Positions 1 to 64,000 of a DNA stretch of 64,000 nt are shown piece by piece. The position numbers and the translations under genes are program-made. Origin of the DNA: Algoriphagus terrigena DSM 22685. GTDB taxonomy: Bacteria; Bacteroidota; Bacteroidia; Cytophagales; Cyclobacteriaceae. The stretch's first letter is position 1. Every line of letters starts with the position of its first letter. The stretch spans positions 1-64,000 of the forward strand of contig NZ_AUBW01000017.1 of NCBI RefSeq assembly GCF_000429445.1, written 5' to 3'. The notes under the pieces were generated by a model. It was not told where the DNA came from. It ran no database searches and saw nothing but the letters and a program-made list of their open reading frames with translations.

Positions 1-309
1 CGTATGGCGCTCATAACCCGAGGCCCAGTTGGGCTGAACAGTCTTTACTTTTCCGTCGGAGGCTTTGATTCGAGGGAGCCGACACTTGATGTAAGTCCTA
101 TATTGCATCGTGTCCAAATGCCTCCAAGAACGCTCCGGCGCATAATCATAAACCTTGCAGAACTCTCCGGATCCAGCGTCTTCCAATTGATCCAACACAC
201 AAACAACCTGTATGTAGATCTCCTCCTTTGTTAAATCCGAATCTACAGATTCAACTATCCAACCGTCTTCCAGATCAAGCAGCTTTGTGAAAAAATTCTC
301 TGTGAACAT
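1..309 (-). CDS. ISL3-family transposase, N-terminal fragment
   Basis: Translation of the minus strand from ATG at 309 gives about 103 residues with no stop before the window edge. It contains CKVYDYAPERSW followed by RHLDTMQYRTYIKCRLPR, and then a GKVKT-x-QPNW stretch. This is the conserved N-terminal zinc-binding/helix-turn-helix region of ISL3 transposases, where a Cys pair and the W-R-H-L-D segment are typical; recognition is from family knowledge. The catalytic DDE core would lie to the left of the window. ATG at 330 and 336 are in-frame alternatives; 309 is preferred because an A-rich stretch (AGGCAAAAAG) precedes it. Whether the full gene is intact cannot be told. Confidence 0.8.
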   Translation of the reverse strand, partial: MFTENFFTKLLDLEDGWIVESVDSDLTKEEIYIQVVCVLDQLEDAGSGEFCKVYDYAPERSWRHLDTMQYRTYIKCRLPRIKASDGKVKTVQPNWASGYERHT

Positions 310-354
310 CTTTTTGCCTAAAGATACCATTTCCATTAAATTCGTGGTAGAACC
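1..354 (-). mobile_element. 5' end of an ISL3-family insertion sequence (continues off the left edge)
   Basis: The minus strand reads from a candidate terminal inverted repeat beginning GGTTCTACCACGAATTT (plus positions 338-354) into a transposase frame that stays open to position 1. ISL3-family ends commonly begin with GG and a short C/A-rich run, so the outer boundary near 354 is inferred, not proven: the other end and the target duplication lie outside the window. If the boundary is right, the element sits inside the 3' part of the gene at 336-1130 and supplies that gene's last few codons and stop. Confidence 0.6.
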
Positions 355-1130
355 ATAAACATTTGAATATCATAAACTTTAAAATCCAAACAATTCAAAC
401 TTCCCCCGTTAATTAAATCATGAATTTTACTTTCTAAAAAATCCTTGCTTACAAGGTCTGATTCAGATAATTCAGAATCCTTATTCAACCTGAATTTCCT
501 ATCCTCTTCAGAAATAACCAAATGCTTTGTTTCAGCTTTAAAAATCAATTCAATTCCATACTTATCTGATTTTTTTATTGGAATATTATGAAAGGATATG
601 TTTTCTGAATGGATAATGTTTGTATAATGATTCGAGAAATATTTGGACAACACTGAATCTTTAATATTCATTGGTTTTGCAAAAAATGTGCCTTCTGAAG
701 TTTCAATTAAAATTTTTAAAGAATACTTTTTAATTAAATTTGGAATTTTAATTATATTCATATTCATACTATAAAAAATTGACTGTTCCAATTTCTTCCT
801 ATAATACTCAAAAGGCTTTAATGTCACAGGATTGCCAGTGAAATCATCTAATAATAAAAAATTATTATATCCTATTTTTAGATATATTTTAAATAAAATA
901 GCACTCTTATCCTTTTTGTTTTCAACAATATATTCTGAAATTTCATATCCATTAGAATCAAAATTATCCGACAATAAATATGAAAAGCCAAAATTATTTC
1001 CGGTTTTAAGCAAAATTGCTAATCTCGCATAATAGGCTGCAATTATCGAAAAAATAAGGGCAAAAAACGATAGAGGATCATTTTTAAAGAGATAGAAACA
1101 TTGAATTAAAAATTCTTTTATCTGCTCCAT
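336..1130 (-). CDS. Unknown AT-rich membrane-anchored protein, C-terminus probably cut by the ISL3 element
   Basis: A 264-residue product I do not recognise. Residues about 18-38 form one hydrophobic segment, suggesting an N-terminal membrane anchor with a mainly soluble remainder rich in Lys, Ile, Asn and Ser. The gene is strikingly AT-rich compared with all neighbours, with many AAT/ATA/TTA codons, which suggests recent acquisition. It starts only 3 bases after the stop of the FAD/Fe-S dehydrogenase gene, so it may ride on that transcript. Its last codons (VLPRI, stop) coincide with the inferred IS end at 338-354, so the natural C-terminus may be lost. No function can be assigned. Confidence 0.6.
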   Translation of the reverse strand: MEQIKEFLIQCFYLFKNDPLSFFALIFSIIAAYYARLAILLKTGNNFGFSYLLSDNFDSNGYEISEYIVENKKDKSAILFKIYLKIGYNNFLLLDDFTGNPVTLKPFEYYRKKLEQSIFYSMNMNIIKIPNLIKKYSLKILIETSEGTFFAKPMNIKDSVLSKYFSNHYTNIIHSENISFHNIPIKKSDKYGIELIFKAETKHLVISEEDRKFRLNKDSELSESDLVSKDFLESKIHDLINGGSLNCLDFKVYDIQMFMVLPRI

Positions 1131-1133
1131 AGA

Positions 1134-4079
1134 TTAAACATTCAACGCCTCCCAAAGTATCTCCACCGGATGCTTGGCTTTGCGGCCCGTGCCGTCTGCA
1201 ATCTGGTGGCGGCAAGACGTGCCGGGAGCGGCGATCAGGGTATCGGCTTCTGCTTTTCGCACCGCCGGAAACAACACGAGCTCTCCTACCTGTTGCGAAA
1301 CTTCGTAGTGTTCCACCTCATAGCCAAAGCTTCCCGCCATGCCGCAGCACCCGCTCGGAATGGTTTCAACGGTGTAGTTTTCAGGTAGGGAAAGTAATTT
1401 TTGAGTCCAGGTCAAGGAAGAAAGCGCCTTTTGATGGCAGTGTCCGTGGAGTTTGATCTTCTGCGGTTTGGTAGTAAAAGACTCGGACTTGATATGTCCA
1501 GCGGCTGCCTCCTGAGCCAAAAACTCGTCAATCAGCTTGACGTGAAATTTGAGTTTCTTCGCATCCTCTACCAGTTCAGGCCCCACGATTCGAGGATATT
1601 CATCCCGGAAAGACAAGATCGCTGAAGGTTCAATGCCGATCAGCGGTGTATTTCCGTTGATCAGCTTTCCGAAGATTCGGACGTTGGCTTCGGCGTGTTT
1701 TTTCGCCTTCGGCAAAAGTCCCTTCGAAAGCGCCGAGCGACCACTTTCTTCATGATCCACGATCATGACTTCATAGCCCAGTTTTTTCAAAAGAGAGATT
1801 GCTTTGATCCCGATCTGGGTGTCGTTGTGGTTGGTGAATTCATCCACAAAGAAATAGACCGACTTGATCGGCAAGTTTGCTCCGGGTAGCGTTTCGTAGT
1901 TTCTTTTGTACCACTTCCGAAGACTGAGCGGGCTGATTTCCGGCAGGTTTCGCTCAGGGGCTACATCCAGAAAAGACTTCATCAGCCCTCCCGTTAAGGA
2001 ATTATTCAGGAAGAAATTGGCAACACCAGGCACCAGAGATCCCAGTTCGTTCAGTTCATTGATGTAAGCGAAGGCCTTGGATCTCAAAGGGACGCCGTTG
2101 GCTTTCTGATATTGATAGAGAAACTCGGCCTTCATGCTGGCCATGTCGACATTGGAAGGACATTCGGCCGTGCAGCCTTTACAGCTCAGGCAGAGATCCA
2201 TCGCTTCCTTGATCTCCGGATGGTCAAAGGCATTTTCCTTGTTGTCCAAGGTCAAAAACTCCCGAAGGGTATTGGCCCGGCCACGCACTGCGTCCCGCTC
2301 GTTTCGCGTCGCCATGTAAGACGGACACATCGTCCCGCCAGATCCCGGCAACTTGCGGCAATCGCCCGAACCGTTGCATTTCTCAGCCAAGCGGAGAATC
2401 CCGCCCACTGATGAAAAGTCAATCATGGTCTCATGCTCCGGAGTTTTCATACCCGGCTCATAGCGCAGGAATTTATTCATCGGAGCGGCATCGACGATCT
2501 TGCCCGGGTTGAAGATATTTTTCGGATCCCAGGTGAATTTGATCCTGCGGAAAAGCTCGTAGTTCTTTTCCCCAACCATCAACGGAATGAAAGCAGCACG
2601 AACCCGTCCGTCTCCGTGCTCGCCACTCAAGGAGCCTTGATACTTTTTGACCAACTGGGCAGAGGCCAGCGAGATTCGGTAAAACTCCTCCACATCCTCG
2701 GCTTCTTTCAAATTCAAGATCGGACGAAGGTGAATCTCACCGGCTCCGGCATGCGCATAGTGAACTGGCTTTTGGTTAAAACCAGCCATCATCGCATCCA
2801 CCTCGTCGATGTAGTCCGCCAAATCCTCAATGTCCACAGCCGTATCCTCGATACATGCCACAGCCTTCGGATCGCCGGGTATATTTCCCAAAAGTCCCAA
2901 ACCGGCAGCACGAAGTGCCCACGCAGAGGTCACCATGGCCGGCTCAATGATGGGGAAAGCGTAACCATAGCCAGCCGCTTTAAGATCTGCGATTAAAGCC
3001 TCTCCCTTGCCCATCGCCTCTTCGAGGGTCTTGCCGCGAAACTCAATCATCAAAATCGCCTCGGGATCACCCTCAACGAAGTACCGGTTTTTGCTGTATT
3101 CGATGCTTTCTTTGGTGCAGTCCAGGATGATTTTGTCCATCAACTCCACCGCGGTGGTTGGATGCTTCATCGCCACTTGGGCCGATTTCATGCTTTCGTG
3201 GATACTTACAAAATGCGCGGCCACGACGATTTCGATTGGGTCGGGAAGCGGATCAAGGCTTATTTTGATTTCAGTTGTGAAAGCCAAGGTCCCTTCCGAA
3301 CCTGTCAAAAGCCTACAGAAATTGAATTTCTCTTTCCCTTCAAAGAGCTCCGCCTTCATCAATTCATCCACGGCATAGCCAGTATTGCGGCGATGGATGG
3401 ACTTCTTGGGAAACTGCGCGTGAATCTCCTCCCGGATTTCCGGATTGTTGAGTTCGTCAAAAAGCTGTCTATAAATCTGTCCCTCGAGATCGGTTTGCCC
3501 GCATTTCCGGTCAAAATCATCCTGGGAAATCTCTCCAAAAACCACCTCGCTGCCATCGCTTAGAATCGTATTCAGAGAAATCACTTTGTCGCGCGTGACG
3601 CCATACACGATGGATGTGGTGCCGGAGGAATTATTTCCCACCATTCCACCGATCATCGCACGGTTGGCGGTGGAAGTGATCGGGCTGAAGAAAAGCCCGT
3701 GAGGTTTCAGAAAGCGGTTGAGTTCGTCGCGCACCACACCCGGCTGCACGCGTACCCAGCGCTCCTCCTTGTTGAATTCAAGGATCTGGGTAAAAGTCTT
3801 TGAGACGTCTACCACGATTCCGTTGCCGACACATTGCCCGGCAAGTGACGTTCCCGCTGTTCTGGGGATGAGCGAAGTGCCATTTTCAGAAGCAAAGCGG
3901 ATCAGCTTTTGGATATCCGAGACCGATTGGGGAAAAGCCACCGCCAGAGGCATCTCACGATAGACGGACGCGTCGGTGGCATAAAGGGTCTTGGTCAATC
4001 GATCCACCTGAAGCGCTCCTTCGAGCTGGGTGGACAGGGTCTGCAACAGGGGCAATAGGTTAGGCTGACTTGAACTCAT
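1134..4079 (-). CDS. FAD-binding and 4Fe-4S-binding dehydrogenase (GlcD-GlpC type fusion, D-2-hydroxyacid oxidase-like)
   Basis: A 981-residue fusion. The N-terminal half is an FAD_binding_4 (PCMH) domain with the flavin signature PRTAGTSLAGQC near residue 95 and GNNSSGTTSIVYG near 150, followed by an FAD-oxidase C-terminal domain ending SGEHGDGRVR. The C-terminal half has Fe-S motifs (CNGSGDC...CP, then CLSCKGCTAECP) and CCG-type cysteine motifs (HGHCHQKAL, SGCCGMAGSFG). Proteins of this build oxidise D-lactate, glycolate or D-2-hydroxyglutarate and pass electrons to the quinone pool; the exact substrate cannot be read here. The longest open frame starts at a TTG (4085); the ATG at 4079 is preferred. 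It lies on its own transcript, with an unknown AT-rich gene directly downstream and a 10-bp inverted repeat 31 bases upstream. Confidence 0.88.
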   Translation of the reverse strand: MSSSQPNLLPLLQTLSTQLEGALQVDRLTKTLYATDASVYREMPLAVAFPQSVSDIQKLIRFASENGTSLIPRTAGTSLAGQCVGNGIVVDVSKTFTQILEFNKEERWVRVQPGVVRDELNRFLKPHGLFFSPITSTANRAMIGGMVGNNSSGTTSIVYGVTRDKVISLNTILSDGSEVVFGEISQDDFDRKCGQTDLEGQIYRQLFDELNNPEIREEIHAQFPKKSIHRRNTGYAVDELMKAELFEGKEKFNFCRLLTGSEGTLAFTTEIKISLDPLPDPIEIVVAAHFVSIHESMKSAQVAMKHPTTAVELMDKIILDCTKESIEYSKNRYFVEGDPEAILMIEFRGKTLEEAMGKGEALIADLKAAGYGYAFPIIEPAMVTSAWALRAAGLGLLGNIPGDPKAVACIEDTAVDIEDLADYIDEVDAMMAGFNQKPVHYAHAGAGEIHLRPILNLKEAEDVEEFYRISLASAQLVKKYQGSLSGEHGDGRVRAAFIPLMVGEKNYELFRRIKFTWDPKNIFNPGKIVDAAPMNKFLRYEPGMKTPEHETMIDFSSVGGILRLAEKCNGSGDCRKLPGSGGTMCPSYMATRNERDAVRGRANTLREFLTLDNKENAFDHPEIKEAMDLCLSCKGCTAECPSNVDMASMKAEFLYQYQKANGVPLRSKAFAYINELNELGSLVPGVANFFLNNSLTGGLMKSFLDVAPERNLPEISPLSLRKWYKRNYETLPGANLPIKSVYFFVDEFTNHNDTQIGIKAISLLKKLGYEVMIVDHEESGRSALSKGLLPKAKKHAEANVRIFGKLINGNTPLIGIEPSAILSFRDEYPRIVGPELVEDAKKLKFHVKLIDEFLAQEAAAGHIKSESFTTKPQKIKLHGHCHQKALSSLTWTQKLLSLPENYTVETIPSGCCGMAGSFGYEVEHYEVSQQVGELVLFPAVRKAEADTLIAAPGTSCRHQIADGTGRKAKHPVEILWEALNV

Positions 4080-4109
4080 GCCCAAAAATAGCTTTCCCGA
4101 TCAGATTAA

Positions 4110-4148
4110 GGAAAAGTCGCGGGAAAAGAATTTTTTTTCGACTTTTCC
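4110..4148. promoter_or_regulatory. Perfect 10-bp inverted repeat upstream of the FAD dehydrogenase
   Basis: GGAAAAGTCG (4110-4119) and CGACTTTTCC (4139-4148) are exact reverse complements separated by 19 A/T-rich bases. The repeat ends 31 bases before the dehydrogenase ATG (4079, minus strand), a usual place for a repressor operator. It could also be a hairpin in the 5' leader. No regulator gene lies next to it. Confidence 0.4.
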
Positions 4149-4203
4149 GGCAAGACCAAGGATTAAATTGGAGTCCGTCGCGATTCATCTATGCTTTTTT
4201 TGG

Positions 4204-4234
4204 TTTGAAAGTAGTCCTTGTGCCAGTAAATTGG
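4204..4234 (+). promoter_or_regulatory. Possible Bacteroidota-type promoter for the cytochrome/DUF1501 cluster
   Basis: TTTG at 4204-4207, then 19 bases, then TAAATTGG at 4227-4234, close to the TTTG-N19-TAnnTTTG consensus with one mismatch in the -7 box. It would leave a leader of about 240 bases before the ATG at 4482, which is long, so the call is weak. Confidence 0.25.
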
Positions 4235-4481
4235 GTTTGAAGAGGGAGAATGACTTGTTCTTTTCCGGACAAATCATCGGTCTTCCAAGAGGATTTTCTC
4301 ACCGGGAGCAGTTGCCGGTTCCAGATCTGAATTTGCGAGTCTGCAGGACGTTGTTGATTCTTTTTTTAAAAGAATCCTTTCTTAAAATGCATCTCGGGAC
4401 AGTTGAATTGATTAAAGATTCTATTTTAGAAAATCACCCCCAAAAAGTCTGAAGAGGTATTTAGGCCAAAGAGTAAAGGCT

Positions 4482-6797
4482 ATGAAAAAACAACTGGGTC
4501 AATTCGCTACCGTGCTGGTTTTTGGCATATTTCTCTTCCCATCCTGTGAAGAAGGGGGAAGCGGTGCCGAAAATCAAAAAATTCCCAAGGAAGTCAGTTT
4601 CAATTTCGATATCCGTCCGATTCTTTCTGACAATTGTTTTGCCTGTCACGGTCCGGATGCCAACAAACGGGAAGCAGGCTTGCGACTCGACATCGCGGAG
4701 GAGGCCTACAAGGCGCTGAAGGAAACCAAAGGTGCACATGGCTGGGTGCCGGGCAAGCCGGCTGAATCCGAAGCGTACAGGAGGATTACATCCGAAGATC
4801 CGAGTATCATGATGCCCCCGCCGGAATCCAACTTGAAACTAACCGATCGGGAAATCCGCCTGATCGAAAAGTGGATCAGCCAAGGTGCCGAGTACGAAAA
4901 ACACTGGGCCTTTGTCCCGCCAACGCTGCGTGAGCTTCCAGAGGTAGACAATGAAGACTGGCCAAGAAATGAAGTGGATTATTTCATCTTGGCAAAGCAG
5001 GAAGAATCAGGCCTCAAGCCCAATGCCGAAGCTGATAAAGAATCCCTTCTGAAAAGAGCAAGTTTGGATCTGACGGGCTTGCCTCCGACTTTGGAGATGA
5101 TGGACGCCTTCCTCGCCGATGATGCACCTGATGCCTATGAAAAGGCCGTCGATCGGCTGCTGGCAAGCCCGGCTTATGGGGAAAAGATGGCGGTTTATTG
5201 GATGGACATTGCCCGGTTTGCCGACTCTCATGGATTTCAGGATGATAGCTACCGAAGTCAGTGGCCCTGGAGGGATTGGGTAATCCATGCTTTCAACGAA
5301 AACATGCCTTACGACCAGTTTATTACCTGGCAGCTGGCAGGCGACCTGATCCCCAATGCCACCAAAGAACAACTGTTAGCGACAGGCTTCAACCGAAACC
5401 ACAAGATCACGGAAGAGGGCGGCGTCGTGGATGAGGAATATCGGGTGATGTACGTGACCGATCGAACCAATACCGTCGGCAAATCCCTCATGGGAATCAC
5501 CATGGAGTGTGCTGCCTGTCACGACCACAAATATGATCCTATTTCCCAAAAGGAATATTATTCGTTTTATTCCTTTTTCAACAACATCAAGGAGAAAGGA
5601 ATTGAATCCACCGTCGGCGGTCCGGAGACTTATGCCAAGCGCCCGATGATGCAAATCAGCAATGCTGACGTAGACTCCATCCTGACCTTTATCAATAAAA
5701 AAGACACGCTGGACCTGATAGTCTCCGTCATGGGAGAACTCGACTCTATTCGACCGAGCTTTGTCCTTGAGCGCGGCGTTTACGATCAGCCCAGAGACCC
5801 GGTGACTGTCAAGACACCCGAATCGATTCTTTCTTTCGGTCCCGAATTTGAAAAAAACAGGCTTGGATTAAGCAAGTGGATGTTTAGCAAAAAAAATCCG
5901 CTTACCTCAAGAGTCTTCGTCAATCAGATCTGGCAAGAGATCTTTGGAAGAGGGATCGTGAGCACTCCCGGAGACTTTGGAATGCAGGGAGCCTTGCCTA
6001 CCCATCCGGAATTGCTGGACTGGCTGTCGGCAGATCTGATGGACAATGGCTGGGACGTAAAGCGACTTGTCAAGCAAATGGTCACTTCGGCCACCTACCG
6101 CCAGTCCGCTGTCGTCAGCAAAAAGCAATTGGAAAGAGATCCTGACAACCTCTTGCTGAGCCGAGCGCCGCGTCATCGACTCAAGGCAGAATTCATCCGT
6201 GACCTGATCCTCGCAAGCAGTGGTCTGCTCAATCGGGAAATCGGCGGACCGAGCGTGAAACCCTATCAACCAGCCGGACTTTGGGAGGGCGCGACCTCAG
6301 GCAGAGGGATCTTGTCAACCTACAAGCAGGATCACCATGAGAAGCTTTACCGCCGGGGGTTGTACAATTTTATCAAGCGGACTGTCCCTCCTCCAGCGAT
6401 GACCATCTTCGACGGCAGCAATCGGGATCAGTGTGAGGTTCAAAGATCCATCACTAATACTCCACTCCAGGCTCTGGTGATGCTCAATGATCCCACCATG
6501 CTGGAGGCTAGTCGGGTTTTGGCGGGAAAGCTACTCCAAGAGTCTGGTGATTCGGAGGCACACATCCGCAAGGCGTTTCGCATCATCGTCTGTCGAAACC
6601 CCAGCGACCAAGAGGTAGCGATTCTCAAAAAATACTACGACGGAAGACTCCAAGTCTTGAATGACGAAGCTGCCAAAGAACTCTTGGCGGTAGGAGAATA
6701 TCCAAGTCCTGTCGGGCTGGACACCGTGGAGTTAGCCTCTATGATGCAGGTGATTGCCAGCATTTATAATCTCGAAGAAACCATCTCCAAGACCTGA
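4482..6797 (+). CDS. Planctomycete-type cytochrome c lipoprotein (PSCyt1-PSCyt2-PSD1; DUF1549/DUF1553)
   Basis: A 771-residue exported lipoprotein: hydrophobic signal residues 7-20 and a lipobox with the acylated Cys at 22. The heme-attachment motif CFACH is at residues 52-56 inside the PSCyt1 domain, with the usual following GPDANKREAGLRLD. PSCyt2 (DUF1549) covers about 160-370 and carries a second CxxCH, CAACH at 343-347. PSD1 (DUF1553) covers about 460-740. The LamG or PA14 insert common between the domains of larger relatives is missing, so the protein is short for the family. The function of the family is not established; it is thought to work in the periplasm or at the surface. It is the first gene of a three-gene cluster; its stop is one base before the next ATG. 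Confidence 0.9.
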   Translation: MKKQLGQFATVLVFGIFLFPSCEEGGSGAENQKIPKEVSFNFDIRPILSDNCFACHGPDANKREAGLRLDIAEEAYKALKETKGAHGWVPGKPAESEAYRRITSEDPSIMMPPPESNLKLTDREIRLIEKWISQGAEYEKHWAFVPPTLRELPEVDNEDWPRNEVDYFILAKQEESGLKPNAEADKESLLKRASLDLTGLPPTLEMMDAFLADDAPDAYEKAVDRLLASPAYGEKMAVYWMDIARFADSHGFQDDSYRSQWPWRDWVIHAFNENMPYDQFITWQLAGDLIPNATKEQLLATGFNRNHKITEEGGVVDEEYRVMYVTDRTNTVGKSLMGITMECAACHDHKYDPISQKEYYSFYSFFNNIKEKGIESTVGGPETYAKRPMMQISNADVDSILTFINKKDTLDLIVSVMGELDSIRPSFVLERGVYDQPRDPVTVKTPESILSFGPEFEKNRLGLSKWMFSKKNPLTSRVFVNQIWQEIFGRGIVSTPGDFGMQGALPTHPELLDWLSADLMDNGWDVKRLVKQMVTSATYRQSAVVSKKQLERDPDNLLLSRAPRHRLKAEFIRDLILASSGLLNREIGGPSVKPYQPAGLWEGATSGRGILSTYKQDHHEKLYRRGLYNFIKRTVPPPAMTIFDGSNRDQCEVQRSITNTPLQALVMLNDPTMLEASRVLAGKLLQESGDSEAHIRKAFRIIVCRNPSDQEVAILKKYYDGRLQVLNDEAAKELLAVGEYPSPVGLDTVELASMMQVIASIYNLEETISKT

Positions 6798-6798
6798 T

Positions 6799-8253
6799 AT
6801 GGATAAGAATATTTTCGAATATCGCCTAAACATCAACCGAAGAAGGTTTTTGTCCCAGTTGAGTATGGGAGTGGGCAGTGTAGCCCTGGGCTCGCTGCTG
6901 ATGCCGGACTTGTTCAAAGGAACCGGAAGTGTGGATGCGGATATGGTTCCCGGGTTGAGGGATTTTGCCCCCAAAGCCAAGCGGGTGATCTATCTCTTTC
7001 AAAACGGCGCGCCCTCTCAGATTGAGACTTTTGACCACAAGCCCAAGCTGAAAGAGATGTTTGGACAGGAGCTCCCCGATTCAGTCCGGGGAGGTCAGCG
7101 ATTAACCGGTATGACGGCCAATCAGTCCTCTTTTCCCCTGATCGGCTCCTTTACCGACTTTAAGCAGTACGGACAATCCGGCGCTTGGATCAGTGATCTG
7201 ATGCCATATACTGCCAAAATCGTTGACGATCTATGCATCGTTCGGTCCATGCACACCGAGGCGATCAACCATGATCCGGCACTGACCTTTTTCCAAACGG
7301 GAGCGCAACAGGGCAACCGCCCGAGTATGGGAGCTTGGCTGAGCTATGGACTGGGCAGCGAAAACCAAAATTTACCGGCTTTCACCGTCTTGCTTTCCCG
7401 GGGAATTGGCAATGGGCAAGGGGTTTATTCCAAGCTTTGGACCAATGGTTTTCTGGATTCTGTACATCAGGGAGTGCAATTCAGCAGCGGAGAAGATCCG
7501 GTTCTTTATCTCAAAGATCCCAAAGGACTCAGCCGTGATGAGCGGAGAGTCATGTTGGATAATATCTCCGAACTGAATCATCTGTCCTATGAGAAGTTTG
7601 GCGACCCTGAGATCAACGCCAAAATCCAGCAATATGAAATGGCTTACCGGATGCAGACGACCGTGCCGGAGATCATGGACTTGAACAAAGAACCTGACTC
7701 GATCATCAAACTATACGGACCAGATTGTCTGGTTCCGGGGACTTATGCTGCCAATTGTCTTTTGGCCCGAAAGCTCTCCGAAAGCGGGGTTCGGTTCGTG
7801 CAGTTGTATCATCAGGGATGGGATCAGCATGGAAACTTGCCTTATGAAATCACCCATCAGGCCAAGGATACCGATCAGGCCTCGGCGGCTTTGGTGACTG
7901 ACCTGAAGCAACGTGGCCTATTGGACGAAACTTTGGTGATCTGGGGAGGGGAATTTGGCCGGACCAACTATAGTCAGGGAAAACTTGACCCCAAGGACTA
8001 CGGACGTGATCATCACCCCCGCTGCTTCAGTATCTGGATGGCCGGCGGAGGAGTGAAGCCCGGACTGGTCTATGGCGAAACAGACGAATTGGGATACAAT
8101 GTGGCCAAAGATCCCGTCCACATCCACGACTTTCAGGCCACGGTGCTAAACTTGATGGGCCTCGATCATGAAAAACTGATCTACAAGCACCTGGGCAGAA
8201 GATTCAGATTGACTGATGTCTCCGGCCAAGTCGTCAAAGGTCTTATTTCTTAA
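6799..8253 (+). CDS. DUF1501 family protein, Tat-exported
   Basis: A 484-residue protein starting at ATG 6799, one base after the stop of the preceding gene; an in-frame upstream extension from 6754 lies inside that gene and was discarded. A twin-arginine signal (N-RRRFLSQLSMG, residues 13-23, then a hydrophobic stretch) indicates export of a folded protein by Tat. The body matches DUF1501, which has an alkaline phosphatase/sulfatase-like fold; the segments YLFQNGAPSQIETFDHKP near 57, HTEAINHDPALTFFQTG and GGEFGRT near 393 are typical. DUF1501 genes nearly always accompany PSCyt/PSD1 genes, as here, so the two probably act in one extracytoplasmic process. Substrate unknown. Confidence 0.9.
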   Translation: MDKNIFEYRLNINRRRFLSQLSMGVGSVALGSLLMPDLFKGTGSVDADMVPGLRDFAPKAKRVIYLFQNGAPSQIETFDHKPKLKEMFGQELPDSVRGGQRLTGMTANQSSFPLIGSFTDFKQYGQSGAWISDLMPYTAKIVDDLCIVRSMHTEAINHDPALTFFQTGAQQGNRPSMGAWLSYGLGSENQNLPAFTVLLSRGIGNGQGVYSKLWTNGFLDSVHQGVQFSSGEDPVLYLKDPKGLSRDERRVMLDNISELNHLSYEKFGDPEINAKIQQYEMAYRMQTTVPEIMDLNKEPDSIIKLYGPDCLVPGTYAANCLLARKLSESGVRFVQLYHQGWDQHGNLPYEITHQAKDTDQASAALVTDLKQRGLLDETLVIWGGEFGRTNYSQGKLDPKDYGRDHHPRCFSIWMAGGGVKPGLVYGETDELGYNVAKDPVHIHDFQATVLNLMGLDHEKLIYKHLGRRFRLTDVSGQVVKGLIS

Positions 8254-8286
8254 AAAACGACACTTAACAATAACCCGAACCAACCC

Positions 8287-10461
8287 ATGAAAAGCAGAAT
8301 TGTCAGCATTTCAGAGACGATCCTATTTGCTGGAAATATCCTGTTGCTTTTCCTCCTACTCTTTGAGTCGCATCTGAGCATTCCCCAGTGGCTGCAACCC
8401 ATCGGACGGATGCATCCCATGATCCTCCATTTCCCGATTGCGCTGTTGCTTCTGGCATTTTTGCTGGAGTTTTTCCGCTTTCGCCCGGAGCTCAAGACAC
8501 AATCCTTTTTTCACAAATTCACCCGTCAACTGCTTTTATTTGCCGTTCTGACGGGCCTGGTCACCGCAATCATGGGCCTGTTTTTGGCACAGGAGGAAGG
8601 ATATTCTGGTCAGTTGTTGGATTGGCACAAATGGTCCGGCGCAGGCATGGTTTTCCTGGCATCGATCCTTTATGCATTTAGAAACCACCGATGGTATCGC
8701 GAAGGAATCGCCAAAGTCGGAATTGGGATTACTACACTTACGCTGGTTTTGGCGGGACATTTCGGAGCGTCGCTAACTCATGGCGAGACGTTTATTTTCG
8801 ATCCTATTTTAGCTTCCAACGTAGAAGTCGTTCCTTTCGAAGAAGCCGAGGTCTTCAATCATCTGATCCTTCCTGTCTTGGAGAAAAAGTGCAACTCCTG
8901 CCACAATGCTTCCAAAGCCAAGGGCGAACTGGACATGAGCAGCATGCAGGCTCTGCTCAAAGGGGGTGAAAACGGGGTGATTTTCGTCGGAGGAAACCCC
9001 GAAGAAAGCTCCCTCATTGAGCGAATTCATCTGGAGGAAGAAAACGAAGATCACATGCCGCCTGTCGAGAAGCCTCAGTTGACCGCCGGCGAAAAGGCCT
9101 TACTGCTGCAATGGGTCAAATCAAACCTCGAACCGGACACAAAAGTCGCATCACTTCCACAGGCAGATTCCTTGAGGGTTCTTGCCATGAATTTTCTGGA
9201 CAATGACTCCGATGAGCCTGTTTTTGAATTTGCGGCAGCCAATCCCAAAACCGTTCAAAATCTGAATAATTCCTACCGATCCGTGATCTCCTTGGCCAGA
9301 AATTCCCCGGCGTTGGATGTGGCGCTTTTCAGTCCGTCAAACTATAAACCGGCCTCGCTCGAAGAACTCACCTCGGTGAAAGAACAAGTCGTAGGGTTGA
9401 ACTTGAACAAAATGCCGGTCTCCGATCAGGATCTGAAGACAGTGGCAAGCTTGGAAAACCTGATCAGGCTCAATCTGAATTACACCGAAATCACCTCAGC
9501 AGGTCTGCAGGAATTGATTAAGCTTAAAAATCTCCGCCACCTTTCTCTCTCCGGGACAGCCGTGGACTTTGCTGCTTTGCAGGTCTTGGGAAAGAACTTC
9601 GCAAGCTTGCGGACAGTGACCGTCTGGGATACTCCGATAACTCATTCGGAGTTGAAAACTCTCAGAAAAGAATATCCTAAAATCACGTGGGTTTCGGGAA
9701 GAGAAGATCTCGAAGCTGATACTTTGCAACTGAATTTGCCCAAACTGGCTAATACCTCCAATATTTTCAAAGATACGCTGGCACTCAAGCTGGGCCACCC
9801 GATCCGGGAAGTGGAGATTCGCTTTACCTTGGATGGGACAGAACCCAATCGGGAGAATTCGCCTGAGTTTGTCTTTGGAGAAACCCTCCTGACCGAGGGA
9901 AAAATGATTAAAGCCCGCGCTTACAAGGAGGGTTGGAATGCCAGTGAAGTGGCCACTTTCGATGTGTACAGAAATCACTTCAGCCCTGATACCGTGATGA
10001 TCTTGAGCCGAATGAGCAAAGTCCACCCAGCCAATGGGTCTAAAACATTCTTCGACAAAGAGCTCGGAACCTACAATGCCAACAGCCCCGCTTGGGCTAA
10101 CAATTGGGCCGGTTTCCGTGGAAATGACATGGAACTTCTATTGGAATATGGCGAAGAAATCCAGACCAGCTCGCTCAGCATGCGAGTCTTGGTAGAGCCC
10201 AACAATGTGATCTTCCCACCTGAATCCATTGAAATCTGGGGTGGAGATGATCCGGAGTCCTTAACATTGGTCGGCAAGATGAAACCCAGCCTGCCTACTC
10301 AAGGCGGCGAACCCTACATCGAACTGGTCACTTGCACATTCAAACCCTTCACGGGAAAATACCTAAAAGTAGTAGCCAAGCCCGTAGAAAAAATCGCGAA
10401 TTGGAGTAGTCAAAAGGGCAGGCAGGCGCTTTTGTTGGTAGATGAGCTGTTCGTGAATTGA
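8287..10461 (+). CDS. Multidomain membrane cytochrome: DUF2231, heme c domain, leucine-rich repeats, chitobiase-like and carbohydrate-binding-like C-terminus
   Basis: A 724-residue protein. Residues 1-165 contain about five hydrophobic helices of DUF2231 type, including RMHPMILHFPIALLLLAFLLE. A PSCyt1-like heme domain follows, with CNSCH at 202-206 and the usual HMPP motif near 258. Residues about 360-460 are leucine-rich repeats of the L-x-x-L-x-L-N type. Residues about 490-560 resemble the CHB_HEX_C_1 chitobiase domain (RFTLDGTEPN), and the last 150 residues resemble an F5/8 or discoidin-like beta sandwich. The gene follows the DUF1501 gene by 33 bases and completes the cluster. The layout suggests a membrane-anchored electron-transfer partner with a ligand-binding outer part; this is inference. 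Confidence 0.85.
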   Translation: MKSRIVSISETILFAGNILLLFLLLFESHLSIPQWLQPIGRMHPMILHFPIALLLLAFLLEFFRFRPELKTQSFFHKFTRQLLLFAVLTGLVTAIMGLFLAQEEGYSGQLLDWHKWSGAGMVFLASILYAFRNHRWYREGIAKVGIGITTLTLVLAGHFGASLTHGETFIFDPILASNVEVVPFEEAEVFNHLILPVLEKKCNSCHNASKAKGELDMSSMQALLKGGENGVIFVGGNPEESSLIERIHLEEENEDHMPPVEKPQLTAGEKALLLQWVKSNLEPDTKVASLPQADSLRVLAMNFLDNDSDEPVFEFAAANPKTVQNLNNSYRSVISLARNSPALDVALFSPSNYKPASLEELTSVKEQVVGLNLNKMPVSDQDLKTVASLENLIRLNLNYTEITSAGLQELIKLKNLRHLSLSGTAVDFAALQVLGKNFASLRTVTVWDTPITHSELKTLRKEYPKITWVSGREDLEADTLQLNLPKLANTSNIFKDTLALKLGHPIREVEIRFTLDGTEPNRENSPEFVFGETLLTEGKMIKARAYKEGWNASEVATFDVYRNHFSPDTVMILSRMSKVHPANGSKTFFDKELGTYNANSPAWANNWAGFRGNDMELLLEYGEEIQTSSLSMRVLVEPNNVIFPPESIEIWGGDDPESLTLVGKMKPSLPTQGGEPYIELVTCTFKPFTGKYLKVVAKPVEKIANWSSQKGRQALLLVDELFVN

Positions 10462-10597
10462 GCCACCCACAGGGAAATGCAGCTACGGGGTGGCAGATTG
10501 TTAAGTTCTACTGAAAGACAATTCCCTCACTCTTGAGTTCAGGTTTTGAATCAAGACGAATTTCCTCCTTTCTTTGCCCCCAAACCACAATCGTCTC

Positions 10598-11368
10598 ATG
10601 TTTTTCTATCTCTCCCAGTTTCTGAGTTTTTTGGCCATGCCGCTGACGATCATCCTGATTTTGATCATTGGTGGAGCCATTTTTCTCAGAAAAAAATGGG
10701 GCAAAAAAAGTCTCTGGACCGGGATTTTCCTCCTGCTTTTTTTCACAAACCCTTTTCTCTCCAATCTGGCTTTATTGGCTTGGGAGCCAGAATTCAAGGA
10801 TTTTAAGGAAATCGAAAACCACGAAATCGGAATTGTCCTTACAGGAGTGACCAACCTAAGCAAGACCGCGTACGACAGGACTTTTTTCAACAAAGGAGCA
10901 GATCGGATCACCCACGCCCTCCAGCTCTATCGCATGGGCAAGATCAAAAAAATCTTCATCACCGGAGGCCAGGGCCTCAATCCCGTCAATCCGCAAAGCG
11001 AAGCGGAGCTGCTCCAGCGTTTTCTTTTGATGACAGGCGTCCCCGAATCAGACGTTTTGATTGAGGATCAAAGCAAAAACACCGCGCAAAATGCCGCTTT
11101 TACCAAGGCCTTTCTTAAACAACGGAACATCTCCACAGACCAGGAATTTATCTTGATCACCTCCGCTTTTCACATGTCTCGGGCGAAGGGATGTTTTGAC
11201 AAAGCCGGTCTGAAAACACAGACATTTCCGGTAGATTACTATTCCCACGACATCAAATACGACATTCCCTCGCTGATTTATCCAGCTGCGAACTCCCTGA
11301 CTTTTTGGGACAAACTGATTAAAGAGTGGCTGGGGATTGCGATGTACAAAGTCGCTGGATATATTTAG
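10598..11368 (+). CDS. YdcF/ElyC/SanA-type DUF218 membrane protein
   Basis: A 256-residue protein with two N-terminal transmembrane helices (about residues 5-28 and 36-58), followed by a DUF218 domain. Family signatures seen are IVLTGV near residue 85, the G-x-x-KKIFITGGQG segment, EDQSKNTAQNA, and the ITSAFHMSRA stretch. In Escherichia coli members of this family (ElyC, SanA) affect peptidoglycan precursor use and envelope integrity. The longer open frame begins with TTG at 10574; ATG 10598 is chosen since the hydrophobic helix begins there. The next gene starts 23 bases downstream on the same strand. Confidence 0.82.
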   Translation: MFFYLSQFLSFLAMPLTIILILIIGGAIFLRKKWGKKSLWTGIFLLLFFTNPFLSNLALLAWEPEFKDFKEIENHEIGIVLTGVTNLSKTAYDRTFFNKGADRITHALQLYRMGKIKKIFITGGQGLNPVNPQSEAELLQRFLLMTGVPESDVLIEDQSKNTAQNAAFTKAFLKQRNISTDQEFILITSAFHMSRAKGCFDKAGLKTQTFPVDYYSHDIKYDIPSLIYPAANSLTFWDKLIKEWLGIAMYKVAGYI

Positions 11369-11391
11369 GGGTAACTTTTAACCTCACTGAG

Positions 11392-12276
11392 ATGAAATTC
11401 GGAGCCGTCGACAACCCAGAAGCCATAGATTTTACCCTCCCGGCAGACCATCCTGACACGAAAAAGACACTGGCTGAGTACAAGTCGGCTAAGGGCGAAT
11501 TTGAGGTATTTGTAGGCTGCGCAAAGTGGAACAAGGCCGATCTGAAAGGGTTTTATCCCAAAGGAACCAAAGATGAGCTGAGCTACTATTCTCAGCAGTT
11601 TAACTCGATTGAGCTCAACTCCACACATTATGGAGTTCCAAAAAATGAGCAAGTAGTTGTCTGGAAACAAAAAACTCCGGCTGACTTTAAGTTTTTCCCA
11701 AAAATCCCCCAGACGATCAGCCATTTCAAGCGCCTGATCGAGGTCAAAGAGGAAGTGGAAAATTTCGTGGCAACCATGAGCCATCTGGACGAAAAACTCG
11801 GAATGATCTTTCTCCAAGTTCATGAGAATTTCCAACCCAAGGACATGAGCCGGATGGAGCGGTTCGTCTCCGAATTCCCGAAAAGCGCTCATTTGGCCAT
11901 CGAAGTTAGGAACCAAGCATGGTTTGAAGGCAAAGCCGCTGACGATTTTTACAAGATCCTTCAGAACTACCACGTCTCCAACATCATCGTGGATACCGCC
12001 GGCCGACGGGACATGCTTCACATGCGCCTGTCGAGTGAAGAGGCTTTCGTGCGCTTTGTCGGCGCAAATGCGCCCAGCGACTACACCAGATTGGACGAAT
12101 GGGTGGATCGCATCGAATCGTGGAAAGAACAGGGACTTCAAAAACTCTATTTCTTCGTTCATCAAAATATCGAAGAGGCGTCCCCACTCCTTTCTGCCCA
12201 TTTTATCGAGAGATTGAATGGCAGATTAGGACTGAACCTGCGGATTCCAAACGACCCGTCGAACCGACTTCTGTAA
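11392..12276 (+). CDS. DUF72 family protein (TIM-barrel, YecE-like)
   Basis: A 294-residue protein with the DUF72 hallmarks: VGCAKWN near residue 38, then FNSIELNSTHYG, FKFFPKIPQTISH, GMIFLQVHENF, and AIEVRNQAWF. Residue order and length agree with the YecE family, which forms a TIM-barrel-like fold of unknown activity, sometimes linked to Fe-S biology. The start was moved to ATG 11392, past the end of the preceding gene. Here an N-terminal extension of about 36 residues precedes the first conserved strand, as in other Bacteroidota copies. Confidence 0.88.
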   Translation: MKFGAVDNPEAIDFTLPADHPDTKKTLAEYKSAKGEFEVFVGCAKWNKADLKGFYPKGTKDELSYYSQQFNSIELNSTHYGVPKNEQVVVWKQKTPADFKFFPKIPQTISHFKRLIEVKEEVENFVATMSHLDEKLGMIFLQVHENFQPKDMSRMERFVSEFPKSAHLAIEVRNQAWFEGKAADDFYKILQNYHVSNIIVDTAGRRDMLHMRLSSEEAFVRFVGANAPSDYTRLDEWVDRIESWKEQGLQKLYFFVHQNIEEASPLLSAHFIERLNGRLGLNLRIPNDPSNRLL

Positions 12277-12278
12277 GC

Positions 12279-13580
12279 CTAGACCAGCAAAGTCTTCTTG
12301 ATTGACTCGCTAAGCTTGGACTCTACCTTGGCTTCCTCGGCAAATTCCGACCATCTCCCAACAGCAAGTCTTGCTTGACTGATCTTGTCCAGCGGTTTTT
12401 TGATGTTCATCTTTCGAGCTACTTCCAGAAAGTCATCATCGCTTATCGCGTCTCTTTTTCCGTTGACGGTGAGTGACTGGGCACTCACCCAAAGACTGCC
12501 CGGACGATAGGCGTGACAAATGTCATAAGCCGGTGAAAGCGCCCATTTGCCGTCTTTTTTCATAAGAAAAGCAAAGTTCTTGGTATGGTCGTCGCAGTTT
12601 CTGGCGAGCACGTTGAACACCATCCTCAAATACATCTGCTCGGCATCCGGATAGGGCAAGCGAAGCATTCGCATCGTCTCGAAGACCTGTTCGTAGCTAT
12701 AGTATCCCACCTGGTTGAAGTCAAAATGCCTGAGTCCGCAGAGACTCTGCATGTGGATTTTCTCCCCGTCATCGGTTCGGTCAAAGCGCTTGGTCATAAA
12801 GTGCGCCCGTCCGTTTTCCTCCAAAATCCTGCACTCGTTCATCTCGATTCCCGCGACCTGGGCCATCAGGTAGTAGGCCATTTCTACTCTGCCGTAGCCT
12901 GCCGTGGCTCCAAACTGTGAGTCATGCACTCCGTCAAACTTGATGATCCATTGGAAAAAACCCACCGGAGCTTTGACCTGACCACTTTTCACTTCGCCAG
13001 TTTTAGGGTTAAAGGCTATCACTGCCTTCGCCCTTGCTCCGCCTGCTGAGGTTCCGATCTTGAGAATATCCGCCAGAGCCGATTCTTCGTCTTTTGACAG
13101 ATCACTCACAAAGCCTTCCTTGGAATTAAGCACTTTGGCAGCAATATCCACCAGGCTCTCTATCTCCAGCGAACTTGCCCGGGTAGCCTCCTGACGCAGC
13201 GAAGGCCTAATCTCCAAAGCCCCCACGCCTCTCTTACCAATAAAACAAAGCAATTCAACCGGGTTCAGACTGTCGGCAGGTCGACCATTTTGTACCAGCC
13301 AGGCATTGATCAGCTGGTTGCCGTACTTGTCAGGAAGCATGTCAGCCAGCAATCCAGGCAAACCTTTGAATGTATCAAAAGCATCTCCCCTCCCACGCCG
13401 GGTCTCCGGAAATGAGTACAGCCGCTTGCCCTGAGCCAAAGGCATCAAAACAGGTGAAATATCCCATCCCGACCGCAAAAACCCGCTATCAAACTCAAAA
13501 CTTGCCAGCTGCTGGCTCTCATCCCATAGCACCGCTCCAGCCAGCTTATCCCAGAGCCATATCTCTGCCGCGACTACCAT
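12279..13580 (-). CDS. hipA: HipA family serine/threonine kinase toxin
   Basis: A 433-residue full-length HipA. The N-terminal subdomain has FIGKRGVGALEIRP near residue 110 and GLLADMLPDKYGN near residue 75. The kinase core keeps the catalytic-loop motif RNCDDHTKNFAFL near 330 and the metal-binding SPAYDICHAY near 350, so it looks active. The Gly-rich loop region (TSAGGARAKA) is also present. HipA kinases of this family phosphorylate aminoacyl-tRNA synthetases (GltX in E. coli) and induce dormancy; the target here is unknown. It overlaps the upstream antitoxin gene by 7 bases, which suggests translational coupling, and converges tail to tail with the DUF72 gene. Confidence 0.9.
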   Translation of the reverse strand: MVVAAEIWLWDKLAGAVLWDESQQLASFEFDSGFLRSGWDISPVLMPLAQGKRLYSFPETRRGRGDAFDTFKGLPGLLADMLPDKYGNQLINAWLVQNGRPADSLNPVELLCFIGKRGVGALEIRPSLRQEATRASSLEIESLVDIAAKVLNSKEGFVSDLSKDEESALADILKIGTSAGGARAKAVIAFNPKTGEVKSGQVKAPVGFFQWIIKFDGVHDSQFGATAGYGRVEMAYYLMAQVAGIEMNECRILEENGRAHFMTKRFDRTDDGEKIHMQSLCGLRHFDFNQVGYYSYEQVFETMRMLRLPYPDAEQMYLRMVFNVLARNCDDHTKNFAFLMKKDGKWALSPAYDICHAYRPGSLWVSAQSLTVNGKRDAISDDDFLEVARKMNIKKPLDKISQARLAVGRWSEFAEEAKVESKLSESIKKTLLV

Positions 13581-13909
13581 TCTGACGGGGGAGGCTCAGC
13601 AGCCCTGTCAGCATTGCGAACCCGCTGACGCTCGTGCTTCTTTTGGAGCTTGATATACTCGATGGGACTGATCTGCTGCCGAATCTCAAAGATTTCCAAG
13701 ATCTGCAGCTCATCCAACACCCGCAAAACCTGAATCAGTGTGATCAGATTCACCTTCTCCCCCCGCTCTAGCAAACTGAGCGTAGACCGGCTGATCCCTG
13801 CCTCATACGCCAGTGTATCTTGGGTCTTCTGACGGTCAATCCGCTTCTTTTTGATGAAGTCTCCGATCATACGGAGAATAGCAATATCCGAAAGCTGTGT
13901 TATATTCAT
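13574..13909 (-). CDS. hipB: HipB-like Xre-family antitoxin/repressor
   Basis: A 111-residue DNA-binding protein. A Cro/C1 helix-turn-helix covers about residues 10-65: IRMIGDFIKKKRIDRQ, then TQDTLAYEAGISRSTLSLLE as the two HTH helices, then GEKVNLITLIQVLRVL. The C-terminal 40 residues are charged, rich in Arg and Lys, and may contact HipA. It precedes hipA with a 7-base overlap. By family behaviour it neutralises HipA and represses its own operon; an inverted repeat at 13921-13954 overlaps its promoter and is the likely operator. Confidence 0.88.
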   Translation of the reverse strand: MNITQLSDIAILRMIGDFIKKKRIDRQKTQDTLAYEAGISRSTLSLLERGEKVNLITLIQVLRVLDELQILEIFEIRQQISPIEYIKLQKKHERQRVRNADRAAEPPPSEW

Positions 13910-13920
13910 GACTCAAATAT

Positions 13921-13954
13921 CATTCAATATATCCAAATATAGACTTATTGAATG
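13921..13954 (-). promoter_or_regulatory. hipBA promoter flanked by a 9-bp inverted repeat (probable HipB operator)
   Basis: CATTCAATA (13921-13929) and TATTGAATG (13946-13954) are exact reverse complements with a 16-base spacer. On the minus strand a perfect -7 box TATATTTG (13941 down to 13934) lies centrally between the arms and 24 bases before the hipB ATG. A -33-like TTTG lies at 13968-13965, with a slightly long spacer of 23. A repressor bound to both arms would cover the promoter, as HipB does in E. coli. Confidence 0.55.
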
Positions 13955-13987
13955 GAAATTCATACAAAAATAAATAATTTTAAAGAA

Positions 13988-14038
13988 TTATAAATCACTC
14001 ATTAAATCATGAAAACTAAATTAGTGAATGATTTATAA
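13988..14038. repeat. 18-bp imperfect inverted repeat between the helicase gene and hipB
   Basis: TTATAAATCACTCATTAA (13988-14005) pairs with TTAGTGAATGATTTATAA (14021-14038) at 16 of 18 positions, loop 15. The inner part (TCAcTCAtTAA / TTAGTGAATGA) resembles the CATTCAATA arms of the hipBA operator, so this may be a second HipB site. As RNA it would form an AT-rich hairpin and could equally end the helicase transcript. Confidence 0.45.
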
Positions 14039-14072
14039 TTCATTAATTTCACATACTACATTTTGTATAAAT

Positions 14073-17000
14073 TTAGCCTTTCAAAAAATCACTTCTTGAC
14101 CATCTCCATTCCCAGGTCCAACCTTTTTCCTCCAGCAAGATTGGATGATAAGCCATAGTTGCCTTGGCAGTCGGCGCATTAAAAAACCGCTGATCATCGG
14201 TCAAGATTGCCGCCTGATTTCCCTCTGAATCCGATCTGACCAAATCCATCACCGAAGAGGGAATCTCCTTCGAAAAGCTCGATTCCAAATCCAAAAGCCT
14301 ATTTTTAAAACTCCAGTCCAGCTCATATCCAATCGGCTTTACGTCGGGCGGTGCAATGCTCCGCTTCATACTTTGGGCTTTCACAAAACCAAAAAACTCC
14401 CTGAGTAAGGCCAAACCCGGATTCTGCAATTGACCTGCACGGAAATCCTCCGGCTCCACCGAACTGATCACATGCATCGCCTTTCGCGCTCGGGTGATCG
14501 CCACATTGAGCCGATTTTCAGCTCCCGATTTGCCCAAAAGACCAAAGTTGGTCACCAGCTTCCCCTCTCGGTTGGGAGCATAGCCCAGCGACAAAATCAC
14601 CTGATCAAACTCATCTCCTTGGACGTTTTCGATATTCCGGACTTTGATTTCACTGTCCTGAATCCCCGCTTTCCAGAGCCTCTCCCGAATCAGTTCCATC
14701 TGAAAATAATTTCCCGTCACAATACCGATTGAATCCAAGGGAATCTGTTTTCGGATTATTCTCACTTTTTCAACAACCGTATCGGCATCGGTTTTATTCA
14801 CCTGATTCTCCCAGATTCCTTCGGTTTTCTCCCAAGAAAATGGAGTCTTTCCTAACTTCACCGTCTGGTAATCTGGCAATGTCTCTAACTGATTTCGGTA
14901 AAAGTGTGAGTTGGAAAAGTGAATCAGCGCAGGGTCCGTCGATCGATAATGGCCTTTGAGCTGATGCTTTTCGAAGAAATGTCCTGCCAGCTCCAAAAGT
15001 GACTCAGACTCATACTCCATCCCTTCTTCATCCGACTCCCACTTGACTTGATAAAAATCAGAGGGCCTCAGCTGCTTGGAGTCTCCGGCCACTACCACCT
15101 GCTTACCGCGAAGCATAGCCGGCAAGCCACGCTCCACCTGACACTGGGACGCTTCGTCAAAGATGACCAAGTCAAATTTCTCGTTCATTGGAAAAAGCGC
15201 AGACACCGTCTCCGGGCTTGCCAGCCAACAGGGAAGCAAGCGAAACACCTCCGACTCCATTTCTCCGATCAGTTTTCGGATAGGCCAACGCAGGCGTTTT
15301 TTGCTCACCTGATGATGGAGCTCGCGGTAGGTCACACGGTTACCCAGTCGATTAAACTCCAGATGATTGCCCACCTGCTCACGAAGCCGGAGCAAGGCCA
15401 TATGTCTTGATATCTTCCTTTTCTCCAGAATCGATCTTTTCAGCTCGTCCATCTCTTGGCTTAGCTTCAAACTCCCAGCCTCTGCGAGGAATGGACTTCT
15501 TCGCTCTATCTCTCCAATCCACGCCAGATACCAGCCATTTCGGAACGCGGAAAGTTTCGCTTCCAGCGTAAAATCCGAAAATTGATCTTCAATCTCCCTG
15601 GCCAGTTCCCGCCGCTCCACACTCCAATCTCCAAGAAACCGGTCAAAACCGATCAGCTCGACGAAAGTGCTGCTCAGGCTCAATTCGTGATCAATGGAAA
15701 GACTGGAAATACCTTCCTGTAGGATTTTAACAAGCTGCTCCGAACTAAGCCAAAGCCTCAATCCCGGCGACGCTTGCTCAAAATCATGGAACCAATTCGC
15801 GACCGCCTGCAATCGAGACCGGAATCCTTCCAAATCCAAAACCTGCCAGTCAGTCAAGCCGTGGATTTGGGGAAAATTTTTCCAATCCTCGTCCCAATTC
15901 AAAATACCCGCAACATCATTCAATTGAGACCGAAGGGATTCCAGAGAGAAATCCAGAGATGAAAATCCTCCCACATTTGGAAGAGCTTGGTACTCGGCCC
16001 GCAAATCAAACAAATTCTTGGCTCCCTTTTGTAGCTGGAAGAGCGAATCCAAATCGAATTTTAGTCCGTTTTCAGCCAAGGAGCCGAAGGTCAGCGGATA
16101 CTTACCTTTATTCCATCTTGCTGAAACAACCCCAAAAAACGAACTTGCCTTTGGAATCAGGACTGCCAGCTCAGCCACAAGCTTCTCAAGCTGCCCTATA
16201 TTCTCGAAAAGTCTCAACTCCATCTCAGAAGCTTTTTGAACAGCCTCGATAAGCCACTTTTGACGCTTGCTTAGCGCTTTGATTTCTTTCTCCCTAAAAG
16301 CAAACTGGAAGGTTTTCTCAGAATCCGGAAGTTCAGCAAGGGATTTTTGAAGCGAAAAAAACCGATTCGTAAGCGGGCTCAATTCGATACCTAAAGTCAC
16401 CAATTCTATCCATCTGTCAGGGTCTAATTCAGTTGGAATAGCTTTTCGAAACCGCTCTAAAGTATTTAACGATTGATGTATCCTCTCAAAATCCGCAGGT
16501 TCCATCCGCGCAAACGAGAGACGTTTCTCCCAAAAACTACCGGAGATCTTTTGATGATAGGAATGAAAAACCCTGAAGTCTGACTCGAACTCAAGGGCTT
16601 GTCGGTAGTCGATTTTCATCAATTGAGAAGTCGCATTCAACGCCGGCTTAGCCAATTCCGCCTTCAGATACATCGCCTTGACCGGAAGCCCGGCCGGAGC
16701 GTCATTGAACAGCTCTTTTCTCAGCTCTTCAAATTTCTCAGAAAGTAGACTGATCCTTCCCGAAAGCCGCGAAATCTCCCGCTCCAGTTGAATCGAATCG
16801 ATCCCCCGGTTTTGATCCTGATATGATTCAATGGCCTCGATCTGAAGGCGGAGCTTCTCGAACAGCGAGCGTTGATCTCCTCTGAAATCGTGAACGAGCG
16901 CCAGAAAACTTCCAAATCCGGCCTTTTCCATCCGCTCAAAAACCACGTCCAACGCCGCCCGCTTTTGGGAAACAACCAGAACCTTTTTCCCCCGGGCGAT

Positions 17001-17975
17001 GTAATCCGAAACCAGATTGGCAATCAGCTGGGACTTGCCTGTGCCCGGAGGCCCTTCGACCACCAAACTGCTGCCTTGACGAACTTTGTATAATACGTTC
17101 TCTTGGGACGCATCGAGCGGAAAGACCGGAAACAGCTGCTCCTCCCGGGGGATTGGCAACTTCTCATCCGTTGCAAAAAACTCCAGAAACATTTCTTCGA
17201 GAGACAGTTCTCCGTACGCCGCCATTAACTCTTCGTAATCCCGAAACAGAAAGCTGCCTTTTTGCGAAAGTTGCCCCAGCGTGGCATAGGTTTTCAGAGC
17301 CAGCTTCCCATCCTCAAAACGACCTTGATCCAAAGCAATCTGCGAAACTGGAAACGGCGTGATTTGATCCTCAAAGAGTGCTGAACTCAGCTGTATCGGG
17401 AAATTTTCGGAAAGGATCTTGTTAAGTTGGACTCGGAATTCAACGGGATCGTCCGAGCAATTCTGTAACGATTCGTCCAACAGTTCCCGGTTGATCTCTT
17501 TGCCGTAGGCATGTCGATAAGCCAACAGCAACGCCGGATTCCATTCCCAAGCGTCTTCAAGGACGAGGTTCCAATCCCCTTTTTTCAACACCAAACGAAT
17601 TGGGATGAGTAAAATGGGCGCCCGAACGATCTGACCGTTGATCAGCTTTCCCTCCACAAAAGGCCAGGCCAAATACAGGGTTTGGTCGCCGGTCTCCTCT
17701 TGGGTCAACTGATCCCGAAAGTACATTCTGGAAAGTTTTTTTGAAAGTGAATTGGTCTCTCCGATCCTTGGGTCAACCTCTGGGATCAGAGGGATCTGCT
17801 TTTTACCCTGAATCAATTTTCGGAGGATCTCAAATGCTGGCTCGCCGTTTAAAAAATCAAACTCCCTGACATCTATCAGACCAGCTCCATCCAACCGGGG
17901 TAAATAAAGCGACCTGTTTTTGGAAGACAGGTCGGTGAGTCGGTTGAGATAGGTTTGAAAGATCGATTCGGCCAT
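14073..17975 (-). CDS. Large superfamily 1 helicase with DUF4011 N-terminus and a degenerate nuclease-like C-terminus
   Basis: A 1300-residue protein. The start (YLNRLTDLSSKNRSL) and the PILLIPIRL region match DUF4011-type helicases. Walker A (GPPGTGKSQ) is near residue 306, motif II (VIFDEASQC) near 938, motif III (VAGDSKQLRPS) just after, and motifs V/VI (NVQGDEFDQVILS; LNVAITRARK) near 1140-1190. A long, probably coiled-coil insertion separates motifs I and II. The last 70 residues follow the pattern of the MTES_1575/Vsr-like nuclease tail (MDLV, then AILTDD, then KGWTWEWRWSRSDFL), but the expected acidic residue before the second Asp is replaced by Leu, so cleavage is doubtful. Relatives occur in phage-defence loci. 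Its ATG follows the SDR stop codon with no gap. Confidence 0.85.
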   Translation of the reverse strand: MAESIFQTYLNRLTDLSSKNRSLYLPRLDGAGLIDVREFDFLNGEPAFEILRKLIQGKKQIPLIPEVDPRIGETNSLSKKLSRMYFRDQLTQEETGDQTLYLAWPFVEGKLINGQIVRAPILLIPIRLVLKKGDWNLVLEDAWEWNPALLLAYRHAYGKEINRELLDESLQNCSDDPVEFRVQLNKILSENFPIQLSSALFEDQITPFPVSQIALDQGRFEDGKLALKTYATLGQLSQKGSFLFRDYEELMAAYGELSLEEMFLEFFATDEKLPIPREEQLFPVFPLDASQENVLYKVRQGSSLVVEGPPGTGKSQLIANLVSDYIARGKKVLVVSQKRAALDVVFERMEKAGFGSFLALVHDFRGDQRSLFEKLRLQIEAIESYQDQNRGIDSIQLEREISRLSGRISLLSEKFEELRKELFNDAPAGLPVKAMYLKAELAKPALNATSQLMKIDYRQALEFESDFRVFHSYHQKISGSFWEKRLSFARMEPADFERIHQSLNTLERFRKAIPTELDPDRWIELVTLGIELSPLTNRFFSLQKSLAELPDSEKTFQFAFREKEIKALSKRQKWLIEAVQKASEMELRLFENIGQLEKLVAELAVLIPKASSFFGVVSARWNKGKYPLTFGSLAENGLKFDLDSLFQLQKGAKNLFDLRAEYQALPNVGGFSSLDFSLESLRSQLNDVAGILNWDEDWKNFPQIHGLTDWQVLDLEGFRSRLQAVANWFHDFEQASPGLRLWLSSEQLVKILQEGISSLSIDHELSLSSTFVELIGFDRFLGDWSVERRELAREIEDQFSDFTLEAKLSAFRNGWYLAWIGEIERRSPFLAEAGSLKLSQEMDELKRSILEKRKISRHMALLRLREQVGNHLEFNRLGNRVTYRELHHQVSKKRLRWPIRKLIGEMESEVFRLLPCWLASPETVSALFPMNEKFDLVIFDEASQCQVERGLPAMLRGKQVVVAGDSKQLRPSDFYQVKWESDEEGMEYESESLLELAGHFFEKHQLKGHYRSTDPALIHFSNSHFYRNQLETLPDYQTVKLGKTPFSWEKTEGIWENQVNKTDADTVVEKVRIIRKQIPLDSIGIVTGNYFQMELIRERLWKAGIQDSEIKVRNIENVQGDEFDQVILSLGYAPNREGKLVTNFGLLGKSGAENRLNVAITRARKAMHVISSVEPEDFRAGQLQNPGLALLREFFGFVKAQSMKRSIAPPDVKPIGYELDWSFKNRLLDLESSFSKEIPSSVMDLVRSDSEGNQAAILTDDQRFFNAPTAKATMAYHPILLEEKGWTWEWRWSRSDFLKG

Positions 17976-18788
17976 TTAATGAAATGGTGAGTCCTTTTCC
18001 TTGGCCATTTCACGAAAAACTACCCCATCCATAATCCCGGGCATCCACTTGTTGAGAAATACAACGACTTTGCCCTGCACAGTCAGGACAAGGTCTCTTT
18101 TTCTTCGCTGAGTTGCTTTCAATATCTCTTCGGCGACCTGGGTAGAGGTCATCATCTTCCCCTCGTCACGGGGAGATTCCCCCTGGGTTTTCCCGTTGGC
18201 TGTCAGTGCGTTGTTTCGGATATTAGAAGCAGTAAAACCCGGCGCCGCCACCATCACGTGGACTCCCTCATGCATGACTTCGGTTCGCAACGCTTCAAAA
18301 AATCCATTCATTGCATATTTGCTGGCAGTATAGGCCGTACGGGCAGGTGTGCCCCTGAACCCATTGATGGACGAAATCCCGATGACGGACCCTTTCGCTG
18401 CTATGATCGAAGGAAGGCAATACTTGGTCGCGTAGACGGTACCCCAAAAATTGGTATCCATCACTTTACGAAACACTTCCAAATCCAAATCCTGAAACAG
18501 CGCCCGCATCGATATACCTGCGTTATTGATCAAGATGTCGATCCGCCCAAAAACCCGCAGAGTTTCCTCGACCATTCGCTTGTTGTCAGCCTCCAATCCG
18601 GCATCGGCCAAGACTGCCAAAAACTCTATTCCGTTTTCCTCCAAAGTCCTCGAACTTGAGTCAAGTTTTTCTTTACTGCGGCCGGTAATCACAATCTTAG
18701 ATCCTTCCCTACCAAAAATAAGGGCGCAAGCCTCCCCGATTCCTGAGGTGCCACCTGTAATGATCACTACTTTGTCTTTGAGTCTCAT
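17976..18788 (-). CDS. Short-chain dehydrogenase/reductase (SDR family)
   Basis: A 270-residue classical SDR: cofactor motif TGGTSGIGEA at residues about 11-20, NNAG near 90, the catalytic Ser in GISSINGFRG and the YTASK active site near 158. Arg and Ser residues after the second strand (TGRSKEK) favour NADP(H). The substrate cannot be predicted. ATG 18788 is used; an in-frame extension to 18869 has no family similarity. The stop codon abuts the ATG of the helicase gene (TAA-ATG), so the two are very probably cotranscribed and coupled in translation, an unusual partnership. Confidence 0.85.
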   Translation of the reverse strand: MRLKDKVVIITGGTSGIGEACALIFGREGSKIVITGRSKEKLDSSSRTLEENGIEFLAVLADAGLEADNKRMVEETLRVFGRIDILINNAGISMRALFQDLDLEVFRKVMDTNFWGTVYATKYCLPSIIAAKGSVIGISSINGFRGTPARTAYTASKYAMNGFFEALRTEVMHEGVHVMVAAPGFTASNIRNNALTANGKTQGESPRDEGKMMTSTQVAEEILKATQRRKRDLVLTVQGKVVVFLNKWMPGIMDGVVFREMAKEKDSPFH

Positions 18789-18909
18789 GGGCCTATTTTC
18801 ACTTGCTAAGATAGGAAATTGAAAAGTTATAGACCGAAAATATCGGGTATCAATCTCATTAGAACGCACTGGATTTCAAAACCTGAAACGAGGTCTTCTG
18901 TTTTTTCCC

Positions 18910-18917
18910 TAATTTTG
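18910..18917 (+). promoter_or_regulatory. -7 promoter box directly before rlmD
   Basis: TAATTTTG fits the Bacteroidota TAnnTTTG box exactly and ends only 5 bases before the rlmD ATG at 18923 (TAATTTTGCGGCCATG). Transcription would begin at or near the A of the start codon, implying a leaderless or nearly leaderless mRNA. A good -33 TTTG is not visible at the right distance. Confidence 0.45.
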
Positions 18918-18922
18918 CGGCC

Positions 18923-20329
18923 ATGTCGCGAAAAATGAAAAATAAGGTGATCACCAACCTCAAGATTGAGCGGATCGCTTCCGAAGGAAAATGTGTCGGG
19001 CATCATGACGGAAAAGTGGTCTTTGTCGCCAACGTGGCTCCTGGCGACGTGGTGGATGTACGCATTACCAAAGGAAAGAGTTCTTTTATGGAAGGAGAAG
19101 CCATTCATTTCCATGAATATTCCAAAGACCGGATCGAGCCGTTTTGCTCCCATTTTGGTACCTGCGGAGGGTGTAAGTGGCAGCATATCCACTACGATCT
19201 GCAAAAAGAATACAAGCGACAGCAGGTGGTGGACCAGTTTGAACGGATCGCCAAAGTGCCGATTCCCGAGGTATTGCCAATCCTGGGTTCTGCCAAAACT
19301 CAATATTACCGCAACAAGCTGGACTTCACTTTTTCGAATAAAAAGTGGCTGACATTGGATCAAATTCGCTCAGAAGAGGATTTTGATCGAAATGCGTTGG
19401 GCTTTCATATCCCAAAGATGTTTGACAAGATCATCGACATCGATCATTGTTATCTGCAGGGCGGGATCTCCAATGACGTCCGCAATGAGTTGCGGGCTTT
19501 TGCTCTGGAGCACAAGCTGAGCTTCTATGATATCAAGGGACAATCCGGACTTCTTCGCAATCTGATCATTCGCTCCACAAGTACTGGCCAGACGATGGTG
19601 ATCGTGCAGTTTGGAGAAGATAATCCTGAGTCAATCGGGTTAGTGATGGAGTTTTTGAAACAGAAATTCCCCGAAATCACTTCCCTGATCTACGTGGTCA
19701 ATACCAAAGGCAACGAGACTTACAATGATTTGGACCTGGTGACCTTTTCCGGTCTTCCTTACATTGAGGAAGAGATGGAGGGTCTAAGATTTCGGATTGG
19801 TCCGAAGTCGTTCTACCAGACCAATTCGGAGCAAGCCTATGAACTTTACAAAGTCGCCCGTGATTTTGCCAATCTGCAAGGCGATGAGGTGGTCTATGAT
19901 CTGTACACCGGCACGGGGACGATTGCCAACTTTGTGGCAAAAAAAGCCAAACAAGTCATCGGCGTGGAGTATGTCGAGGCTGCGATCGAGGATGCCAAGC
20001 TGAACTCGCAACTCAATGGAATCGACAACACCCTGTTCTATGCAGGGGATATGAAAGATATTTTGACCGATGAGTTTGTGGCTAGTCACGCGGCTCCGGA
20101 TCTGATCATCACTGATCCGCCGCGCGCCGGAATGGATGAGAAAGTCGTACAAATGCTGCTGCGGCTGGAGTCTCCCAAGATTGTGTACGTCTCTTGTAAT
20201 CCTGCTACGCAAGCTAGAGATTTGGCGCTGCTGGGGGAGAAATATCAGGTGAAAAAAATACAGCCAGTGGACATGTTTCCGCAGACTTTTCATGTCGAGA
20301 ATGTGGTACTCTTAACACTCAAAAAATGA
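18923..20329 (+). CDS. rlmD: 23S rRNA (uracil-C5)-methyltransferase, RlmD/RumA family
   Basis: A 468-residue enzyme. An N-terminal TRAM domain covers about residues 5-65, followed by the Fe-S cluster cysteines (FCSHFGTCGGCKWQH, residues about 72-86). The Rossmann methyltransferase has YDLYTGTGTIANFVAKKAK as SAM motif I near 323. The catalytic nucleophile is in VSCNPATQARD near 425, preceded by ITDPPRAGM. The family methylates U1939 of 23S rRNA (RlmD) or related uracils; the precise position cannot be told from sequence. The last 4 bases overlap the next gene (ATGA), so the small protein downstream is probably translationally coupled. Confidence 0.92.
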   Translation: MSRKMKNKVITNLKIERIASEGKCVGHHDGKVVFVANVAPGDVVDVRITKGKSSFMEGEAIHFHEYSKDRIEPFCSHFGTCGGCKWQHIHYDLQKEYKRQQVVDQFERIAKVPIPEVLPILGSAKTQYYRNKLDFTFSNKKWLTLDQIRSEEDFDRNALGFHIPKMFDKIIDIDHCYLQGGISNDVRNELRAFALEHKLSFYDIKGQSGLLRNLIIRSTSTGQTMVIVQFGEDNPESIGLVMEFLKQKFPEITSLIYVVNTKGNETYNDLDLVTFSGLPYIEEEMEGLRFRIGPKSFYQTNSEQAYELYKVARDFANLQGDEVVYDLYTGTGTIANFVAKKAKQVIGVEYVEAAIEDAKLNSQLNGIDNTLFYAGDMKDILTDEFVASHAAPDLIITDPPRAGMDEKVVQMLLRLESPKIVYVSCNPATQARDLALLGEKYQVKKIQPVDMFPQTFHVENVVLLTLKK

Positions 20330-20703
20330 TTTCAGACTTCAATGATCCAGAGTTGAGCGGAAAATATCTGGGTACGATCACCAGCGATTTTATAAAAGTC
20401 TCTGACGTGCTCAAGGAAGCTTCTTATCAGATTCGCACCAGGGGATTTTCTGATTTTCCGGTATTTCCGATTTCCAAGGACATGCAGCCGATTGGGAAAA
20501 TCTTCTTGGGAAAGGCCGAAAAGGACCTCGACTGGAACTACTTCATCACCTACGTGGACGAGTTTGTGCAGCGGAAACTGATCGCTGAGGAAGCGCTCGA
20601 AGACTTCAAAAGTGCCTACAAAGACCCGGATGAGTTCTGCTGCCTGTTTGTCATGGACGGCGCTTTCACTCGGTTTGTCTACATCCCCTACCCGAACGAC
20701 TGA
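20326..20703 (+). CDS. Conserved hypothetical protein coupled to rlmD
   Basis: A 125-residue soluble acidic protein with no signal peptide and no domain I can name. Visible features are a conserved-looking core with FPVFPISK, a GKIFLGKAEKDLDWNYF segment, and a C-terminal CCLFVMDGAFTRFVYIPYP strand-rich part. It starts with ATG at 20326 inside the rlmD stop region (ATGA overlap) and is followed by a strong terminator, so it forms a two-gene unit with the rRNA methyltransferase. A role in RNA or ribosome biology is only a guess from position. Confidence 0.75.
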   Translation: MISDFNDPELSGKYLGTITSDFIKVSDVLKEASYQIRTRGFSDFPVFPISKDMQPIGKIFLGKAEKDLDWNYFITYVDEFVQRKLIAEEALEDFKSAYKDPDEFCCLFVMDGAFTRFVYIPYPND

Positions 20704-20705
20704 GC

Positions 20706-20748
20706 AACAAAGAGCTTTATCTATCATCTAGATAAAGCTCTTTTGTTT
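20706..20748. terminator. Strong bidirectional intrinsic terminator
   Basis: AACAAAGAGCTTTATCTA, a 5-base loop, and TAGATAAAGCTCTTTTGTTT form a stem of about 16-18 bp with T-runs on both strands. It serves the rlmD unit on plus and the gene at 20825-21577 on minus. Confidence 0.85.
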
Positions 20749-20824
20749 ATTGATCGACAGAGTCTTAAAGCAGCTTAGGTCAAGTGTCGAGACATCCCGG
20801 ATTTTTGATTTTTTTGGTGGTATA

Positions 20825-21577
20825 TCAGTTCTTTTTGAACTTCTTACCAAAACGATAGCCGATCAAAAACTGATAACGGTAGCCAATACCGACCACATCC
20901 ACCTTCCCAGACGAGTCAAGTTCTTTGTCCTCGAGCAGATCGTCCAGTCCGGGGAATTTGTCGATCAGGGCGTCGAGGATCTCATTTTGCACATCATCTG
21001 GGTCAAACTCGAAATCCCCTTCCAGTCTCATCCTCGCATCGTATCTGGTGAGCGAGGGTCCGACCACTACCAAATCCAGCGTCCACCGGTCATTGAACAC
21101 AAACTGGTACCCCAACTGTCCTCCCAAGCTGAAGAGATTAAACCGTGCATTATACCGCGCCTCTTGGGGAGTTTCTCCGCCTGTGTAAGTGATGTCCCGC
21201 GCAGTGTTAAATCCCAGTACCGAAAAATAGGGACCGATATAGACGCCACGTGGAGCGGCAAACTTGTTTTCCTTTTTGAGATAAAATCGATATTCGGCCC
21301 CCACCTTATACCCCCCACTATTGTCTGATCTTTCCCCCTTGATGTTCTCTCCCAAGTTTAGAATTTGGGGAAATTCTTGCCTACCCACAGTTATTCCCAA
21401 TGTTTGGTTCGGCTTCATGATCCGCTCCCAAGACAGATTGTAGGCGTTGCGATAAAGCAGGCTGTGCGTCAAATCCAGCTTGATGGTGTTCATTCGCGAG
21501 CCAACTTTCACGCTGTCCTGCGCAAAAGCGACCGGAACGTAAAAGGTGACGAGCAGTACAAATAGGATAGCTTTCAT
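20825..21577 (-). CDS. Outer-membrane beta-barrel-like protein with signal peptide
   Basis: A 250-residue exported protein. Residues 1-17 (KAILFVLLVTFYVPVAFA) form a signal peptide with cleavage after AFA. The rest has alternating hydrophobic strands, for example GGYKVGAEYRFYLKK and VYIGPYFSVLG, and ends with IGYRYQFLIGYRFGKKFKKN, similar to DUF3575-type or other small Bacteroidota barrels. The C-terminal segment carries an extra charged stretch (DDVQNEILDALIDKFPGLDDLLEDKELDS is acidic up to the barrel end) that would form a periplasmic or surface loop. Start ATG 21577 was chosen because the signal peptide begins there. No functional partner is adjacent. Confidence 0.7.
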   Translation of the reverse strand: MKAILFVLLVTFYVPVAFAQDSVKVGSRMNTIKLDLTHSLLYRNAYNLSWERIMKPNQTLGITVGRQEFPQILNLGENIKGERSDNSGGYKVGAEYRFYLKKENKFAAPRGVYIGPYFSVLGFNTARDITYTGGETPQEARYNARFNLFSLGGQLGYQFVFNDRWTLDLVVVGPSLTRYDARMRLEGDFEFDPDDVQNEILDALIDKFPGLDDLLEDKELDSSGKVDVVGIGYRYQFLIGYRFGKKFKKN

Positions 21578-21752
21578 AGGTTTCGATTTAAAAATAAGTT
21601 GGTCAATTCTACCTTGAATTTCGCCTTTTATCGCCAATTCCAAGAATTGCAGCTTAATTCACGCGAATGATAAAAATCATATTTTGACCTTCATGGAATT
21701 TAGACACCTCAATTGCCTTGAGTTTTCTATTTTTCCCGAAACATAACCAGCG

Positions 21753-23225
21753 GTGACCAACGACCTTCTAATCGAAATCAAGTCTGCCAAAATCCTGCAC
21801 GGAGGCACCCAGCTTTTCGAGAATCTTGATTTCTCCTGGACGAAGGGCCAGCACTGGGCTATAATCGGGAACTCCGGGAAAGAACTGACCGCGTTTCTGG
21901 AAACGCTTCAGGGACATACGGTCGTGCGATCCGGTGAAATAGTCCGCCCCTTTGCCAAGGAATATTCGCAGCAAAAGAATGTAGACGGAGAGGTGCATAG
22001 TTTCCGGGATTTGATCGCGTATGTTTCTCAGAGATATGAGCTGAAGAACCGATCCAATCAGCAAAATTTCTATTTCCAGCAGCGATTCAATTCCTCAGAG
22101 TCGGAGCAAACAGAAACCGTCAGAGAATACCTTCAAAAGGGTCATTCGTCGCTCTCCGACTTCTGGACCATCGAAAAAGTCAGTCAAGCCTTGAACCTCG
22201 GGCATCTGCTCGATCGGTCGCTGTTGAAGCTGTCCAATGGAGAGACGCGTCGGTTGGTTTTGGCGCTGGGTCTGATGCGGCAGCCGCTGATCTATCTCAT
22301 GGATCAGCCGCTCACGGGGCTGGATGCCAAGACCCGGCAGGAGTTTGGGGCGATACTCCACGAGATAATCCAGGCTGGGATCCACGTGATGATGACCACC
22401 TCGCCGGATGAGATACCGGCAGGAATCACGCACGTGGCGCAAATAAACGCTTCAGGAATCGCTCAGATCTGGACCCGTGCCTCATTTCCCCACCGGGAAA
22501 TGGCTCAGCTGAAGTTGGAATGGGATTGGAAGCTTTTGGGAAAACTGATTCCCGCGACGGCTCCTTCCGATGAAACTTTGATTCAATTGGAAAATGTATC
22601 CATCAAGTATGGGGAAAAGCAAATCTTAAAAGATCTCAGCTGGAAAATCCGGTCCGGGGACCGTTGGCTTTTGAAAGGTCCAAATGGCTCTGGAAAGTCC
22701 ACGTTAATCAGTCTGTTGATCGGGGAAAATCCGCAATCCTATTCGCAGCAGATCTTTCTCTTTGGAAGAAAAAGAGGGAGCGGCGAAAGCATCTGGGATG
22801 TGAAGCGACCGATCGGCTTCGTCGCGCCGGAATTGCCGCGATTTTTCCCGGCAAACCAGACCTGCCACAAAGTGATCCTTTCCGGCTTTTTTGATACGAT
22901 GGGACTCTTCAAAAAAACCACATCTGACCAAGAGTCCGGCTCAGCGGCCTGGCTCAAAGTCTTTGAACTTGAAGCGGTCAAGGACATTCCAATCCAACGG
23001 CTCACGCTCGCGCAGCAGCGCTGGACGCTCCTTGCCAGAGCATTGATCAAGCAACCCAAGATCTTGGTTCTGGACGAAGCTTCTCAGGGCTTGGACGATC
23101 TTCAGCGGGCGCTTTTTAAAGAAACGGTCCAGAAAATCTGCGAATTGAGTTCGATCACGCTGATCTATGTCAGCCACTATGCCGAAGATATTCCTGACGC
23201 TGTGACCCAGCTCAAAGAGCTGTGA
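21753..23225 (+). CDS. ABC ATPase with two nucleotide-binding domains, ModF-like
   Basis: A 490-residue protein of two fused ABC ATPase domains and no membrane part, as in ModF. It starts with GTG. NBD2 has a normal Walker A (GPNGSGKST near residue 309) and Walker B (KILVLDEAS near 442), but an altered signature (RLTLAQQR). NBD1 is degenerate: the P-loop reads IIGNSGKELTAF, one residue short with no normal KS/T, and Walker B ends in DQ rather than DE (IYLMDQP), the same Glu-to-Gln change that blocks hydrolysis in other ABC proteins. ModF is linked to molybdate transport in E. coli, but no mod genes lie nearby, so the role is uncertain. Confidence 0.8.
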   Translation: MTNDLLIEIKSAKILHGGTQLFENLDFSWTKGQHWAIIGNSGKELTAFLETLQGHTVVRSGEIVRPFAKEYSQQKNVDGEVHSFRDLIAYVSQRYELKNRSNQQNFYFQQRFNSSESEQTETVREYLQKGHSSLSDFWTIEKVSQALNLGHLLDRSLLKLSNGETRRLVLALGLMRQPLIYLMDQPLTGLDAKTRQEFGAILHEIIQAGIHVMMTTSPDEIPAGITHVAQINASGIAQIWTRASFPHREMAQLKLEWDWKLLGKLIPATAPSDETLIQLENVSIKYGEKQILKDLSWKIRSGDRWLLKGPNGSGKSTLISLLIGENPQSYSQQIFLFGRKRGSGESIWDVKRPIGFVAPELPRFFPANQTCHKVILSGFFDTMGLFKKTTSDQESGSAAWLKVFELEAVKDIPIQRLTLAQQRWTLLARALIKQPKILVLDEASQGLDDLQRALFKETVQKICELSSITLIYVSHYAEDIPDAVTQLKEL

Positions 23226-23307
23226 GGATAATTTTACAGTCTTTCGAAACATTCGCGTTTTACTTTCCGGGAAAGATTTCCTAACTACTTGAAACTAATC
23301 GTGCAAC

Positions 23308-24576
23308 GTGACAAGCAGAAGGGACTTTATCCAAAAACTCTCAACAGGAATTGCGCTTCCGGGTTTGGTGGGATTTGCGCCAGCAAAAGAGCATATCAGC
23401 CAAAAGATCGACCAAAATCTCTCCGGCGAAGACTTCTGGAGCCAGGTCAGAGCTCAGTTTCCTCTGACCAAAGACCGGGTGTACATGAACAACGGCACCT
23501 TTGGTCCCGCTCCCTATCCGGTTCAGAAAGCCTTGGAATCGTCTCTCTTGGAGATCAATACCTCTGGAGAATATGGCAGCATCGATCGGGAACGTGAGCT
23601 CTTGGCGACTTTTCTGGGAACCAAAACTTCCGAGCTTAGCCTGACTCACAATACCACCGAAGGGATCAACATCATGGCTTGGGGAGTGTCGTTGGAGAAG
23701 GGCGACGAAGTCATCGTCACCGACCAGGACCATGTCGGCAACGCCGTGCCTTGGCTAAACCGCGCCAAGATAGACGGCGTCGTTCTGAAAGTCTTTTCAC
23801 CCGCGGTGACGCAGGCAGAAAACCTCCAGCTCATCCAATCGCTGGTGACTCCAAAAACCAAGGTAATTGCCATACCACACGTCACCTGCACGACCGGTTT
23901 GGTCTTTCCCATCAAAGAAATCTCTGAATTTGCCAGAAGCAGGGGAATCATTACCGCCATTGACGGGGCGCATGGAGCTGGAATCTTTGACCTGGACTTA
24001 GGAAAGCTCGGCTGCGACTTATACGCCGGTTGCTGTCACAAGTGGCTGCTGGGGCCAAGTGGGACGGCTTTTCTGTATGTACGGGAAGGAATCTTAGACC
24101 AGATTCGCCCCTTGCACATCGGGGCGGGAGGAGATACCGGCTGGGATTTGTTCAGCAATCCGCCCGTTTTGGCGGGATATGTTGCGACCGCTCATCGGTT
24201 TGACTACGGAACTCAGAGCACTTCCCTCATGAAAGGAGTCTCGGCCGCGGCGGCTTTTCACCTGGAGATTGGAAAAGAAAAAATCGAAAGCCGGGTAAGG
24301 GAGCTGAATCAATATGTGTTTGACGGACTGACAGACCTGAAAGACCGGTTGGATATCCTCTCACCTGTCGAAGCCCAGTCCCGTATTGCAATGGTAACTT
24401 TTCGACCAAAAAACACAACTTATCAAGCTGTCGGAGCGGAGTTGGGAAAACGTGGGTTCAGAATAAGACAAGTGCCTGAAGGGCGGGTCGACGGGATTCG
24501 GATCTCCACCCATATTTACAACTCCAAAGCGGAGATTGATCAGTTTCTCCGAGTGCTTCTCGAGACGCTCGGCTAG
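23308..24576 (+). CDS. Class V aminotransferase (cysteine desulfurase-like fold), Tat-exported
   Basis: A 422-residue PLP enzyme. The start is GTG at 23308; residues 3-25 (SRRDFIQKLSTG followed by a hydrophobic segment) form a twin-arginine signal, so the folded enzyme is exported. Family features include MNNGTFGPAP near residue 58, the THNTTEGIN segment, AIDGAHGAG near 218, and the Schiff-base Lys in CHKWLLGPSG near 247. Exported class V aminotransferases with this layout resemble isopenicillin N epimerase-like proteins common in Bacteroidota; the substrate is unknown. The gene converges with the DUF1801 gene, overlapping by 4 bases at the 3' ends. Confidence 0.85.
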   Translation: MTSRRDFIQKLSTGIALPGLVGFAPAKEHISQKIDQNLSGEDFWSQVRAQFPLTKDRVYMNNGTFGPAPYPVQKALESSLLEINTSGEYGSIDRERELLATFLGTKTSELSLTHNTTEGINIMAWGVSLEKGDEVIVTDQDHVGNAVPWLNRAKIDGVVLKVFSPAVTQAENLQLIQSLVTPKTKVIAIPHVTCTTGLVFPIKEISEFARSRGIITAIDGAHGAGIFDLDLGKLGCDLYAGCCHKWLLGPSGTAFLYVREGILDQIRPLHIGAGGDTGWDLFSNPPVLAGYVATAHRFDYGTQSTSLMKGVSAAAAFHLEIGKEKIESRVRELNQYVFDGLTDLKDRLDILSPVEAQSRIAMVTFRPKNTTYQAVGAELGKRGFRIRQVPEGRVDGIRISTHIYNSKAEIDQFLRVLLETLG

Positions 24577-24950
24577 TTTTTCTTCTTTTTTGCAGGCTTA
24601 GCTTGGACTTCCAAAAAACGGAACTTGGCAATGTCGGCGATCAAGTCCAGCGGCAGGGGTTCGTCGTGGGGAAACTGGATGGCGCCTTTGCTGGTCTGAT
24701 AGGGCTCAAGTTCTTTCTTAAACTCACTCACGCCGCTGCCAGTCGGATAGAGTCCGATGTGGTGTTTTGCAACAGCATAGTAGATCAACACCTCTGTCGT
24801 TTTGAAAGCAGGCATGCTGTAACTGATAACTTCCTTTGCTTCAGGAATTTCGCGTTTCAAAACCTCCCTAATGCGCTGCAATCGCTCCAGGATTTCTCCT
24901 GAAAACCAGCTGAAATAGTGTTCGACCGACTCCGGTTTTGGGTTCATCAT
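24573..24950 (-). CDS. DUF1801 family protein (YdhG-like)
   Basis: A 125-residue protein with the DUF1801 pattern: VEHYFSWFSGEILERLQRIREVLKREIPEA, then EVISYSMPAFK near residue 42 and HIGLYPTGSGV near 63, and the KGAIQFPHDEPLPLDLI segment near 91. The family folds like a small alpha/beta sandwich; one member is described as an iron chaperone-like protein, while others are unstudied. The C-terminus is a Lys-rich tail (PAKKKKN). The gene overlaps the aminotransferase stop by 4 bases in convergent orientation. Confidence 0.88.
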   Translation of the reverse strand: MMNPKPESVEHYFSWFSGEILERLQRIREVLKREIPEAKEVISYSMPAFKTTEVLIYYAVAKHHIGLYPTGSGVSEFKKELEPYQTSKGAIQFPHDEPLPLDLIADIAKFRFLEVQAKPAKKKKN

Positions 24951-25116
24951 GGTGTTGAAATTTTACGTTTAGATGAAAATAAGCAGGATTTTAGCTCAAA
25001 AACAATATTAGAAATTTATCATAAAATATGACTTAAATCATGAAAATCATCCAATCACCCTCTTTACTTTTATAGAACTAATCCATCTCACTTATTTGGA
25101 AAAACTAAACTACAAA

Positions 25117-25740
25117 ATGATGAAAAGTAAATTTTCTAAACTTATGCTCGTGCTGGTTGGCGGGCTTGGTCTTTGGGGTTGCTACCCTGATGGACCTGAG
25201 TACTACGACGACACCGATATCACTCTGACTCAGTTTGATGCGGAATTCGACTTTAGCTCAAAGCAGACTTATGCAATGCCTGACAAGATCGTAGTCGATG
25301 TCGAAATCGACAACGGAGATACGACCTACGTCTATATGAAGGACATCTATGCAACTCCGATCCTCCAGTCGATCGAGGCCAACATGTCAAACTACGGCTG
25401 GACCAAAGTAGCTATCAGCGCAACACCCGACGTGCTGCTTACTCCTGCTGCCATGAAAAACACCACCTTCTACTACAGCTACTGGTATGACTGGTGGTAT
25501 GGCGGATGGTACGGCGGTTGGGGATGGTATTATCCTCCATATTACACCATCTCGAGCATTACCACCGGATCTGTGGTGATCACCATGGCGGATCCAAATA
25601 TTGACAATCCAGTCGATAGAGTAGGTGCTGCTTGGTTAATGGTTGGCAATGGACTGGCTTCCGGTTCAAACAACGTAACCCGAATCACAGACGCGATCGA
25701 TCAGGCATTCGTTCAATCTCCCTATTTGAAAACCAACTAA
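25117..25740 (+). CDS. DUF4136-type lipoprotein with an aromatic/glycine-rich insertion
   Basis: A 207-residue lipoprotein: signal segment MLVLVGGLGLW followed by lipobox Cys (GC, about residue 23). The body resembles DUF4136, with DFSSKQTYAMP near 45 and a conserved repeat of DPN segments near 150. Residues about 127-148 are a run dominated by Trp, Tyr and Gly (YWYDWWYGGWYGGWGWYY), which is unusual and may be a surface-exposed or aggregating loop. ATG 25117 (or 25120) is used rather than the upstream TTG. It lies 14 bases before a beta-barrel gene and 0.7 kb before a second DUF4136 lipoprotein, suggesting an envelope gene group. Confidence 0.75.
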   Translation: MMKSKFSKLMLVLVGGLGLWGCYPDGPEYYDDTDITLTQFDAEFDFSSKQTYAMPDKIVVDVEIDNGDTTYVYMKDIYATPILQSIEANMSNYGWTKVAISATPDVLLTPAAMKNTTFYYSYWYDWWYGGWYGGWGWYYPPYYTISSITTGSVVITMADPNIDNPVDRVGAAWLMVGNGLASGSNNVTRITDAIDQAFVQSPYLKTN

Positions 25741-25754
25741 TCAAAGACAAAGCG

Positions 25755-26351
25755 ATGAAAAAATTTCTAGTTATATCCGCCTTTTTGGTTTTGATGTTGG
25801 CCTCAAGTGCTAATTCTCAAAGCCTGACTACCGTGTCCTATTCGATGGGACTAGCCACCGGCGACCTTGGAGACTACGCTTCTACTTTTAGTGGAAGAGG
25901 CTTTACAATAGATTATAGAAAGATGGTGCAGCCAAATATCGGCGTAGGTTTCTACGGCGGTTGGAACGTATTCTACGACGAAAGACCCTTTGACTCATAC
26001 ACAGTAGATAATCGAACCGTCACCGGGAAGCAGTACCGATACGTAAACAGCGCCCCGATGATGGTGGCTGCCGATTACTACCTGAAGCCGGGCGAGGATT
26101 TCAATCCTTATATCGGCTTGGGAGTAGGTACCATCTACACCGAAAGAGCCACGGACATGGGGATCTATCGATTCACACAGGACGCGTGGAGCTTTGCATT
26201 CACTCCGCAGGTAGGTTTTATATACTCAGTAAATCGCTATGCGGGCATCTCAGTATCTGCAAAGTATAACATGGGACTTGCTGCAGGTGATTTTGACACT
26301 ACCCAGTCTTACCTATCCTTCAACATCGGATACGTGTTCATGGGCAATTAA
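25755..26351 (+). CDS. Small outer-membrane beta-barrel protein
   Basis: A 198-residue protein with a clear signal peptide (KKFLVISAFLVLMLASSANS, cleavage before QSLTT). The mature part is built of strands such as TVSYSMGLATGDLGDY, NIGVGFYGGWNVFYDE, YIGLGVGTIYTE and AGISVSAKYNMGLAAGDF, ending in NIGYVFMGN, as expected for an 8-stranded barrel of the OmpW/OMP_b-brl kind. It starts 14 bases after the lipoprotein gene and ends before a strong terminator, so the two form one operon. Function not known. Confidence 0.8.
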   Translation: MKKFLVISAFLVLMLASSANSQSLTTVSYSMGLATGDLGDYASTFSGRGFTIDYRKMVQPNIGVGFYGGWNVFYDERPFDSYTVDNRTVTGKQYRYVNSAPMMVAADYYLKPGEDFNPYIGLGVGTIYTERATDMGIYRFTQDAWSFAFTPQVGFIYSVNRYAGISVSAKYNMGLAAGDFDTTQSYLSFNIGYVFMGN

Positions 26352-26375
26352 GTAGCCGATTGATACTTAACACGT

Positions 26376-26410
26376 CAGAGGATGGTGAATAGCCATCCTC
26401 TGATTTTTTT
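26376..26410 (+). terminator. Intrinsic terminator after the barrel gene
   Basis: CAGAGGATGG and CCATCCTCTG form a perfect 10-bp stem with a 7-base loop, followed by ATTTTTTT. Confidence 0.88.
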
Positions 26411-26432
26411 ACCCCTAATCTGTTTTTGAAAA

Positions 26433-27008
26433 ATGAAAATACTGACCAAAGCTTCTCTCGTTGTTCTCCTTTCCCTACTGCTGTATTCCTGTGGCACCAT
26501 CATGCAGACCTACTCCTACAAGGCCAAGGGAGTCGATCTGGACAGTTACAAAACCTACGCCTGGGTCAATCTGGAGCATTTTGTGGATGAAAATAAGGAA
26601 GGAGAAAAAAGGTACGCGCGCTACATTCTGGATCTTGCCAATGCCGAGCTTTTGAAAAAAGGATTTGTGCTGGACGTCGAAAATCCTGATGCCGTCTTTC
26701 AGTTTGATACCCAAATAGAAAACAAAGTGAAATACAACCAATCTCCGACCGTGAGTGTGGGAGTGGGTATTGGCGGTCCCGGCTATTATGTCGGCGGGGC
26801 GATGCCAGTTTCAGGCGGGCAGATTACCCAGTCCAACTATGAAGAAGGCGTGCTGACTGTTGAGATGCTGGAGCCAAAGACCGGAAAGCTCGTTTGGAGA
26901 GGATGGGCTCAGGAGGAAATCTCCTTCGAAACCGACATGGAATCAGATTTGAAGATGGCGGTGCGGAATATATTCATGAAACTGCCTGTGAAGCACAAGG
27001 TAAAGTAG
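26433..27008 (+). CDS. DUF4136 domain lipoprotein
   Basis: A 191-residue lipoprotein. Signal residues 1-19 end in LLYSC, giving an acylated Cys at residue 20. The mature part is a typical DUF4136 domain: VDLDSYKTYAWVN near 35-47, then DLANAELLKKGFVLD, VSVGVGIGGPGYYVGG near 108-123, LTVEMLEPKTGKLVWRGWAQEE near 140-160 and a final helix. The family is a periplasmic or outer-membrane lipoprotein of unknown function in Bacteroidota and Proteobacteria. It has its own unit, between terminators. Confidence 0.9.
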   Translation: MKILTKASLVVLLSLLLYSCGTIMQTYSYKAKGVDLDSYKTYAWVNLEHFVDENKEGEKRYARYILDLANAELLKKGFVLDVENPDAVFQFDTQIENKVKYNQSPTVSVGVGIGGPGYYVGGAMPVSGGQITQSNYEEGVLTVEMLEPKTGKLVWRGWAQEEISFETDMESDLKMAVRNIFMKLPVKHKVK

Positions 27009-27060
27009 GAAGTCGGGAGGTTGGAAGTTTTCGGCTACTTCGCTGAAAAACTCAGAAATC

Positions 27061-27090
27061 AAAAAAGCCGGAGATCAATCCGGCTTTTTT
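27061..27090. terminator. Bidirectional intrinsic terminator
   Basis: AAAAAAGCCGG and CCGGCTTTTTT form an 11-bp stem with an 8-base loop. It separates the convergent DUF4136 gene (plus) and the M81 peptidase gene (minus). Confidence 0.88.
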
Positions 27091-27096
27091 GGCTCT

Positions 27097-28653
27097 TTAC
27101 TTTTTCGTCCCCGAAAGCGGAACAAATTGGGCGCTTAGATCAGGATCTGCCATATCCTTATCCAAAGGATACATCGGTCGGATGATCCGCTTGTGTCCCA
27201 AGCGCTCCAGATCCTGATCCACCCCACCCGGAGTCTGTGCCATGATCCAATCGCCGCGCATGTCATACAACTCCGGCACGAGGTATCCGATCTTTACGAC
27301 CACAATGTCCGCTTCCCTTGGCTTCAAGCCAAGATCCGTGAAGTCCTTTTCATTGTGGTAGGGCTTCCGCTTTTTGGTCACGATGACATGCACCGAGCCG
27401 ACTTTCACCACGACCTCGACTTCTGCGGCTCCATCACCTACTTTGATCGCTTCCACGGTTCCTTTCAGTAGCACGGGCGGCGCAAAGCGGTTGTCGATTG
27501 CTGCTCCGGCTGTTCCTTCCACTTTCCCGCCAACTCCGGCAGCGATTGCTTTCTCCACCAATTCAGGACCGGGGATGGAAGCGTAGATTAAGGTCGGCCC
27601 ACTTTCAGACCTGAACTCAGGTCTTTTGAGGATTTCCGTCAATGTCCAGGTCACATCTCCGGCACCACCGGCGGTCGGATTATCGCCCATGTCACTGATC
27701 ATGAACGTTTTTTTGTCGCTTTCCAGCGCCATGTTTAAGCTTTCTTCCAAAGTCCCCACGGGCGCCACGAATTCGAATTGATGACGAACGTCCCAAAAGC
27801 TTTTCGCCAAATGCTCTGCGGCATTTTTCACCTCAGTTTGGTCATCTCCTGTGACCATCACTACTGCGTGATTTCTTGGCTCGTCAGCCCATGCATAGCC
27901 GATCCAGATCGCAGCGTCTACCACGCCTTCGCTCTTCGTCACAGGATCAACCTTGGCATACAACCCCTTTCCGGGTTCGATGCGTGTACTCGTCTTTTCG
28001 CCGGGAAGCAAGATCGGAACAGGAATCCAAGCCTTGTAGGCTGGCTTTCCCTTTCCGCTTTCCAGACGATCCAGCAGGTTTTCAACTGCCCGCTGCTTGG
28101 ACTCCAAAGCGTCCTCATGCGGAGCCATTCGATAGCAAGTGATCAGATCGGAGTTTTCCGCCAGGACTAGTGAAACATTGCCGTGCAAATCCATCGACGT
28201 AGAAATGATAGTCTCGTAGCCCACTACTTCACGAACTCGCGTGATGAAATCTCCCTCCGGATCGTCCAATCCGACCACGCTCATCGCGCCGTGGATATCG
28301 AAAAACAGGCCGTCGTAAGGCAAATTTTCCTTCAGCATCGCCAGAGTTTTGCCGACCAGTTCCTCATAAGCCTCCCGGGTGACAATTCCTCCTGGGATGG
28401 CATGGCCCCGAAGGGCCGGAAACCATTCTGCTCTGCCTCTGTCCACCGAAGCGGAATCCAGAAAAGGATAATAGCTAAAGATATCGGCTCCCTCTCGGGT
28501 TCGGAAGGCAGCCACATCGCTGGTGGCGGGCGAAAAAGTACTGGACTCAATCGCCAATCCCGCAATTGCAATTCGAGGAAGTGGTTTGGTTTCCTCTTTG
28601 GTAGCGCAGGAAATCGCCCCTAAGATGAGAAGCGCAAATAATAGGTTTTTCAT
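27097..28653 (-). CDS. M81 family metallopeptidase (MlrC-like), lipoprotein
   Basis: A 518-residue protein with a lipoprotein signal (LLFALLILGAISC, lipid Cys at about residue 16). The MlrC N-terminal domain (DUF1485) follows, with AGLAIESSTFSP near 31, GLFFDIHGAM near 113, the TSMDLHGN segment near 156 and CYRMAPHEDA near 173, giving the Asp/His metal ligands. MlrC of microcystin degraders cleaves small linear peptides, but most members act on other substrates, such as amidated or cyclic compounds. ATG 28653 is used because the signal peptide begins there. The lipoprotein form places it in the periplasm, facing out or anchored. Confidence 0.88.
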   Translation of the reverse strand: MKNLLFALLILGAISCATKEETKPLPRIAIAGLAIESSTFSPATSDVAAFRTREGADIFSYYPFLDSASVDRGRAEWFPALRGHAIPGGIVTREAYEELVGKTLAMLKENLPYDGLFFDIHGAMSVVGLDDPEGDFITRVREVVGYETIISTSMDLHGNVSLVLAENSDLITCYRMAPHEDALESKQRAVENLLDRLESGKGKPAYKAWIPVPILLPGEKTSTRIEPGKGLYAKVDPVTKSEGVVDAAIWIGYAWADEPRNHAVVMVTGDDQTEVKNAAEHLAKSFWDVRHQFEFVAPVGTLEESLNMALESDKKTFMISDMGDNPTAGGAGDVTWTLTEILKRPEFRSESGPTLIYASIPGPELVEKAIAAGVGGKVEGTAGAAIDNRFAPPVLLKGTVEAIKVGDGAAEVEVVVKVGSVHVIVTKKRKPYHNEKDFTDLGLKPREADIVVVKIGYLVPELYDMRGDWIMAQTPGGVDQDLERLGHKRIIRPMYPLDKDMADPDLSAQFVPLSGTKK

Positions 28654-28696
28654 GTGATTATAATTTTTTAAGAGTGGTGGTTCTGTCTTCTGGAAA

Positions 28697-29314
28697 TCAC
28701 AGGTCAAATGACACCTTGATCCCTTCTATAATCATCGTGGTGCCAATAATGGCGATGATCAAACCCATGATCTTGCCGATCACGGTGATCACATTTTTCC
28801 CAACCCGAAGTACGATCTTATCTCCCAATTGGAACGCCCAATGTGTCAAGATGCACATGAGCGCAAAGACGGCGATCACGATGGAAATCCGGACGTAGCT
28901 TCCGGAGGAGACGAAGTTCATCGCAGTGACGATCGTACCCGGTCCTGCCAAGATCGGGATGGCTAGCGGAGAGATCGCAATATTTTCGTCAAAGGCGGTC
29001 TCCTTCAGGTGTTTTACCGCGGATCTCTTGGATTGGAGCATTTCAAATCCAACAAAGAAAATCAAGATCCCGCCGGTGATCTTGAAAGCCGGGATCGTAA
29101 TACCGAAGAGTTCGAAGATAAACTTACCGAGGAGAACAAAAAGAAAAACGATCAGAAAGGCGATGGAAGTGGCTTTTCGACTGATCTTTCGCTTTGTCTC
29201 CTTGTCCGCATCTTCTACCAAGGAGGAGAAGATCGGCACGTTTGCGATGGGGTTCATGATCGCAAAAAATCCCGTAAAAACAGAAAGCGTAAATGCTATT
29301 AGTTCGTTTTGCAA
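28697..29314 (-). CDS. MarC family integral membrane protein
   Basis: A 205-residue protein with six predicted transmembrane helices. The family motif FFAIMNPIANVPIF is at residues about 16-29, the second half contains SPLAIPILAGPGTIVTAM near 108, and the C-terminus has VGKNVITVIGKIMGLIIAIIGT. The MarC/UPF0056 family is widespread and was once linked to multidrug resistance; its role is uncertain. The gene begins with a TTG codon (29314). It lies 43 bases upstream of the M81 peptidase gene on the same strand and may share its transcript. Confidence 0.88.
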   Translation of the reverse strand: MQNELIAFTLSVFTGFFAIMNPIANVPIFSSLVEDADKETKRKISRKATSIAFLIVFLFVLLGKFIFELFGITIPAFKITGGILIFFVGFEMLQSKRSAVKHLKETAFDENIAISPLAIPILAGPGTIVTAMNFVSSGSYVRISIVIAVFALMCILTHWAFQLGDKIVLRVGKNVITVIGKIMGLIIAIIGTTMIIEGIKVSFDL

Positions 29315-29447
29315 GGGCTAAAAGCGTTAGAAAATCAGAAGTTCTGGATCGATAATTTGTAAGTTTAAAACGGAATTTCCGCCAACCGTTTGACCAGAGG
29401 CGTAATTCTGCTTTCACGAAAATGATAAAAACTACCAACAAGCTCAA

Positions 29448-29786
29448 ATGAAATCTGAAATCACCCTATCCGAAGCTCAAGCGCAAGTCGATCACTGGAT
29501 CAAGACCGTCGGCGTGCGCTACTTCAATGAGCTGACCAACATGACCATTCTCATGGAAGAAGTCGGCGAATTGGCGCGCATCATGTCGCGAACCTACGGC
29601 GAGCAGTCATTTAAGGAAAGCGACAAAGGCCGTGACCTAGGTGACGAGATGGCGGATGTGCTTTGGGTGCTGATCTGTCTGGCCAATCAGACTGGGGTGG
29701 ATTTGACCGAAGCCATGAAGAAGAACTTCGAAAAGAAAAACATTAGAGACATTGACCGACACCGGGACAATGAAAAGTTGAAGTAG
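29448..29786 (+). CDS. MazG-like nucleotide pyrophosphohydrolase
   Basis: A 112-residue all-helical protein with the MazG metal-binding pattern: EEVGELARI (residues about 37-45), then DLGDEMADVLWVLICLAN (about 64-81), providing the E-x-x-E and E-x-x-D ligands. Short single-domain MazG proteins hydrolyse non-canonical or excess dNTPs to monophosphates. The next residues (KNFEKKNIRDIDRHR) match the C-terminal helix of the family. It is divergent from marC, with about 130 bases between them. Confidence 0.9.
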   Translation: MKSEITLSEAQAQVDHWIKTVGVRYFNELTNMTILMEEVGELARIMSRTYGEQSFKESDKGRDLGDEMADVLWVLICLANQTGVDLTEAMKKNFEKKNIRDIDRHRDNEKLK

Positions 29787-29824
29787 GAAAGCTCGAAGAC
29801 AAAAGCAGAAATCCGCCCGACCGA

Positions 29825-30286
29825 TTATTTATTCAATATCGCTTCCCTGGAAAAGCTCATGATCTCCAGTCCCAATAGGCTGTACGTCATCGAGCCCTCT
29901 GTGATGAGTTGATTGTTGTACTCCCGGATACCGCCGTATCGCCATTTTCTACCAAAAACAAAACCCGAGATATTCGAATCTGACAGGACTGGATCGATCC
30001 GCCCATCAGACTTTCGTCTCACTAGTACGATTTCCAACGTATTGACCACAGACAACTTGGTGTTTTTTGGTTCTACAGAATAATCAGCCCCAATTATTTT
30101 CGAAGGTTTTTCGGTCTGGCTACGGCCTCCAAAAAAAGAGATAATACCTATGACCAGAAAAGGCGCCGCAAAAAGCCGCTGTCTACTCGGTAACTGGGAT
30201 AGTCCAATTCTAAAAACTTTAAAAAAGAAATAGATGAAACCCAGCAACAGAACTGTGTTTAGAATACTCCAAAAAAGATCAAACAT
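29825..30286 (-). CDS. Hypothetical membrane protein
   Basis: A 153-residue protein I do not recognise. Two hydrophobic helices (about residues 5-25 and 40-54) are separated by a short charged loop, and a C-terminal soluble part of about 95 residues contains VVNTLEIVLVRRKSDGRIDPV, GFVFGRKWRYGG and TYSLLGLEIMSFSREA. That pattern of strands looks like a small sensor or scaffold domain on the inner membrane, but nothing diagnostic is present. It is the only gene on its transcript, between mazG (convergent) and comB. Confidence 0.55.
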   Translation of the reverse strand: MFDLFWSILNTVLLLGFIYFFFKVFRIGLSQLPSRQRLFAAPFLVIGIISFFGGRSQTEKPSKIIGADYSVEPKNTKLSVVNTLEIVLVRRKSDGRIDPVLSDSNISGFVFGRKWRYGGIREYNNQLITEGSMTYSLLGLEIMSFSREAILNK

Positions 30287-30421
30287 AGCGTGAACGTCAA
30301 GTGAGAAGGAAAATACAAACTATTTTCCTTTTGACGAAATCAACACATCAGTGCTACTGACCTCAAAAAGAACGAATTGAGTCAGGATCGGCGCCTAAAA
30401 AACAAGTTAAGACGCCTCGCA

Positions 30422-31129
30422 CTAAACCTTAACTAAAAACCCTCTCTGGTCCACTTTCACCACAAAATCATACAGATCCAAAGTCAGACAAAAGTCAATG
30501 TCCGATTCTATTCCATGGTTTTGAAGTCGTTTGGCATGGGATGCCTGAGATAAAAATCCTTTGAGGTTGTGGCCTTCTTTCTCGAAGAGTGACTTCATCG
30601 CCAGCGCGCCGTCCTCATCCGCAGGATGTGTGGATTCTAGGGCTTTGACCAATGCACCCGCATAGATTGAATCCTCCAGATTAAAATGTCCTTTCCAACC
30701 CGCACAGTGGATCAACACATCTTTGTCCTGGGCCTGAATGTAAGAAACCGTGGCTTGAAGATTTGGAAAAGCTCCTACCAGGATCTCCTCAGCTCCTCGG
30801 GATTTGTCTATCGCTTGGGTACCGTTCGTCGTGGTCATGGCTAGCGAACGTCCGGAGTAGCCACCTTTGAGGTATGCCACAGGCGAATTGCCCATTTCGA
30901 AACCCAGCGCAGTATGTCCGTTTCGCTCCCCACCGATCAGGAAGCCCTCGTCCTGCATGACTCGGCAGCTTTCCAAATCCGGAAATGGAAGGATCTCTTT
31001 GACCCCATTTGCGATGGCAGCTACCATGGTGGAAGTGGCGCGAAAGATATCCACCACCACCACTATTTTGCCTTTCAGCTCGTGTAAATGAATCAGCTCC
31101 GGGCTGAAGCAAACTTCAATCTTTCTCAT
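30422..31129 (-). CDS. comB: 2-phosphosulfolactate phosphatase family protein (ComB)
   Basis: A 235-residue ComB: KIVVVVDIFRATSTMVAAIANG near residues 20-41, LIGGERNG near 64, GFEMGNSPVAY near 76, MTTTNGTQAI near 98 and HCAGWKGHFNLEDSIYAGALV near 140. In archaea ComB dephosphorylates 2-phosphosulfolactate in coenzyme M synthesis; bacteria of this group lack that cofactor, so the product may feed other sulfonates. Its ATG overlaps the gcvT stop by one base (TGATG), so the two are translationally coupled, a pairing whose logic is unclear. Confidence 0.9.
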   Translation of the reverse strand: MRKIEVCFSPELIHLHELKGKIVVVVDIFRATSTMVAAIANGVKEILPFPDLESCRVMQDEGFLIGGERNGHTALGFEMGNSPVAYLKGGYSGRSLAMTTTNGTQAIDKSRGAEEILVGAFPNLQATVSYIQAQDKDVLIHCAGWKGHFNLEDSIYAGALVKALESTHPADEDGALAMKSLFEKEGHNLKGFLSQASHAKRLQNHGIESDIDFCLTLDLYDFVVKVDQRGFLVKV

Positions 31130-32223
31130 CAGCCTTTCAGCAGGGGCAGTTTTTCCACCTGAGCTTTCAGGTTTTTGTTACGGACTTGGATAAAAATCTC
31201 CGTTCCGGGCTTGCTAAATTCGGTCTTCGCATAGCCCATTCCGATCCCCACTCCCATACTTGGAGATTGAGTGCCGGAAGTCACCTCACCGATCACTTCT
31301 CCGGCTGCATCTACGATTGGATAGTGTCCTCTTGGGATGCCTCTTTCCTGCATCACAAAACCCACCAGCTTCCTGGCAACTCCCGCTTCCTTTTGGCTTT
31401 TTAAGGCTTCTGAATTGGTGAAATCCTTGGTAAACTTAGTAATCCAACCCAGCCCCGCTTCGATTGGGGAAGTGGTATCTGTGATGTCATTTCCGTAGAG
31501 GCAATAGCCCATTTCCAATCTCAACGTATCTCTTGCGCCCAAGCCGATTGGTTTGATGTCGAAGTCTTTTCCAGCTTCAAAAACAGCTTTCCAAACGTGC
31601 TCTGCATCTGCATTTTTTACGTAGATCTCAAATCCGCCAGCACCGGTATAGCCCGTCCCCGAGATAATGACATCCTGCACGCCCGCAAACTCCCCTACAG
31701 TGAAATGGTAAAACTTTACCTCAGAAAGATTGACCGGAGTCAGGGACTGTACCGCCGCGATGGCGTTTGGGCCTTGGATAGCAAAAAGTGAATAGTCATC
31801 AGACACATTGGTCAAGTTCGCTCCCATGCTGTTGTGGGAATTTACCCAGGCCCAATCCTTGTCGATATTGGAGGCGTTGACGACGAGCATGTATTTTTCC
31901 TCGCCAAACTTATAAACGATCAGATCGTCGACGATTCCGCCCGTCTCGTTGGGGAAGCAAGAGTATTGCGCTTGCCCCACGACCAGTTTGGACGCATCGT
32001 TGGATGTCACTTTCTGGATCAGGTTGAGCGCCTCAGGGCCTTCTACCATGAATTCGCCCATGTGGGAAACATCAAAAACACCCACTCCATTTCTTACGCA
32101 GAGATGCTCTTCGTTGTCGGAACTATAGCGCACGGGCATATTGTATCCAGCAAACGGCACCATCTTGCCACCGAGGGCTACGTGCAGATCATTAAGAGGG
32201 ACATTTTTGATTTGGGCTTCCAT
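31129..32223 (-). CDS. gcvT: Glycine cleavage system T protein (aminomethyltransferase)
   Basis: A 364-residue GcvT. Characteristic segments are [16 protein letters not shown] near residue 18, [16 protein letters not shown] near 48, the catalytic-site region [13 protein letters not shown] near 190 with its downstream [20 protein letters not shown] near 228, and the C-terminal [18 protein letters not shown] domain. It transfers the methylene group of aminomethyl-GcvH to tetrahydrofolate and releases ammonia. GcvH and GcvP are not in the window. ATG 32223 was chosen over an extended frame reaching 32268. The stop overlaps the comB start. Confidence 0.95.
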
Positions 32224-32246
32224 ATTCGGGTTGTTTTTATAGGTCG

Positions 32247-32254
32247 CAAAGGTA
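32247..32254 (-). promoter_or_regulatory. -7 box for gcvT-comB
   Basis: On the minus strand TACCTTTG (32254 down to 32247) matches TAnnTTTG and lies 23 bases before the gcvT ATG. A TTTG at 32283-32280 is 25 bases further up, longer than the usual 19-21, so only the -7 box is well supported. Confidence 0.35.
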
Positions 32255-32401
32255 AGGATTGGCGGCAATTTACGTCAGTCAAAACCAAAAAATGCCTCCA
32301 TCAGCTTCATTGACCTTCCTTTTTCGCCAAACCGATTTTATTCAAAAAGAAAAAAGCAACCCTTCCGAGCTGCTTTCCAAAATTCCAAAATGATTGGCCT
32401 A

Positions 32402-32728
32402 TTACACCGAGAAGCTTTCCCCGCATCCGCAGGTGCGGCTTGCATTGGGATTGATGAATTGGAAGCCTTTGCCATTCAATCCATCAGAAAACTCAAGCAC
32501 TGTCCCAGCCAAATACAAAAGGCTTTTGCGATCCACGAGGATCTTTACGCCTTTGTCTTCAAACACGTGATCGGTCTCTATCACCTTGTCATCAAAGCCC
32601 AAGTCATACATCAAACCGGAGCACCCGCCGCCTTTGACGGAAACCCGTATATTTTCATTTTCGGTGCGGCCTTCCTCTTGTCTGAGTTCGAGAATTCTCT
32701 CTTTGGCCTTATCTGAAACGACTATCAT
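32402..32728 (-). CDS. A-type iron-sulfur cluster carrier (IscA/ErpA/HesB family)
   Basis: A 108-residue protein with the three conserved cysteines of A-type carriers: one in VKGGGCSGLMYDLGF (residue about 36) and two in the C-terminal TCGCGESF. These coordinate a transient Fe-S cluster delivered to target proteins. Family members are similar enough that IscA, ErpA and SufA cannot be told apart here. It is a single gene divergent from the methylmalonyl-CoA epimerase gene, separated by 90 bases. Confidence 0.92.
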   Translation of the reverse strand: MIVVSDKAKERILELRQEEGRTENENIRVSVKGGGCSGLMYDLGFDDKVIETDHVFEDKGVKILVDRKSLLYLAGTVLEFSDGLNGKGFQFINPNASRTCGCGESFSV

Positions 32729-32818
32729 AAATTTTACCTTTACTTTAGATGATTGAAGCTAAGCCCAAAACAGACCTTCTTCTAAAAAGATTCAGCCACA
32801 AAGATACAAAATAAAGGG

Positions 32819-33217
32819 ATGAGGAAAATCGAACATATCGGAATAGCTGTCGCGGATCTTGAAAAGTCAAATGAGCTTTTTGCCAGGCTGCTTGGGAAAA
32901 CACTTTTCAAAACAGAAATCGTCGAAGGTGAAGGCGTCCAAACCAGCTTTTTTCAAGTAGGAGAAACCAAAGTTGAACTGCTGCAAGCCACCCGAACTGA
33001 CAGTCCGATTGCCAAGTACTTGGAGAAAAAAGCAGAGGGAGTGCATCATATCGCCTTCGACGTGGAAGACATTAATGCCGAAGTCATCCGGCTGAAAAAA
33101 GCAGGCTTCGAAATCCTGAATGAAACGCCAAAACAGGGAGCCGACAACAAATTAGTGGTATTTTTGCATCCCCGGAGCACCAACGGCGTGCTGGTGGAGT
33201 TGTGTCAGGAGATTTAA
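32819..33217 (+). CDS. mce: Methylmalonyl-CoA epimerase
   Basis: A 132-residue vicinal oxygen chelate protein of two betaalphabetabetabeta modules. The metal ligands are seen as His6 in IEHIGIAVADLEKS, a Gln in VQTSFFQVG, His in EGVHHIAFDVED near 77-78, and the final Glu in LVELCQEI. It interconverts the (R) and (S) forms of methylmalonyl-CoA in propionate metabolism or succinate-to-propionate flow. Its length and pattern match the family well. The mutase is not in the window; the acyl-CoA carboxylase at 43.5 kb belongs to a related pathway but is not adjacent. Confidence 0.92.
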   Translation: MRKIEHIGIAVADLEKSNELFARLLGKTLFKTEIVEGEGVQTSFFQVGETKVELLQATRTDSPIAKYLEKKAEGVHHIAFDVEDINAEVIRLKKAGFEILNETPKQGADNKLVVFLHPRSTNGVLVELCQEI

Positions 33218-33290
33218 TTGGAAGATTTGAAAATTGAAAAATTGGAAGATTGAAGTCACTTACGATTATAGCTTATTGAATCTGATGTAT

Positions 33291-33318
33291 TGTCAGACTG
33301 AGTGAAGTCGAAGCCATC
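33291..33318 (+). repeat. Fragment resembling a dispersed intergenic repeat of Bacteroidota
   Basis: TGTCAGACTGAGTGAAGTCG continuing into AAGCCATC resembles the frequent TCAGACTGAGCGAAGTCGAAG sequence scattered between genes in this phylum. Recognition is from memory of such genomes; only one copy was noted here, so the call is tentative. Confidence 0.4.
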
Positions 33319-33347
33319 TCTCGTAAAATAAAACATCGTAAACTACC

Positions 33348-34376
33348 ATGTCAGACGTAAGAACAGAAATCAGCGAATTGGGCGAGTTTGGCCTGATTGA
33401 TCACCTTAGCCAAAATGTAATTCTCAGAAATCCCTCCACGCTCAAAGGGATCGGCGACGATGCCGCGGTCATCGAGGCGGGAGATCATGTGAAGGTCATC
33501 ACGACGGATTTGCTGATCGAGGGCGTTCATTTCGATCTGTCCTATGCTCCTTTGACCCATGTCGGGTTCAAGGCTGTGGCCGTGAATGTTTCCGATATCG
33601 CAGCCATGAATGCCATTCCAACCCAAATCACGGTAAGCATCGCGCTTTCTAACCGGTTTTCCGTTGAGGCGGTGGATGACCTGTATGCCGGAATCAATGC
33701 CGCCTGCGAGCACTATGGAGTTGACTTGGTGGGTGGAGACACAACCGCGTCAAGAGGAGGATTGGTGATCTCGGTCACCGCCATCGGTGAAGCCCATAAA
33801 GATCAAATCAGCTACCGCTCCGGCGCCAAAACCAACGATATCCTTTGCGTCACCGGTGACTTGGGCTCAGCCTTGATTGGCTTGCAGATTCTTGAAAGAG
33901 AGAAGCAAGTCTATCTGGCAAACCCGGACATGAAGCCCGAGCTGAGCAAATACGACGTCGTAACCGGCCGCCAATTGAAGCCCGATGCGCGGATGGACAT
34001 CATCCACGAGCTGCGGGAAATGGGCGTCGTGCCCACCAGCATGATGGACGTTTCGGACGGATTGGCCTCCGAGATTTTCCACATCTGCAAGGCATCCAAT
34101 GTCGGAGCAACGATCTATGAAGATAAGCTTCCCATCGACAAGCAGACTTTTGACACGGCTGTCGAACTCAATCTCGACCCTATCACCTGCGTACTCAACG
34201 GTGGTGAAGACTACGAATTGCTCTTCTCGATTGATCAAAAGGATTTTGCAAAGCTGGAAAAGCATCCAGACATCCACTTCATCGGCCATATGACCAAAGC
34301 GGAAGAAGGAAAGTTTTTGGTGACCAAAAGCGGAACAGCGGTTCAGCTGAAAGCTCAGGGCTGGAAGCATTTTTAA
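33348..34376 (+). CDS. thiL: Thiamine-monophosphate kinase
   Basis: A 342-residue ThiL of the PurM-like ATP-binding fold. Motifs: KGIGDDAAVIEAGDH near residue 34, TTDLLIEGVHFDLSY near 52, KAVAVNVSDIAAMNA near 76, LVGGDTTASRGGLVISVTAIGE near 128, DVSDGLASEIFHI near 232, and GGEDYELLF near 288. It phosphorylates thiamine monophosphate to the active diphosphate. The adjacent terminator at 34401-34439 ends the transcript. No other thiamine genes are in the window. Confidence 0.95.
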   Translation: MSDVRTEISELGEFGLIDHLSQNVILRNPSTLKGIGDDAAVIEAGDHVKVITTDLLIEGVHFDLSYAPLTHVGFKAVAVNVSDIAAMNAIPTQITVSIALSNRFSVEAVDDLYAGINAACEHYGVDLVGGDTTASRGGLVISVTAIGEAHKDQISYRSGAKTNDILCVTGDLGSALIGLQILEREKQVYLANPDMKPELSKYDVVTGRQLKPDARMDIIHELREMGVVPTSMMDVSDGLASEIFHICKASNVGATIYEDKLPIDKQTFDTAVELNLDPITCVLNGGEDYELLFSIDQKDFAKLEKHPDIHFIGHMTKAEEGKFLVTKSGTAVQLKAQGWKHF

Positions 34377-34400
34377 AGAAGCAAGAGATTAGATACAAGA

Positions 34401-34439
34401 AACAAGAAGGCTGGATTCAACTATCCAGCTTGCTTTTTT
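34401..34439 (+). terminator. Intrinsic terminator after thiL
   Basis: GCTGGAT and ATCCAGC form a stem with a 6-base loop, extended by AAG pairs, followed by a run of six T at 34433-34438. Confidence 0.75.
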
Positions 34440-34521
34440 GACTAATTTAAAACTTAAGCTCTGTAAATTCTAGCTAAGATAAATTGGAAAGCTCATCATC
34501 TCGAACCAAAGAAGATCCATT

Positions 34522-34719
34522 ATGAAAGACAAAACTGAATACAAGGGCTTCATTGGATCTGTTTATTTTTCCTCAGAAGACGCAGTTTTTCATGGGAAAA
34601 TCGAAGGAATCGATGACTTGGTGACTTTTGAAGGAATCACTTTGCCAGACTTAAAAACTGCTTTCGAAGAGGCTGTGGATGATTATGTCGAAGTCAGCCA
34701 GCTGCTAGCAAGGTTCTAA
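34522..34719 (+). CDS. Short HicB-like antitoxin-fold protein, solitary
   Basis: A 65-residue protein matching the N-terminal HicB fold (partial RNase H-like): YKGFIGSVYFSSEDAVFHGKIEGIDDLVTFEG near residues 7-38, then the helix LPDLKTAFEEAVDDYVEVSQ. It ends right after that helix, so the DNA-binding C-terminal extension of regulatory HicB is absent, and no HicA toxin gene is next to it. It is probably an orphan family member with a changed role, or the surviving half of a toxin-antitoxin pair. It ends 2 bases before the convergent dtd gene. Confidence 0.75.
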   Translation: MKDKTEYKGFIGSVYFSSEDAVFHGKIEGIDDLVTFEGITLPDLKTAFEEAVDDYVEVSQLLARF

Positions 34720-34721
34720 TT

Positions 34722-35174
34722 TTAAACCCGATTCTTTGAATCAATCATGATCGTCACCGGGCCGTCATTGACCAGACTGACTTTCATATCGGCTCCAAAT
34801 TCCCCGGTTCCGATGGATTTCCCCAGTTCGGTTTCCAGCGCCTGAATCATCTTTTCGTACATCGGAATGGCAAAATCCGGCTTGGCTGCTTTGATGTAAG
34901 AAGGCCGATTTCCTTTTTTGGTACTTGCGTGGAGTGTGAACTGCGAAATCAATAAGATCTCCCCTCCTGCTTCCAAGACACTTCGGTTCATCACGCCGTT
35001 TTCGTCGGGGAAAATCCGCAGATTCACGATCTTTTTGGACAGCCAGTCAATGTCTTCCTGAATGTCTGCATCTTCGATCCCCAAGAGAATCATCAAGCCC
35101 TCTCCAATTGTGGACTTGACTTGTCCGTCGATCTTCACCGACGATTCGGATACTCGCTGGATGACGACAATCAT
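34722..35174 (-). CDS. dtd: D-aminoacyl-tRNA deacylase
   Basis: A 150-residue DTD starting at ATG 35174 (MIVVIQRVSESSVKIDG); the longer open frame upstream is a shadow of the preceding gene. Catalytic motifs are seen: SQFTLHASTKKGNRPSY near residue 78, and the C-terminal NDGPVTIMID near 137 with the conserved Gly-Pro that proofreads chirality. The enzyme removes D-amino acids and glycine wrongly charged onto tRNAs. The ATG overlaps the stop of the upstream NAD(P)-binding gene by 4 bases (ATGA), pointing to coupled translation. Confidence 0.95.
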   Translation of the reverse strand: MIVVIQRVSESSVKIDGQVKSTIGEGLMILLGIEDADIQEDIDWLSKKIVNLRIFPDENGVMNRSVLEAGGEILLISQFTLHASTKKGNRPSYIKAAKPDFAIPMYEKMIQALETELGKSIGTGEFGADMKVSLVNDGPVTIMIDSKNRV

Positions 35175-35890
35175 TGGGTCAGGTCTTGCATTTGGCCGGA
35201 AGTGACGATTTCCGTCTGGTTCGTTTTGGATTGGTTTGCGGTAGTTACCATGGCTTTGGCGACTTGATAATCGTAGATGGGGCGGATGTTTTTTGCGAGC
35301 TTCAGCCACACCAGCGGTTTCATCACAATCGCTGCTATCTGCTCCCCGAGCCTAAATTCATGTCGGTTTCCCAAAAGTAACGAGGGTCTGAAAAGTCCCA
35401 AATAGTCAAATTGAATAGCTTTTAGATCCGCTTCAGTCTCTCCTTTCACTTTGCTGTAAAAAACCGACGAGCTGGCATTTGCACTCATCGAGGAGACGTA
35501 GAGGAACTTTGCCGCACCGAGTTTTTTTGCCCAGCTCGCAAAAGCAATCACCAAATCATGGTCTATCGCATAGAACTTCTCCTTGGATCCGGCCACTTTG
35601 ATCGTGGTTCCCAAGCAGGAAAACGCATGGATTTCAGCAGTCTTCCCTGAGATAGCGCTAAGAACAGAATGATAGGCGCCTCCCAGTGATTCGGCCCTGA
35701 CCTTTTCCTCCCATTCCCAAGAACCGATCCTGGCCAAATCTCCTTCAATCTGGATCAATTTTCCATGCTTCAGTGCCAGTTTTCTCCGTCCCACACTCAG
35801 CACAAACTCGTGCTCACTGCTCTGCAAAAGCTGATGCAGTAGCTGCATTCCGACCATACCTGAGGTTCCTGAGATTAAAGCGATTTTCAT
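35171..35890 (-). CDS. NAD(P)-binding atypical SDR (TIP30/HTATIP2-like)
   Basis: A 239-residue Rossmann protein. The nucleotide-binding motif is SGTSGMVGMQLLHQLL near residues 8-23. The middle has YVSSMSANASSSVFYSKVKGE, where the Tyr and Lys of the Y-x-x-x-K catalytic pattern are kept, and FDYLGLFRPSLLLGNR near 165-180. It groups with the NAD(P)H-binding proteins related to nucleoside-diphosphate-sugar epimerases and human TIP30. Its role is unknown. The 4-base overlap with dtd makes a two-gene operon. Confidence 0.82.
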   Translation of the reverse strand: MKIALISGTSGMVGMQLLHQLLQSSEHEFVLSVGRRKLALKHGKLIQIEGDLARIGSWEWEEKVRAESLGGAYHSVLSAISGKTAEIHAFSCLGTTIKVAGSKEKFYAIDHDLVIAFASWAKKLGAAKFLYVSSMSANASSSVFYSKVKGETEADLKAIQFDYLGLFRPSLLLGNRHEFRLGEQIAAIVMKPLVWLKLAKNIRPIYDYQVAKAMVTTANQSKTNQTEIVTSGQMQDLTQ

Positions 35891-35999
35891 GTGATAGTCA
35901 ATTGTTTTTTAAGGCCAGATAGCCCGTCCCGATTTTTCATCAAGAATCTCGCACGTTGAATATCCATCTCTCATTGCGACGCTTTGGCTAAGCTCGATT

Positions 36000-36623
36000 T
36001 CATACGATCAAAGTTGACTGAATTAACGGGAAAAGCTCGAGTTCCAAGTCTTGGTTTTTGTTTTTGGCATACCAAAGGTAGACCTCAGCCAGGTAGTCCT
36101 GATAGCTTAGACCCTGAGCGTCGTGTTTATATGCCTTTTGTCGATCTATCAGATACTTAGGCTTTGGTCCCCAAGTGAAGAGCTCGCAGGTCAAATCCGC
36201 CGTCATCGCGACTAGCTTGGGGATCGATCGGGCTCCGTTGGTCAGATAAGCGTCCATCACCTCGGGATATTCATCCCGCATAATCACTTTGAAATCTATC
36301 AGAGGATTCAGATCGGCGAGCGCCGCCATGTATGGTATAGACTGTGAACCGTCTCCGCACCAAGCTTCCGTGATCACGAGCCACACCTGATGCTCCTCGA
36401 TTGACTTGACCAGATCAGTCATATGGGCAGAGATCTTTAGGGTTTTGTCCCAGCGATGCATCCGCTGATGGTTGAGTCGGGTATATTCGAGGTAGGCCTC
36501 GCTTTGATTGGCGCCGGTTGTTTTGCGCTCTTCCACCAGTGTTTCGGTCAGTTCCCTAAACTCAGGATAAGACAACGCTCTCCTTACAATATTGTGGGTA
36601 ATCGGCCCCAGCACATGTTCCAT
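36000..36623 (-). CDS. Thioredoxin-fold protein lacking the usual CxxC
   Basis: A 207-residue protein; ATG 36623 begins MEHVLGPITHNIV. The Trx fold is seen around ITEAWCGDGSQSIPYMAALADLNP (residues about 112-135), where the active-site position reads WCGDGSQ, with one Cys only, followed by FKVIMRDEYPEVMDAYLTNGARSIPKLVA, which carries the cis-Pro. This type is common in Bacteroidota and Firmicutes and is probably not a dithiol oxidoreductase; it may be a monothiol reductant. It is the last gene of a three-gene minus-strand group with a YkvA protein and a membrane protein. Confidence 0.85.
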   Translation of the reverse strand: MEHVLGPITHNIVRRALSYPEFRELTETLVEERKTTGANQSEAYLEYTRLNHQRMHRWDKTLKISAHMTDLVKSIEEHQVWLVITEAWCGDGSQSIPYMAALADLNPLIDFKVIMRDEYPEVMDAYLTNGARSIPKLVAMTADLTCELFTWGPKPKYLIDRQKAYKHDAQGLSYQDYLAEVYLWYAKNKNQDLELELFPLIQSTLIV

Positions 36624-36652
36624 GTTTCTATTTTCCTTGAGAAAAGGGGAAA

Positions 36653-37063
36653 TCAAAGTTTACTTTTTTCCCATTCCAAAAATCCATCGACTTCATCCTT
36701 CACCTTGGCAAATACCGCCAGGACAATCGACAAGTCGTCAGCAAAACCAAAGAAACCCAGGAAATCCGGGATCAAATCAATCGGCGAAAGGAAATAAACC
36801 AAGGCCAAGATGATCAATCCCAGCGTGCCAAACGAGATCTTATGCTCTCCTCTGAAGTGCGCCTTGATCATCCGGACAAAAATCTGGATCGGCTGGGTCA
36901 GCAGTTTAACTTTAGGATTGTCGGCCAGTTTCGCTAGCTTTTTACCGACATTCTGCACCAGCTCCACCACTTTCTGCTCCTGTCGTACGATCGCATCGAC
37001 TTGTTTCCCAAACAGTGCCTTGGCTCTGTCAATGATTTCGGTGGTCTTGCTGGTCGTTTCCAT
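36653..37063 (-). CDS. YkvA family DUF1232 membrane protein
   Basis: A 136-residue protein. The N-terminal half is charged and helical, and the DUF1232 domain covers residues about 83-130, with LALVYFLSPIDLIPDFLGFFGFADDLSIV as its core: LSPIDLIPD and DD are the family signature. It probably sits at the inner face of the membrane. It starts 4 bases after the stop of the gene at 37068-37589 and is followed 29 bases later by the thioredoxin-like gene, so the three look cotranscribed. Confidence 0.88.
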   Translation of the reverse strand: METTSKTTEIIDRAKALFGKQVDAIVRQEQKVVELVQNVGKKLAKLADNPKVKLLTQPIQIFVRMIKAHFRGEHKISFGTLGLIILALVYFLSPIDLIPDFLGFFGFADDLSIVLAVFAKVKDEVDGFLEWEKSKL

Positions 37064-37067
37064 GAGA

Positions 37068-37589
37068 TTAGAAATAAAGTTGGATTTCTGATTTTACTTT
37101 TCGCAGCGCAAAGCTGATTGCGTCATTTTTTTGATCCAGAGATTGCGCAAAGATGGCTTTCGCCAAATCCATCCCCGTCGCTTCCGCATTGAGTGTTTGT
37201 CTGCTCATATTCAGCAGAGTAACCACATCCTCCACTGCCCGACGTACCGCTTCCCAAGTCTCTTCCGAGAAGTAAACCTGCTGGCTAAGATTGTGATTAA
37301 ACTCTTCACGAACCTCCGACAACAGCATTGGGTGAAGCTCCGCTGCCGACAACTGGCTTGGATTGGACCGTCTTACCAGATTATTGGGAGTGATCCGCTC
37401 CAAAAGCAAGCACAGGCGCTCGGCAGCCTGAAGCCGGATTGGCAGCACCACTTGGGTGTTTTGGGTTTTCAGATCTACGAGCAGTTTTTCTCTTTCCTTC
37501 GAAAGAAAGGATACCACCACCAGGTACATCCCATAAAGTACGATGCCGGCGGGCAAGATGATTTTCAACAAGTCGAGTAAGTAGTCCAT
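37068..37589 (-). CDS. Conserved N-terminally anchored membrane protein
   Basis: A 173-residue protein with one hydrophobic helix (residues about 8-30) and a soluble helical remainder. I recognise no named family with certainty; it resembles a group of Bacteroidota proteins annotated as conserved membrane proteins, with the recurrent VLPIRLQAAERLCLLLERITP segment near residues 48-70 and SQQVYFSEETWEAVRRAVEDV near 108-128. It is first in the group that continues with the YkvA and thioredoxin-like genes, and may help anchor or assemble them. Confidence 0.7.
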   Translation of the reverse strand: MDYLLDLLKIILPAGIVLYGMYLVVVSFLSKEREKLLVDLKTQNTQVVLPIRLQAAERLCLLLERITPNNLVRRSNPSQLSAAELHPMLLSEVREEFNHNLSQQVYFSEETWEAVRRAVEDVVTLLNMSRQTLNAEATGMDLAKAIFAQSLDQKNDAISFALRKVKSEIQLYF

Positions 37590-37625
37590 TTGCGATTAGT
37601 AGTATCCGAATATCAGTATTTATGG

Positions 37626-37658
37626 CTTGTCAAAAAACCGGCCGATTCGATAATTTTG
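37626..37658 (+). promoter_or_regulatory. Probable promoter of the iscA-like gene
   Basis: -7 box TAATTTTG at 37651-37658 fits TAnnTTTG; a CTTG at 37626-37629 lies 21 bases upstream as a weak -33. The ATG of the next gene is at 37703. Confidence 0.45.
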
Positions 37659-37702
37659 CACGAAATTGCGAACCAAAAGCCTAAAAGTTTGATTGTCCAA
37701 CC

Positions 37703-38017
37703 ATGCTGATTCCCATTTCCATCACCGAAAAAGCCGAAGCTGAAATCAAGCACATCATGGCTAATAAAAACATCCCGGCAGACTATTTTTTGCGGGTCGG
37801 TGTAAAAGGCGGAGGCTGTGGCGGGATGTCTTACGCCCTAGGATTTGACAAGCCAAAGACTGAAGATCAGCAGTTTGAGATCGATGGAATCCGTGTCTTG
37901 ATTGAGAAAAAACACTACATGTTTCTGATGGGGATGCAGATTGATTTTTTTGAGGGGGATGAAGCCAGAGGCTTTACTTTCATCAATCCCGACATCCCAA
38001 AACGCCACGATCTCTGA
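37703..38017 (+). CDS. Atypical A-type Fe-S protein without the C-terminal cysteine pair
   Basis: A 104-residue member of the HesB/IscA fold: ISITEKAEAEIKHIM, then RVGVKGGGCGGMSYALGF with one conserved Cys near residue 38, and a GFTFINPD segment near 92. The C-terminus ends in IPKRHDL, so the CxC that binds the cluster in classical carriers (present in the copy at 32402-32728) is missing. It may be a scaffold with one cysteine, a dimer-bridging variant, or a non-cluster protein. Alone on its strand; next gene is a different unit. Confidence 0.82.
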   Translation: MLIPISITEKAEAEIKHIMANKNIPADYFLRVGVKGGGCGGMSYALGFDKPKTEDQQFEIDGIRVLIEKKHYMFLMGMQIDFFEGDEARGFTFINPDIPKRHDL

Positions 38018-38051
38018 ATATTTTCTATCTTGAGCGCTTTTCCCGGACACG

Positions 38052-38546
38052 ATGAGAGCACTCCTAACCTTCATAGTTTTTCTGACATTTAGTCATTTCA
38101 CCTCCGCGCAAGTGCGCCAACTTGAGGAAAACGAGCCCTCCGGAAAGGGAACCGTCGCAGAGCTCAACTGGCTCGCGGGTTACTGGACTGGTACAGGACT
38201 GGGCGGAGAGTGCGAGGAAGTTTGGCTGCCCGCGAAAGACGGCCACATGGTCGGGACGTTTCGCTTTTGGGATGAGGGAAAATTGATTTTCTCCGAATTC
38301 ATGAACTTCGTCCAAGAGGGAGAAAGCGTCTCTCTCAAACTCAAACACTTCAATCCTGACCTTACGGGATGGGAGGAAAAAGAGGAATGGACGACGTTTA
38401 AGCTTATCGAACTCGGCACGAATACCGCTTCGTTTCACGGGATTACTTATGAGCGAAAAGGCGATGAACTGGTGATTTACCTAGCTTTGACCGACAAAGG
38501 AGAGCGACGGATTGAGGAGTTTCGATTTACACGAACGGAACTTTAG
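38052..38546 (+). CDS. DUF6265 family exported protein
   Basis: A 164-residue protein with a signal peptide (RALLTFIVFLTFSHFTSA, cleavage before QVRQ). The mature domain shows the DUF6265 pattern: ELNWLAGYWTGTGLGGECEEVWLPAKDGHMVGTFRF (residues about 37-72), FMNFVQEGESVSLKLKHFNPDLTGWEE and SFHGITYERKGDELVIYL. These are small beta-barrel, lipocalin-like periplasmic domains of unknown ligand. The gene lies 34 bases after the iscA-like gene on the same strand and may share its transcript. Confidence 0.85.
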   Translation: MRALLTFIVFLTFSHFTSAQVRQLEENEPSGKGTVAELNWLAGYWTGTGLGGECEEVWLPAKDGHMVGTFRFWDEGKLIFSEFMNFVQEGESVSLKLKHFNPDLTGWEEKEEWTTFKLIELGTNTASFHGITYERKGDELVIYLALTDKGERRIEEFRFTRTEL

Positions 38547-38674
38547 CAGTCAGCAATTAGTAGCAGGGGGAGTTCCAGTAGTAAAGGGCAAAAAAAACAA
38601 GTGGTTTACCAACTCCTTGCCACTGAAGGCTCAAAGTCGACAGACGACTGCAAACCGCGACTGCCCACCGAACA

Positions 38675-39130
38675 CTAGTCTTCAAACCCCGGCTTCACCT
38701 GATCCCAGAATTCGTCCAATGCGATGATCCTTGGCTTGAGAAAAGAGATGATTTTGGGCCAATCTTCGGGCTCCATCACATTCACGCCGGGCAGTACTTT
38801 TTCGATCCTCGTGACGGTCTGACCCATTTCATTTTTAGCGTGGAGCTTCCAGTCCCATTCTTCTCCGACGCTGGCTAGGAGAATCTTTCTCATCTGATCC
38901 ATCTGATCGAAAAACAGCTCCTGCATCTCCTCGTCGGCATGGCCGAGCTCGATGCCGATAGAGGCAAAGTCCCGCTCAGCTTTCATCCGAAAGTAGATGT
39001 CTTTGACTCCTGTGCGGTAGTTGGGCCAGTTGATCCGTCGGCCCTGGGCATTGGGTACGGGCTTCATGTATTGCCCAAAAGTGATCCAGAATTCTGTCCG
39101 GATCTTGGAGGCTTCAGATCGACTGTACAT
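38675..39130 (-). CDS. DUF4268 domain protein
   Basis: A 151-residue protein of the DUF4268 family: SEASKIRTEFWITFGQYMKPVP near residues 5-26, GRRINWPNYRTGVKDIYFRMKAERDFASIGIEL near 32-65, and ALDEFWDQVKP near the end. DUF4268 is often attached to restriction-like nucleases, but here it stands alone and its function is unknown. It starts 9 bases after folB on the same strand, last in the WD40-DivIVA-folB-DUF4268 group. Confidence 0.85.
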   Translation of the reverse strand: MYSRSEASKIRTEFWITFGQYMKPVPNAQGRRINWPNYRTGVKDIYFRMKAERDFASIGIELGHADEEMQELFFDQMDQMRKILLASVGEEWDWKLHAKNEMGQTVTRIEKVLPGVNVMEPEDWPKIISFLKPRIIALDEFWDQVKPGFED

Positions 39131-39139
39131 GGATTGTTT

Positions 39140-39505
39140 TTACGAAAAATCCTCAGGATAACACACGGTGACAGCCGAATATTGGACGATTCCGCCGAGT
39201 GCCGGGTGATGTTTCTTCAGAGTCAGACGAACGGACGATACCTTGGGATAGACTTCCAAGATATCAGAGATGATCCGATGCCCAAGATGCTCCAGCAGCT
39301 TCACTTTCACATCCATCCGGGCCTTGATGAGTTGGTAAAGTTTGGCGTAATCGACGGTATCTTTCAGATTGTCGTGAAGCATCGCTTCTCTAAACTCAGT
39401 CTCCAGCTCCAGATCCAGCGTAAACCGGTTTCCCAAGATCGATTCCTCGGGATAGGCTCCGTGGTAGGCATGGAACTCGATCCCCTCAAGCGCAACCTTA
39501 CCCAT
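39140..39505 (-). CDS. folB: Dihydroneopterin aldolase
   Basis: A 121-residue FolB: VALEGIEFHAYHGAYPEESILGNRF near residue 4-28, with the conserved His-Gly-x-x-x-x-E, the TVDYAKLYQLIKARM segment near 50-64, LLEHLGHRIISDIL near 70-83, and the SVRLTLKKHHPAL substrate-binding region near 91-103. It splits dihydroneopterin to glycolaldehyde and 6-hydroxymethyl dihydropterin in folate synthesis. Its ATG overlaps the stop of the DivIVA gene by one base, so it is translationally coupled to it. Confidence 0.93.
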   Translation of the reverse strand: MGKVALEGIEFHAYHGAYPEESILGNRFTLDLELETEFREAMLHDNLKDTVDYAKLYQLIKARMDVKVKLLEHLGHRIISDILEVYPKVSSVRLTLKKHHPALGGIVQYSAVTVCYPEDFS

Positions 39506-40500
39506 CAGTCAAACTGGTCAAAGAAGGAACCGGAGGAGTTTTTCGGAGACTCTTGTTTTGGCGGATCAGGCTGAACTTCCGCCTCAACCTTTGCAGGGAT
39601 CTCCTCGCGGATCTCCAGCTCTTCCTCCTCTTCTACCTCAATCTCATCGGCCACAGGGGTGGAGTCTATTACCTCTTCCTCGGCGATTTCCTCCTCGATT
39701 ATTTCCTCCTCCTGCTCCTCGACAGCCAGCTCACCTTCGTCCTCCAGCTCGTGCTGCAGGGCCGCGATCGTTTCCTGCGTCTCCTCATCAAGCGTGGCGG
39801 ATGCCATGTCTTCTTCCAATTGTTCCTCTGGCTCAGCAGCTGCCGTAGGTGCGACTAGCGGGGTCAGTGCTGCGATATTGGCGACGGAGAAATGGCTGGA
39901 CCGACTAAGTTCTTCCACTGCCCGTTGGTATGCTTTGCCGTCGATTCTTAAAAAGTGAGCGTCCGACAGATCGATCTGATTGAGCGCGTCTTGGGAAAGC
40001 CGTTTCAGACTCTTCACCATTGCATCGCGCTGCTCGAGTAGTCCCTCGTAGCTTCTGACCAAGCTCTGCATGCTTTCACGGATCTCTTTGATCGTAGATT
40101 TCGCCTTGAGTTCGGCGGCTGAGGTGATGATCCTAGCCTGCTCGTCCGCATGCCGCTGCACCTGCTGCGCGTAGTGGTTTGCCTCTTTGGTCGCTTGGTC
40201 GGAGATGGAATTGGCTTCGGCGATGATCTGATCAGCCGCCTCAGATGCCTCGGTGATGATACTCGCGCCGGTATCTTCGGCAGTTTTCAGCGTTCGAAAA
40301 AGTGAATCCTCCACATCCTTAAGCCGTTTGGCTTCACCTTCGACCTGCTGGAGCTTAGAGCGGAGATCGAGGTTTTCCTGGTTGATCTGCTCCATCACGA
40401 CACTCATCTCTTCCAGAAATGCCGAAACTTCTTTCTTCTCATAACCTCTAAAGGCTGTTTCAAATGCTTTTTGCCGAATGGCTGTAGGGGAAATTTTCAT
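39505..40500 (-). CDS. DivIVA-domain coiled-coil protein with a long acidic tail
   Basis: A 331-residue protein. Residues 1-35 match the DivIVA N-terminus (SPTAIRQKAFETAFRGYEKKEVSAFLEEM), which binds negatively curved membranes. A coiled coil covers about 30-200. After a short linker (about 200-230), residues about 225-315 are strongly acidic, with many Glu and Asp, and the protein ends GSFFDQFD. DivIVA organises poles and division in Gram-positives; in Bacteroidota it is uncommon and its role is unknown. The reading frame overlaps the WD40 gene by 4 bases and folB by 1 base, so all three are coupled. Confidence 0.85.
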   Translation of the reverse strand: MKISPTAIRQKAFETAFRGYEKKEVSAFLEEMSVVMEQINQENLDLRSKLQQVEGEAKRLKDVEDSLFRTLKTAEDTGASIITEASEAADQIIAEANSISDQATKEANHYAQQVQRHADEQARIITSAAELKAKSTIKEIRESMQSLVRSYEGLLEQRDAMVKSLKRLSQDALNQIDLSDAHFLRIDGKAYQRAVEELSRSSHFSVANIAALTPLVAPTAAAEPEEQLEEDMASATLDEETQETIAALQHELEDEGELAVEEQEEEIIEEEIAEEEVIDSTPVADEIEVEEEEELEIREEIPAKVEAEVQPDPPKQESPKNSSGSFFDQFD

Positions 40501-41417
40501 GTGTTTTCAGCTTCAATTTGCCAAATAGAAATGGTACGGTCGTCCGAAATGGACACGACCTCACCGGAATAGGTACTCCAAAGGACTTTGTTGATTGACG
40601 TGCCATGGCCTGCATTCCTGGCCTTATCTATCACCTTGAGTAATTTATGGTCGATGGCATCCCAGACTTTGATGGATTTGTCCATCGAGCAGGTCACCAG
40701 GTACTTTCCGTCCTCTTTGAAAGATAAAAAATTAATGGCATACATGTGTGCCACAATATTTTCGGTCAGGGTATAATCCGCAGTATTCCAGAATTTCATC
40801 TGGGCGTCCCGTGATCCGGAGACGAGCGTCTGCTCGTCGGGGGAATAGCTCAGTGCGAATACGGAATTGGAATGGCCCGCCAGATTGGCAATCGGCTGGA
40901 AGCCATCGGCCAGATCCAAAATCTTGATCGAGTGATCACTCAGACCGATGGCCAGCTGCCTTTTTTCGGAAGCGATGGACATCACGCGGATGCTTTTTGA
41001 GCTCAGTTTAACGTGTTTTTTGACAGCCTTTTCGTCTGCGTCTACCACGACCAACACACCGTCTCCGGTGCCGATCAGGATTTCGCTTCCGAAAACTTTG
41101 ATGTCAAAGATCGCCTGGTCGGTCAGTCTCAAACTCCAGATCTCTTTGTTTTCGCTCAAATCAACGACATGGATTCCTTCAAAATTATGCCCGATGATCA
41201 GATGGTTTCGCTCCCGATCCACCGCCAAAGCATAGACCGAATGCGGCAGTTTGGCGATGAGTTTTCCGTTTTTAGGCTGATCGAGATCCCATTCCACCAC
41301 CATGCCATCTCCTGCTCCGGTATAAAAAAATCGGGGATCGCTCCCCTCCGTCAGTGCATAGACGCAATCGTTGTGTCCGGTCAGCGTATGCGATTTATTT
41401 ACTTGGATTTTTGACAT
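40497..41417 (-). CDS. WD40 repeat beta-propeller protein
   Basis: A 306-residue protein without signal peptide, made of about seven WD40 blades: recurrent G-H-N/S and W-D/W-N turns, for example HTLTGHNDCVYALTEG, GHSNSVFALSYSPDEQTLVSGSRDAQMKFWNTAD near 185-220, MYAINFLSFKEDGKYLVTCSMDKSIKVWDA and VSISDDRTISIWQIE at the end. Such propellers serve as protein-protein platforms in the cytoplasm. ATG 41417 is used. It heads the DivIVA-folB group and is divergent from the phosphopantetheinyl transferase gene, with only 36 bases between their start codons. Confidence 0.9.
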   Translation of the reverse strand: MSKIQVNKSHTLTGHNDCVYALTEGSDPRFFYTGAGDGMVVEWDLDQPKNGKLIAKLPHSVYALAVDRERNHLIIGHNFEGIHVVDLSENKEIWSLRLTDQAIFDIKVFGSEILIGTGDGVLVVVDADEKAVKKHVKLSSKSIRVMSIASEKRQLAIGLSDHSIKILDLADGFQPIANLAGHSNSVFALSYSPDEQTLVSGSRDAQMKFWNTADYTLTENIVAHMYAINFLSFKEDGKYLVTCSMDKSIKVWDAIDHKLLKVIDKARNAGHGTSINKVLWSTYSGEVVSISDDRTISIWQIEAENT

Positions 41418-41453
41418 ATATTGGACGATCACTCAGCGGCGCCCTTTTGGCCT

Positions 41454-42083
41454 ATGCAAGCAAAAATAGAAAAAATTGATTCTTACTCGGCCCTCGCGGT
41501 AAAGATTATCGAGGACCAAGAGGATCAGCAACTCGATTTCTTGAGTTTTCGCGAAAAGCTTTCGTTTGCCAACATCTCCCATCCGGAAAAAAAGAAAGAG
41601 TGGGCCACCGCCCGGATGGCAATCCACGGCGCCTTGGAAGTGCTGAATGTCCCTTATCCCGGCTTTTTCAAGGACGAGCATGGGAAATCGCACTCCATGA
41701 ACGGCCAGGGATATGTATCTCTGACACACACCTCCGGGTTTGCCGGGGCGATCTACCACCGGGAAAATCCTGTGGGAATCGACATGGACCTGATCCGGGA
41801 AAAGATCCTGCGCATCGGATTTCGGTTTCTCGATCAATCGGAATTGGATTTCTTGGAAAATGACCCCATTCACTATACAATGGCTTGGTCTGCCAAAGAA
41901 TCGATCTTCAAATGTCAGGGTCGAAAGGGGGTTTCTTTTAGGGACAATATCCTGCTCAGCCCTTTTGAAGTTGGAGCTGGAAAAATTAAAGGACGGATCC
42001 GGGGAACGGACTTTGCGGACCATCACTATACGGTGGAAGTGAGAAAATTGGAAAATGTGATCTTGACCTATACGACCTGGTAA
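41454..42083 (+). CDS. 4'-phosphopantetheinyl transferase superfamily protein
   Basis: A 209-residue Sfp-type transferase. The Mg/CoA site is seen as VGIDMDLIREKI (residues about 110-121) and WSAKESIFKCQG near 145-156, with the upstream YVSLTHTSGFAGAI segment near 90-103. It transfers phosphopantetheine from CoA to acyl or peptidyl carrier proteins. Starting at ATG 41454 rather than the upstream TTG fits the family length. Downstream at 5 bases follows the redoxin gene; divergent from the WD40 gene. No carrier-protein partner is nearby, so the target is unknown. Confidence 0.88.
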   Translation: MQAKIEKIDSYSALAVKIIEDQEDQQLDFLSFREKLSFANISHPEKKKEWATARMAIHGALEVLNVPYPGFFKDEHGKSHSMNGQGYVSLTHTSGFAGAIYHRENPVGIDMDLIREKILRIGFRFLDQSELDFLENDPIHYTMAWSAKESIFKCQGRKGVSFRDNILLSPFEVGAGKIKGRIRGTDFADHHYTVEVRKLENVILTYTTW

Positions 42084-42087
42084 CGCT

Positions 42088-42666
42088 ATGAGAAATCTGA
42101 TTGCAACTTTAATCCTGTTTTTAGCGACGGTTTTCAGCACCCGGGCTCAAGATCTCAGTGCGCTTTCGGCGATAGATGCCGTCACTGGCTCTCAAAAAAC
42201 CCTCGTAAGTATGGTCAGCGGCAAAGGGATCGTATTGATTTTCCACACCATGAACTGCCCATTCACCAAGATGTATGAAGGCAGGATAAAGGCATTGAAA
42301 GCGACTTTTCAAAGTCAGGGGATTTCTTTTGCACTCATCAATCCGGAGGTTGGCACCGCTGAAAGCGATCAGGCTCCGCTGCGAAACCACATCGACCAGA
42401 GCGGACTCAATATGGCCTACCTGATAGACGCTGATCATATCTGGGCCAAGCAGTTGAATATCACAAAAATCCCGGAAGTGATCGTCCTGACTCCAGGCCA
42501 AAACGGGCTGGAAATCCGCTACCGTGGGGCGATCGACAACAATCCCCAGGCCGAATCCGCCGTCAGCGAAAAGCACCTGGAGCGGGCACTGAATCAGATC
42601 CTGAGAGGAGAAGGCGCTACTCCGGCACAAGTGCGTGCCGTCGGTTGCAACCTGCGAACCTACTGA
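42088..42666 (+). CDS. Secreted thioredoxin-like (redoxin) protein
   Basis: A 192-residue protein with a signal peptide (residues 1-19, RNLIATLILFLATVFSTRA). The redoxin core has IVLIFHTMNCPFTKMYEGRIKAL near 49-70: Cys in NCPFTK is the only thiol at the active-site helix, so it resembles a peroxiredoxin-like or TlpA-like protein with one Cys. The cis-Pro is in TKIPEVIVL near 130. Another Cys (VGCNLRTY) is at the very C-terminus, as in many Bacteroidota redoxins, and may act as a resolving residue. It follows the transferase gene by 4 bases. Confidence 0.8.
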   Translation: MRNLIATLILFLATVFSTRAQDLSALSAIDAVTGSQKTLVSMVSGKGIVLIFHTMNCPFTKMYEGRIKALKATFQSQGISFALINPEVGTAESDQAPLRNHIDQSGLNMAYLIDADHIWAKQLNITKIPEVIVLTPGQNGLEIRYRGAIDNNPQAESAVSEKHLERALNQILRGEGATPAQVRAVGCNLRTY

Positions 42667-43505
42667 TTTTCAAGTATCGCAATCATCTGACGTACCTCCT
42701 CCACTTTATTGGCCTCCCCGAGTTTCTCGAAGGCATTCCCAAGATTTCGCAGAGATCGGAGGACTATATCCAAATGAGCGCAGGGCTCAAAGAAGTAATC
42801 CTTGGGTTCAATCTTCAAATGCTCCAAGTAATTAAAAATGTCTTGTTTGCTGAACACCAAGCCTTTGTTAAAGGCATTGATGTAGAAGGTGAGGTCGGCA
42901 GACTTATAAGTTAGCACAAAAAGATTGGGAAGGTTCACGCCGTAGATCGGAAGGCCGAGCTTCTTGGCGACCAAGAGATAGATCGCGCAGAGACTGATCG
43001 GATTTCCCCGCTTGGTGTCCAAAACCGTGGACAGCATGCTGTTGCCCGGAGAGTGAAAATTTTTCGTGTTGGCCGAAAAACGCAGGGTGTTGAATAGGAC
43101 ATTATTGATGATTCTGACCTGATCGTAGGGCTGCAGGTCGTTTTTGAAAGAAGTCCAAACCTCAAAATAAATCTGGTGCAGATCAGCATTCAGCTTCGCA
43201 AAATCAAGATCGGGATACTGGTAGGTATTGAGAATCCAAAGCCCCGTCAACAGATCTCTATCTTCGGTATCCCGCCACTCGGCAAACCTGGTTTTGACGA
43301 GCGCAAACTGCAAATCGTGCACTAATTCTTCGATTTCTTTCTGGACTTCCGGATTGAAACTCGTCTCCCACTTTTCTTCCAGAAAAGGAATAATCTCCGC
43401 ACCCAAAGAGATAATCCGCTCGCGGACGTGGCTTTTCACTTCCAAGTCGGGATCATCCAGCAGGGACACCAAGGCATCCAATTGGGAGATAGTCAATTCA
43501 CTCAT
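42660..43505 (-). CDS. SirB1/transglutaminase-like family protein
   Basis: A 281-residue protein of the SirB1/DUF3336-like transglutaminase group: DFAKLNADLHQIYFEVW near 99-115, the NNVLFNTLRFSANTKNFHSPGNSMLSTVLDTKRGNPISLCAIYLLVAKKLGLPIYGVNLP region near 128-190 with the conserved Cys, the FYINAFNKGLVFS segment near 208-220 and a tetratricopeptide-like C-terminus. Proteins of this group may keep the transglutaminase fold without activity. It lies 38 bases after the carboxylase gene on the same strand and converges with the redoxin gene, overlapping by 7 bases. Confidence 0.85.
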   Translation of the reverse strand: MSELTISQLDALVSLLDDPDLEVKSHVRERIISLGAEIIPFLEEKWETSFNPEVQKEIEELVHDLQFALVKTRFAEWRDTEDRDLLTGLWILNTYQYPDLDFAKLNADLHQIYFEVWTSFKNDLQPYDQVRIINNVLFNTLRFSANTKNFHSPGNSMLSTVLDTKRGNPISLCAIYLLVAKKLGLPIYGVNLPNLFVLTYKSADLTFYINAFNKGLVFSKQDIFNYLEHLKIEPKDYFFEPCAHLDIVLRSLRNLGNAFEKLGEANKVEEVRQMIAILENQ

Positions 43506-43543
43506 GCTTGTTTTATTGGCTTTCTTTAAGTTAATAAAAAGGT

Positions 43544-45160
43544 TCAGGTCTGGATCACGCCCACATTAAATCTTTCTAAAATCTCGGCATGATTGGCAGC
43601 TTCGACTCCCATGCTGATGATCTTACGGGTATCCCTGGGATCGATCACCCCGTCGACCCACATTCGGGCAGCGGCATAGTACGGGCTGAGTTCCTCTTGG
43701 TATTTCTGCGTAATTTCTTCGAAAAGCCGATTTTCCTCCGCTTCTGATATCTCCTTGCCGGATTTCCTGAGTGAGGAGACTTTGATCTGAAGCAAGGTTT
43801 TCGCGGCTGAGGTACCCGACATCACCGCCATCTGCGCCGATGGCCAGGAGTAGATCAAGCGGGGATCATACGCTTTGCCACACATGGCGTAGTTGCCCGC
43901 GCCGTACGAGTTACCAAGGATAAAAGTAAACTTTGGTACCACGGAGTTGGCCATCGCATTGACCATCTTCGCGCCGTCCTTGATGATGCCGCCATGCTCG
44001 GCTTTGGAGCCGACCATGAAGCCGCTCACGTCTTGCAGGAATATCAACGGGATTTTGCGCTGGTTGCAATTCATGATAAAACGCGCGGCTTTGTCAGCAG
44101 AATCTGAATAGATCACGCCGCCCATTTGCATCTCACCCTTGGCGGTCTTGACTACTTTCCGCTGGTTGGCGATGATCCCGACGGCCCAGCCCTCAACTCT
44201 GGCAGTGCCGCAGATGAGTGTCTTGCCGTAGTCCTTTTTGTATTCATCGACAGCCCCACCATCAACCAATCCGGCGATGACCTCGAGCATGTCGTAAGGC
44301 TTCACCCGCTCCAGCGGAAACCTCTCCAACAACTCATCGCCGGAAGCTCCGGCCTCCTTCGCCTCGATTCGGTCAAATCCGGCTTTTGAATTGGCTCCCA
44401 GGGTCGCAAAAATCTTCTTAATGGCGTCCAAACAATCCGCATCTGAGTCGTATTTATTATCCGTCACACCGGAGATTTCGCAGTGGGCAGTCGCTCCGCC
44501 GAGGGTTTCATTGTCCACAGTTTCGCCGATCGCGGCTTTGACCAAGTAGGAACCTGCGAGAAAGATGGAGCCGGTCTTGTCCACGATCAGCGCCTCATCA
44601 GACATGATCGGCAGATAGGCCCCTCCGGCCACGCAGCTGCCCATGATTGCTGCGACTTGCACGATGCCCATCGCCGACATCTTGGAGTTGTTTCTAAACT
44701 GCCGGCCAAAATGCTCCTTGTCGGGAAAAATCTCGTCCTGCATCGGCAGATAAACTCCGGCACTATCGACGAGGTAGATGATCGGCAGGCGGTTTTCCAT
44801 AGCGATCTCCTGTGCGCGGAGGCTCTTTTTGGCAGTCATGGGAAACCACGCCCCGGCCTTCACAGTTGCGTCATTGGCCACGATCACACACATCCGGCCG
44901 CTGACATACCCTATCCCGATGACTACACCGGCGGAGGGACAGCCCCCCTCCTCTTCGTACATCCCATCGGCTGCGAAGGTACCGATTTCCAGAAAACGTG
45001 ACCCGGGATCGACTAGGTAGTCGATCCGTTCACGGGCTGTCAGTTTGCCTTTTTCGTGCTCAGATGCTATTCGCTTTTCTCCACCTCCCAGCTTCACTGT
45101 TGCGGTTTTTTCACTCAATTGATCGAGTAATTCCCGCCAAGTCGAATTAGATTTTTCCAT
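43544..45160 (-). CDS. Acyl-CoA carboxylase, carboxyltransferase (beta) subunit, methylcrotonoyl-type
   Basis: A 538-residue carboxyltransferase. The crotonase-like N- and C-domains are recognisable: GKLTARERIDYLVDPGSRFLEIG near 37-60, GIGYVSGRMCVIVANDATVKAGAWFPMT near 86-113, AGSYLVKAAIGETVDNETLGGATAH near 207-231, and a C-half with FLQDVSGFMVGSKAEHGGIIKDGAKMVNA and NSYGAGNYAMCGKAYDPR near 385-450. Length and sequence are closest to methylcrotonoyl-CoA carboxylase beta (leucine degradation); propionyl- or geranyl-CoA carboxylase cannot be excluded. The biotin-carrying alpha subunit is not in the window. ATG 45160 was chosen. Confidence 0.88.
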   Translation of the reverse strand: MEKSNSTWRELLDQLSEKTATVKLGGGEKRIASEHEKGKLTARERIDYLVDPGSRFLEIGTFAADGMYEEEGGCPSAGVVIGIGYVSGRMCVIVANDATVKAGAWFPMTAKKSLRAQEIAMENRLPIIYLVDSAGVYLPMQDEIFPDKEHFGRQFRNNSKMSAMGIVQVAAIMGSCVAGGAYLPIMSDEALIVDKTGSIFLAGSYLVKAAIGETVDNETLGGATAHCEISGVTDNKYDSDADCLDAIKKIFATLGANSKAGFDRIEAKEAGASGDELLERFPLERVKPYDMLEVIAGLVDGGAVDEYKKDYGKTLICGTARVEGWAVGIIANQRKVVKTAKGEMQMGGVIYSDSADKAARFIMNCNQRKIPLIFLQDVSGFMVGSKAEHGGIIKDGAKMVNAMANSVVPKFTFILGNSYGAGNYAMCGKAYDPRLIYSWPSAQMAVMSGTSAAKTLLQIKVSSLRKSGKEISEAEENRLFEEITQKYQEELSPYYAAARMWVDGVIDPRDTRKIISMGVEAANHAEILERFNVGVIQT

Positions 45161-45235
45161 GCCAAAGCTTCCAGTCAATTTTAAACTCTTAAATCCCAAG
45201 GTCCATACCTCTTGGAAGATAAAAAACTAAGCTAC

Positions 45236-45270
45236 AAAAAAGCCCTTTTCCGCGAAGAAAAGGGCTTAAA
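45236..45270 (-). terminator. Intrinsic terminator after the amidase gene
   Basis: On the minus strand TTTAAGCCCTTTTC, a short loop, and GAAAAGGGCTTTTTTG give a stem of about 11 bp followed by six T. It ends the amidase transcript before the carboxylase gene. Confidence 0.8.
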
Positions 45271-45292
45271 TGCTTAGAGGTTAATTTGAAGA

Positions 45293-46093
45293 TCAATTGA
45301 TCTCTATCTGCTCCTTATAATCTTTGATAGCTCTATAGATTGCCGACGCCATGTATTCTTTCCCTTCTTTGGTCATTAGAAATTGCTCCTCTGTGGAGTT
45401 GGACAGAAATCCAACCTCAACCAATACCGATGGCATTGATGTGGTCCAAAGGACCCACAAAGGCGCCTGCTTGACACCGCGGCTTTTCCTACCCACCCGA
45501 TCCCGAAACTGCGTCTCAATATGATCAGCTAAGCTCAAGCTGTTGCTGAAATTGGCTTTGGACATGAGGTTAAACATCATGTAAGACTCCGGCGACGCTG
45601 GATCAAAACCTTCGTATTCTGCTTCGTGATTCTCTTCGAGGAGAATTACCGAGTTTTCCTTTTTTACTATGTCAAAATTGGCCTCAAAATTTTTGGTCCC
45701 CATCACAAAAGTTTCTGTACCGAAGGCCGATTTGTTAGGCGCAGAGTTGGAATGGATCGAGACAAACAAATCCGCCTTGTTGTTATTGGCCAGTTTGGGC
45801 CGATCCTTCAGTGCAGGGAAGCTGTCGTCATCCCGAGTGTAAATTACCTCGACATCCGGCATATTTTCCTTGATATATTTCCCGACGAGTAGCGTCACGG
45901 CTAGGTTAATGTCCTTTTCTTTGGACCTGGCTCCGAGATTTCCGGGATCTTTTCCTCCATGACCTGCATCCAACACAATTTTTTTCATCCGAAAAGCCGG
46001 CATCATCGTTTCATTGGGGATAAATCCGCCAAAGAAAAAGGGAATAGCGATAAGAAAACTTAAGAGATTTTTTTTGTTATTGAACCGTTCCAT
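45293..46093 (-). CDS. N-acetylmuramoyl-L-alanine amidase (AmiC/Amidase_3)
   Basis: A 266-residue exported amidase. Residues about 9-24 are a hydrophobic signal (LLSFLIAIPFFFGGFIP). The Amidase_3 zinc site is seen as LDAGHGGKDPGN (His), the glutamate in KEKDINLAV, and the second His in FVSIHSNSAPNKSAFGTE near 117-135; the catalytic Glu is in SVLVEVGFLSN near 237. It hydrolyses the amide between MurNAc and L-Ala during cell separation. ATG 46093 is used; the ATG of the divergent lptD gene (46092) overlaps it by two bases on the opposite strand. Confidence 0.88.
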   Translation of the reverse strand: MERFNNKKNLLSFLIAIPFFFGGFIPNETMMPAFRMKKIVLDAGHGGKDPGNLGARSKEKDINLAVTLLVGKYIKENMPDVEVIYTRDDDSFPALKDRPKLANNNKADLFVSIHSNSAPNKSAFGTETFVMGTKNFEANFDIVKKENSVILLEENHEAEYEGFDPASPESYMMFNLMSKANFSNSLSLADHIETQFRDRVGRKSRGVKQAPLWVLWTTSMPSVLVEVGFLSNSTEEQFLMTKEGKEYMASAIYRAIKDYKEQIEIN

Positions 46094-48887
46094 GAGGGCA
46101 ATCGAATTAACTTTACGCAAAATTTCAACCAAATTAAACAAAGCGCAAGCAGCAGTGTCGGGTTTCAGAATCCTTTTTTTGATTATTTCAGGGCTTTGGA
46201 TCTTCCCACAACTGGCATTGGCGCAGCGTCCTACTCAGCCTAACAGGGAAAGAGTCCTCGTCGCACCGGACACCTTGACGCCTCCACCCCGAAACCTTCC
46301 ACCAACAGATACCATTCCTGCCAGGCAAGACACTTTGATTAATCTTGATTCGGCAAAAATGATGCCCACAAGTACGATCCAGACCGAAATTCTGTATTTC
46401 GCCGAGGACAGTATCATCACTGATTTCACTGAAAACAAGGTTTACCTCTACAAAAGCGCCCGGTTCGAGTACGGTCAGATGAAGCTGGAGGCAGAGCGGA
46501 TTGTGATCGATTGGAAAAACTCGGAACTCTACGCCACTGGGGTCACCGACAGCTTGGGAGCCGTCACCGGCAATCCGTTTTTCACAGATCAAGGCACCTC
46601 CTATGAGATTCGTAAAGAGATGCGGTACAACTTCAAGACGCAAAAAGCCATCATCAAAGATGTCGTCACAGAGCAACAGGACGGAGTACTGCGGGGCGAA
46701 ACCATCAAAAAAATGGAAGACGGCAGTATCTATCTGGATCACGGCTACTATACCACCTGTACGCTGACCAACCCGCATTGGCATATCTCTTCCAAAAAAA
46801 TCAAAGCGATCCAAGGCAAGCAAGTGGTCTCGGGACCTTTCAACCTGTATTTTAACGGGATTCCGACGCCGCTGGGACTCCCCTTTGGACTGATCCCGGA
46901 CACACCTGAGGAAAAAGCTTCCGGCGTCATCTTTCCCCGATACGGCAAGGAGCAAACCCGAGGTATATTCCTGCAGGACTTGGGATATTACTTTGCCATC
47001 AACGACTACATACACGCCCGTGTCACTGGAGACATCTATTCCAAAGGTGGCTGGGGTCTGAAATCGCAGGCGGTGTACACCAAGCGCTATCGCTTCAGCG
47101 GGGCATTCAACGTAGATTTTCAGAAATTTAAAAGCCCAGAAACCGAGCTCAATCCCGTCGACTACAACACCTTCCGTGTTCAGTGGAGCCATACGCCGGT
47201 CAGCCGCGGAACCAGCCGCTTTTCAGCCTCGGTGAATGCCGGCTCGACCAGCTATTTCAATAACGTGGCCAGCCAAAATAATTTCAACAATAACGTCACG
47301 GCCGATCTTAACTCAAACATCTCTTACTCCAAAACCTTTTCCGGCACTCCGTTTAGCATGTCTGCCAACTTCCGGCATTCACAAAGTGTGCAAACCGGAG
47401 AAGTACGACTGGATCTGCCGACGATTGCCGTGAACATGAACAGGCAGAGTCCTTTCAAAAACGTCAAGTTTGAGCCCCTGAAAACGCTGAACGTGGCCTA
47501 CAACTTCAACATGCAAAACACGATATCCAACCGGGTTCAGCAGCAGTTTGGAGTTAACAATCCCGAGATTGGCACCGGGCCGGAGATTATCCCTTTCAAT
47601 CTGGCCAACTTGGATTTGCTGCTGGCTAATGCAAATAACGGCGCCAGAAACACGATCCCGCTCTCTTCCAACTTCACGCTTTTCAACTATTTCACAGGTA
47701 CCGCCTCGGTCAACTACAACGAACTCTGGTACCTCCAGCGGATCAACTACTACTACAACCCGACCGAAGAACGGGTAGACCGAATTGTCGAAGATGGATT
47801 TAACCGGGTTGGATTTTACAACAGTTCGTTTGCGATGAACACCAACTTTTACGGCTTCTATAATTTCAAGCCAAGCGGCAAAATCCAGACCATACGCCAT
47901 CACATCGCACCGACTTTCGCCTTCAACTATACCCCCGATTTCTCTGATCCATCCTACGGGTATTATCAGGAGGTTCAGGTGGATTCGACGGGTAGATTCC
48001 AACGATTCTCCAGACATCAGGGATTCGTATTTGGCGGAGCTCCGCTGGGTGAATCGCGTGCGCTCAGCATCGGCATTCGAAACGTGCTGGAAGCCAAAAT
48101 CCTAAATCTAAAAGACAGCACATCCGAAAACGCCACCAAGAAAATTCCTTTGCTGGAGTCCTTCAACATCAACACTGCCTACAATTTCGCGGCGGATTCG
48201 TTCAAGCTTTCTCCTTTTCAGATATCAGCCCGGACGAGCTTCTTTGAGCGCAAGCTCTCTGTCAACCTGACCAGCACCATCGACCCGTATGCCGTAGTCA
48301 CCTCTCAGGGTGAAAACAACACCCTTCTCTACGAACGTGTTAATCGATTTGCGTGGTCCAACGGTCAAGGAATCGGGACGATCCGCAATGCCTCACTCAA
48401 TATGAACGCGTCGATCAATCCCCGAAGCGGACAAACACCCGGCGAAGTCCGCGACGACATCACGCAGGATTTCATCCAACGAGGAGGCGTCATGGACGAA
48501 TTTGCCCAAAATGAAATCAACCGGATCGTCTCCGACCCGAGTCGATACATCGATTGGGACATCCCTTGGAATTTATCCATGGGCTACAATCTGTCCTATT
48601 CAAGGCAGATCAACAATAACACAAACATCACCCAAACCTTGAGCTTGAGTGGAGATTTGTCACTTTCCGAAAAATGGAAAATCAACTTCAACTCCGGCTT
48701 TGATTTCCAGGCTGCCGCCATCACCCAAACCATGATTGGCATCGCGCGGGATCTTCACTGCTGGCAGATGAACGTCAACTGGGTGCCCTTCGGAAAGTTC
48801 ACATCCTATAGCATCGACATCCGGGTCAAGTCGAGTATTCTTCAGGATCTCAAAGTATCCCGAAGGAGGTCATTCTACGACTTCTAA
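46092..48887 (+). CDS. lptD: LPS-assembly outer-membrane protein LptD (putative)
   Basis: A 931-residue outer-membrane protein with a signal segment (RILFLIISGLWIFPQLALAQ). The N-terminal periplasmic OstA domain covers about residues 80-290: SIITDFTENKVYLYKSARFEYGQMKLEAERIVIDW and NPFFTDQGTSYEIRKEMRYNFKTQKAIIKDVVTEQ. The rest is a large beta barrel with repeated YNF/FNV strands and ends in RRRSFYDF. It inserts LPS into the outer leaflet with LptE and the Lpt bridge. The translation start is uncertain: ATG 46092 overlaps the amidase start, and GTG 46155 gives a clean 24-residue signal. A TAACTTTA -7-like box at about 46109 lies between the two. Confidence 0.88.
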   Translation: MRAIELTLRKISTKLNKAQAAVSGFRILFLIISGLWIFPQLALAQRPTQPNRERVLVAPDTLTPPPRNLPPTDTIPARQDTLINLDSAKMMPTSTIQTEILYFAEDSIITDFTENKVYLYKSARFEYGQMKLEAERIVIDWKNSELYATGVTDSLGAVTGNPFFTDQGTSYEIRKEMRYNFKTQKAIIKDVVTEQQDGVLRGETIKKMEDGSIYLDHGYYTTCTLTNPHWHISSKKIKAIQGKQVVSGPFNLYFNGIPTPLGLPFGLIPDTPEEKASGVIFPRYGKEQTRGIFLQDLGYYFAINDYIHARVTGDIYSKGGWGLKSQAVYTKRYRFSGAFNVDFQKFKSPETELNPVDYNTFRVQWSHTPVSRGTSRFSASVNAGSTSYFNNVASQNNFNNNVTADLNSNISYSKTFSGTPFSMSANFRHSQSVQTGEVRLDLPTIAVNMNRQSPFKNVKFEPLKTLNVAYNFNMQNTISNRVQQQFGVNNPEIGTGPEIIPFNLANLDLLLANANNGARNTIPLSSNFTLFNYFTGTASVNYNELWYLQRINYYYNPTEERVDRIVEDGFNRVGFYNSSFAMNTNFYGFYNFKPSGKIQTIRHHIAPTFAFNYTPDFSDPSYGYYQEVQVDSTGRFQRFSRHQGFVFGGAPLGESRALSIGIRNVLEAKILNLKDSTSENATKKIPLLESFNINTAYNFAADSFKLSPFQISARTSFFERKLSVNLTSTIDPYAVVTSQGENNTLLYERVNRFAWSNGQGIGTIRNASLNMNASINPRSGQTPGEVRDDITQDFIQRGGVMDEFAQNEINRIVSDPSRYIDWDIPWNLSMGYNLSYSRQINNNTNITQTLSLSGDLSLSEKWKINFNSGFDFQAAAITQTMIGIARDLHCWQMNVNWVPFGKFTSYSIDIRVKSSILQDLKVSRRRSFYDF

Positions 48888-48895
48888 GGACATGC

Positions 48896-48933
48896 AAAAG
48901 CGCCGTCAAAATCACTTTTCGACAGCGCTTTTC
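48896..48933. terminator. Terminator between convergent lptD and arginine deiminase
   Basis: AAAAGCGC and GCGCTTTT arms with an interior GTC/GAC pair enclose a short loop; T-rich sequence follows on plus and A-rich precedes on the other side. Confidence 0.65.
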
Positions 48934-48963
48934 AGTTTTTCCACTACCTACCTCTCAGCGAAA

Positions 48964-50178
48964 TCAGATTCTCGACCTGCTCAGCGGCATCGTCATGCAC
49001 CTTGGACCGCCGAGGCCGCGGCTCAATTCTGAAGAAGGAATCTCCAGCACTTCTACGCCCATATTTCTAAGCGCACGGTTGGTGTGGATGTTCCGATTGT
49101 ACGAAATCACCCTTCTCGGGCCTATGGCAAACACGTTGGCACCGTCAAACCACTGCTCCCTCAGCGCATAGTCCGCATTGCCGTCTCCAGTGCTCAAGAT
49201 CTCCAGGTGGGGGATTTCCCTGGACAACACGGTCAGAAGCGATTCCTTGAGCACTTCTCTTTTGATGCTCACTTTGTCGCCGTTGGCCTCCTTCAAGGTA
49301 TAGAGTGACGTCTGCAGCACCGAGTTCATCGCATCAGGATAGGTCAACACGAGGTTCTCATCCAAGACCGTAAAAACTGTATCCAAATGCATGAATTGGC
49401 GTTTTTTAGGTAAGTGAACCTCGTAGACTCGCTTGACCGAGCCCTCTGCAAGCAGGGCTTTTGCAGCATGGTAGATGGCTTTCTCATCGGTCCGCTCGGA
49501 GTTACCGATGGCCACGGCTTCGTGGGAAAGGATGATCACGTCCCCACCTTCGATACTTGGCGGCGTATCATGCCCCTCGATGGGATAGATGGTCGTCACG
49601 TTACTTTTGAAGTCCGGGTGATTCTCAAATATCGTCCGTAGCAGATCCGCCTCGCGCTGTCGGCCCTCCATCTTCATCGAGGAAAAAATAATCCCTCCCG
49701 GTGTCAGTGCCATCGGATCCCGCTGGAAATACAGGTTAGGGCACGGAGGTATCGCAAAAGCAAAATCATACAACTCCCCTGCGTTCAATTTCGGCAGCTT
49801 CTGCTTCAACTCGTGAATCTTCAGCCCCGCAGTCAAGATACCCGCGCACTCCGCCGTAGAATACCGCTCCAGGATATCCTCTGCAATATGCGTCAGACCA
49901 GAGCGCCTGAGGGATTCCCGCATCAACCTGAGAAGAATTTCCCCGTCGTAGAGTACGCGAATCAACAGCTCTCTCAATTGATACACATGGGCGCCTGTGG
50001 AGTCCTTGATAAGGCTCGAGAAAGTGTCGTGCTCTCTCTGAAGTGCTTCCAGATAGGGTACATCCTCAAAGAGCAGGAAATCCTTGTTGTAAGGCGTCAG
50101 CCTGTCAATCTCCTTTCCGGGCCGGTGCATCAGCACAGCCTTCAGTGTTCCAAATTCCGAGTTTATCCTAAGATTCAT
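48964..50178 (-). CDS. Arginine deiminase
   Basis: A 404-residue amidinotransferase-fold enzyme. Arginine deiminase features: FGTLKAVLMHRPGKEIDRLTP near residues 9-28, FQRDPMALTPGGIIF near 152-166 (substrate Asp), EGGDVIILSHEAVAIGNSERTD near 215-236, MHLDTVFTVLDENLV near 265-279 with the catalytic His, and GGPRCMTMPLSR at the C-terminus with the nucleophilic Cys. It converts arginine to citrulline and ammonia. ATG 50178 was chosen over one three codons upstream. No arc operon genes (carbamate kinase, ornithine transcarbamoylase) adjoin, so the role may be arginine catabolism or acid response. Confidence 0.88.
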   Translation of the reverse strand: MNLRINSEFGTLKAVLMHRPGKEIDRLTPYNKDFLLFEDVPYLEALQREHDTFSSLIKDSTGAHVYQLRELLIRVLYDGEILLRLMRESLRRSGLTHIAEDILERYSTAECAGILTAGLKIHELKQKLPKLNAGELYDFAFAIPPCPNLYFQRDPMALTPGGIIFSSMKMEGRQREADLLRTIFENHPDFKSNVTTIYPIEGHDTPPSIEGGDVIILSHEAVAIGNSERTDEKAIYHAAKALLAEGSVKRVYEVHLPKKRQFMHLDTVFTVLDENLVLTYPDAMNSVLQTSLYTLKEANGDKVSIKREVLKESLLTVLSREIPHLEILSTGDGNADYALREQWFDGANVFAIGPRRVISYNRNIHTNRALRNMGVEVLEIPSSELSRGLGGPRCMTMPLSRSRI

Positions 50179-50193
50179 TATTTCCACATTTTC

Positions 50194-50213
50194 AACAAAA
50201 ATGACATTTTGTT
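50194..50213. promoter_or_regulatory. 7-bp inverted repeat before the arginine deiminase start
   Basis: AACAAAA (50194-50200) and TTTTGTT (50207-50213) are exact reverse complements with a 6-base spacer. It lies 15 bases before the ATG on the minus strand and could be an operator; the AT-rich context makes chance possible. Confidence 0.3.
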
Positions 50214-50439
50214 ACATTTTCCAAAATATAAATTTTACGTCATTAAAATATTCACAACAAAACACTTACTCCTGTCAATAATTCAAGTTAAATAATAAAT
50301 CTGATTTCTAGCTAAAAAGGGTCGCATTCTGACCAAAATGGAAATCTGCACGTACAGCTTCCTCTTTTATCTTTTTGCAAACCAAATCAATTGGCATACT
50401 TATTTCGTTGGCGTGTTTATCACTTAAAAAAATCCTTTC

Positions 50440-51183
50440 ATGTTCTCATTTCAAAAGCTTGCCATTCCGTGCATCTTGACCGTGGCATTTTTCATACAAT
50501 CCTGCCAATCCACGGCTCAGATAAATAAGTTACTGGAAAAAGCCGGACAAATCGCCGGAAACCCCAGCACCTCCGAAATCACCATGGGTCTGAAGGAAGC
50601 TTTGGAAAAAGGAACCGGAATCAGCACGGATCGGCTGTCACTGACAGATGGCTATCTAAAAAACCTGGACGTGCAGATCCTTTTTCCGGAGGAAGCAAAA
50701 AGCGTAGAAAAGACACTGCGGTCTCTTGGACTCGGGTCGATGTGCGATCAGGTAATCACCAGCGTCAATCGCGCAGCCGAAGACGCGGCGAAAGAGGCTA
50801 AGCCAATCTTCACGGCAGCCATCAAGCAGATGAGTTTTCAGGATGTGCAACAGATCCTGCTGGGGGAACCTGACGCTGCCACGCAGTATTTTCATCGAAC
50901 CACGACCGATTCGCTTTCTGCCAAGTTTTCTCCAATCGTCGACGCAAGTCTGAAGAAAGTCGACGCAACCAAATACTGGAGCGACGTCATGACCCAGTAC
51001 AATAAAGTGCCTTTGGTTAAAAAAATCGACGCTGACCTAACAGCCTATGTGACCAAAAAAGCGATTGATGGGCTTTTTATAGAAATCGCCAAAGAAGAAC
51101 TGAAAATCCGCGAAAGCGTCGGAGCGAGAACCTCCCCGCTGCTGAAGAAAGTATTCGGCTATGCCGACAGTCAGAAGAAGTAG
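50440..51183 (+). CDS. DUF4197 lipoprotein
   Basis: A 247-residue lipoprotein. The signal peptide ends in FFIQSC, giving an acylated Cys at about residue 22. The DUF4197 domain covers most of the rest: ITMGLKEALEKGTGISTDRLSLTDGYLKN near 45-73, ILFPEEAKSVEKTLRSLGLG near 78-97, RAAEDAAKEAKPIFTAAIKQMSFQDVQQILLGEPDAATQYFHRTTTDSL near 108-160 and CTKK-like helix VTKKAIDGLFIEIAKEE near 205-221. The function is unknown. It is a single gene; its upstream region, 50188-50439, is AT-rich without a clear promoter pair. Confidence 0.9.
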   Translation: MFSFQKLAIPCILTVAFFIQSCQSTAQINKLLEKAGQIAGNPSTSEITMGLKEALEKGTGISTDRLSLTDGYLKNLDVQILFPEEAKSVEKTLRSLGLGSMCDQVITSVNRAAEDAAKEAKPIFTAAIKQMSFQDVQQILLGEPDAATQYFHRTTTDSLSAKFSPIVDASLKKVDATKYWSDVMTQYNKVPLVKKIDADLTAYVTKKAIDGLFIEIAKEELKIRESVGARTSPLLKKVFGYADSQKK

Positions 51184-51469
51184 CGAACAGAAGCGCCATT
51201 GGTCTTCAATGACTTATGAATTTGAATCCAATGGATGACCTGTATCGAATTTTCACTTAAAGACCTACAGCAAAGCTTTGGGAAATTAATCGATGCAGTT
51301 TTTTGACGCACTGTTCAAACCGTGTATTGGCTTTGTCGTCTATCGATTTGCTAAACCAGTTAACCAACTAATTTTTATATGAAATCAAGCATGTCGCCAA
51401 CGACTCACACTGGGATGATTAGTGGCCATGCGAGATTCCATGTGGCAACTAAAAACAAGTGATAAACAC
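51184..51469. other. Intergenic region before the amylase, containing repeat copy A
   Basis: About 290 bases. The first 195 show no gene or clear structure; the last 94 (51379-51472) are the dispersed repeat shared with the prephenate dehydrogenase leader. Confidence 0.5.
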
Positions 51470-51472
51470 ATG
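51379..51472 (+). repeat. Dispersed 94-nt leader repeat, copy A (ends on the amylase start codon)
   Basis: This stretch aligns without gaps to 62060-62153 with 68 of 94 identical bases. Exact blocks shared by both are ATGAAATC, AGCAT, CACACTGG, TGCGAGATTCCATGTGGC (51429-51446) and ACACATG. In both copies the last ATG is the start codon of the downstream gene, at the same distance. Copy A also holds a 27-codon open frame (51379-51462) whose peptide HTGMISGHARFHVATKNK resembles the copy B reading HTGVIINLARFHVADKSK, although copy B has an early in-frame stop. Confidence 0.75.
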
Positions 51473-52948
51473 AAAAACGGAACCATGATCCAGTATTTTC
51501 ACTGGTACACACCCGAGGATACCCTCTGGAAGGAAGTCAAAGAAAAAGCCGAATATCTCGGCTATCTGGGAATTACCAGCGCTTGGCTCCCCCCGCCCGG
51601 CAAAGGAGAAGTCGGCGGAATGAGCGTCGGGTACGACTCCTATGATTTGTTTGACTTGGGAGAATTTGACCAGAAAGGATCCGTGCGAACCAAATACGGC
51701 ACCAAAGATGAATTCATCGAAGCCACGAAAGCGCTACACGACCGCGGCGTGCAAGTCATCCTAGACTTTGTACTGAACCACAAAGCAGGTGGAGATGAAT
51801 CCGAGATCGTCCAAGCGGTAAAGGTCAATGAAGAAAACCGGCTGGAAAACCTCTCCGAACCTTACGAGATCGAAGCCTTCACACGGTTTACTTTTCCCGG
51901 GAGAAGCGGTCAGCATTCCGACTTCATCTGGGATCGGCACTGCTTCACAGGAGTGGATTACGATCATCGTAATCAAGAACAGGGAATCTTCAACCTGATC
52001 AGCGAATACGGAAACGACTGGGAGCAGATGATCGATATCGAGAAAGGAAACTACGACTTTCTGATGTTTTGCGACATTGAATTCAGAAATCCTGCTGTGC
52101 GGGAAGAAATCCTCAAGTATGCACTTTGGCTCCACGAGCTCACCTACTATGATGGGATCAGACTGGACGCTGTAAAACACGTTTCGCCGGAATATTTCCA
52201 AGAATTGCTGTACCATATCCGGGAAAAAACCGGCAAAAACATCTTTGCTGTCGGAGAATATTGGGCCCCCGGGCAACTGGATCTTATGACCCGATACCTC
52301 GATGCCACCAAGGGTACAATGAGTCTTTTTGACGCTGCGCTGCAGCATAATTTCCATACGGCATCCGGTGCAGGCAGCGACTACGACCTACGCCAAATCT
52401 TCGACGGCACGCTGGTGGCGCACACGCCAGAGCTGGCAGTGACTCAGGTTGACAATCATGACACCCAACCGCTGCAGACCTTGGAGGCTCCCGTAGAAGC
52501 CTGGTTTAAACCGCTGGCCTATGCCTTGATACTCTTGAGAAAAGACGGCTATCCTTGTGTTTTCTATCCCGACCTTTTTGGAGCGCACTATTGGGATCAA
52601 GGCAGGGACGGACAGGATCATGAAATCTTTCTCGACCGGGTGGAAGAGCTGGAAAACCTACTTTATGCCAGAAAGGATTTTGCGTTTGGTACCCAGCGGG
52701 ACTATTTCGAGAACCCGAATGCACTTGGCTGGACGCGGGAAGGCGACGAGGAGCACAGCGGATGTGCGGTGGTACTGTCAAACGCTGACGGAGCAACTAT
52801 ACGCATGGAGATCGGAGTTAGATATGCGGGTCGAAGCTTCAAAGATATGCTCGGCAAGATCCCCGATGAGGTATGGGTAGACGACTCGGGATGGGCAGAC
52901 TTTCACTGCGCACCGGGCTCAGTGTCGGTCTGGACGGAGGTGATTTAA
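51470..52948 (+). CDS. Alpha-amylase (GH13, cytoplasmic AmyS-type)
   Basis: A 492-residue GH13_5-type amylase. The start is ATG 51470 (KNGTMIQYFHWYTPED), since the extended frame from a GTG at 51422 lies in the leader repeat. Catalytic residues are seen: nucleophile Asp in GIRLDAVKHV near 230, acid/base Glu in FAVGEYWAPG near 260, and the transition-state Asp in TQVDNHDTQP near 326. The calcium site region (VILDFVLNHKAGGDE) is near 97-111. Length and the absence of a signal peptide suggest a cytoplasmic enzyme hydrolysing alpha-1,4-glucans, such as glycogen or malto-oligosaccharides. No other glycan genes adjoin. Confidence 0.93.
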   Translation: MKNGTMIQYFHWYTPEDTLWKEVKEKAEYLGYLGITSAWLPPPGKGEVGGMSVGYDSYDLFDLGEFDQKGSVRTKYGTKDEFIEATKALHDRGVQVILDFVLNHKAGGDESEIVQAVKVNEENRLENLSEPYEIEAFTRFTFPGRSGQHSDFIWDRHCFTGVDYDHRNQEQGIFNLISEYGNDWEQMIDIEKGNYDFLMFCDIEFRNPAVREEILKYALWLHELTYYDGIRLDAVKHVSPEYFQELLYHIREKTGKNIFAVGEYWAPGQLDLMTRYLDATKGTMSLFDAALQHNFHTASGAGSDYDLRQIFDGTLVAHTPELAVTQVDNHDTQPLQTLEAPVEAWFKPLAYALILLRKDGYPCVFYPDLFGAHYWDQGRDGQDHEIFLDRVEELENLLYARKDFAFGTQRDYFENPNALGWTREGDEEHSGCAVVLSNADGATIRMEIGVRYAGRSFKDMLGKIPDEVWVDDSGWADFHCAPGSVSVWTEVI

Positions 52949-52999
52949 CAGAAGACTCCGTCCACATGTGCTATCGGTTTTCTGAAAGTTTTATAAAAC

Positions 53000-53028
53000 A
53001 AAAAACCGGGCCTCTCAGCCCGGTTTTT
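53000..53028. terminator. Bidirectional terminator between amylase and lysS
   Basis: AAAAAACCGGGC and GCCCGGTTTTT form an 11-bp stem with a 6-base loop and T/A-runs both ways. Confidence 0.88.
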
Positions 53029-53046
53029 CTTAAATCAAATTATCTA

Positions 53047-54750
53047 TCAAAGCGGATGAACTGTCAGTAGATCTCCGTCTTTTTGGACTTTGGCCAGTTC
53101 TTTTTGGGTCAAGCCTTTCATTGCTACATCCCATTTCTTGCCGCTTAGACCAGATTGTCCTTTTAGTTTAGCGAGATCCATCGGATGCTCTTTCTTCAAG
53201 AGTTCCAGCACCAGTTTTTCATCCTCTGTCATCTCCACAGCCTTTTTCTCAGGTCTCATCTGAGGGAAAAACAACACTTCCTGGATCGTGGTATTGTTGG
53301 TCATCAACATCGTCAGTCGGTCGATTCCAATTCCCAAACCTGAGGTTGGCGGCATGCCGTACTCCAGGGCACGGAGGAAATCTTCGTCCATCGCCATCGC
53401 TTCATCATCGCCTCTCTCGGCAAGCTTCAGCTGATCTTCAAAGCGCTCCCGCTGATCAATTGGATCGTTCAGTTCTGAGTAGGCGTTTCCGATTTCTTTG
53501 CCATTGACAAACAGTTCGAATCTCTCCACTAGCCCTGGCTCTGTTCTGTGCTTTTTCGCGAGCGGTGTCATCTCGATTGGATAGTCGGTAATGTACGTCG
53601 GCTGGATCAAGTGTGCTTCCACCTTTTCGCTGAAGATCTCATCGACCAGTTTGCCTTTGCCCATGGTCGCGTCAGTGGCGATACCCATCTCTGCACATAC
53701 CGTGCGGAGTTCGTCCTCATTCATCTTGCTCACGTCGACCCCAGTATATTCCTTGATCGAATCGTACATAGTCAGCCTTCGGTATGGCCCGGCAAATTCG
53801 ATCTCATTGGCGCCGACCTTGATCTTGGTCTTGCCATGAATCGACTCGGCAACCTGCTCGATCATCTCTTCCACCATCTCCATCATCCAGATGTAGTCCT
53901 TGTAGGCCACGTAGATCTCCATCGAAGTGAATTCCGGATTGTGCGTGCGGTCCATTCCTTCGTTTCGGAACATCTTTCCAAACTCGTACACGCCGTCGAA
54001 ACCGCCTACGATCAACCTTTTTAGGTAGAGTTCATTGGCAATCCGCAAATACAGCGGCATGTCCAGCGTGTTGTGATGCGTATTGAACGGACGGGCGGCA
54101 GCGCCGCCGTGGACCGCCTGAAGGATTGGCGTCTCTACTTCCAGCCATCCGTGGTCGTCGAAATAACGACGCATCTGCGTGATGATTCGGGAGCGGGTGA
54201 TGAAGGTTTTCTTCACATCTGGATTGACCGTGAGATCCACGTAGCGCTGTCTGTACCGCATCTCTGGATCGGTGAAACCGTCGTGAACTTTGCCATCTTC
54301 ATCTCTTTTCACCACAGGGAGCGGTTTCACAGACTTGGCAAGAATCTTAATATCGGTGACGTGAAGTGATATTTCACCGGTCTGCGTGGTGAAAATGTAG
54401 CCTTTCACCCCCACAAAATCTCCCAGTCCAAGAAGCTTCTTGAAAACGGTGTTGTAAAAAGTTTTGTCCTCATCCGGACAGATATCGTCCCTACGCACAT
54501 AGATCTGCAGAATCCCCGTCGAGTCCTGAATCTCAGCAAAGGAAGCTGAACCCATGATCCGACGACTCATCAGACGACCAGCGATGGAGATGTCCTTGTA
54601 GTCTGTCTTTCTGTTTTCGTAATTTCTATGGATATCCTCCGCAGTGACGTTGATGGGAAAAGACTCCGCCGGATAGGGATTGATCCCCAAGGCCATCAGT
54701 TCTTCCCGGTCTTTTCTGCGTTCAAGTTCCTGTTCGCTCAGAAGTTGCAT
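53047..54750 (-). CDS. lysS: Lysyl-tRNA synthetase (class II)
   Basis: A 567-residue LysRS. The OB-fold anticodon domain is at about 55-150 (ISIAGRLMSRRIMGSASFAEIQDSTGILQIY). Class II motif 1 is at about 195-215 (YFDDHGWLEVETPILQAVHGGAAARPF), motif 2 near 260 (FRNEGMDRTHNPEFTSMEIY), motif 3 near 485 (GLGIGIDRLTML). The C-terminus carries an extra ~65 residues (from MTEDEKLVLELLKKEHPM onward) typical of Bacteroidota enzymes. It attaches lysine to tRNA-Lys. Essential, single gene, with A-rich start context. Confidence 0.95.
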   Translation of the reverse strand: MQLLSEQELERRKDREELMALGINPYPAESFPINVTAEDIHRNYENRKTDYKDISIAGRLMSRRIMGSASFAEIQDSTGILQIYVRRDDICPDEDKTFYNTVFKKLLGLGDFVGVKGYIFTTQTGEISLHVTDIKILAKSVKPLPVVKRDEDGKVHDGFTDPEMRYRQRYVDLTVNPDVKKTFITRSRIITQMRRYFDDHGWLEVETPILQAVHGGAAARPFNTHHNTLDMPLYLRIANELYLKRLIVGGFDGVYEFGKMFRNEGMDRTHNPEFTSMEIYVAYKDYIWMMEMVEEMIEQVAESIHGKTKIKVGANEIEFAGPYRRLTMYDSIKEYTGVDVSKMNEDELRTVCAEMGIATDATMGKGKLVDEIFSEKVEAHLIQPTYITDYPIEMTPLAKKHRTEPGLVERFELFVNGKEIGNAYSELNDPIDQRERFEDQLKLAERGDDEAMAMDEDFLRALEYGMPPTSGLGIGIDRLTMLMTNNTTIQEVLFFPQMRPEKKAVEMTEDEKLVLELLKKEHPMDLAKLKGQSGLSGKKWDVAMKGLTQKELAKVQKDGDLLTVHPL

Positions 54751-54824
54751 TTTCTATAGTTGATATTTGAAATTCGATATTTGAAATTAGGTCTGTCACC
54801 CTGATCACTGCGGCTGCAAACTGA

Positions 54825-56006
54825 TCACTGCCTACTTACTTTCCTCCTTTTCATCTCCCTTTTGATGAGGTCAAATTCCCGGCTGCTTTGCCCGGCAATC
54901 GAGGTGTTTTCGGATGCTCTTCGGGTCAGATAAGGCATCACCTTCTCCACCGGTCCATAAGGCATGTACTTGGCGACGTTATACCCGAGTTTTGCAAGGT
55001 TGAAGGAAATGTTATCACTCATGCCATAAAGCTGGGAGAAATACACGCGCTCAGACTTGGGATCGATCGCGTGTAAGTTCATCAGTTCTGTGAGCTTGAG
55101 CGCGCTTTTCTCATTGTGAGTCGCACACACCAACCAAACCGAATTTTCCAAGCAATACTTGATAGCGGCGTCATAGTCCCGGTCCGTTGCGGCCTTGTTA
55201 GGCTGGATCGGGTCTGCATACCCCAATTCCTGGGCTCTTTCTCGTTCCTTTTCCATGTAGGCGCCCCTTACGGGTTTTGCTCCCAAGATATAGCCGCGGT
55301 CCAGCGCCTCGCCGTGTGCCCTTTTCAATCGAGCGAGCGAATCATGACGGTACATCTGATACGTGTTGTAGACTACGCAGCGATCTTTGTTATATCGCTC
55401 CATGGCCTCGTAAGTCAGATCGTCGATAACATCCTGAAACCAGCTTTCCTCTGCATCAGACATAATCTTCACTCCCAAGTCGTGGGCTGCCTTGCACAAG
55501 CGATCCACCCTTCCACGGGTTCTTTCAAAAGCGGCACGCTCTTCCTCAGTCAACTTCTCTCCGGCCTGAATTTTCTCCATGATATGGTAGTCACCCAGCC
55601 CAGTCACCTTGAAAACCCCAAATGGCATGTAGTCGGTCTTGGCTGATTCCACGAGAGTTTGGTAGATCTCTTCACAGGTTTTGTCAAAAGATTCCTCATC
55701 CCCTTTTCCCTCCACGGAGAGATCCAAGATGGATTTAACGCCAAACTTGGCCAGGTGCTTACACGCCTGAATGCTTTCGGCGATGGTTTCTCCGCCACAG
55801 AAATGCCCAAACATGGTGCGCTTCATGATTCCTTTTACAGGAAGCTTGAGTTTGAATGCCAAATTGGCCAAGCCAATACCCAAATCAGAAATCAGATTGT
55901 TGTTGAGGGTTGCGAAAATCAGGTACATTTTCCTGAGCTCTGCATCACTTTTGGAAGCAAAAGCCACTTCCAGATTCTCGAAAGAAATAGTGGGTTTGAC
56001 CGGCAT
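54825..56006 (-). CDS. Proline dehydrogenase
   Basis: A 393-residue PRODH of the FAD-dependent beta/alpha barrel type. Conserved segments include FGHFCGGETIAESIQACKHLAKFGVKSILDLSVEG (residues about 67-102), GVKIMSDAEESWFQDVIDDLTYEAMERYN near 180-210, YQMYRHDSLARLKRAHGEALDRGYILGAKPVRGAYMEKERERAQELGYADPIQPNKAATDRDYD near 218-282 and QLYGMSDNISFNLAKLGYNVAKYMPYGPVEKVMPYLTRRASEN near 320-365. It oxidises proline to pyrroline-5-carboxylate, passing electrons to quinone. The P5C dehydrogenase is not fused. A palindrome spans its -7 box at 56010-56046. Confidence 0.93.
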   Translation of the reverse strand: MPVKPTISFENLEVAFASKSDAELRKMYLIFATLNNNLISDLGIGLANLAFKLKLPVKGIMKRTMFGHFCGGETIAESIQACKHLAKFGVKSILDLSVEGKGDEESFDKTCEEIYQTLVESAKTDYMPFGVFKVTGLGDYHIMEKIQAGEKLTEEERAAFERTRGRVDRLCKAAHDLGVKIMSDAEESWFQDVIDDLTYEAMERYNKDRCVVYNTYQMYRHDSLARLKRAHGEALDRGYILGAKPVRGAYMEKERERAQELGYADPIQPNKAATDRDYDAAIKYCLENSVWLVCATHNEKSALKLTELMNLHAIDPKSERVYFSQLYGMSDNISFNLAKLGYNVAKYMPYGPVEKVMPYLTRRASENTSIAGQSSREFDLIKREMKRRKVSRQ

Positions 56007-56009
56007 ACC

Positions 56010-56046
56010 GCTGTTTTAAGGGTGCAAAGATATCAAAAAAAACAGC
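56010..56046 (-). promoter_or_regulatory. Proline dehydrogenase -7 box inside an 8-bp inverted repeat
   Basis: GCTGTTTT (56010-56017) and AAAACAGC (56039-56046) are exact reverse complements separated by 21 bases. Between them, on the minus strand, TATCTTTG (56032 down to 56025) matches TAnnTTTG and lies 18 bases before the ATG at 56006. A protein bound to both arms would cover the promoter. Confidence 0.4.
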
Positions 56047-56413
56047 TTGAATCCGTCGAATGTTTGGAGAAAGGCGATGACTCGAGCGCAAAACGAAGGC
56101 AAAATTTCGAGTTTCTAAGCTGCCTTACGTTCTTTCCAGCGACTTTTTTGAATAGAAAACCGAAACAAGTCCTTCACCTTCCCGATCCCAGCAAACACCT
56201 TCGATCAAGCAACATCGCCAATTTTCATTGCACAGAATCACAGAAATTAAAAACGAAAAATCACCAAAGTATTTTTTTCAAAATTTTAAAAATATTTTTT
56301 AATTAATTTCGAAACATCATTCTGTTTTGGATTAAATATTTTGCCGATTTAGAGAAAAAGCAAAGAATCCGCTCTTGAATTAAGAATTGCTAACAAAGCT
56401 TCGGGAAAATAAT
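56047..56413. other. Intergenic region, no gene seen
   Basis: An AT-rich stretch between proline dehydrogenase and the aromatic operon promoter. A run of A/T tracts at about 56265-56310 may help as an UP-like or bent region for the promoter at 56414-56444. No open frame with a recognisable protein and no repeat was found. Confidence 0.5.
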
Positions 56414-56444
56414 TTTGTTTTTAAACAATCAGCTTCTATTTTTG
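56414..56444 (+). promoter_or_regulatory. Promoter of the aromatic amino acid operon
   Basis: TTTG (56414-56417), exactly 19 bases, then TATTTTTG (56437-56444), a perfect TTTG-N19-TAnnTTTG match. The leader peptide ATG is 4 bases after the -7 box, so the transcript would begin at or beside it. Confidence 0.75.
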
Positions 56445-56448
56445 TGGC

Positions 56449-56544
56449 ATGTTACTTACAGCAGCGATCTATTTTACCTTCTTTTACTTTTACTTTCGAA
56501 GCCAAAATCGAATCGGAGCTGTGTATTGCCTAGCCAAAAACTAA
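56449..56544 (+). CDS. Phe/Tyr-rich leader peptide of the aromatic operon
   Basis: A 31-residue frame, ATG 56449 to TAA 56542-56544. Residues 8-16 read YFTFFYFYF: five Phe and three Tyr in nine codons, with no Trp. It follows a perfect promoter by 4 bases and precedes, by 16 bases, a terminator hairpin ahead of the DAHP synthase gene. This is the layout of attenuation leaders such as PheL: with scarce charged tRNA-Phe or tRNA-Tyr the ribosome stalls at codons 8-16 (56470-56496). The operon makes only Phe and Tyr, which fits the codon choice. The peptide itself is not expected to have another function. It is too short for usual gene calling. Confidence 0.75.
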   Translation: MLLTAAIYFTFFYFYFRSQNRIGAVYCLAKN

Positions 56545-56593
56545 AAGAAAATAAACACACAAAAAGCCCGGTTCGAAAGAGTCGGGCTTTTTT
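56495..56593 (+). promoter_or_regulatory. Attenuator: mutually exclusive antiterminator and terminator
   Basis: Segment 1 TTCGA (56495-56499, end of the Phe/Tyr codons), segment 2 TCGAATCGG (56508-56516), segment 3 GCCCGGTTCGA (56566-56576) and segment 4 CGGGC (56583-56587). Pairs 1:2 (5 bp), 2:3 (9 bp including one G-U) and 3:4 are exclusive. 3:4 with flanking A/T is the terminator. A stalled ribosome would cover segment 1 and free segment 2 to pair with 3, allowing read-through. Confidence 0.65.
56561..56593 (+). terminator. Intrinsic terminator of the attenuator
   Basis: AAAAAGCCCG (56561-56570) and CGGGCTTTTTT (56583-56593) form a 10-bp stem with a 12-base loop and a six-T run, 20 bases before the DAHP synthase ATG and on the same strand as the operon. 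Confidence 0.85.
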
Positions 56594-56613
56594 CATTTCA
56601 AACGTTCAGAACT

Positions 56614-57711
56614 ATGAAACCGCACAAACAAATCAAAGATTGGGGAATGGGATTGACCACCCCGCTGATCATCGCAGGACCTTGCTCAGCCGAAACTCCG
56701 GAACAGATCGAACAGATCTGTAAAGAAATGAAGGAAGAAAACATGATCCCTCAGGTGTTCAGGGCTGGAATCTGGAAACCAAGAACCAGACCGGGATCTT
56801 TCGAAGGTGTCGGTGAAGAAGGTCTGAAGTGGATGGAAATCGTCCGTCACAACCTCAATATCCCAATCACGGTGGAAGTGGGAAATGCTTCTCACGTAGA
56901 GCTGGCGCTGAAGCACAAGATAGACGTGCTTTGGATCGGTGCCCGCACCACTGTTAACCCTTTCGCAGTACAGGAAATTGCCGAAGCGCTTCGCGGCGTG
57001 GACATTCCCGTCATGGTAAAAAACCCAATGAACCCGGATCTGGAGCTTTGGATGGGAGCTTTGGAAAGAATGTACGCGGTAGGCATCGACAAACTGGCGG
57101 CTATCCACCGGGGCTTCTCTGATGCGTATGACAAGAGATTCAGAAACAAGCCAAATTGGTCTATGCCGATTCACCTAAAGCGTGAGTGGACCGGAATGGA
57201 AGTCATCAATGACCCTTCGCACATCGTAGGACGGAGAGATGGACTGCTTGAAGTGGCTCAGAGCGCCATGAACTTCGGACTGGATGGTCTGATGATCGAG
57301 ACGCACCACGATCCGGACAAAGCCTGGTCTGATGCCAAGCAGCAAGTGACTCCAGCCAGACTGAAAGAAATGATCAGCTCTATCGACTTCAAAGAGTCTC
57401 TCGAAGCGATGAAGCCAGACGAGAAGCTTCAGGATCTCCGCAGAGCGGTGGATCACCTGGACGACCAGTTGCTGGACATTCTTCAGGAAAGATTCGCAGT
57501 GATCGATCAGATTGGCGCGCACAAGCGTGAGCACCATTTGTCGGTATTTCAGTCTGATCGCTGGAAAGACGTGATGGAAAGCCGCACCCAAAAGGGAGTT
57601 GCTAAGCACCTCAGCGAGAAGTTTATGAAGGAGTTACTTTATTCTATTCATGAAGAATCCGTAAAACGCCAAGAGAAACAACTTCGAGAAGGAGAAGCTG
57701 TCAAGAAATAA
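56614..57711 (+). CDS. Bifunctional DAHP synthase / chorismate mutase (type II AroQ)
   Basis: A 365-residue fusion. The N-terminal DAHP synthase (KDPG-aldolase-like type I-beta) covers about residues 1-265: IIAGPCSAETPEQIEQIC near 19-36, FRAGIWKPRTRPGSFEG near 49-65, LWIGARTTVNPFAVQEIAEAL near 109-129, VKNPMNPD near 138, DPSHIVGRRDGLLEVAQSAMNFGLDGLMIETHHDPDKAWSDAKQQ near 205-249. The C-terminal AroQ chorismate mutase covers about 275-355, with LRRAVDHLDDQLLDILQERFAVIDQIGAHKRE. It makes DAHP from erythrose-4-phosphate and PEP, and chorismate to prephenate; the fused mutase is often the Phe/Tyr sensor in this fold. First gene of the operon, controlled by the attenuator. Confidence 0.95.
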   Translation: MKPHKQIKDWGMGLTTPLIIAGPCSAETPEQIEQICKEMKEENMIPQVFRAGIWKPRTRPGSFEGVGEEGLKWMEIVRHNLNIPITVEVGNASHVELALKHKIDVLWIGARTTVNPFAVQEIAEALRGVDIPVMVKNPMNPDLELWMGALERMYAVGIDKLAAIHRGFSDAYDKRFRNKPNWSMPIHLKREWTGMEVINDPSHIVGRRDGLLEVAQSAMNFGLDGLMIETHHDPDKAWSDAKQQVTPARLKEMISSIDFKESLEAMKPDEKLQDLRRAVDHLDDQLLDILQERFAVIDQIGAHKREHHLSVFQSDRWKDVMESRTQKGVAKHLSEKFMKELLYSIHEESVKRQEKQLREGEAVKK

Positions 57712-57727
57712 ATCTGCTCTCAAACCC

Positions 57728-57758
57728 GGAAAGCAGTCCCTCCTGGAGGCTGCTTTCC
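57728..57758 (+). terminator. Hairpin between the DAHP synthase and aroB genes
   Basis: GGAAAGCAG and CTGCTTTCC pair, continued inside by CCTCC/GGAGG; a T-rich stretch (TTACCTTTATTTTG) follows. It may end part of the transcripts or stabilise the upstream mRNA. Confidence 0.5.
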
Positions 57759-57792
57759 TTACCTTTATTTTGTCTCAAAATCCTGCTGCACT

Positions 57793-58836
57793 TTGGATCC
57801 TGTCATTTTCGCCTCAGAAGTCAGGCATGCGCTTAGCGGCGTCTTAGCCGATCTTTCTTTTTCCAGGTTGGTAGTCCTGACCGACTCCAACACCCAGTCC
57901 AAATGTCTCCCGCTGATCTCCTCCGTCTTACCACAGGACACAATTTATATCAGTGTCTCCGCCGGAGAGATTCATAAAAATCTCCAAACCTGCGCCGAAA
58001 TCTGGAGTCAAATGACCAAAGCTGCGCTGGATCGGAAAGCGTTGATGCTCAACCTCGGCGGTGGCGTAATCACCGACATGGGGGGCTTCTGCGCGAGCTT
58101 ATACAAAAGAGGCATCCGCTTCGTCAACATGCCGACGACCTTGCTTTCTCAGGTCGATGCCAGCGTGGGCGGCAAGCTAGGCGTGGATTTTGAGGGTTTG
58201 AAAAACCACCTCGGTGTATTCAATGAACCCGAGACAGTCATCGTCGCGCAGGAATTTCTCGCAACCTTACCCAAAGCCGAACTGCGATCAGGCTATGCCG
58301 AAATCCTGAAGCATGGATTGATCCGCGACAGTAGCTATTTTTCGAAGCTGAATGCGGAAAACTGGGAGAATCAGGATTGGGAGAGTTTGATTCATCATTC
58401 TGTCGGGATCAAAAAAGCCGTCGTCGAAGCCGATCCCAAGGAAGCTGGCCTTCGCAAGATTCTCAACTTTGGCCATACGATCGGACACGCGTTTGAATCC
58501 CACTTTCTCGATACTTCCAATCATCTGCTCCACGGCGAAGCCATCGCCTTGGGAATGATCTGCGAAGGATTTCTGTCCTTTCAGAAGGTCGGTTTTAGCT
58601 ATCAGGAATTGGATCAATTGACGAAAATGATGCTTCAGATCTACGGGAAAGTTGACTTTTCGGTAGACGAGCTTGATCCGATACTTGATCTTTGTCTGCA
58701 GGACAAGAAAAACGAAGGCAGCACTTTGATGTTTTCGCTGCTTACTTCCATCGGCGACTGCACCTACAATATCCCGGTCAACCGCGAGGAAATCCGCGAA
58801 GCAATCATCCACTATCACAATCTTAAAACGGCCTGA
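57793..58836 (+). CDS. aroB: 3-dehydroquinate synthase
   Basis: A 347-residue NAD-dependent synthase. Motifs: LVVLTDSNTQSKCLPLI near 24-40, the GGGVITDMGGFCASLYKRGIRFVNMPTTLLSQVDASVGGKLGVDF region near 88-132 (NAD and Zn binding), RSGYAEILKHGLIRD near 161-175, and the His pair in LNFGHTIGHAFESH near 226-239 and LLHGEAIALGM near 245-255. It converts DAHP to 3-dehydroquinate. The only suitable start is TTG 57793, as no ATG or GTG lies close. The product follows the operon logic: DAHP synthase first, AroB second. Confidence 0.93.
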   Translation: MDPVIFASEVRHALSGVLADLSFSRLVVLTDSNTQSKCLPLISSVLPQDTIYISVSAGEIHKNLQTCAEIWSQMTKAALDRKALMLNLGGGVITDMGGFCASLYKRGIRFVNMPTTLLSQVDASVGGKLGVDFEGLKNHLGVFNEPETVIVAQEFLATLPKAELRSGYAEILKHGLIRDSSYFSKLNAENWENQDWESLIHHSVGIKKAVVEADPKEAGLRKILNFGHTIGHAFESHFLDTSNHLLHGEAIALGMICEGFLSFQKVGFSYQELDQLTKMMLQIYGKVDFSVDELDPILDLCLQDKKNEGSTLMFSLLTSIGDCTYNIPVNREEIREAIIHYHNLKTA

Positions 58837-58854
58837 GCCTTGACTACTCACACC

Positions 58855-60087
58855 ATGACTTTACTTCGCCTAAGCCAAAAAAGCGATTTCACCCCTACCC
58901 GAATACCTCTTCCCTCTTCCAAGAGCGAGTCAAACCGCGCCTTGGTGATCGATGCATTGACATCCGGGGAGAACAAACTCACCAATCTGGCAGAAGCCCG
59001 CGATACGCAAACCATGATCCGATTGCTCAGCAGCAATCCTGCCGTGTTTGATGTCTTAGATGCTGGCACGACGATGCGCTTTTTGACGGCATTTGCCACG
59101 GTGAAAAACGAGAAAAAAGTCATGACCGGCACGGCCCGCATGTGCGAGCGTCCGATCGGAGTTCTGGTCGATGCACTCCGCGCGATCGGTGGCGACATCC
59201 ACTACCTGAACAAGGAAGGCTATCCGCCGCTGGCGATCCACGGCCTTCCAGAGCAAACTTCTAACACGGTGAAAATCCGGGGCGACGTCTCCAGCCAGTA
59301 CATCTCCGCGATGCTGATGATTGCACCGTTGCTGCCACAGGGACTGGAAATCGAATTGGAAGGCAAGGTCGGCAGCCGTACATACATCCAAATGACCCTT
59401 GAGCTCATGGCTCAGTTTGGGATCAAATACACTTGGGAAAAAAACAAAATCAAGGTGGCTAACCAAGCCTATCAGCCGACTACTTTTGCGGTGGAAAGCG
59501 ATTGGTCGGGAGCGAGCTACTGGTTTAGCCTATTGGCCTGTGCGGATTCAGGTGCTCTATTTTTGGAAGGATTGAAGGAAAACAGCCTTCAAGGTGACTC
59601 CGCCATCGTGGAGATCATGAGCCATTTGGGCATCAAAAGCACCTTCGAAAACGGCGGGATTTTACTAAAAAAACAGCCGGTAAAAGGCCTGAAAAACTGG
59701 GACTTCACCCATTGTCCGGACTTGGCTCAAACCGTCGCCGTCACCTGCGCGATACTCGGCCAAGCCGCAATCTTCACCGGCCTGGAAAGCTTGAAGATCA
59801 AAGAAACCGACCGAATCTATGCCTTACAGCAAGAATTAGCGAAGTTCAATGCGGAACTCCGAGAGATCGAACCGGAAGTGTTCCAGGTAATCCCCTCGGT
59901 GACCATGCCTCGCAAAGTACAGATTCACACCTACGAAGATCACCGGATGGCAATGGCCTTCATGCCCTTGCTGACCAAGACGGAAGTGATCATCGAGGAC
60001 CCCGAGGTAGTCAACAAATCCTACCCGAGTTTTTGGAAGCATACCGAACTGTTGGGGATTTCCACTGAAAAACTGGCTGAGCTATGA
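58855..60087 (+). CDS. aroA: 3-phosphoshikimate 1-carboxyvinyltransferase (EPSP synthase)
   Basis: A 410-residue enzyme; ATG 58855 is preferred to a TTG at 58840. Signatures: PLPSSKSESNRALVIDAL near 18-35, LDAGTTMRFLTAFATVKNEK near 62-81, GTARMCERPIGVLVDALRAIGGDIHYLNKEGYPPLAIHG near 86-124, VRGDVSSQYISAMLMIAPLL near 136-156 and EDHRMAMAFMPLLTKTEVIIEDPEVVNKSYPSFW near 360-394. It condenses shikimate-3-phosphate with PEP. The AGTT pocket differs from the NAGTA loop of E. coli, as is usual in Bacteroidota. The other shikimate genes (aroE, aroK, aroC) are not in the window. It is 18 bases after aroB and overlaps pheA by 4 bases. Confidence 0.94.
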   Translation: MTLLRLSQKSDFTPTRIPLPSSKSESNRALVIDALTSGENKLTNLAEARDTQTMIRLLSSNPAVFDVLDAGTTMRFLTAFATVKNEKKVMTGTARMCERPIGVLVDALRAIGGDIHYLNKEGYPPLAIHGLPEQTSNTVKIRGDVSSQYISAMLMIAPLLPQGLEIELEGKVGSRTYIQMTLELMAQFGIKYTWEKNKIKVANQAYQPTTFAVESDWSGASYWFSLLACADSGALFLEGLKENSLQGDSAIVEIMSHLGIKSTFENGGILLKKQPVKGLKNWDFTHCPDLAQTVAVTCAILGQAAIFTGLESLKIKETDRIYALQQELAKFNAELREIEPEVFQVIPSVTMPRKVQIHTYEDHRMAMAFMPLLTKTEVIIEDPEVVNKSYPSFWKHTELLGISTEKLAEL

Positions 60088-60905
60088 GTTTGAAAATAGC
60101 CATTCAAGGCGTCCCGGGCTCTTTTCACCACAAAGTAGCACTGGAAAATTTTGGCGCAGACTGCGAGATCATCCCGTTCAATACCTTTGAAGCACTTGCC
60201 AAATTCGTCTCACACGGGGAAGCGGATTTTGGTGTGATGGCCATCGAAAACTCCATCGCGGGAGCCATCTTGCCCAATTACGACCTGATCGACCGCTATG
60301 AGCTGTTTATCCGTGACGAATATTACCTGCCGATTGCACATCAACTGATGGCACTACCCGGGCAATCAATCGACGACATCCGGGAGGTGCGCTCGCATCC
60401 GATGGCGATTTTGCAGTGCAAGGCTTTTCTTTCCAAGTATCCCCATATCCAGCAATTTGACGATGTGGATACAGCGGCAGTCGCTCAGCGAATCGCTGAT
60501 AAAAAACTGCTCGGAGTGGCCGGAATCGCCAGCGAAATCGCCGCAGACATCTACGGACTGGAGATCTTGACCCGCGATATCCAAACGGTGAAGGAGAACT
60601 TTACCCGGTTTATCATCCTGCAAAAAGAAAAGATCGAAACCGAGATCCTGCCAAATAAGGCCTCCTTCAAGATCACGATCCACAACGAGGCCGGAGGATT
60701 GGCAAAGCTGCTGACCTATCTGGCAGAAAAGCAACTCAACCTGAGCAAAATCCAGTCGATTCCCGTGATCGAAAAACCTTGGGAATACGCATTTTTTATC
60801 GACGCGGAATTTGCAGATTACAACCAGTATCGGGAAGCCATGGCCTTGGCAACCCGGGAATTTGGGGACTTGAAAATTTTTGGTGAATACAGAAGCAGAA
60901 AATAA
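60084..60905 (+). CDS. pheA: Prephenate dehydratase with ACT domain
   Basis: A 273-residue protein overlapping aroA by 4 bases (ATGA). The catalytic domain (residues about 1-185) has IQGVPGSFHHKVALENFG near 6-23, FGVMAIENSIAGAILPNYDLI near 51-71, QCKAFLSKYPHI near 113, GVAGIASEIAADIYGLEIL near 145-163 and ENFTRFIIL near 175-183. The ACT regulatory domain (about 195-270) has ITIHNEAGGLAKLLTYLAEKQLNLSKIQSIPV near 200-231. It converts prephenate to phenylpyruvate and is probably inhibited by Phe. The typical ESRP motif after the ACT strand is replaced by SKIQSIP. Confidence 0.92.
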   Translation: MSLKIAIQGVPGSFHHKVALENFGADCEIIPFNTFEALAKFVSHGEADFGVMAIENSIAGAILPNYDLIDRYELFIRDEYYLPIAHQLMALPGQSIDDIREVRSHPMAILQCKAFLSKYPHIQQFDDVDTAAVAQRIADKKLLGVAGIASEIAADIYGLEILTRDIQTVKENFTRFIILQKEKIETEILPNKASFKITIHNEAGGLAKLLTYLAEKQLNLSKIQSIPVIEKPWEYAFFIDAEFADYNQYREAMALATREFGDLKIFGEYRSRK

Positions 60906-62050
60906 TGAAGGGATTCGCCGATAGAATCAATACAGTCGAAGAGTACTACTTTTCAGCCAAACTCAGAGAAGTCAATCAGTTGATTGCGGATGGCAAACCC
61001 GTCATCAATCTTGGCATTGGATCACCTGACAGGGCACCGGACCGCTCTGTGATCGATGCGCTGAAGAGCGCCGTCGAGCATCCACAGGCGCACGGCTATC
61101 AGAGTTATCAGGGTATTCCTGAGCTGAGAGCCGCCATGGCGGAGCTCTACTCCAGAGAGTACGGTGTCATGCTCAATCCCGCCAAGGAAATCCTCCCGCT
61201 TTTGGGATCCAAAGAAGGGATCATGCACATCAGCATGGCATTTCTGAACCCAGGCGACCAGGTGTTGATACCCAATCCCGGCTATCCGACTTATACTTCA
61301 GTCACCAGATTAGCTCAGGGAGAGCCGATCTTCTACGAACTGGACTTGGAAAGAAAAGGAAGACCGAAGCTGGAAGCGTTGGAGCAACTTGACTTGAGCA
61401 AAGTCAAGCTGATGTGGATCAACTACCCCCACATGCCGACCGGAGCGCCCGGATCCAAAGAAATCCTGAGCGAGCTCGTCGCTTTCGCACAAAAGCACCA
61501 AATCGTCCTGGTCAATGACAATCCGTACAGCCACATCCTGAACCCTGAGCCGCTCAGCATCCTGGAGATTCCGGGAGGAAACGAGGTGGCTTTGGAACTC
61601 AACTCCCTCAGCAAGACATTCAACATGCCAGGCTGGCGGGTTGGGATGCTTTGCGGACGGGCGGACTGGGTCGAGGCCGTCTTGAAAGTCAAATCCAACA
61701 TGGATTCCGGGATGTTTCTCGGCCTTCAAAAAGGAGCCATCGCGGCCCTGGGTTTGGGAAAAAGCTGGTTTGCTGATCAAAACGAAAACTACACCAACCG
61801 CAGAAAACTGATCTGGAAACTGGCGGAAAAGCTGGGTCTCAGCTATGACACTAAAGGCTCGGGGCTATTTGTGTGGTGCAGACTTCCCGATGGAAAATCC
61901 GCCGAGGAACTGGTCGATTGGATGCTATACGAAAAAAATATTTTTATCACTCCGGGGAAAATCTTTGGCTCGCAGGGAGAAAACTACGTCAGGTTTTCAC
62001 TTTGCATGCCCGAATTCAAAATCCTCGAAGCGATCAACCGCATCAAATAA
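60905..62050 (+). CDS. Class I/II PLP-dependent aminotransferase, probably aromatic
   Basis: A 381-residue aminotransferase. Start and previous stop share one base (TAATG). PLP-binding signatures: INLGIGSPDRAPDRSVIDALK near 33-53, NPGYPTYTSVTRL near 122-134, the Asp in LVNDNPYSHIL near 202-212, and the Schiff-base Lys in ELNSLSKTFNMPGWRVGML near 231-249. Because it lies between prephenate dehydratase and prephenate dehydrogenase, the substrate is most likely phenylpyruvate/4-hydroxyphenylpyruvate or prephenate, converting them to Phe, Tyr or arogenate. Fold-I class alone would also fit aspartate or LL-DAP aminotransferases. Confidence 0.88.
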   Translation: MKGFADRINTVEEYYFSAKLREVNQLIADGKPVINLGIGSPDRAPDRSVIDALKSAVEHPQAHGYQSYQGIPELRAAMAELYSREYGVMLNPAKEILPLLGSKEGIMHISMAFLNPGDQVLIPNPGYPTYTSVTRLAQGEPIFYELDLERKGRPKLEALEQLDLSKVKLMWINYPHMPTGAPGSKEILSELVAFAQKHQIVLVNDNPYSHILNPEPLSILEIPGGNEVALELNSLSKTFNMPGWRVGMLCGRADWVEAVLKVKSNMDSGMFLGLQKGAIAALGLGKSWFADQNENYTNRRKLIWKLAEKLGLSYDTKGSGLFVWCRLPDGKSAEELVDWMLYEKNIFITPGKIFGSQGENYVRFSLCMPEFKILEAINRIK

Positions 62051-62059
62051 AACCCTGTC

Positions 62060-62153
62060 ATGAAATCGAGCATATAGACGGCCAAACACACTGGAGTAAT
62101 TATCAACCTTGCGAGATTCCATGTGGCCGATAAAAGTAAACTATATACACATG
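62060..62153 (+). repeat. Dispersed 94-nt leader repeat, copy B (ends on the tyrA start codon)
   Basis: Aligns without gaps to 51379-51472 with 68 of 94 identical bases, including the exact block TGCGAGATTCCATGTGGC (62110-62127), 41 bases before the ATG in both copies. It fills the whole gap between the aminotransferase stop and the dehydrogenase start. The in-frame frame that in copy A reads to a 27-codon peptide is broken by a TAG after five codons here. Confidence 0.75.
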
Positions 62154-62999
62154 AAAAAAATACACATCATCGGACTTGGCCTTTTGGGAGGCTCATTTGG
62201 CCTGGGTGCCAGACAGAAGTTCCCTGAATTGATCATCACTGGAGCAGATGCCAACCCCCAAAACCTTGCCGATGCCTTGACCTTGGGCATCATTACCGAG
62301 GCAAAAGAAACCCCGGATGCCGATACCGATCTGGTAATCCTGGCCACGCCGGCGGATACGCTGGGCGATTTGGCTCTGAAAACATTGGCGGAAGTCAAAC
62401 AAAACACCTTGGTTTTCGATGTGGGCTCGACCAAAGGCAAGCTTTGCGCTTTACTGGCTAAGCATCCGAAGCGGAATCAATATTTGGCTGCGCACCCAAT
62501 CGCCGGCACGGAATACTCCGGACCAAAAGCTGCCTCAGTAGACCTCTTGGACAAAAAAGTCCTGATCATCTGTGAACTGGAAAAAACCGACTTGCACCTG
62601 AAGGAAAAGGCTTATCGGCTTTTTGAAGCGTTGAATCTGAAACTCAGATTCATGGATCCTGAAGAGCACGATCTTCACCTGGCTTTTGTCTCGCACCTAT
62701 CCCATATTTCCTCCTTTATGCTCGGGGAGACGGTCCTTCAGAAGATGGCTGACGAAAAAAACATCTTTGACATGGCAGGTTCCGGCTTTGCCTCCACCGT
62801 ACGACTGGCCAAATCCAGCCCGGCGATGTGGGCGCCGATCTTCACCGAAAACAAAGAAAACATCCTCAGCGCGATGGACGGCTACATCGCCAACCTAACC
62901 GCATTTCGCAACAAAATCGCAGCCGAAGACCACAAGGGACTTTTCGACGAAATGTCAGAGATCAACAAGATTCGGGAGATCTTGGACATGGGGAAATAG
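62151..62999 (+). CDS. tyrA: Prephenate dehydrogenase
   Basis: A 282-residue NAD(P)-dependent dehydrogenase. N-terminal Rossmann motif IIGLGLLGGSFGLGA near 5-19, then GSTKGKLCALLAKHPKRNQYLAAHPIAGTEYSGPKAASVDLL (residues about 92-132), where HPIAGTE carries the substrate site, and HLAFVSHLSHISSFMLGE near 180-198 with the catalytic His. It oxidatively decarboxylates prephenate to 4-hydroxyphenylpyruvate for tyrosine. ATG 62151 is chosen; the longer open frame from 62109 lies in the leader repeat. Last gene of the operon, followed by a terminator. Confidence 0.93.
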   Translation: MKKIHIIGLGLLGGSFGLGARQKFPELIITGADANPQNLADALTLGIITEAKETPDADTDLVILATPADTLGDLALKTLAEVKQNTLVFDVGSTKGKLCALLAKHPKRNQYLAAHPIAGTEYSGPKAASVDLLDKKVLIICELEKTDLHLKEKAYRLFEALNLKLRFMDPEEHDLHLAFVSHLSHISSFMLGETVLQKMADEKNIFDMAGSGFASTVRLAKSSPAMWAPIFTENKENILSAMDGYIANLTAFRNKIAAEDHKGLFDEMSEINKIREILDMGK

Positions 63000-63022
63000 A
63001 ACGGTTCGAAGTTTGAAACTTT

Positions 63023-63050
63023 AAAACCACGGAGGAATTCGTGGTTTTTT
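63023..63050 (+). terminator. Intrinsic terminator of the aromatic operon
   Basis: AAAACCACG and CGTGGTTTT form a 9-bp stem with an 8-base loop followed by T residues, 24 bases after the tyrA stop. Confidence 0.85.
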
Positions 63051-63322
63051 CATTTGCAAAAGTCTGAAATGAGGCTCCTCACGAGTGCATCCGTTCGAGC
63101 GATGATACTCTTCAAATTTCTTGACAAAACTCATCCTAATTAATTGATTTTTTATACAAAGTATTCTTTTTAAAGCCCTGAAAAATCCCTTAATTCAGGT
63201 CACTTTAAGTAACATGGGGCTGAAAACGGCTGTCTCAAAAAGAGCCAACCCATCGAGCGGTCAATGAAAATCATTTAGTGACTTAATCACCTAGCTCGGT
63301 CGATCCGAATCTAATTCCCCTT
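63051..63322. other. Intergenic region with an IS-end-like sequence
   Basis: About 270 bases without a gene. GGCTGTCTCAAAAAGAGCC at 63228-63246 looks like the outer end of insertion sequences seen in this phylum, but no partner end or transposase lies in the window, so a scar or chance match is possible. The remainder shows no clear repeat; a weak inverted pattern (CGAGCG...CTCGGTCG) lies at about 63256-63303. Confidence 0.4.
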
Positions 63323-64000
63323 ATGAGTCCTCGTTCCCAAATCAGGCACAAAACGCTTTTAACGATCTTCCTCACCTGTCTCGTCCAGCTCGCACTGGGA
63401 CAGGCATTTTCGTCAAAATTCGAAGCCGTCCCCCCCAAGAAAAGTAATATCACTTTCAAAAATCAGCTTTCGGAGAACGACAAAAACAACATTCTACGGT
63501 ACGAATACTTCTACAACGGAGGAGGCGTCGCCGTAGGAGATTTGGACAACGACGGACTGGACGACATTTTCTTTACCGGAAATATGACCGACAACAAACT
63601 CTACCGCAACCTGGGCGGATTGAAGTTTGAAGACATCACCAAGTCTGCGGGAGTAGCTGGAAAAAGCACCTGGACGACCGGCGTAAGCATGGCTGACGTG
63701 AACGGCGACGGACTGCTGGACATTTATGTCTGCTACTCTGGCAAAGGCGCACCAGAGAAACGAAAAAATGAACTCTGGATCAACCTTGGCAAGTTCAAGT
63801 TTGCAGAGCAATCGGAAGAATTCGGCATCGCCGACCCGTCCAACAGCACCCAGGGACTGTTTTTTGATTTCGACATTGACGGAGATCTGGATTTGTTTCT
63901 CCTTAACCACCACATCCAGGTTGTCAATGCCATTGAATTTGACTCAGCGCGGGCCAAGCGGCATCCTTATGCTGGAGACAAGCTGTATGAAAACGTCGAT
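63323..64000 (+). CDS. FG-GAP/VCBS repeat protein (CRTAC1-like), N-terminal part, runs off the right edge
   Basis: A 226-residue open frame continuing past the window end. Residues about 9-27 form a signal peptide (KTLLTIFLTCLVQLALGQA). Then Ca-binding FG-GAP repeats follow, with the Dx(D/N)xDG signatures DLDNDGLDD, DVNGDGLLD and DFDIDGDLD, each preceded by GVAVGD-, GVSMAD- and GLFFDF-type strands. Such proteins form beta propellers at the surface or in secretion and are frequent among Cytophagales secreted adhesins and carbohydrate-related proteins. The start is ATG 63323. The C-terminal part and any sorting signal are outside the window. Confidence 0.85.
   Translation, partial: MSPRSQIRHKTLLTIFLTCLVQLALGQAFSSKFEAVPPKKSNITFKNQLSENDKNNILRYEYFYNGGGVAVGDLDNDGLDDIFFTGNMTDNKLYRNLGGLKFEDITKSAGVAGKSTWTTGVSMADVNGDGLLDIYVCYSGKGAPEKRKNELWINLGKFKFAEQSEEFGIADPSNSTQGLFFDFDIDGDLDLFLLNHHIQVVNAIEFDSARAKRHPYAGDKLYENVD

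Follow-up and report, generated by a model that had tools for sequence, protein, structure and literature searches.

The locus and its genes

The window analyzed here is a 64,000-nt stretch of the Algoriphagus terrigena DSM 22685 genome (contig NZ_AUBW01000017.1) and carries an operon for aromatic amino acid synthesis that begins with a gene for DAHP synthase-chorismate mutase (DAHPS-CM) and ends with tyrA (Table 1). As assigned by Pfam, the genes of this operon cover steps of the common pathway as well as both the Phe and Tyr branches, and we infer from gene order and spacing that DAHPS-CM through tyrA form a single transcript. Upstream of DAHPS-CM lie a promoter, a short open reading frame (ORF) rich in Phe and Tyr codons, and a predicted intrinsic terminator, with 20 nt between the U-run of the terminator and the DAHPS-CM start. 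An earlier note on this DNA had read the arrangement as a ribosome-mediated attenuator. Leader positions given below as nt are counted from 56449 as nt 1.

Table 1. Features of the leader and the operon that follows it (window coordinates)
Feature	Position	Strand	Basis
Promoter of the Bacteroidota sigma-A type: -33 TTTG (56414-56417), 19 nt, -7 box TAttTTTG (56437-56444)	56414..56444	+	Sequence, relatives
Predicted transcription start, A of the leader AUG	56449	+	-7 box position, 4-nt gap
Leader ORF, 31 codons plus stop (56542-56544), MLLTAAIYFTFFYFYFRSQNRIGAVYCLAKN	56449..56544	+	Sequence, conservation
Probable segment 1 (revised), 5' arm (nt 9-27); would pair with segment 2 with aromatic codons in the loop	56457..56475	+	Fold, duplex energies
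Control codons 8-16 (Tyr Phe Thr Phe Phe Tyr Phe Tyr Phe)	56470..56496	+	Sequence, alignment
Segment 1 as originally named; weak 5-bp hairpin with 56508-56512	56495..56499	+	Energy, alignment
Segment 2, antiterminator strand; 56510-56516 invariant in alignment, 56517 a bulged A	56508..56523	+	Alignment, pairing
Segment 3, 5' arm of terminator, partner of 2 or 4	56565..56576	+	Pairing, alignment
Segment 4 and U-run, predicted intrinsic terminator	56579..56593	+	Fold, conservation
DAHPS-CM, first structural gene	56614..57711	+	Pfam PF00793, PF01817
Remaining operon: aroB, aroA, pheA (prephenate dehydratase), aminotransferase, tyrA (start 62151)	57793..62999	+	Pfam

The leader ORF is conserved within one clade

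The leader frame of 31 codons, in which eight of the nine residues at codons 8 to 16 are aromatic, was confirmed as the earlier note had described it. A genome search combined with a contig scan returned 109 usable DAHPS-CM loci, with many genomes present twice, which reduced to 84 distinct upstream regions; L056, an odd joint match, was excluded from the usable loci, and identical sequences were also dropped. An aromatic-rich ATG frame was present in 83 of the 84 distinct upstream regions of these relatives, and the sole exception (L051) cannot be judged, since only 195 nt of upstream sequence remain before the contig end and these include a repeat described in the last section. The same repeat pushes the leader out to about -255 in L029 and L088. 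These three loci are excluded from alignment A1 (L029 and L088 for the inserted repeat, L051 for the contig end), and L134, for which the wrong gene start had been picked, from alignment A3.

The aromatic run was retained with few changes across 110 aligned sequences. The run holds no Trp in the window, as had been claimed, but this did not extend to all relatives, given that codon 8 encodes Trp in 6 of 81 aligned sequences. Part of the peptide outside the run is also conserved (R-I-G), its C terminus is variable, with the stop falling between codon 27 and codon 32, and it matched no family in NCBIfam or Pfam. A profile built from 22 leaders matched 55 of 196 sampled genomes of the family at an E value of ≤0.01, 50 of them, in 20 genera, at ≤1e-11, and all 30 loci fetched from this search adjoin a DAHPS-CM gene 78 to 100% identical to that of the window. 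Among 395 genomes of the phylum, the profile gave five strong matches, all in the window's family, and only weak matches outside it. No operon gene was found near the 25 weak-match loci that were fetched with 1.5 kb on each side, and we rejected these 25 as chance. Because strong matches are confined to the family and the loci fetched there stand before related DAHPS-CM genes, these searches place this leader in one clade and with a single DAHPS-CM lineage.

A second DAHPS-CM gene, 42 to 50% identical, lies directly upstream of the copy that follows the leader in 13 of the 30 family loci (L129, L130, L132, L133, and others), and such an upstream copy is absent among the three DAHPS-CM matches of the A. 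terrigena genome itself. It is possible that the paired copies are two isoenzymes under different regulation.

Promoter spacing and a predicted leaderless start

The coordinates proposed for the promoter held, and the spacing of its boxes is kept in relatives. A -7 box (TAnnTTT[G/A]) was found by a filter 4 to 5 nt before the leader ATG in 81 of the 84 distinct upstream regions, and of the 3 that failed the filter, L029 and L088 show a 4-nt gap on inspection. The gap is likewise 4 nt in the window, and in all 50 family loci, whose genomes are partly shared with the set of 84, it is either 4 nt (45 loci) or 5 nt (5 loci). Given that the sigma-A box of Flavobacterium psychrophilum is located at -12 to -5 in the portions of the transcriptome report that we drew on (PMC9723704), a 4-nt gap places position +1 at the first base of the leader start codon. 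The Phe/Tyr leader transcript is predicted to start on this AUG, which would make the leader ORF leaderless. Leaderless mRNAs account for 5.5% in F. psychrophilum according to the same portions (PMC9723704), and 5' untranslated regions (UTRs) shorter than 10 nt for about 3.7% in Bacteroides thetaiotaomicron, also from a source available in part.

It is also conceivable that the leader works by ribosome-mediated attenuation with a short 5' UTR, where transcription would start a few bases upstream of the AUG. The Algoriphagus trp and his leaders, whose -7 boxes lie 9 to 11 nt and 7 to 9 nt from the ATG, respectively, and are predicted by the same rule to have 5' UTRs of about 5 to 7 nt and 3 to 5 nt, are consistent with such a start, as are the leaders before pheA elsewhere in the phylum (described below), in which a consensus -7 box was found in 18 of 50 and lies 7 to 49 nt from the ATG. 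However, the near-constant gap at the 50 family loci argues against a start upstream of the AUG, and we consider it unlikely for this leader. Given that the box stands 7 to 49 nt from the ATG in the pheA leaders, the leaderless form may be restricted to the window's clade.

A putative antiterminator and a putative terminator share segment 3

The 9-bp core of the pairing between segments 2 and 3 (56508-56516 with 56568-56576, one G-U pair) was confirmed and was found to extend past the bulged A via GCU:AGC to 12 bp, joining nt 60-72 with nt 117-128. The terminator hairpin (56565-56588, followed by U6 at 56588-56593) lies between the leader ORF and DAHPS-CM, and since both structures use segment 3, the antiterminator (2:3) and the terminator (3:4) are mutually exclusive. 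The region from 56445 to 56613 folds at -40.8 kcal/mol (z = -3.2), and 1 of 200 dinucleotide shuffles folded as well. A loose scan for terminators found 11 terminator-like sites in 7.3 kb compared to 9.4 expected by chance, so the hairpin alone is not evidence, whereas its conservation is. In 110 aligned sequences, 99.2% of the cells of 3:4 are paired, a value reached by 0 of 500 shuffles, which supports the terminator proposed earlier.

Compensatory changes in relatives had been proposed as a check, and changes on both sides of a pair occur in some of the pairings. Two pairs of 3:4 changed on both sides (33 of 500 shuffles reached this), and two pairs changed on both sides in the 1:2 hairpin originally named (see below). 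For 2:3, 97.8% of the cells are paired compared to 7.8 to 58.6% when the strands are slid, but no pair changed on both sides and 262 of 500 shuffles of the 110 aligned sequences paired as well, which is explained by 2:3 being nearly invariant. Leader nt 62-68 are invariant in the 110 aligned sequences even though they are coding. Arg21 is encoded by CGA in 108 of 110 sequences and Ile22 by ATC in 110 of 110, while the shares of these two codons in nine window genes are 11% of Arg codons for CGA and 71% of Ile codons for ATC. The third base of the Gly23 codon varies (102 A, 6 T, 2 C), and this is the base that is bulged from the 2:3 helix. These patterns indicate that selection acts at the RNA level within leader codons 21 to 23. 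It is speculation that RNA polymerase pauses at a conserved TATTG (nt 76-80).

We considered that there could be no attenuation at this locus, with the leader ORF being an ordinary conserved gene for a small protein that ends in a terminator of its own and with the operon transcribed from an internal promoter downstream of it. While the partial conservation of the peptide beyond the aromatic run and the hairpin with U-run that closes the gene would both suit such a gene, the variable C terminus would not, and neither would the conservation of synonymous sites in segment 2 that are complementary to the terminator arm. Moreover, only the 20 nt noted above separate the U-run from DAHPS-CM, and no second -7 box was seen there by eye. 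An ordinary small protein gene is thus very improbable in our estimate.

The alternative 2:3 and 3:4 pairings themselves would suit any sensor, including a trans-acting RNA-binding protein or a metabolite-binding RNA such as a riboswitch or T-box in place of the ribosome. However, a search of the whole window with Rfam 15 found no family at gathering score, T-box and riboswitch families included, and the matches were weak only, the best by E value being BTnc231 at 25.6 of 80.4 bits. Translation best explains why the aromatic run is kept in the 110 aligned sequences and why aromatic-rich frames precede pheA elsewhere, and we regard a sensor other than the ribosome as the least probable of the explanations weighed here, slightly behind the small protein gene.

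A 5' arm as the probable segment 1

The earlier note had named 56495-56499 as segment 1, pairing with 56508-56512. This 5-bp hairpin exists, but at -3.2 kcal/mol it is weak, and although 91.9% of its cells are paired in the alignment, one of its five positions is unpaired in 41 of 108 sequences. Its two pairs that changed on both sides (reached by 11 of 500 shuffles) both occur in a single sequence, L089. When the RNA was folded with its end at nt 90, segment 2 paired mainly with nt 12-19, at a mean probability of about 0.4 to 0.7 per pair, and the 5-bp hairpin had a mean pairing probability of about 0.2.

The duplex between this 5' arm and segment 2 averaged -12.2 kcal/mol over 80 distinct combinations. 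When arms were exchanged between relatives, the mean rose to -11.3 kcal/mol, with 0 of 5,000 permutations as low as the sequences' own arms in a comparison that is uncorrected for descent; with a shuffled 5' arm the mean was -6.6 kcal/mol, and 0 of 100 shuffles matched the own arm. On a gene tree of 96 sequences, parsimony left most single-base changes in 1:2 unmatched by the partner. The 5' arm can slide by three bases (GCAGC at nt 10-14 or 13-17), and column-wise counts therefore miss some of the pairing. Based on the folds and duplex energies, the 5' arm (about nt 9-27) is probably segment 1 rather than 56495-56499. We retained the 5-bp hairpin as a minor structure that is probably not the main competitor for segment 2. 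The 5' arm is complementary to segment 2 in relatives, as release of segment 3 by 1:2 would need, yet 2:3 is the stronger pairing at equilibrium.

A model for the switch

The leader frame, its aromatic run, and the 2:3 and 3:4 pairings are all kept in relatives, which supports the attenuator reading of the earlier note. We conclude from these comparisons that a combined Phe/Tyr operon is very probably controlled here by ribosome-mediated transcription attenuation, acting on a transcript predicted to be leaderless. Dual sensing of Phe and Tyr would fit an operon whose genes make both amino acids. We infer the following order of initiation, stalling, coupling, and response to the two amino acids. 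RNA polymerase would start at or within about 1 base of the leader AUG, and a ribosome would initiate on this 5'-terminal AUG. With Phe- or Tyr-tRNA in short supply, the ribosome would stall on codons 8 to 16, where its footprint would cover or separate the 5' arm (segment 1). Segment 2 (nt 60-72), lying immediately downstream of the ribosome, would then be available to segment 3, and their pairing would keep the terminator from forming and let the operon be read through. If both amino acids are ample, the ribosome would pass over segment 2 to the stop codon; behind it, segment 1 would re-pair with segment 2 and segment 3 with segment 4, and transcription would end before DAHP synthase.

We modeled the stalled ribosome by masking nt 31-59, with the A site on codon 16. 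With the RNA made to nt 131, before segment 4, 2:3 formed at a mean probability of 0.96 (0.95 in the window), and in the full leader with no ribosome 3:4 formed at 0.99. With the ribosome at the stop codon, again before segment 4, 2:3 still won at equilibrium (mean, 0.92), and once segment 4 was made, 3:4 won despite a stalled ribosome (mean, 0.94). These last two equilibrium folds speak against the simple picture, and the switch would therefore have to be kinetic, depending on which of the two helices is the first to form. A ribosome resting at the stop codon, about 20 nt beyond segment 2, would leave segment 2 uncovered. This differs from trpL, where the ribosome resting at the stop codon covers segment 2.

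Phe/Tyr leaders precede pheA in other Bacteroidota

At least seven Phe or Tyr codons within 10 codons were found upstream of the prephenate dehydratase (PDT) gene in 51 of 110 other Bacteroidota genomes, compared to 1 of 110 on the reverse strand and 0, 0, and 0 in three rounds of shuffling. The count divides into all 20 genomes examined from family f13 and 31 of 90 genomes from the phylum sample, a proportion that does not estimate frequency because the hand-picking of genomes favored the window's own class. The 90 genomes comprise 30 returned loci and 60 hand-picked ones out of 138 phylum-sample genomes with a PDT match, with 48 omitted; in f13, 20 of the 21 genomes with a match were examined, and G652 was omitted for a broken match. 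These pheA leaders span ten families (f1, f13, f22, f23, f25, f26, f35, f38, f47, and f53), and two genomes of the window's own family (G074 and G122) have a pheA leader, while the window's leader was not found in them. The 59 genomes in which no pheA leader was found may include some with pheA inside an operon.

Like the window's leader, the pheA leaders have an aromatic run and mostly a terminator and a 2:3-like duplex: by a simple rule, 49 of the 50 that start with ATG have a terminator and spacer, and the duplex was better than 95% of shuffles in 44 of 49 tested. They differ in that they cannot be aligned with the window's peptide by profile, in the greater distance of the -7 box, and in being sometimes in tandem. 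Two Phe/Tyr-rich frames stand in tandem about 170 to 340 nt before pheA in four f13 loci (L332, L334, L335, and L336).

At L126, the corresponding position in G047, pheA is followed in turn by genes for an aminotransferase, tyrA, and DAHPS-CM. When 60 genomes of the family of G047 were searched with its second leader as a single sequence, the query itself was the only match at a strong E value, and three others had E values of 0.03 to 0.04. By eye, some pheA leaders of that family resemble one another, which means that this search was insensitive. We had considered that the leader of the window's clade is unusually conserved compared to other leaders; this rested on the insensitive G047 search and was dropped.

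trp, his, and ilv leaders in Algoriphagus

A frame with WW or WWW precedes trpE at 15 of 15 Algoriphagus loci (in the range L248 to L264) and at 1 of 3 loci from other families. Upstream of hisG, an HHFHH frame that has an ATG is present at 12 of 13 Algoriphagus loci (L187 to L200) and at 0 of 3 from other families. Among 24 ilvD loci scanned, a candidate branched-chain leader frame was found at 3 Algoriphagus loci (L205, L211, and L218) and a further ilvD leader frame, far upstream, at L207 from another family, and the ilv leader of A. terrigena itself (L213) was read by eye; none of these ilvD leaders was found by a stricter filter that required a nearby -7 box. A hairpin and U-run can be read by eye after the trp and ilv leaders of A. 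terrigena, and no clear terminator was seen by eye for the his leader. No Thr/Ile-rich frame was found at 20 Homoserine_dh loci, a negative that carries no weight because the 1.5-kb flank ends within the gene where this is long and fused. Together with the pheA leaders of ten families, the trp, his, and ilv leaders of Algoriphagus suggest that amino acid synthesis in the phylum is commonly controlled by attenuation.

Relation to known attenuators

The window's leader shares with the PheL/TrpL-type attenuators of Proteobacteria an ORF with codons for the end product, alternative antiterminator and terminator structures, and an operon that makes the end product. It differs in that its control codons lie in the loop of the likely 1:2 pairing, it is predicted to be leaderless, it would sense Phe together with Tyr, and it stands before DAHPS-CM. 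By sequence it is not a member of the Rfam Phe_leader family (RF01859, pheL), scoring 20.9 bits against a gathering threshold of 55 (E value of 0.25). In a comparative study from 2004, Vitreschak and colleagues reportedly listed a few candidates in Bacteroidetes/Chlorobi.

The authors of a 2010 study knew of no demonstrated case outside Proteobacteria and Actinobacteria before their own in Firmicutes, as stated in the portions of the article available (PMC2965389). The F. psychrophilum transcriptome report describes strong clues for leader-peptide attenuation at amino acid operons; phylum and proposed mechanism are as in the window, and the excerpted text mentions neither the window's clade nor leaderless leader frames (PMC9723704). 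Leader-peptide-like frames are mentioned for B. thetaiotaomicron, likewise in excerpted text (PMC7366714). Among the matches listed from the open-licence PMC literature, there was no experimental proof of an amino acid attenuator in Bacteroidota, in line with the earlier note, and no mention of this one. This kind of attenuator is known, and its presence in the phylum was suspected before. As far as our searches of the open-licence PMC literature go, what is new is the wide occurrence of Phe/Tyr leaders, the predicted leaderless form, and a 5' arm as the probable segment 1.

The attenuated trpL/rnTrpL RNA of Sinorhizobium meliloti starts on the leader AUG, as is predicted here (PMC7298713, consulted in excerpts). 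That system is alphaproteobacterial and concerns Trp, it is likened to the window's leader by description, and the trans-acting roles are those of rnTrpL and hypothetical for the leader studied here. In the 20 genera with strong matches, the window's leader can be aligned base by base, a degree of conservation that may exceed what attenuation by itself would require. By analogy with rnTrpL and peTrpL, a leaderless attenuator could have a terminated RNA of about 145 nt and a 31-amino-acid peptide with a second job in trans, a reading that we hold to be improbable. If that reading were true and the pheA leaders of other families act as proposed, Bacteroidota would couple transcription and translation tightly enough for attenuation.

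Ribosome-mediated attenuation requires a ribosome close behind RNA polymerase, and Bacteroidota ribosomes largely do without Shine-Dalgarno pairing. The leaderless version would offer a simple mechanism for starting translation, and these leaders could serve as ready-made reporters of ribosome-polymerase coupling in Bacteroidota. Genome annotation, too, would gain small genes and terminators from these leaders.

A repeat near the operon

A repeat of about 90 nt that contains GCGAGATTCCATGTG occurs in the window at 51379-51469 and 62060-62150, as well as at L029, L051, L088, and L405 to L412, and had 42 matches at an E value of ≤0.01 in the A. terrigena genome. It mostly begins with ATGAAATC and is immediately followed by an ATG, usually as part of ATGAAA. 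Of 8 loci read, 6 have a frame of at least 188 amino acids that opens at the second ATG. In L029 and L088, a copy of the repeat lies between the Phe/Tyr attenuator and DAHPS-CM.
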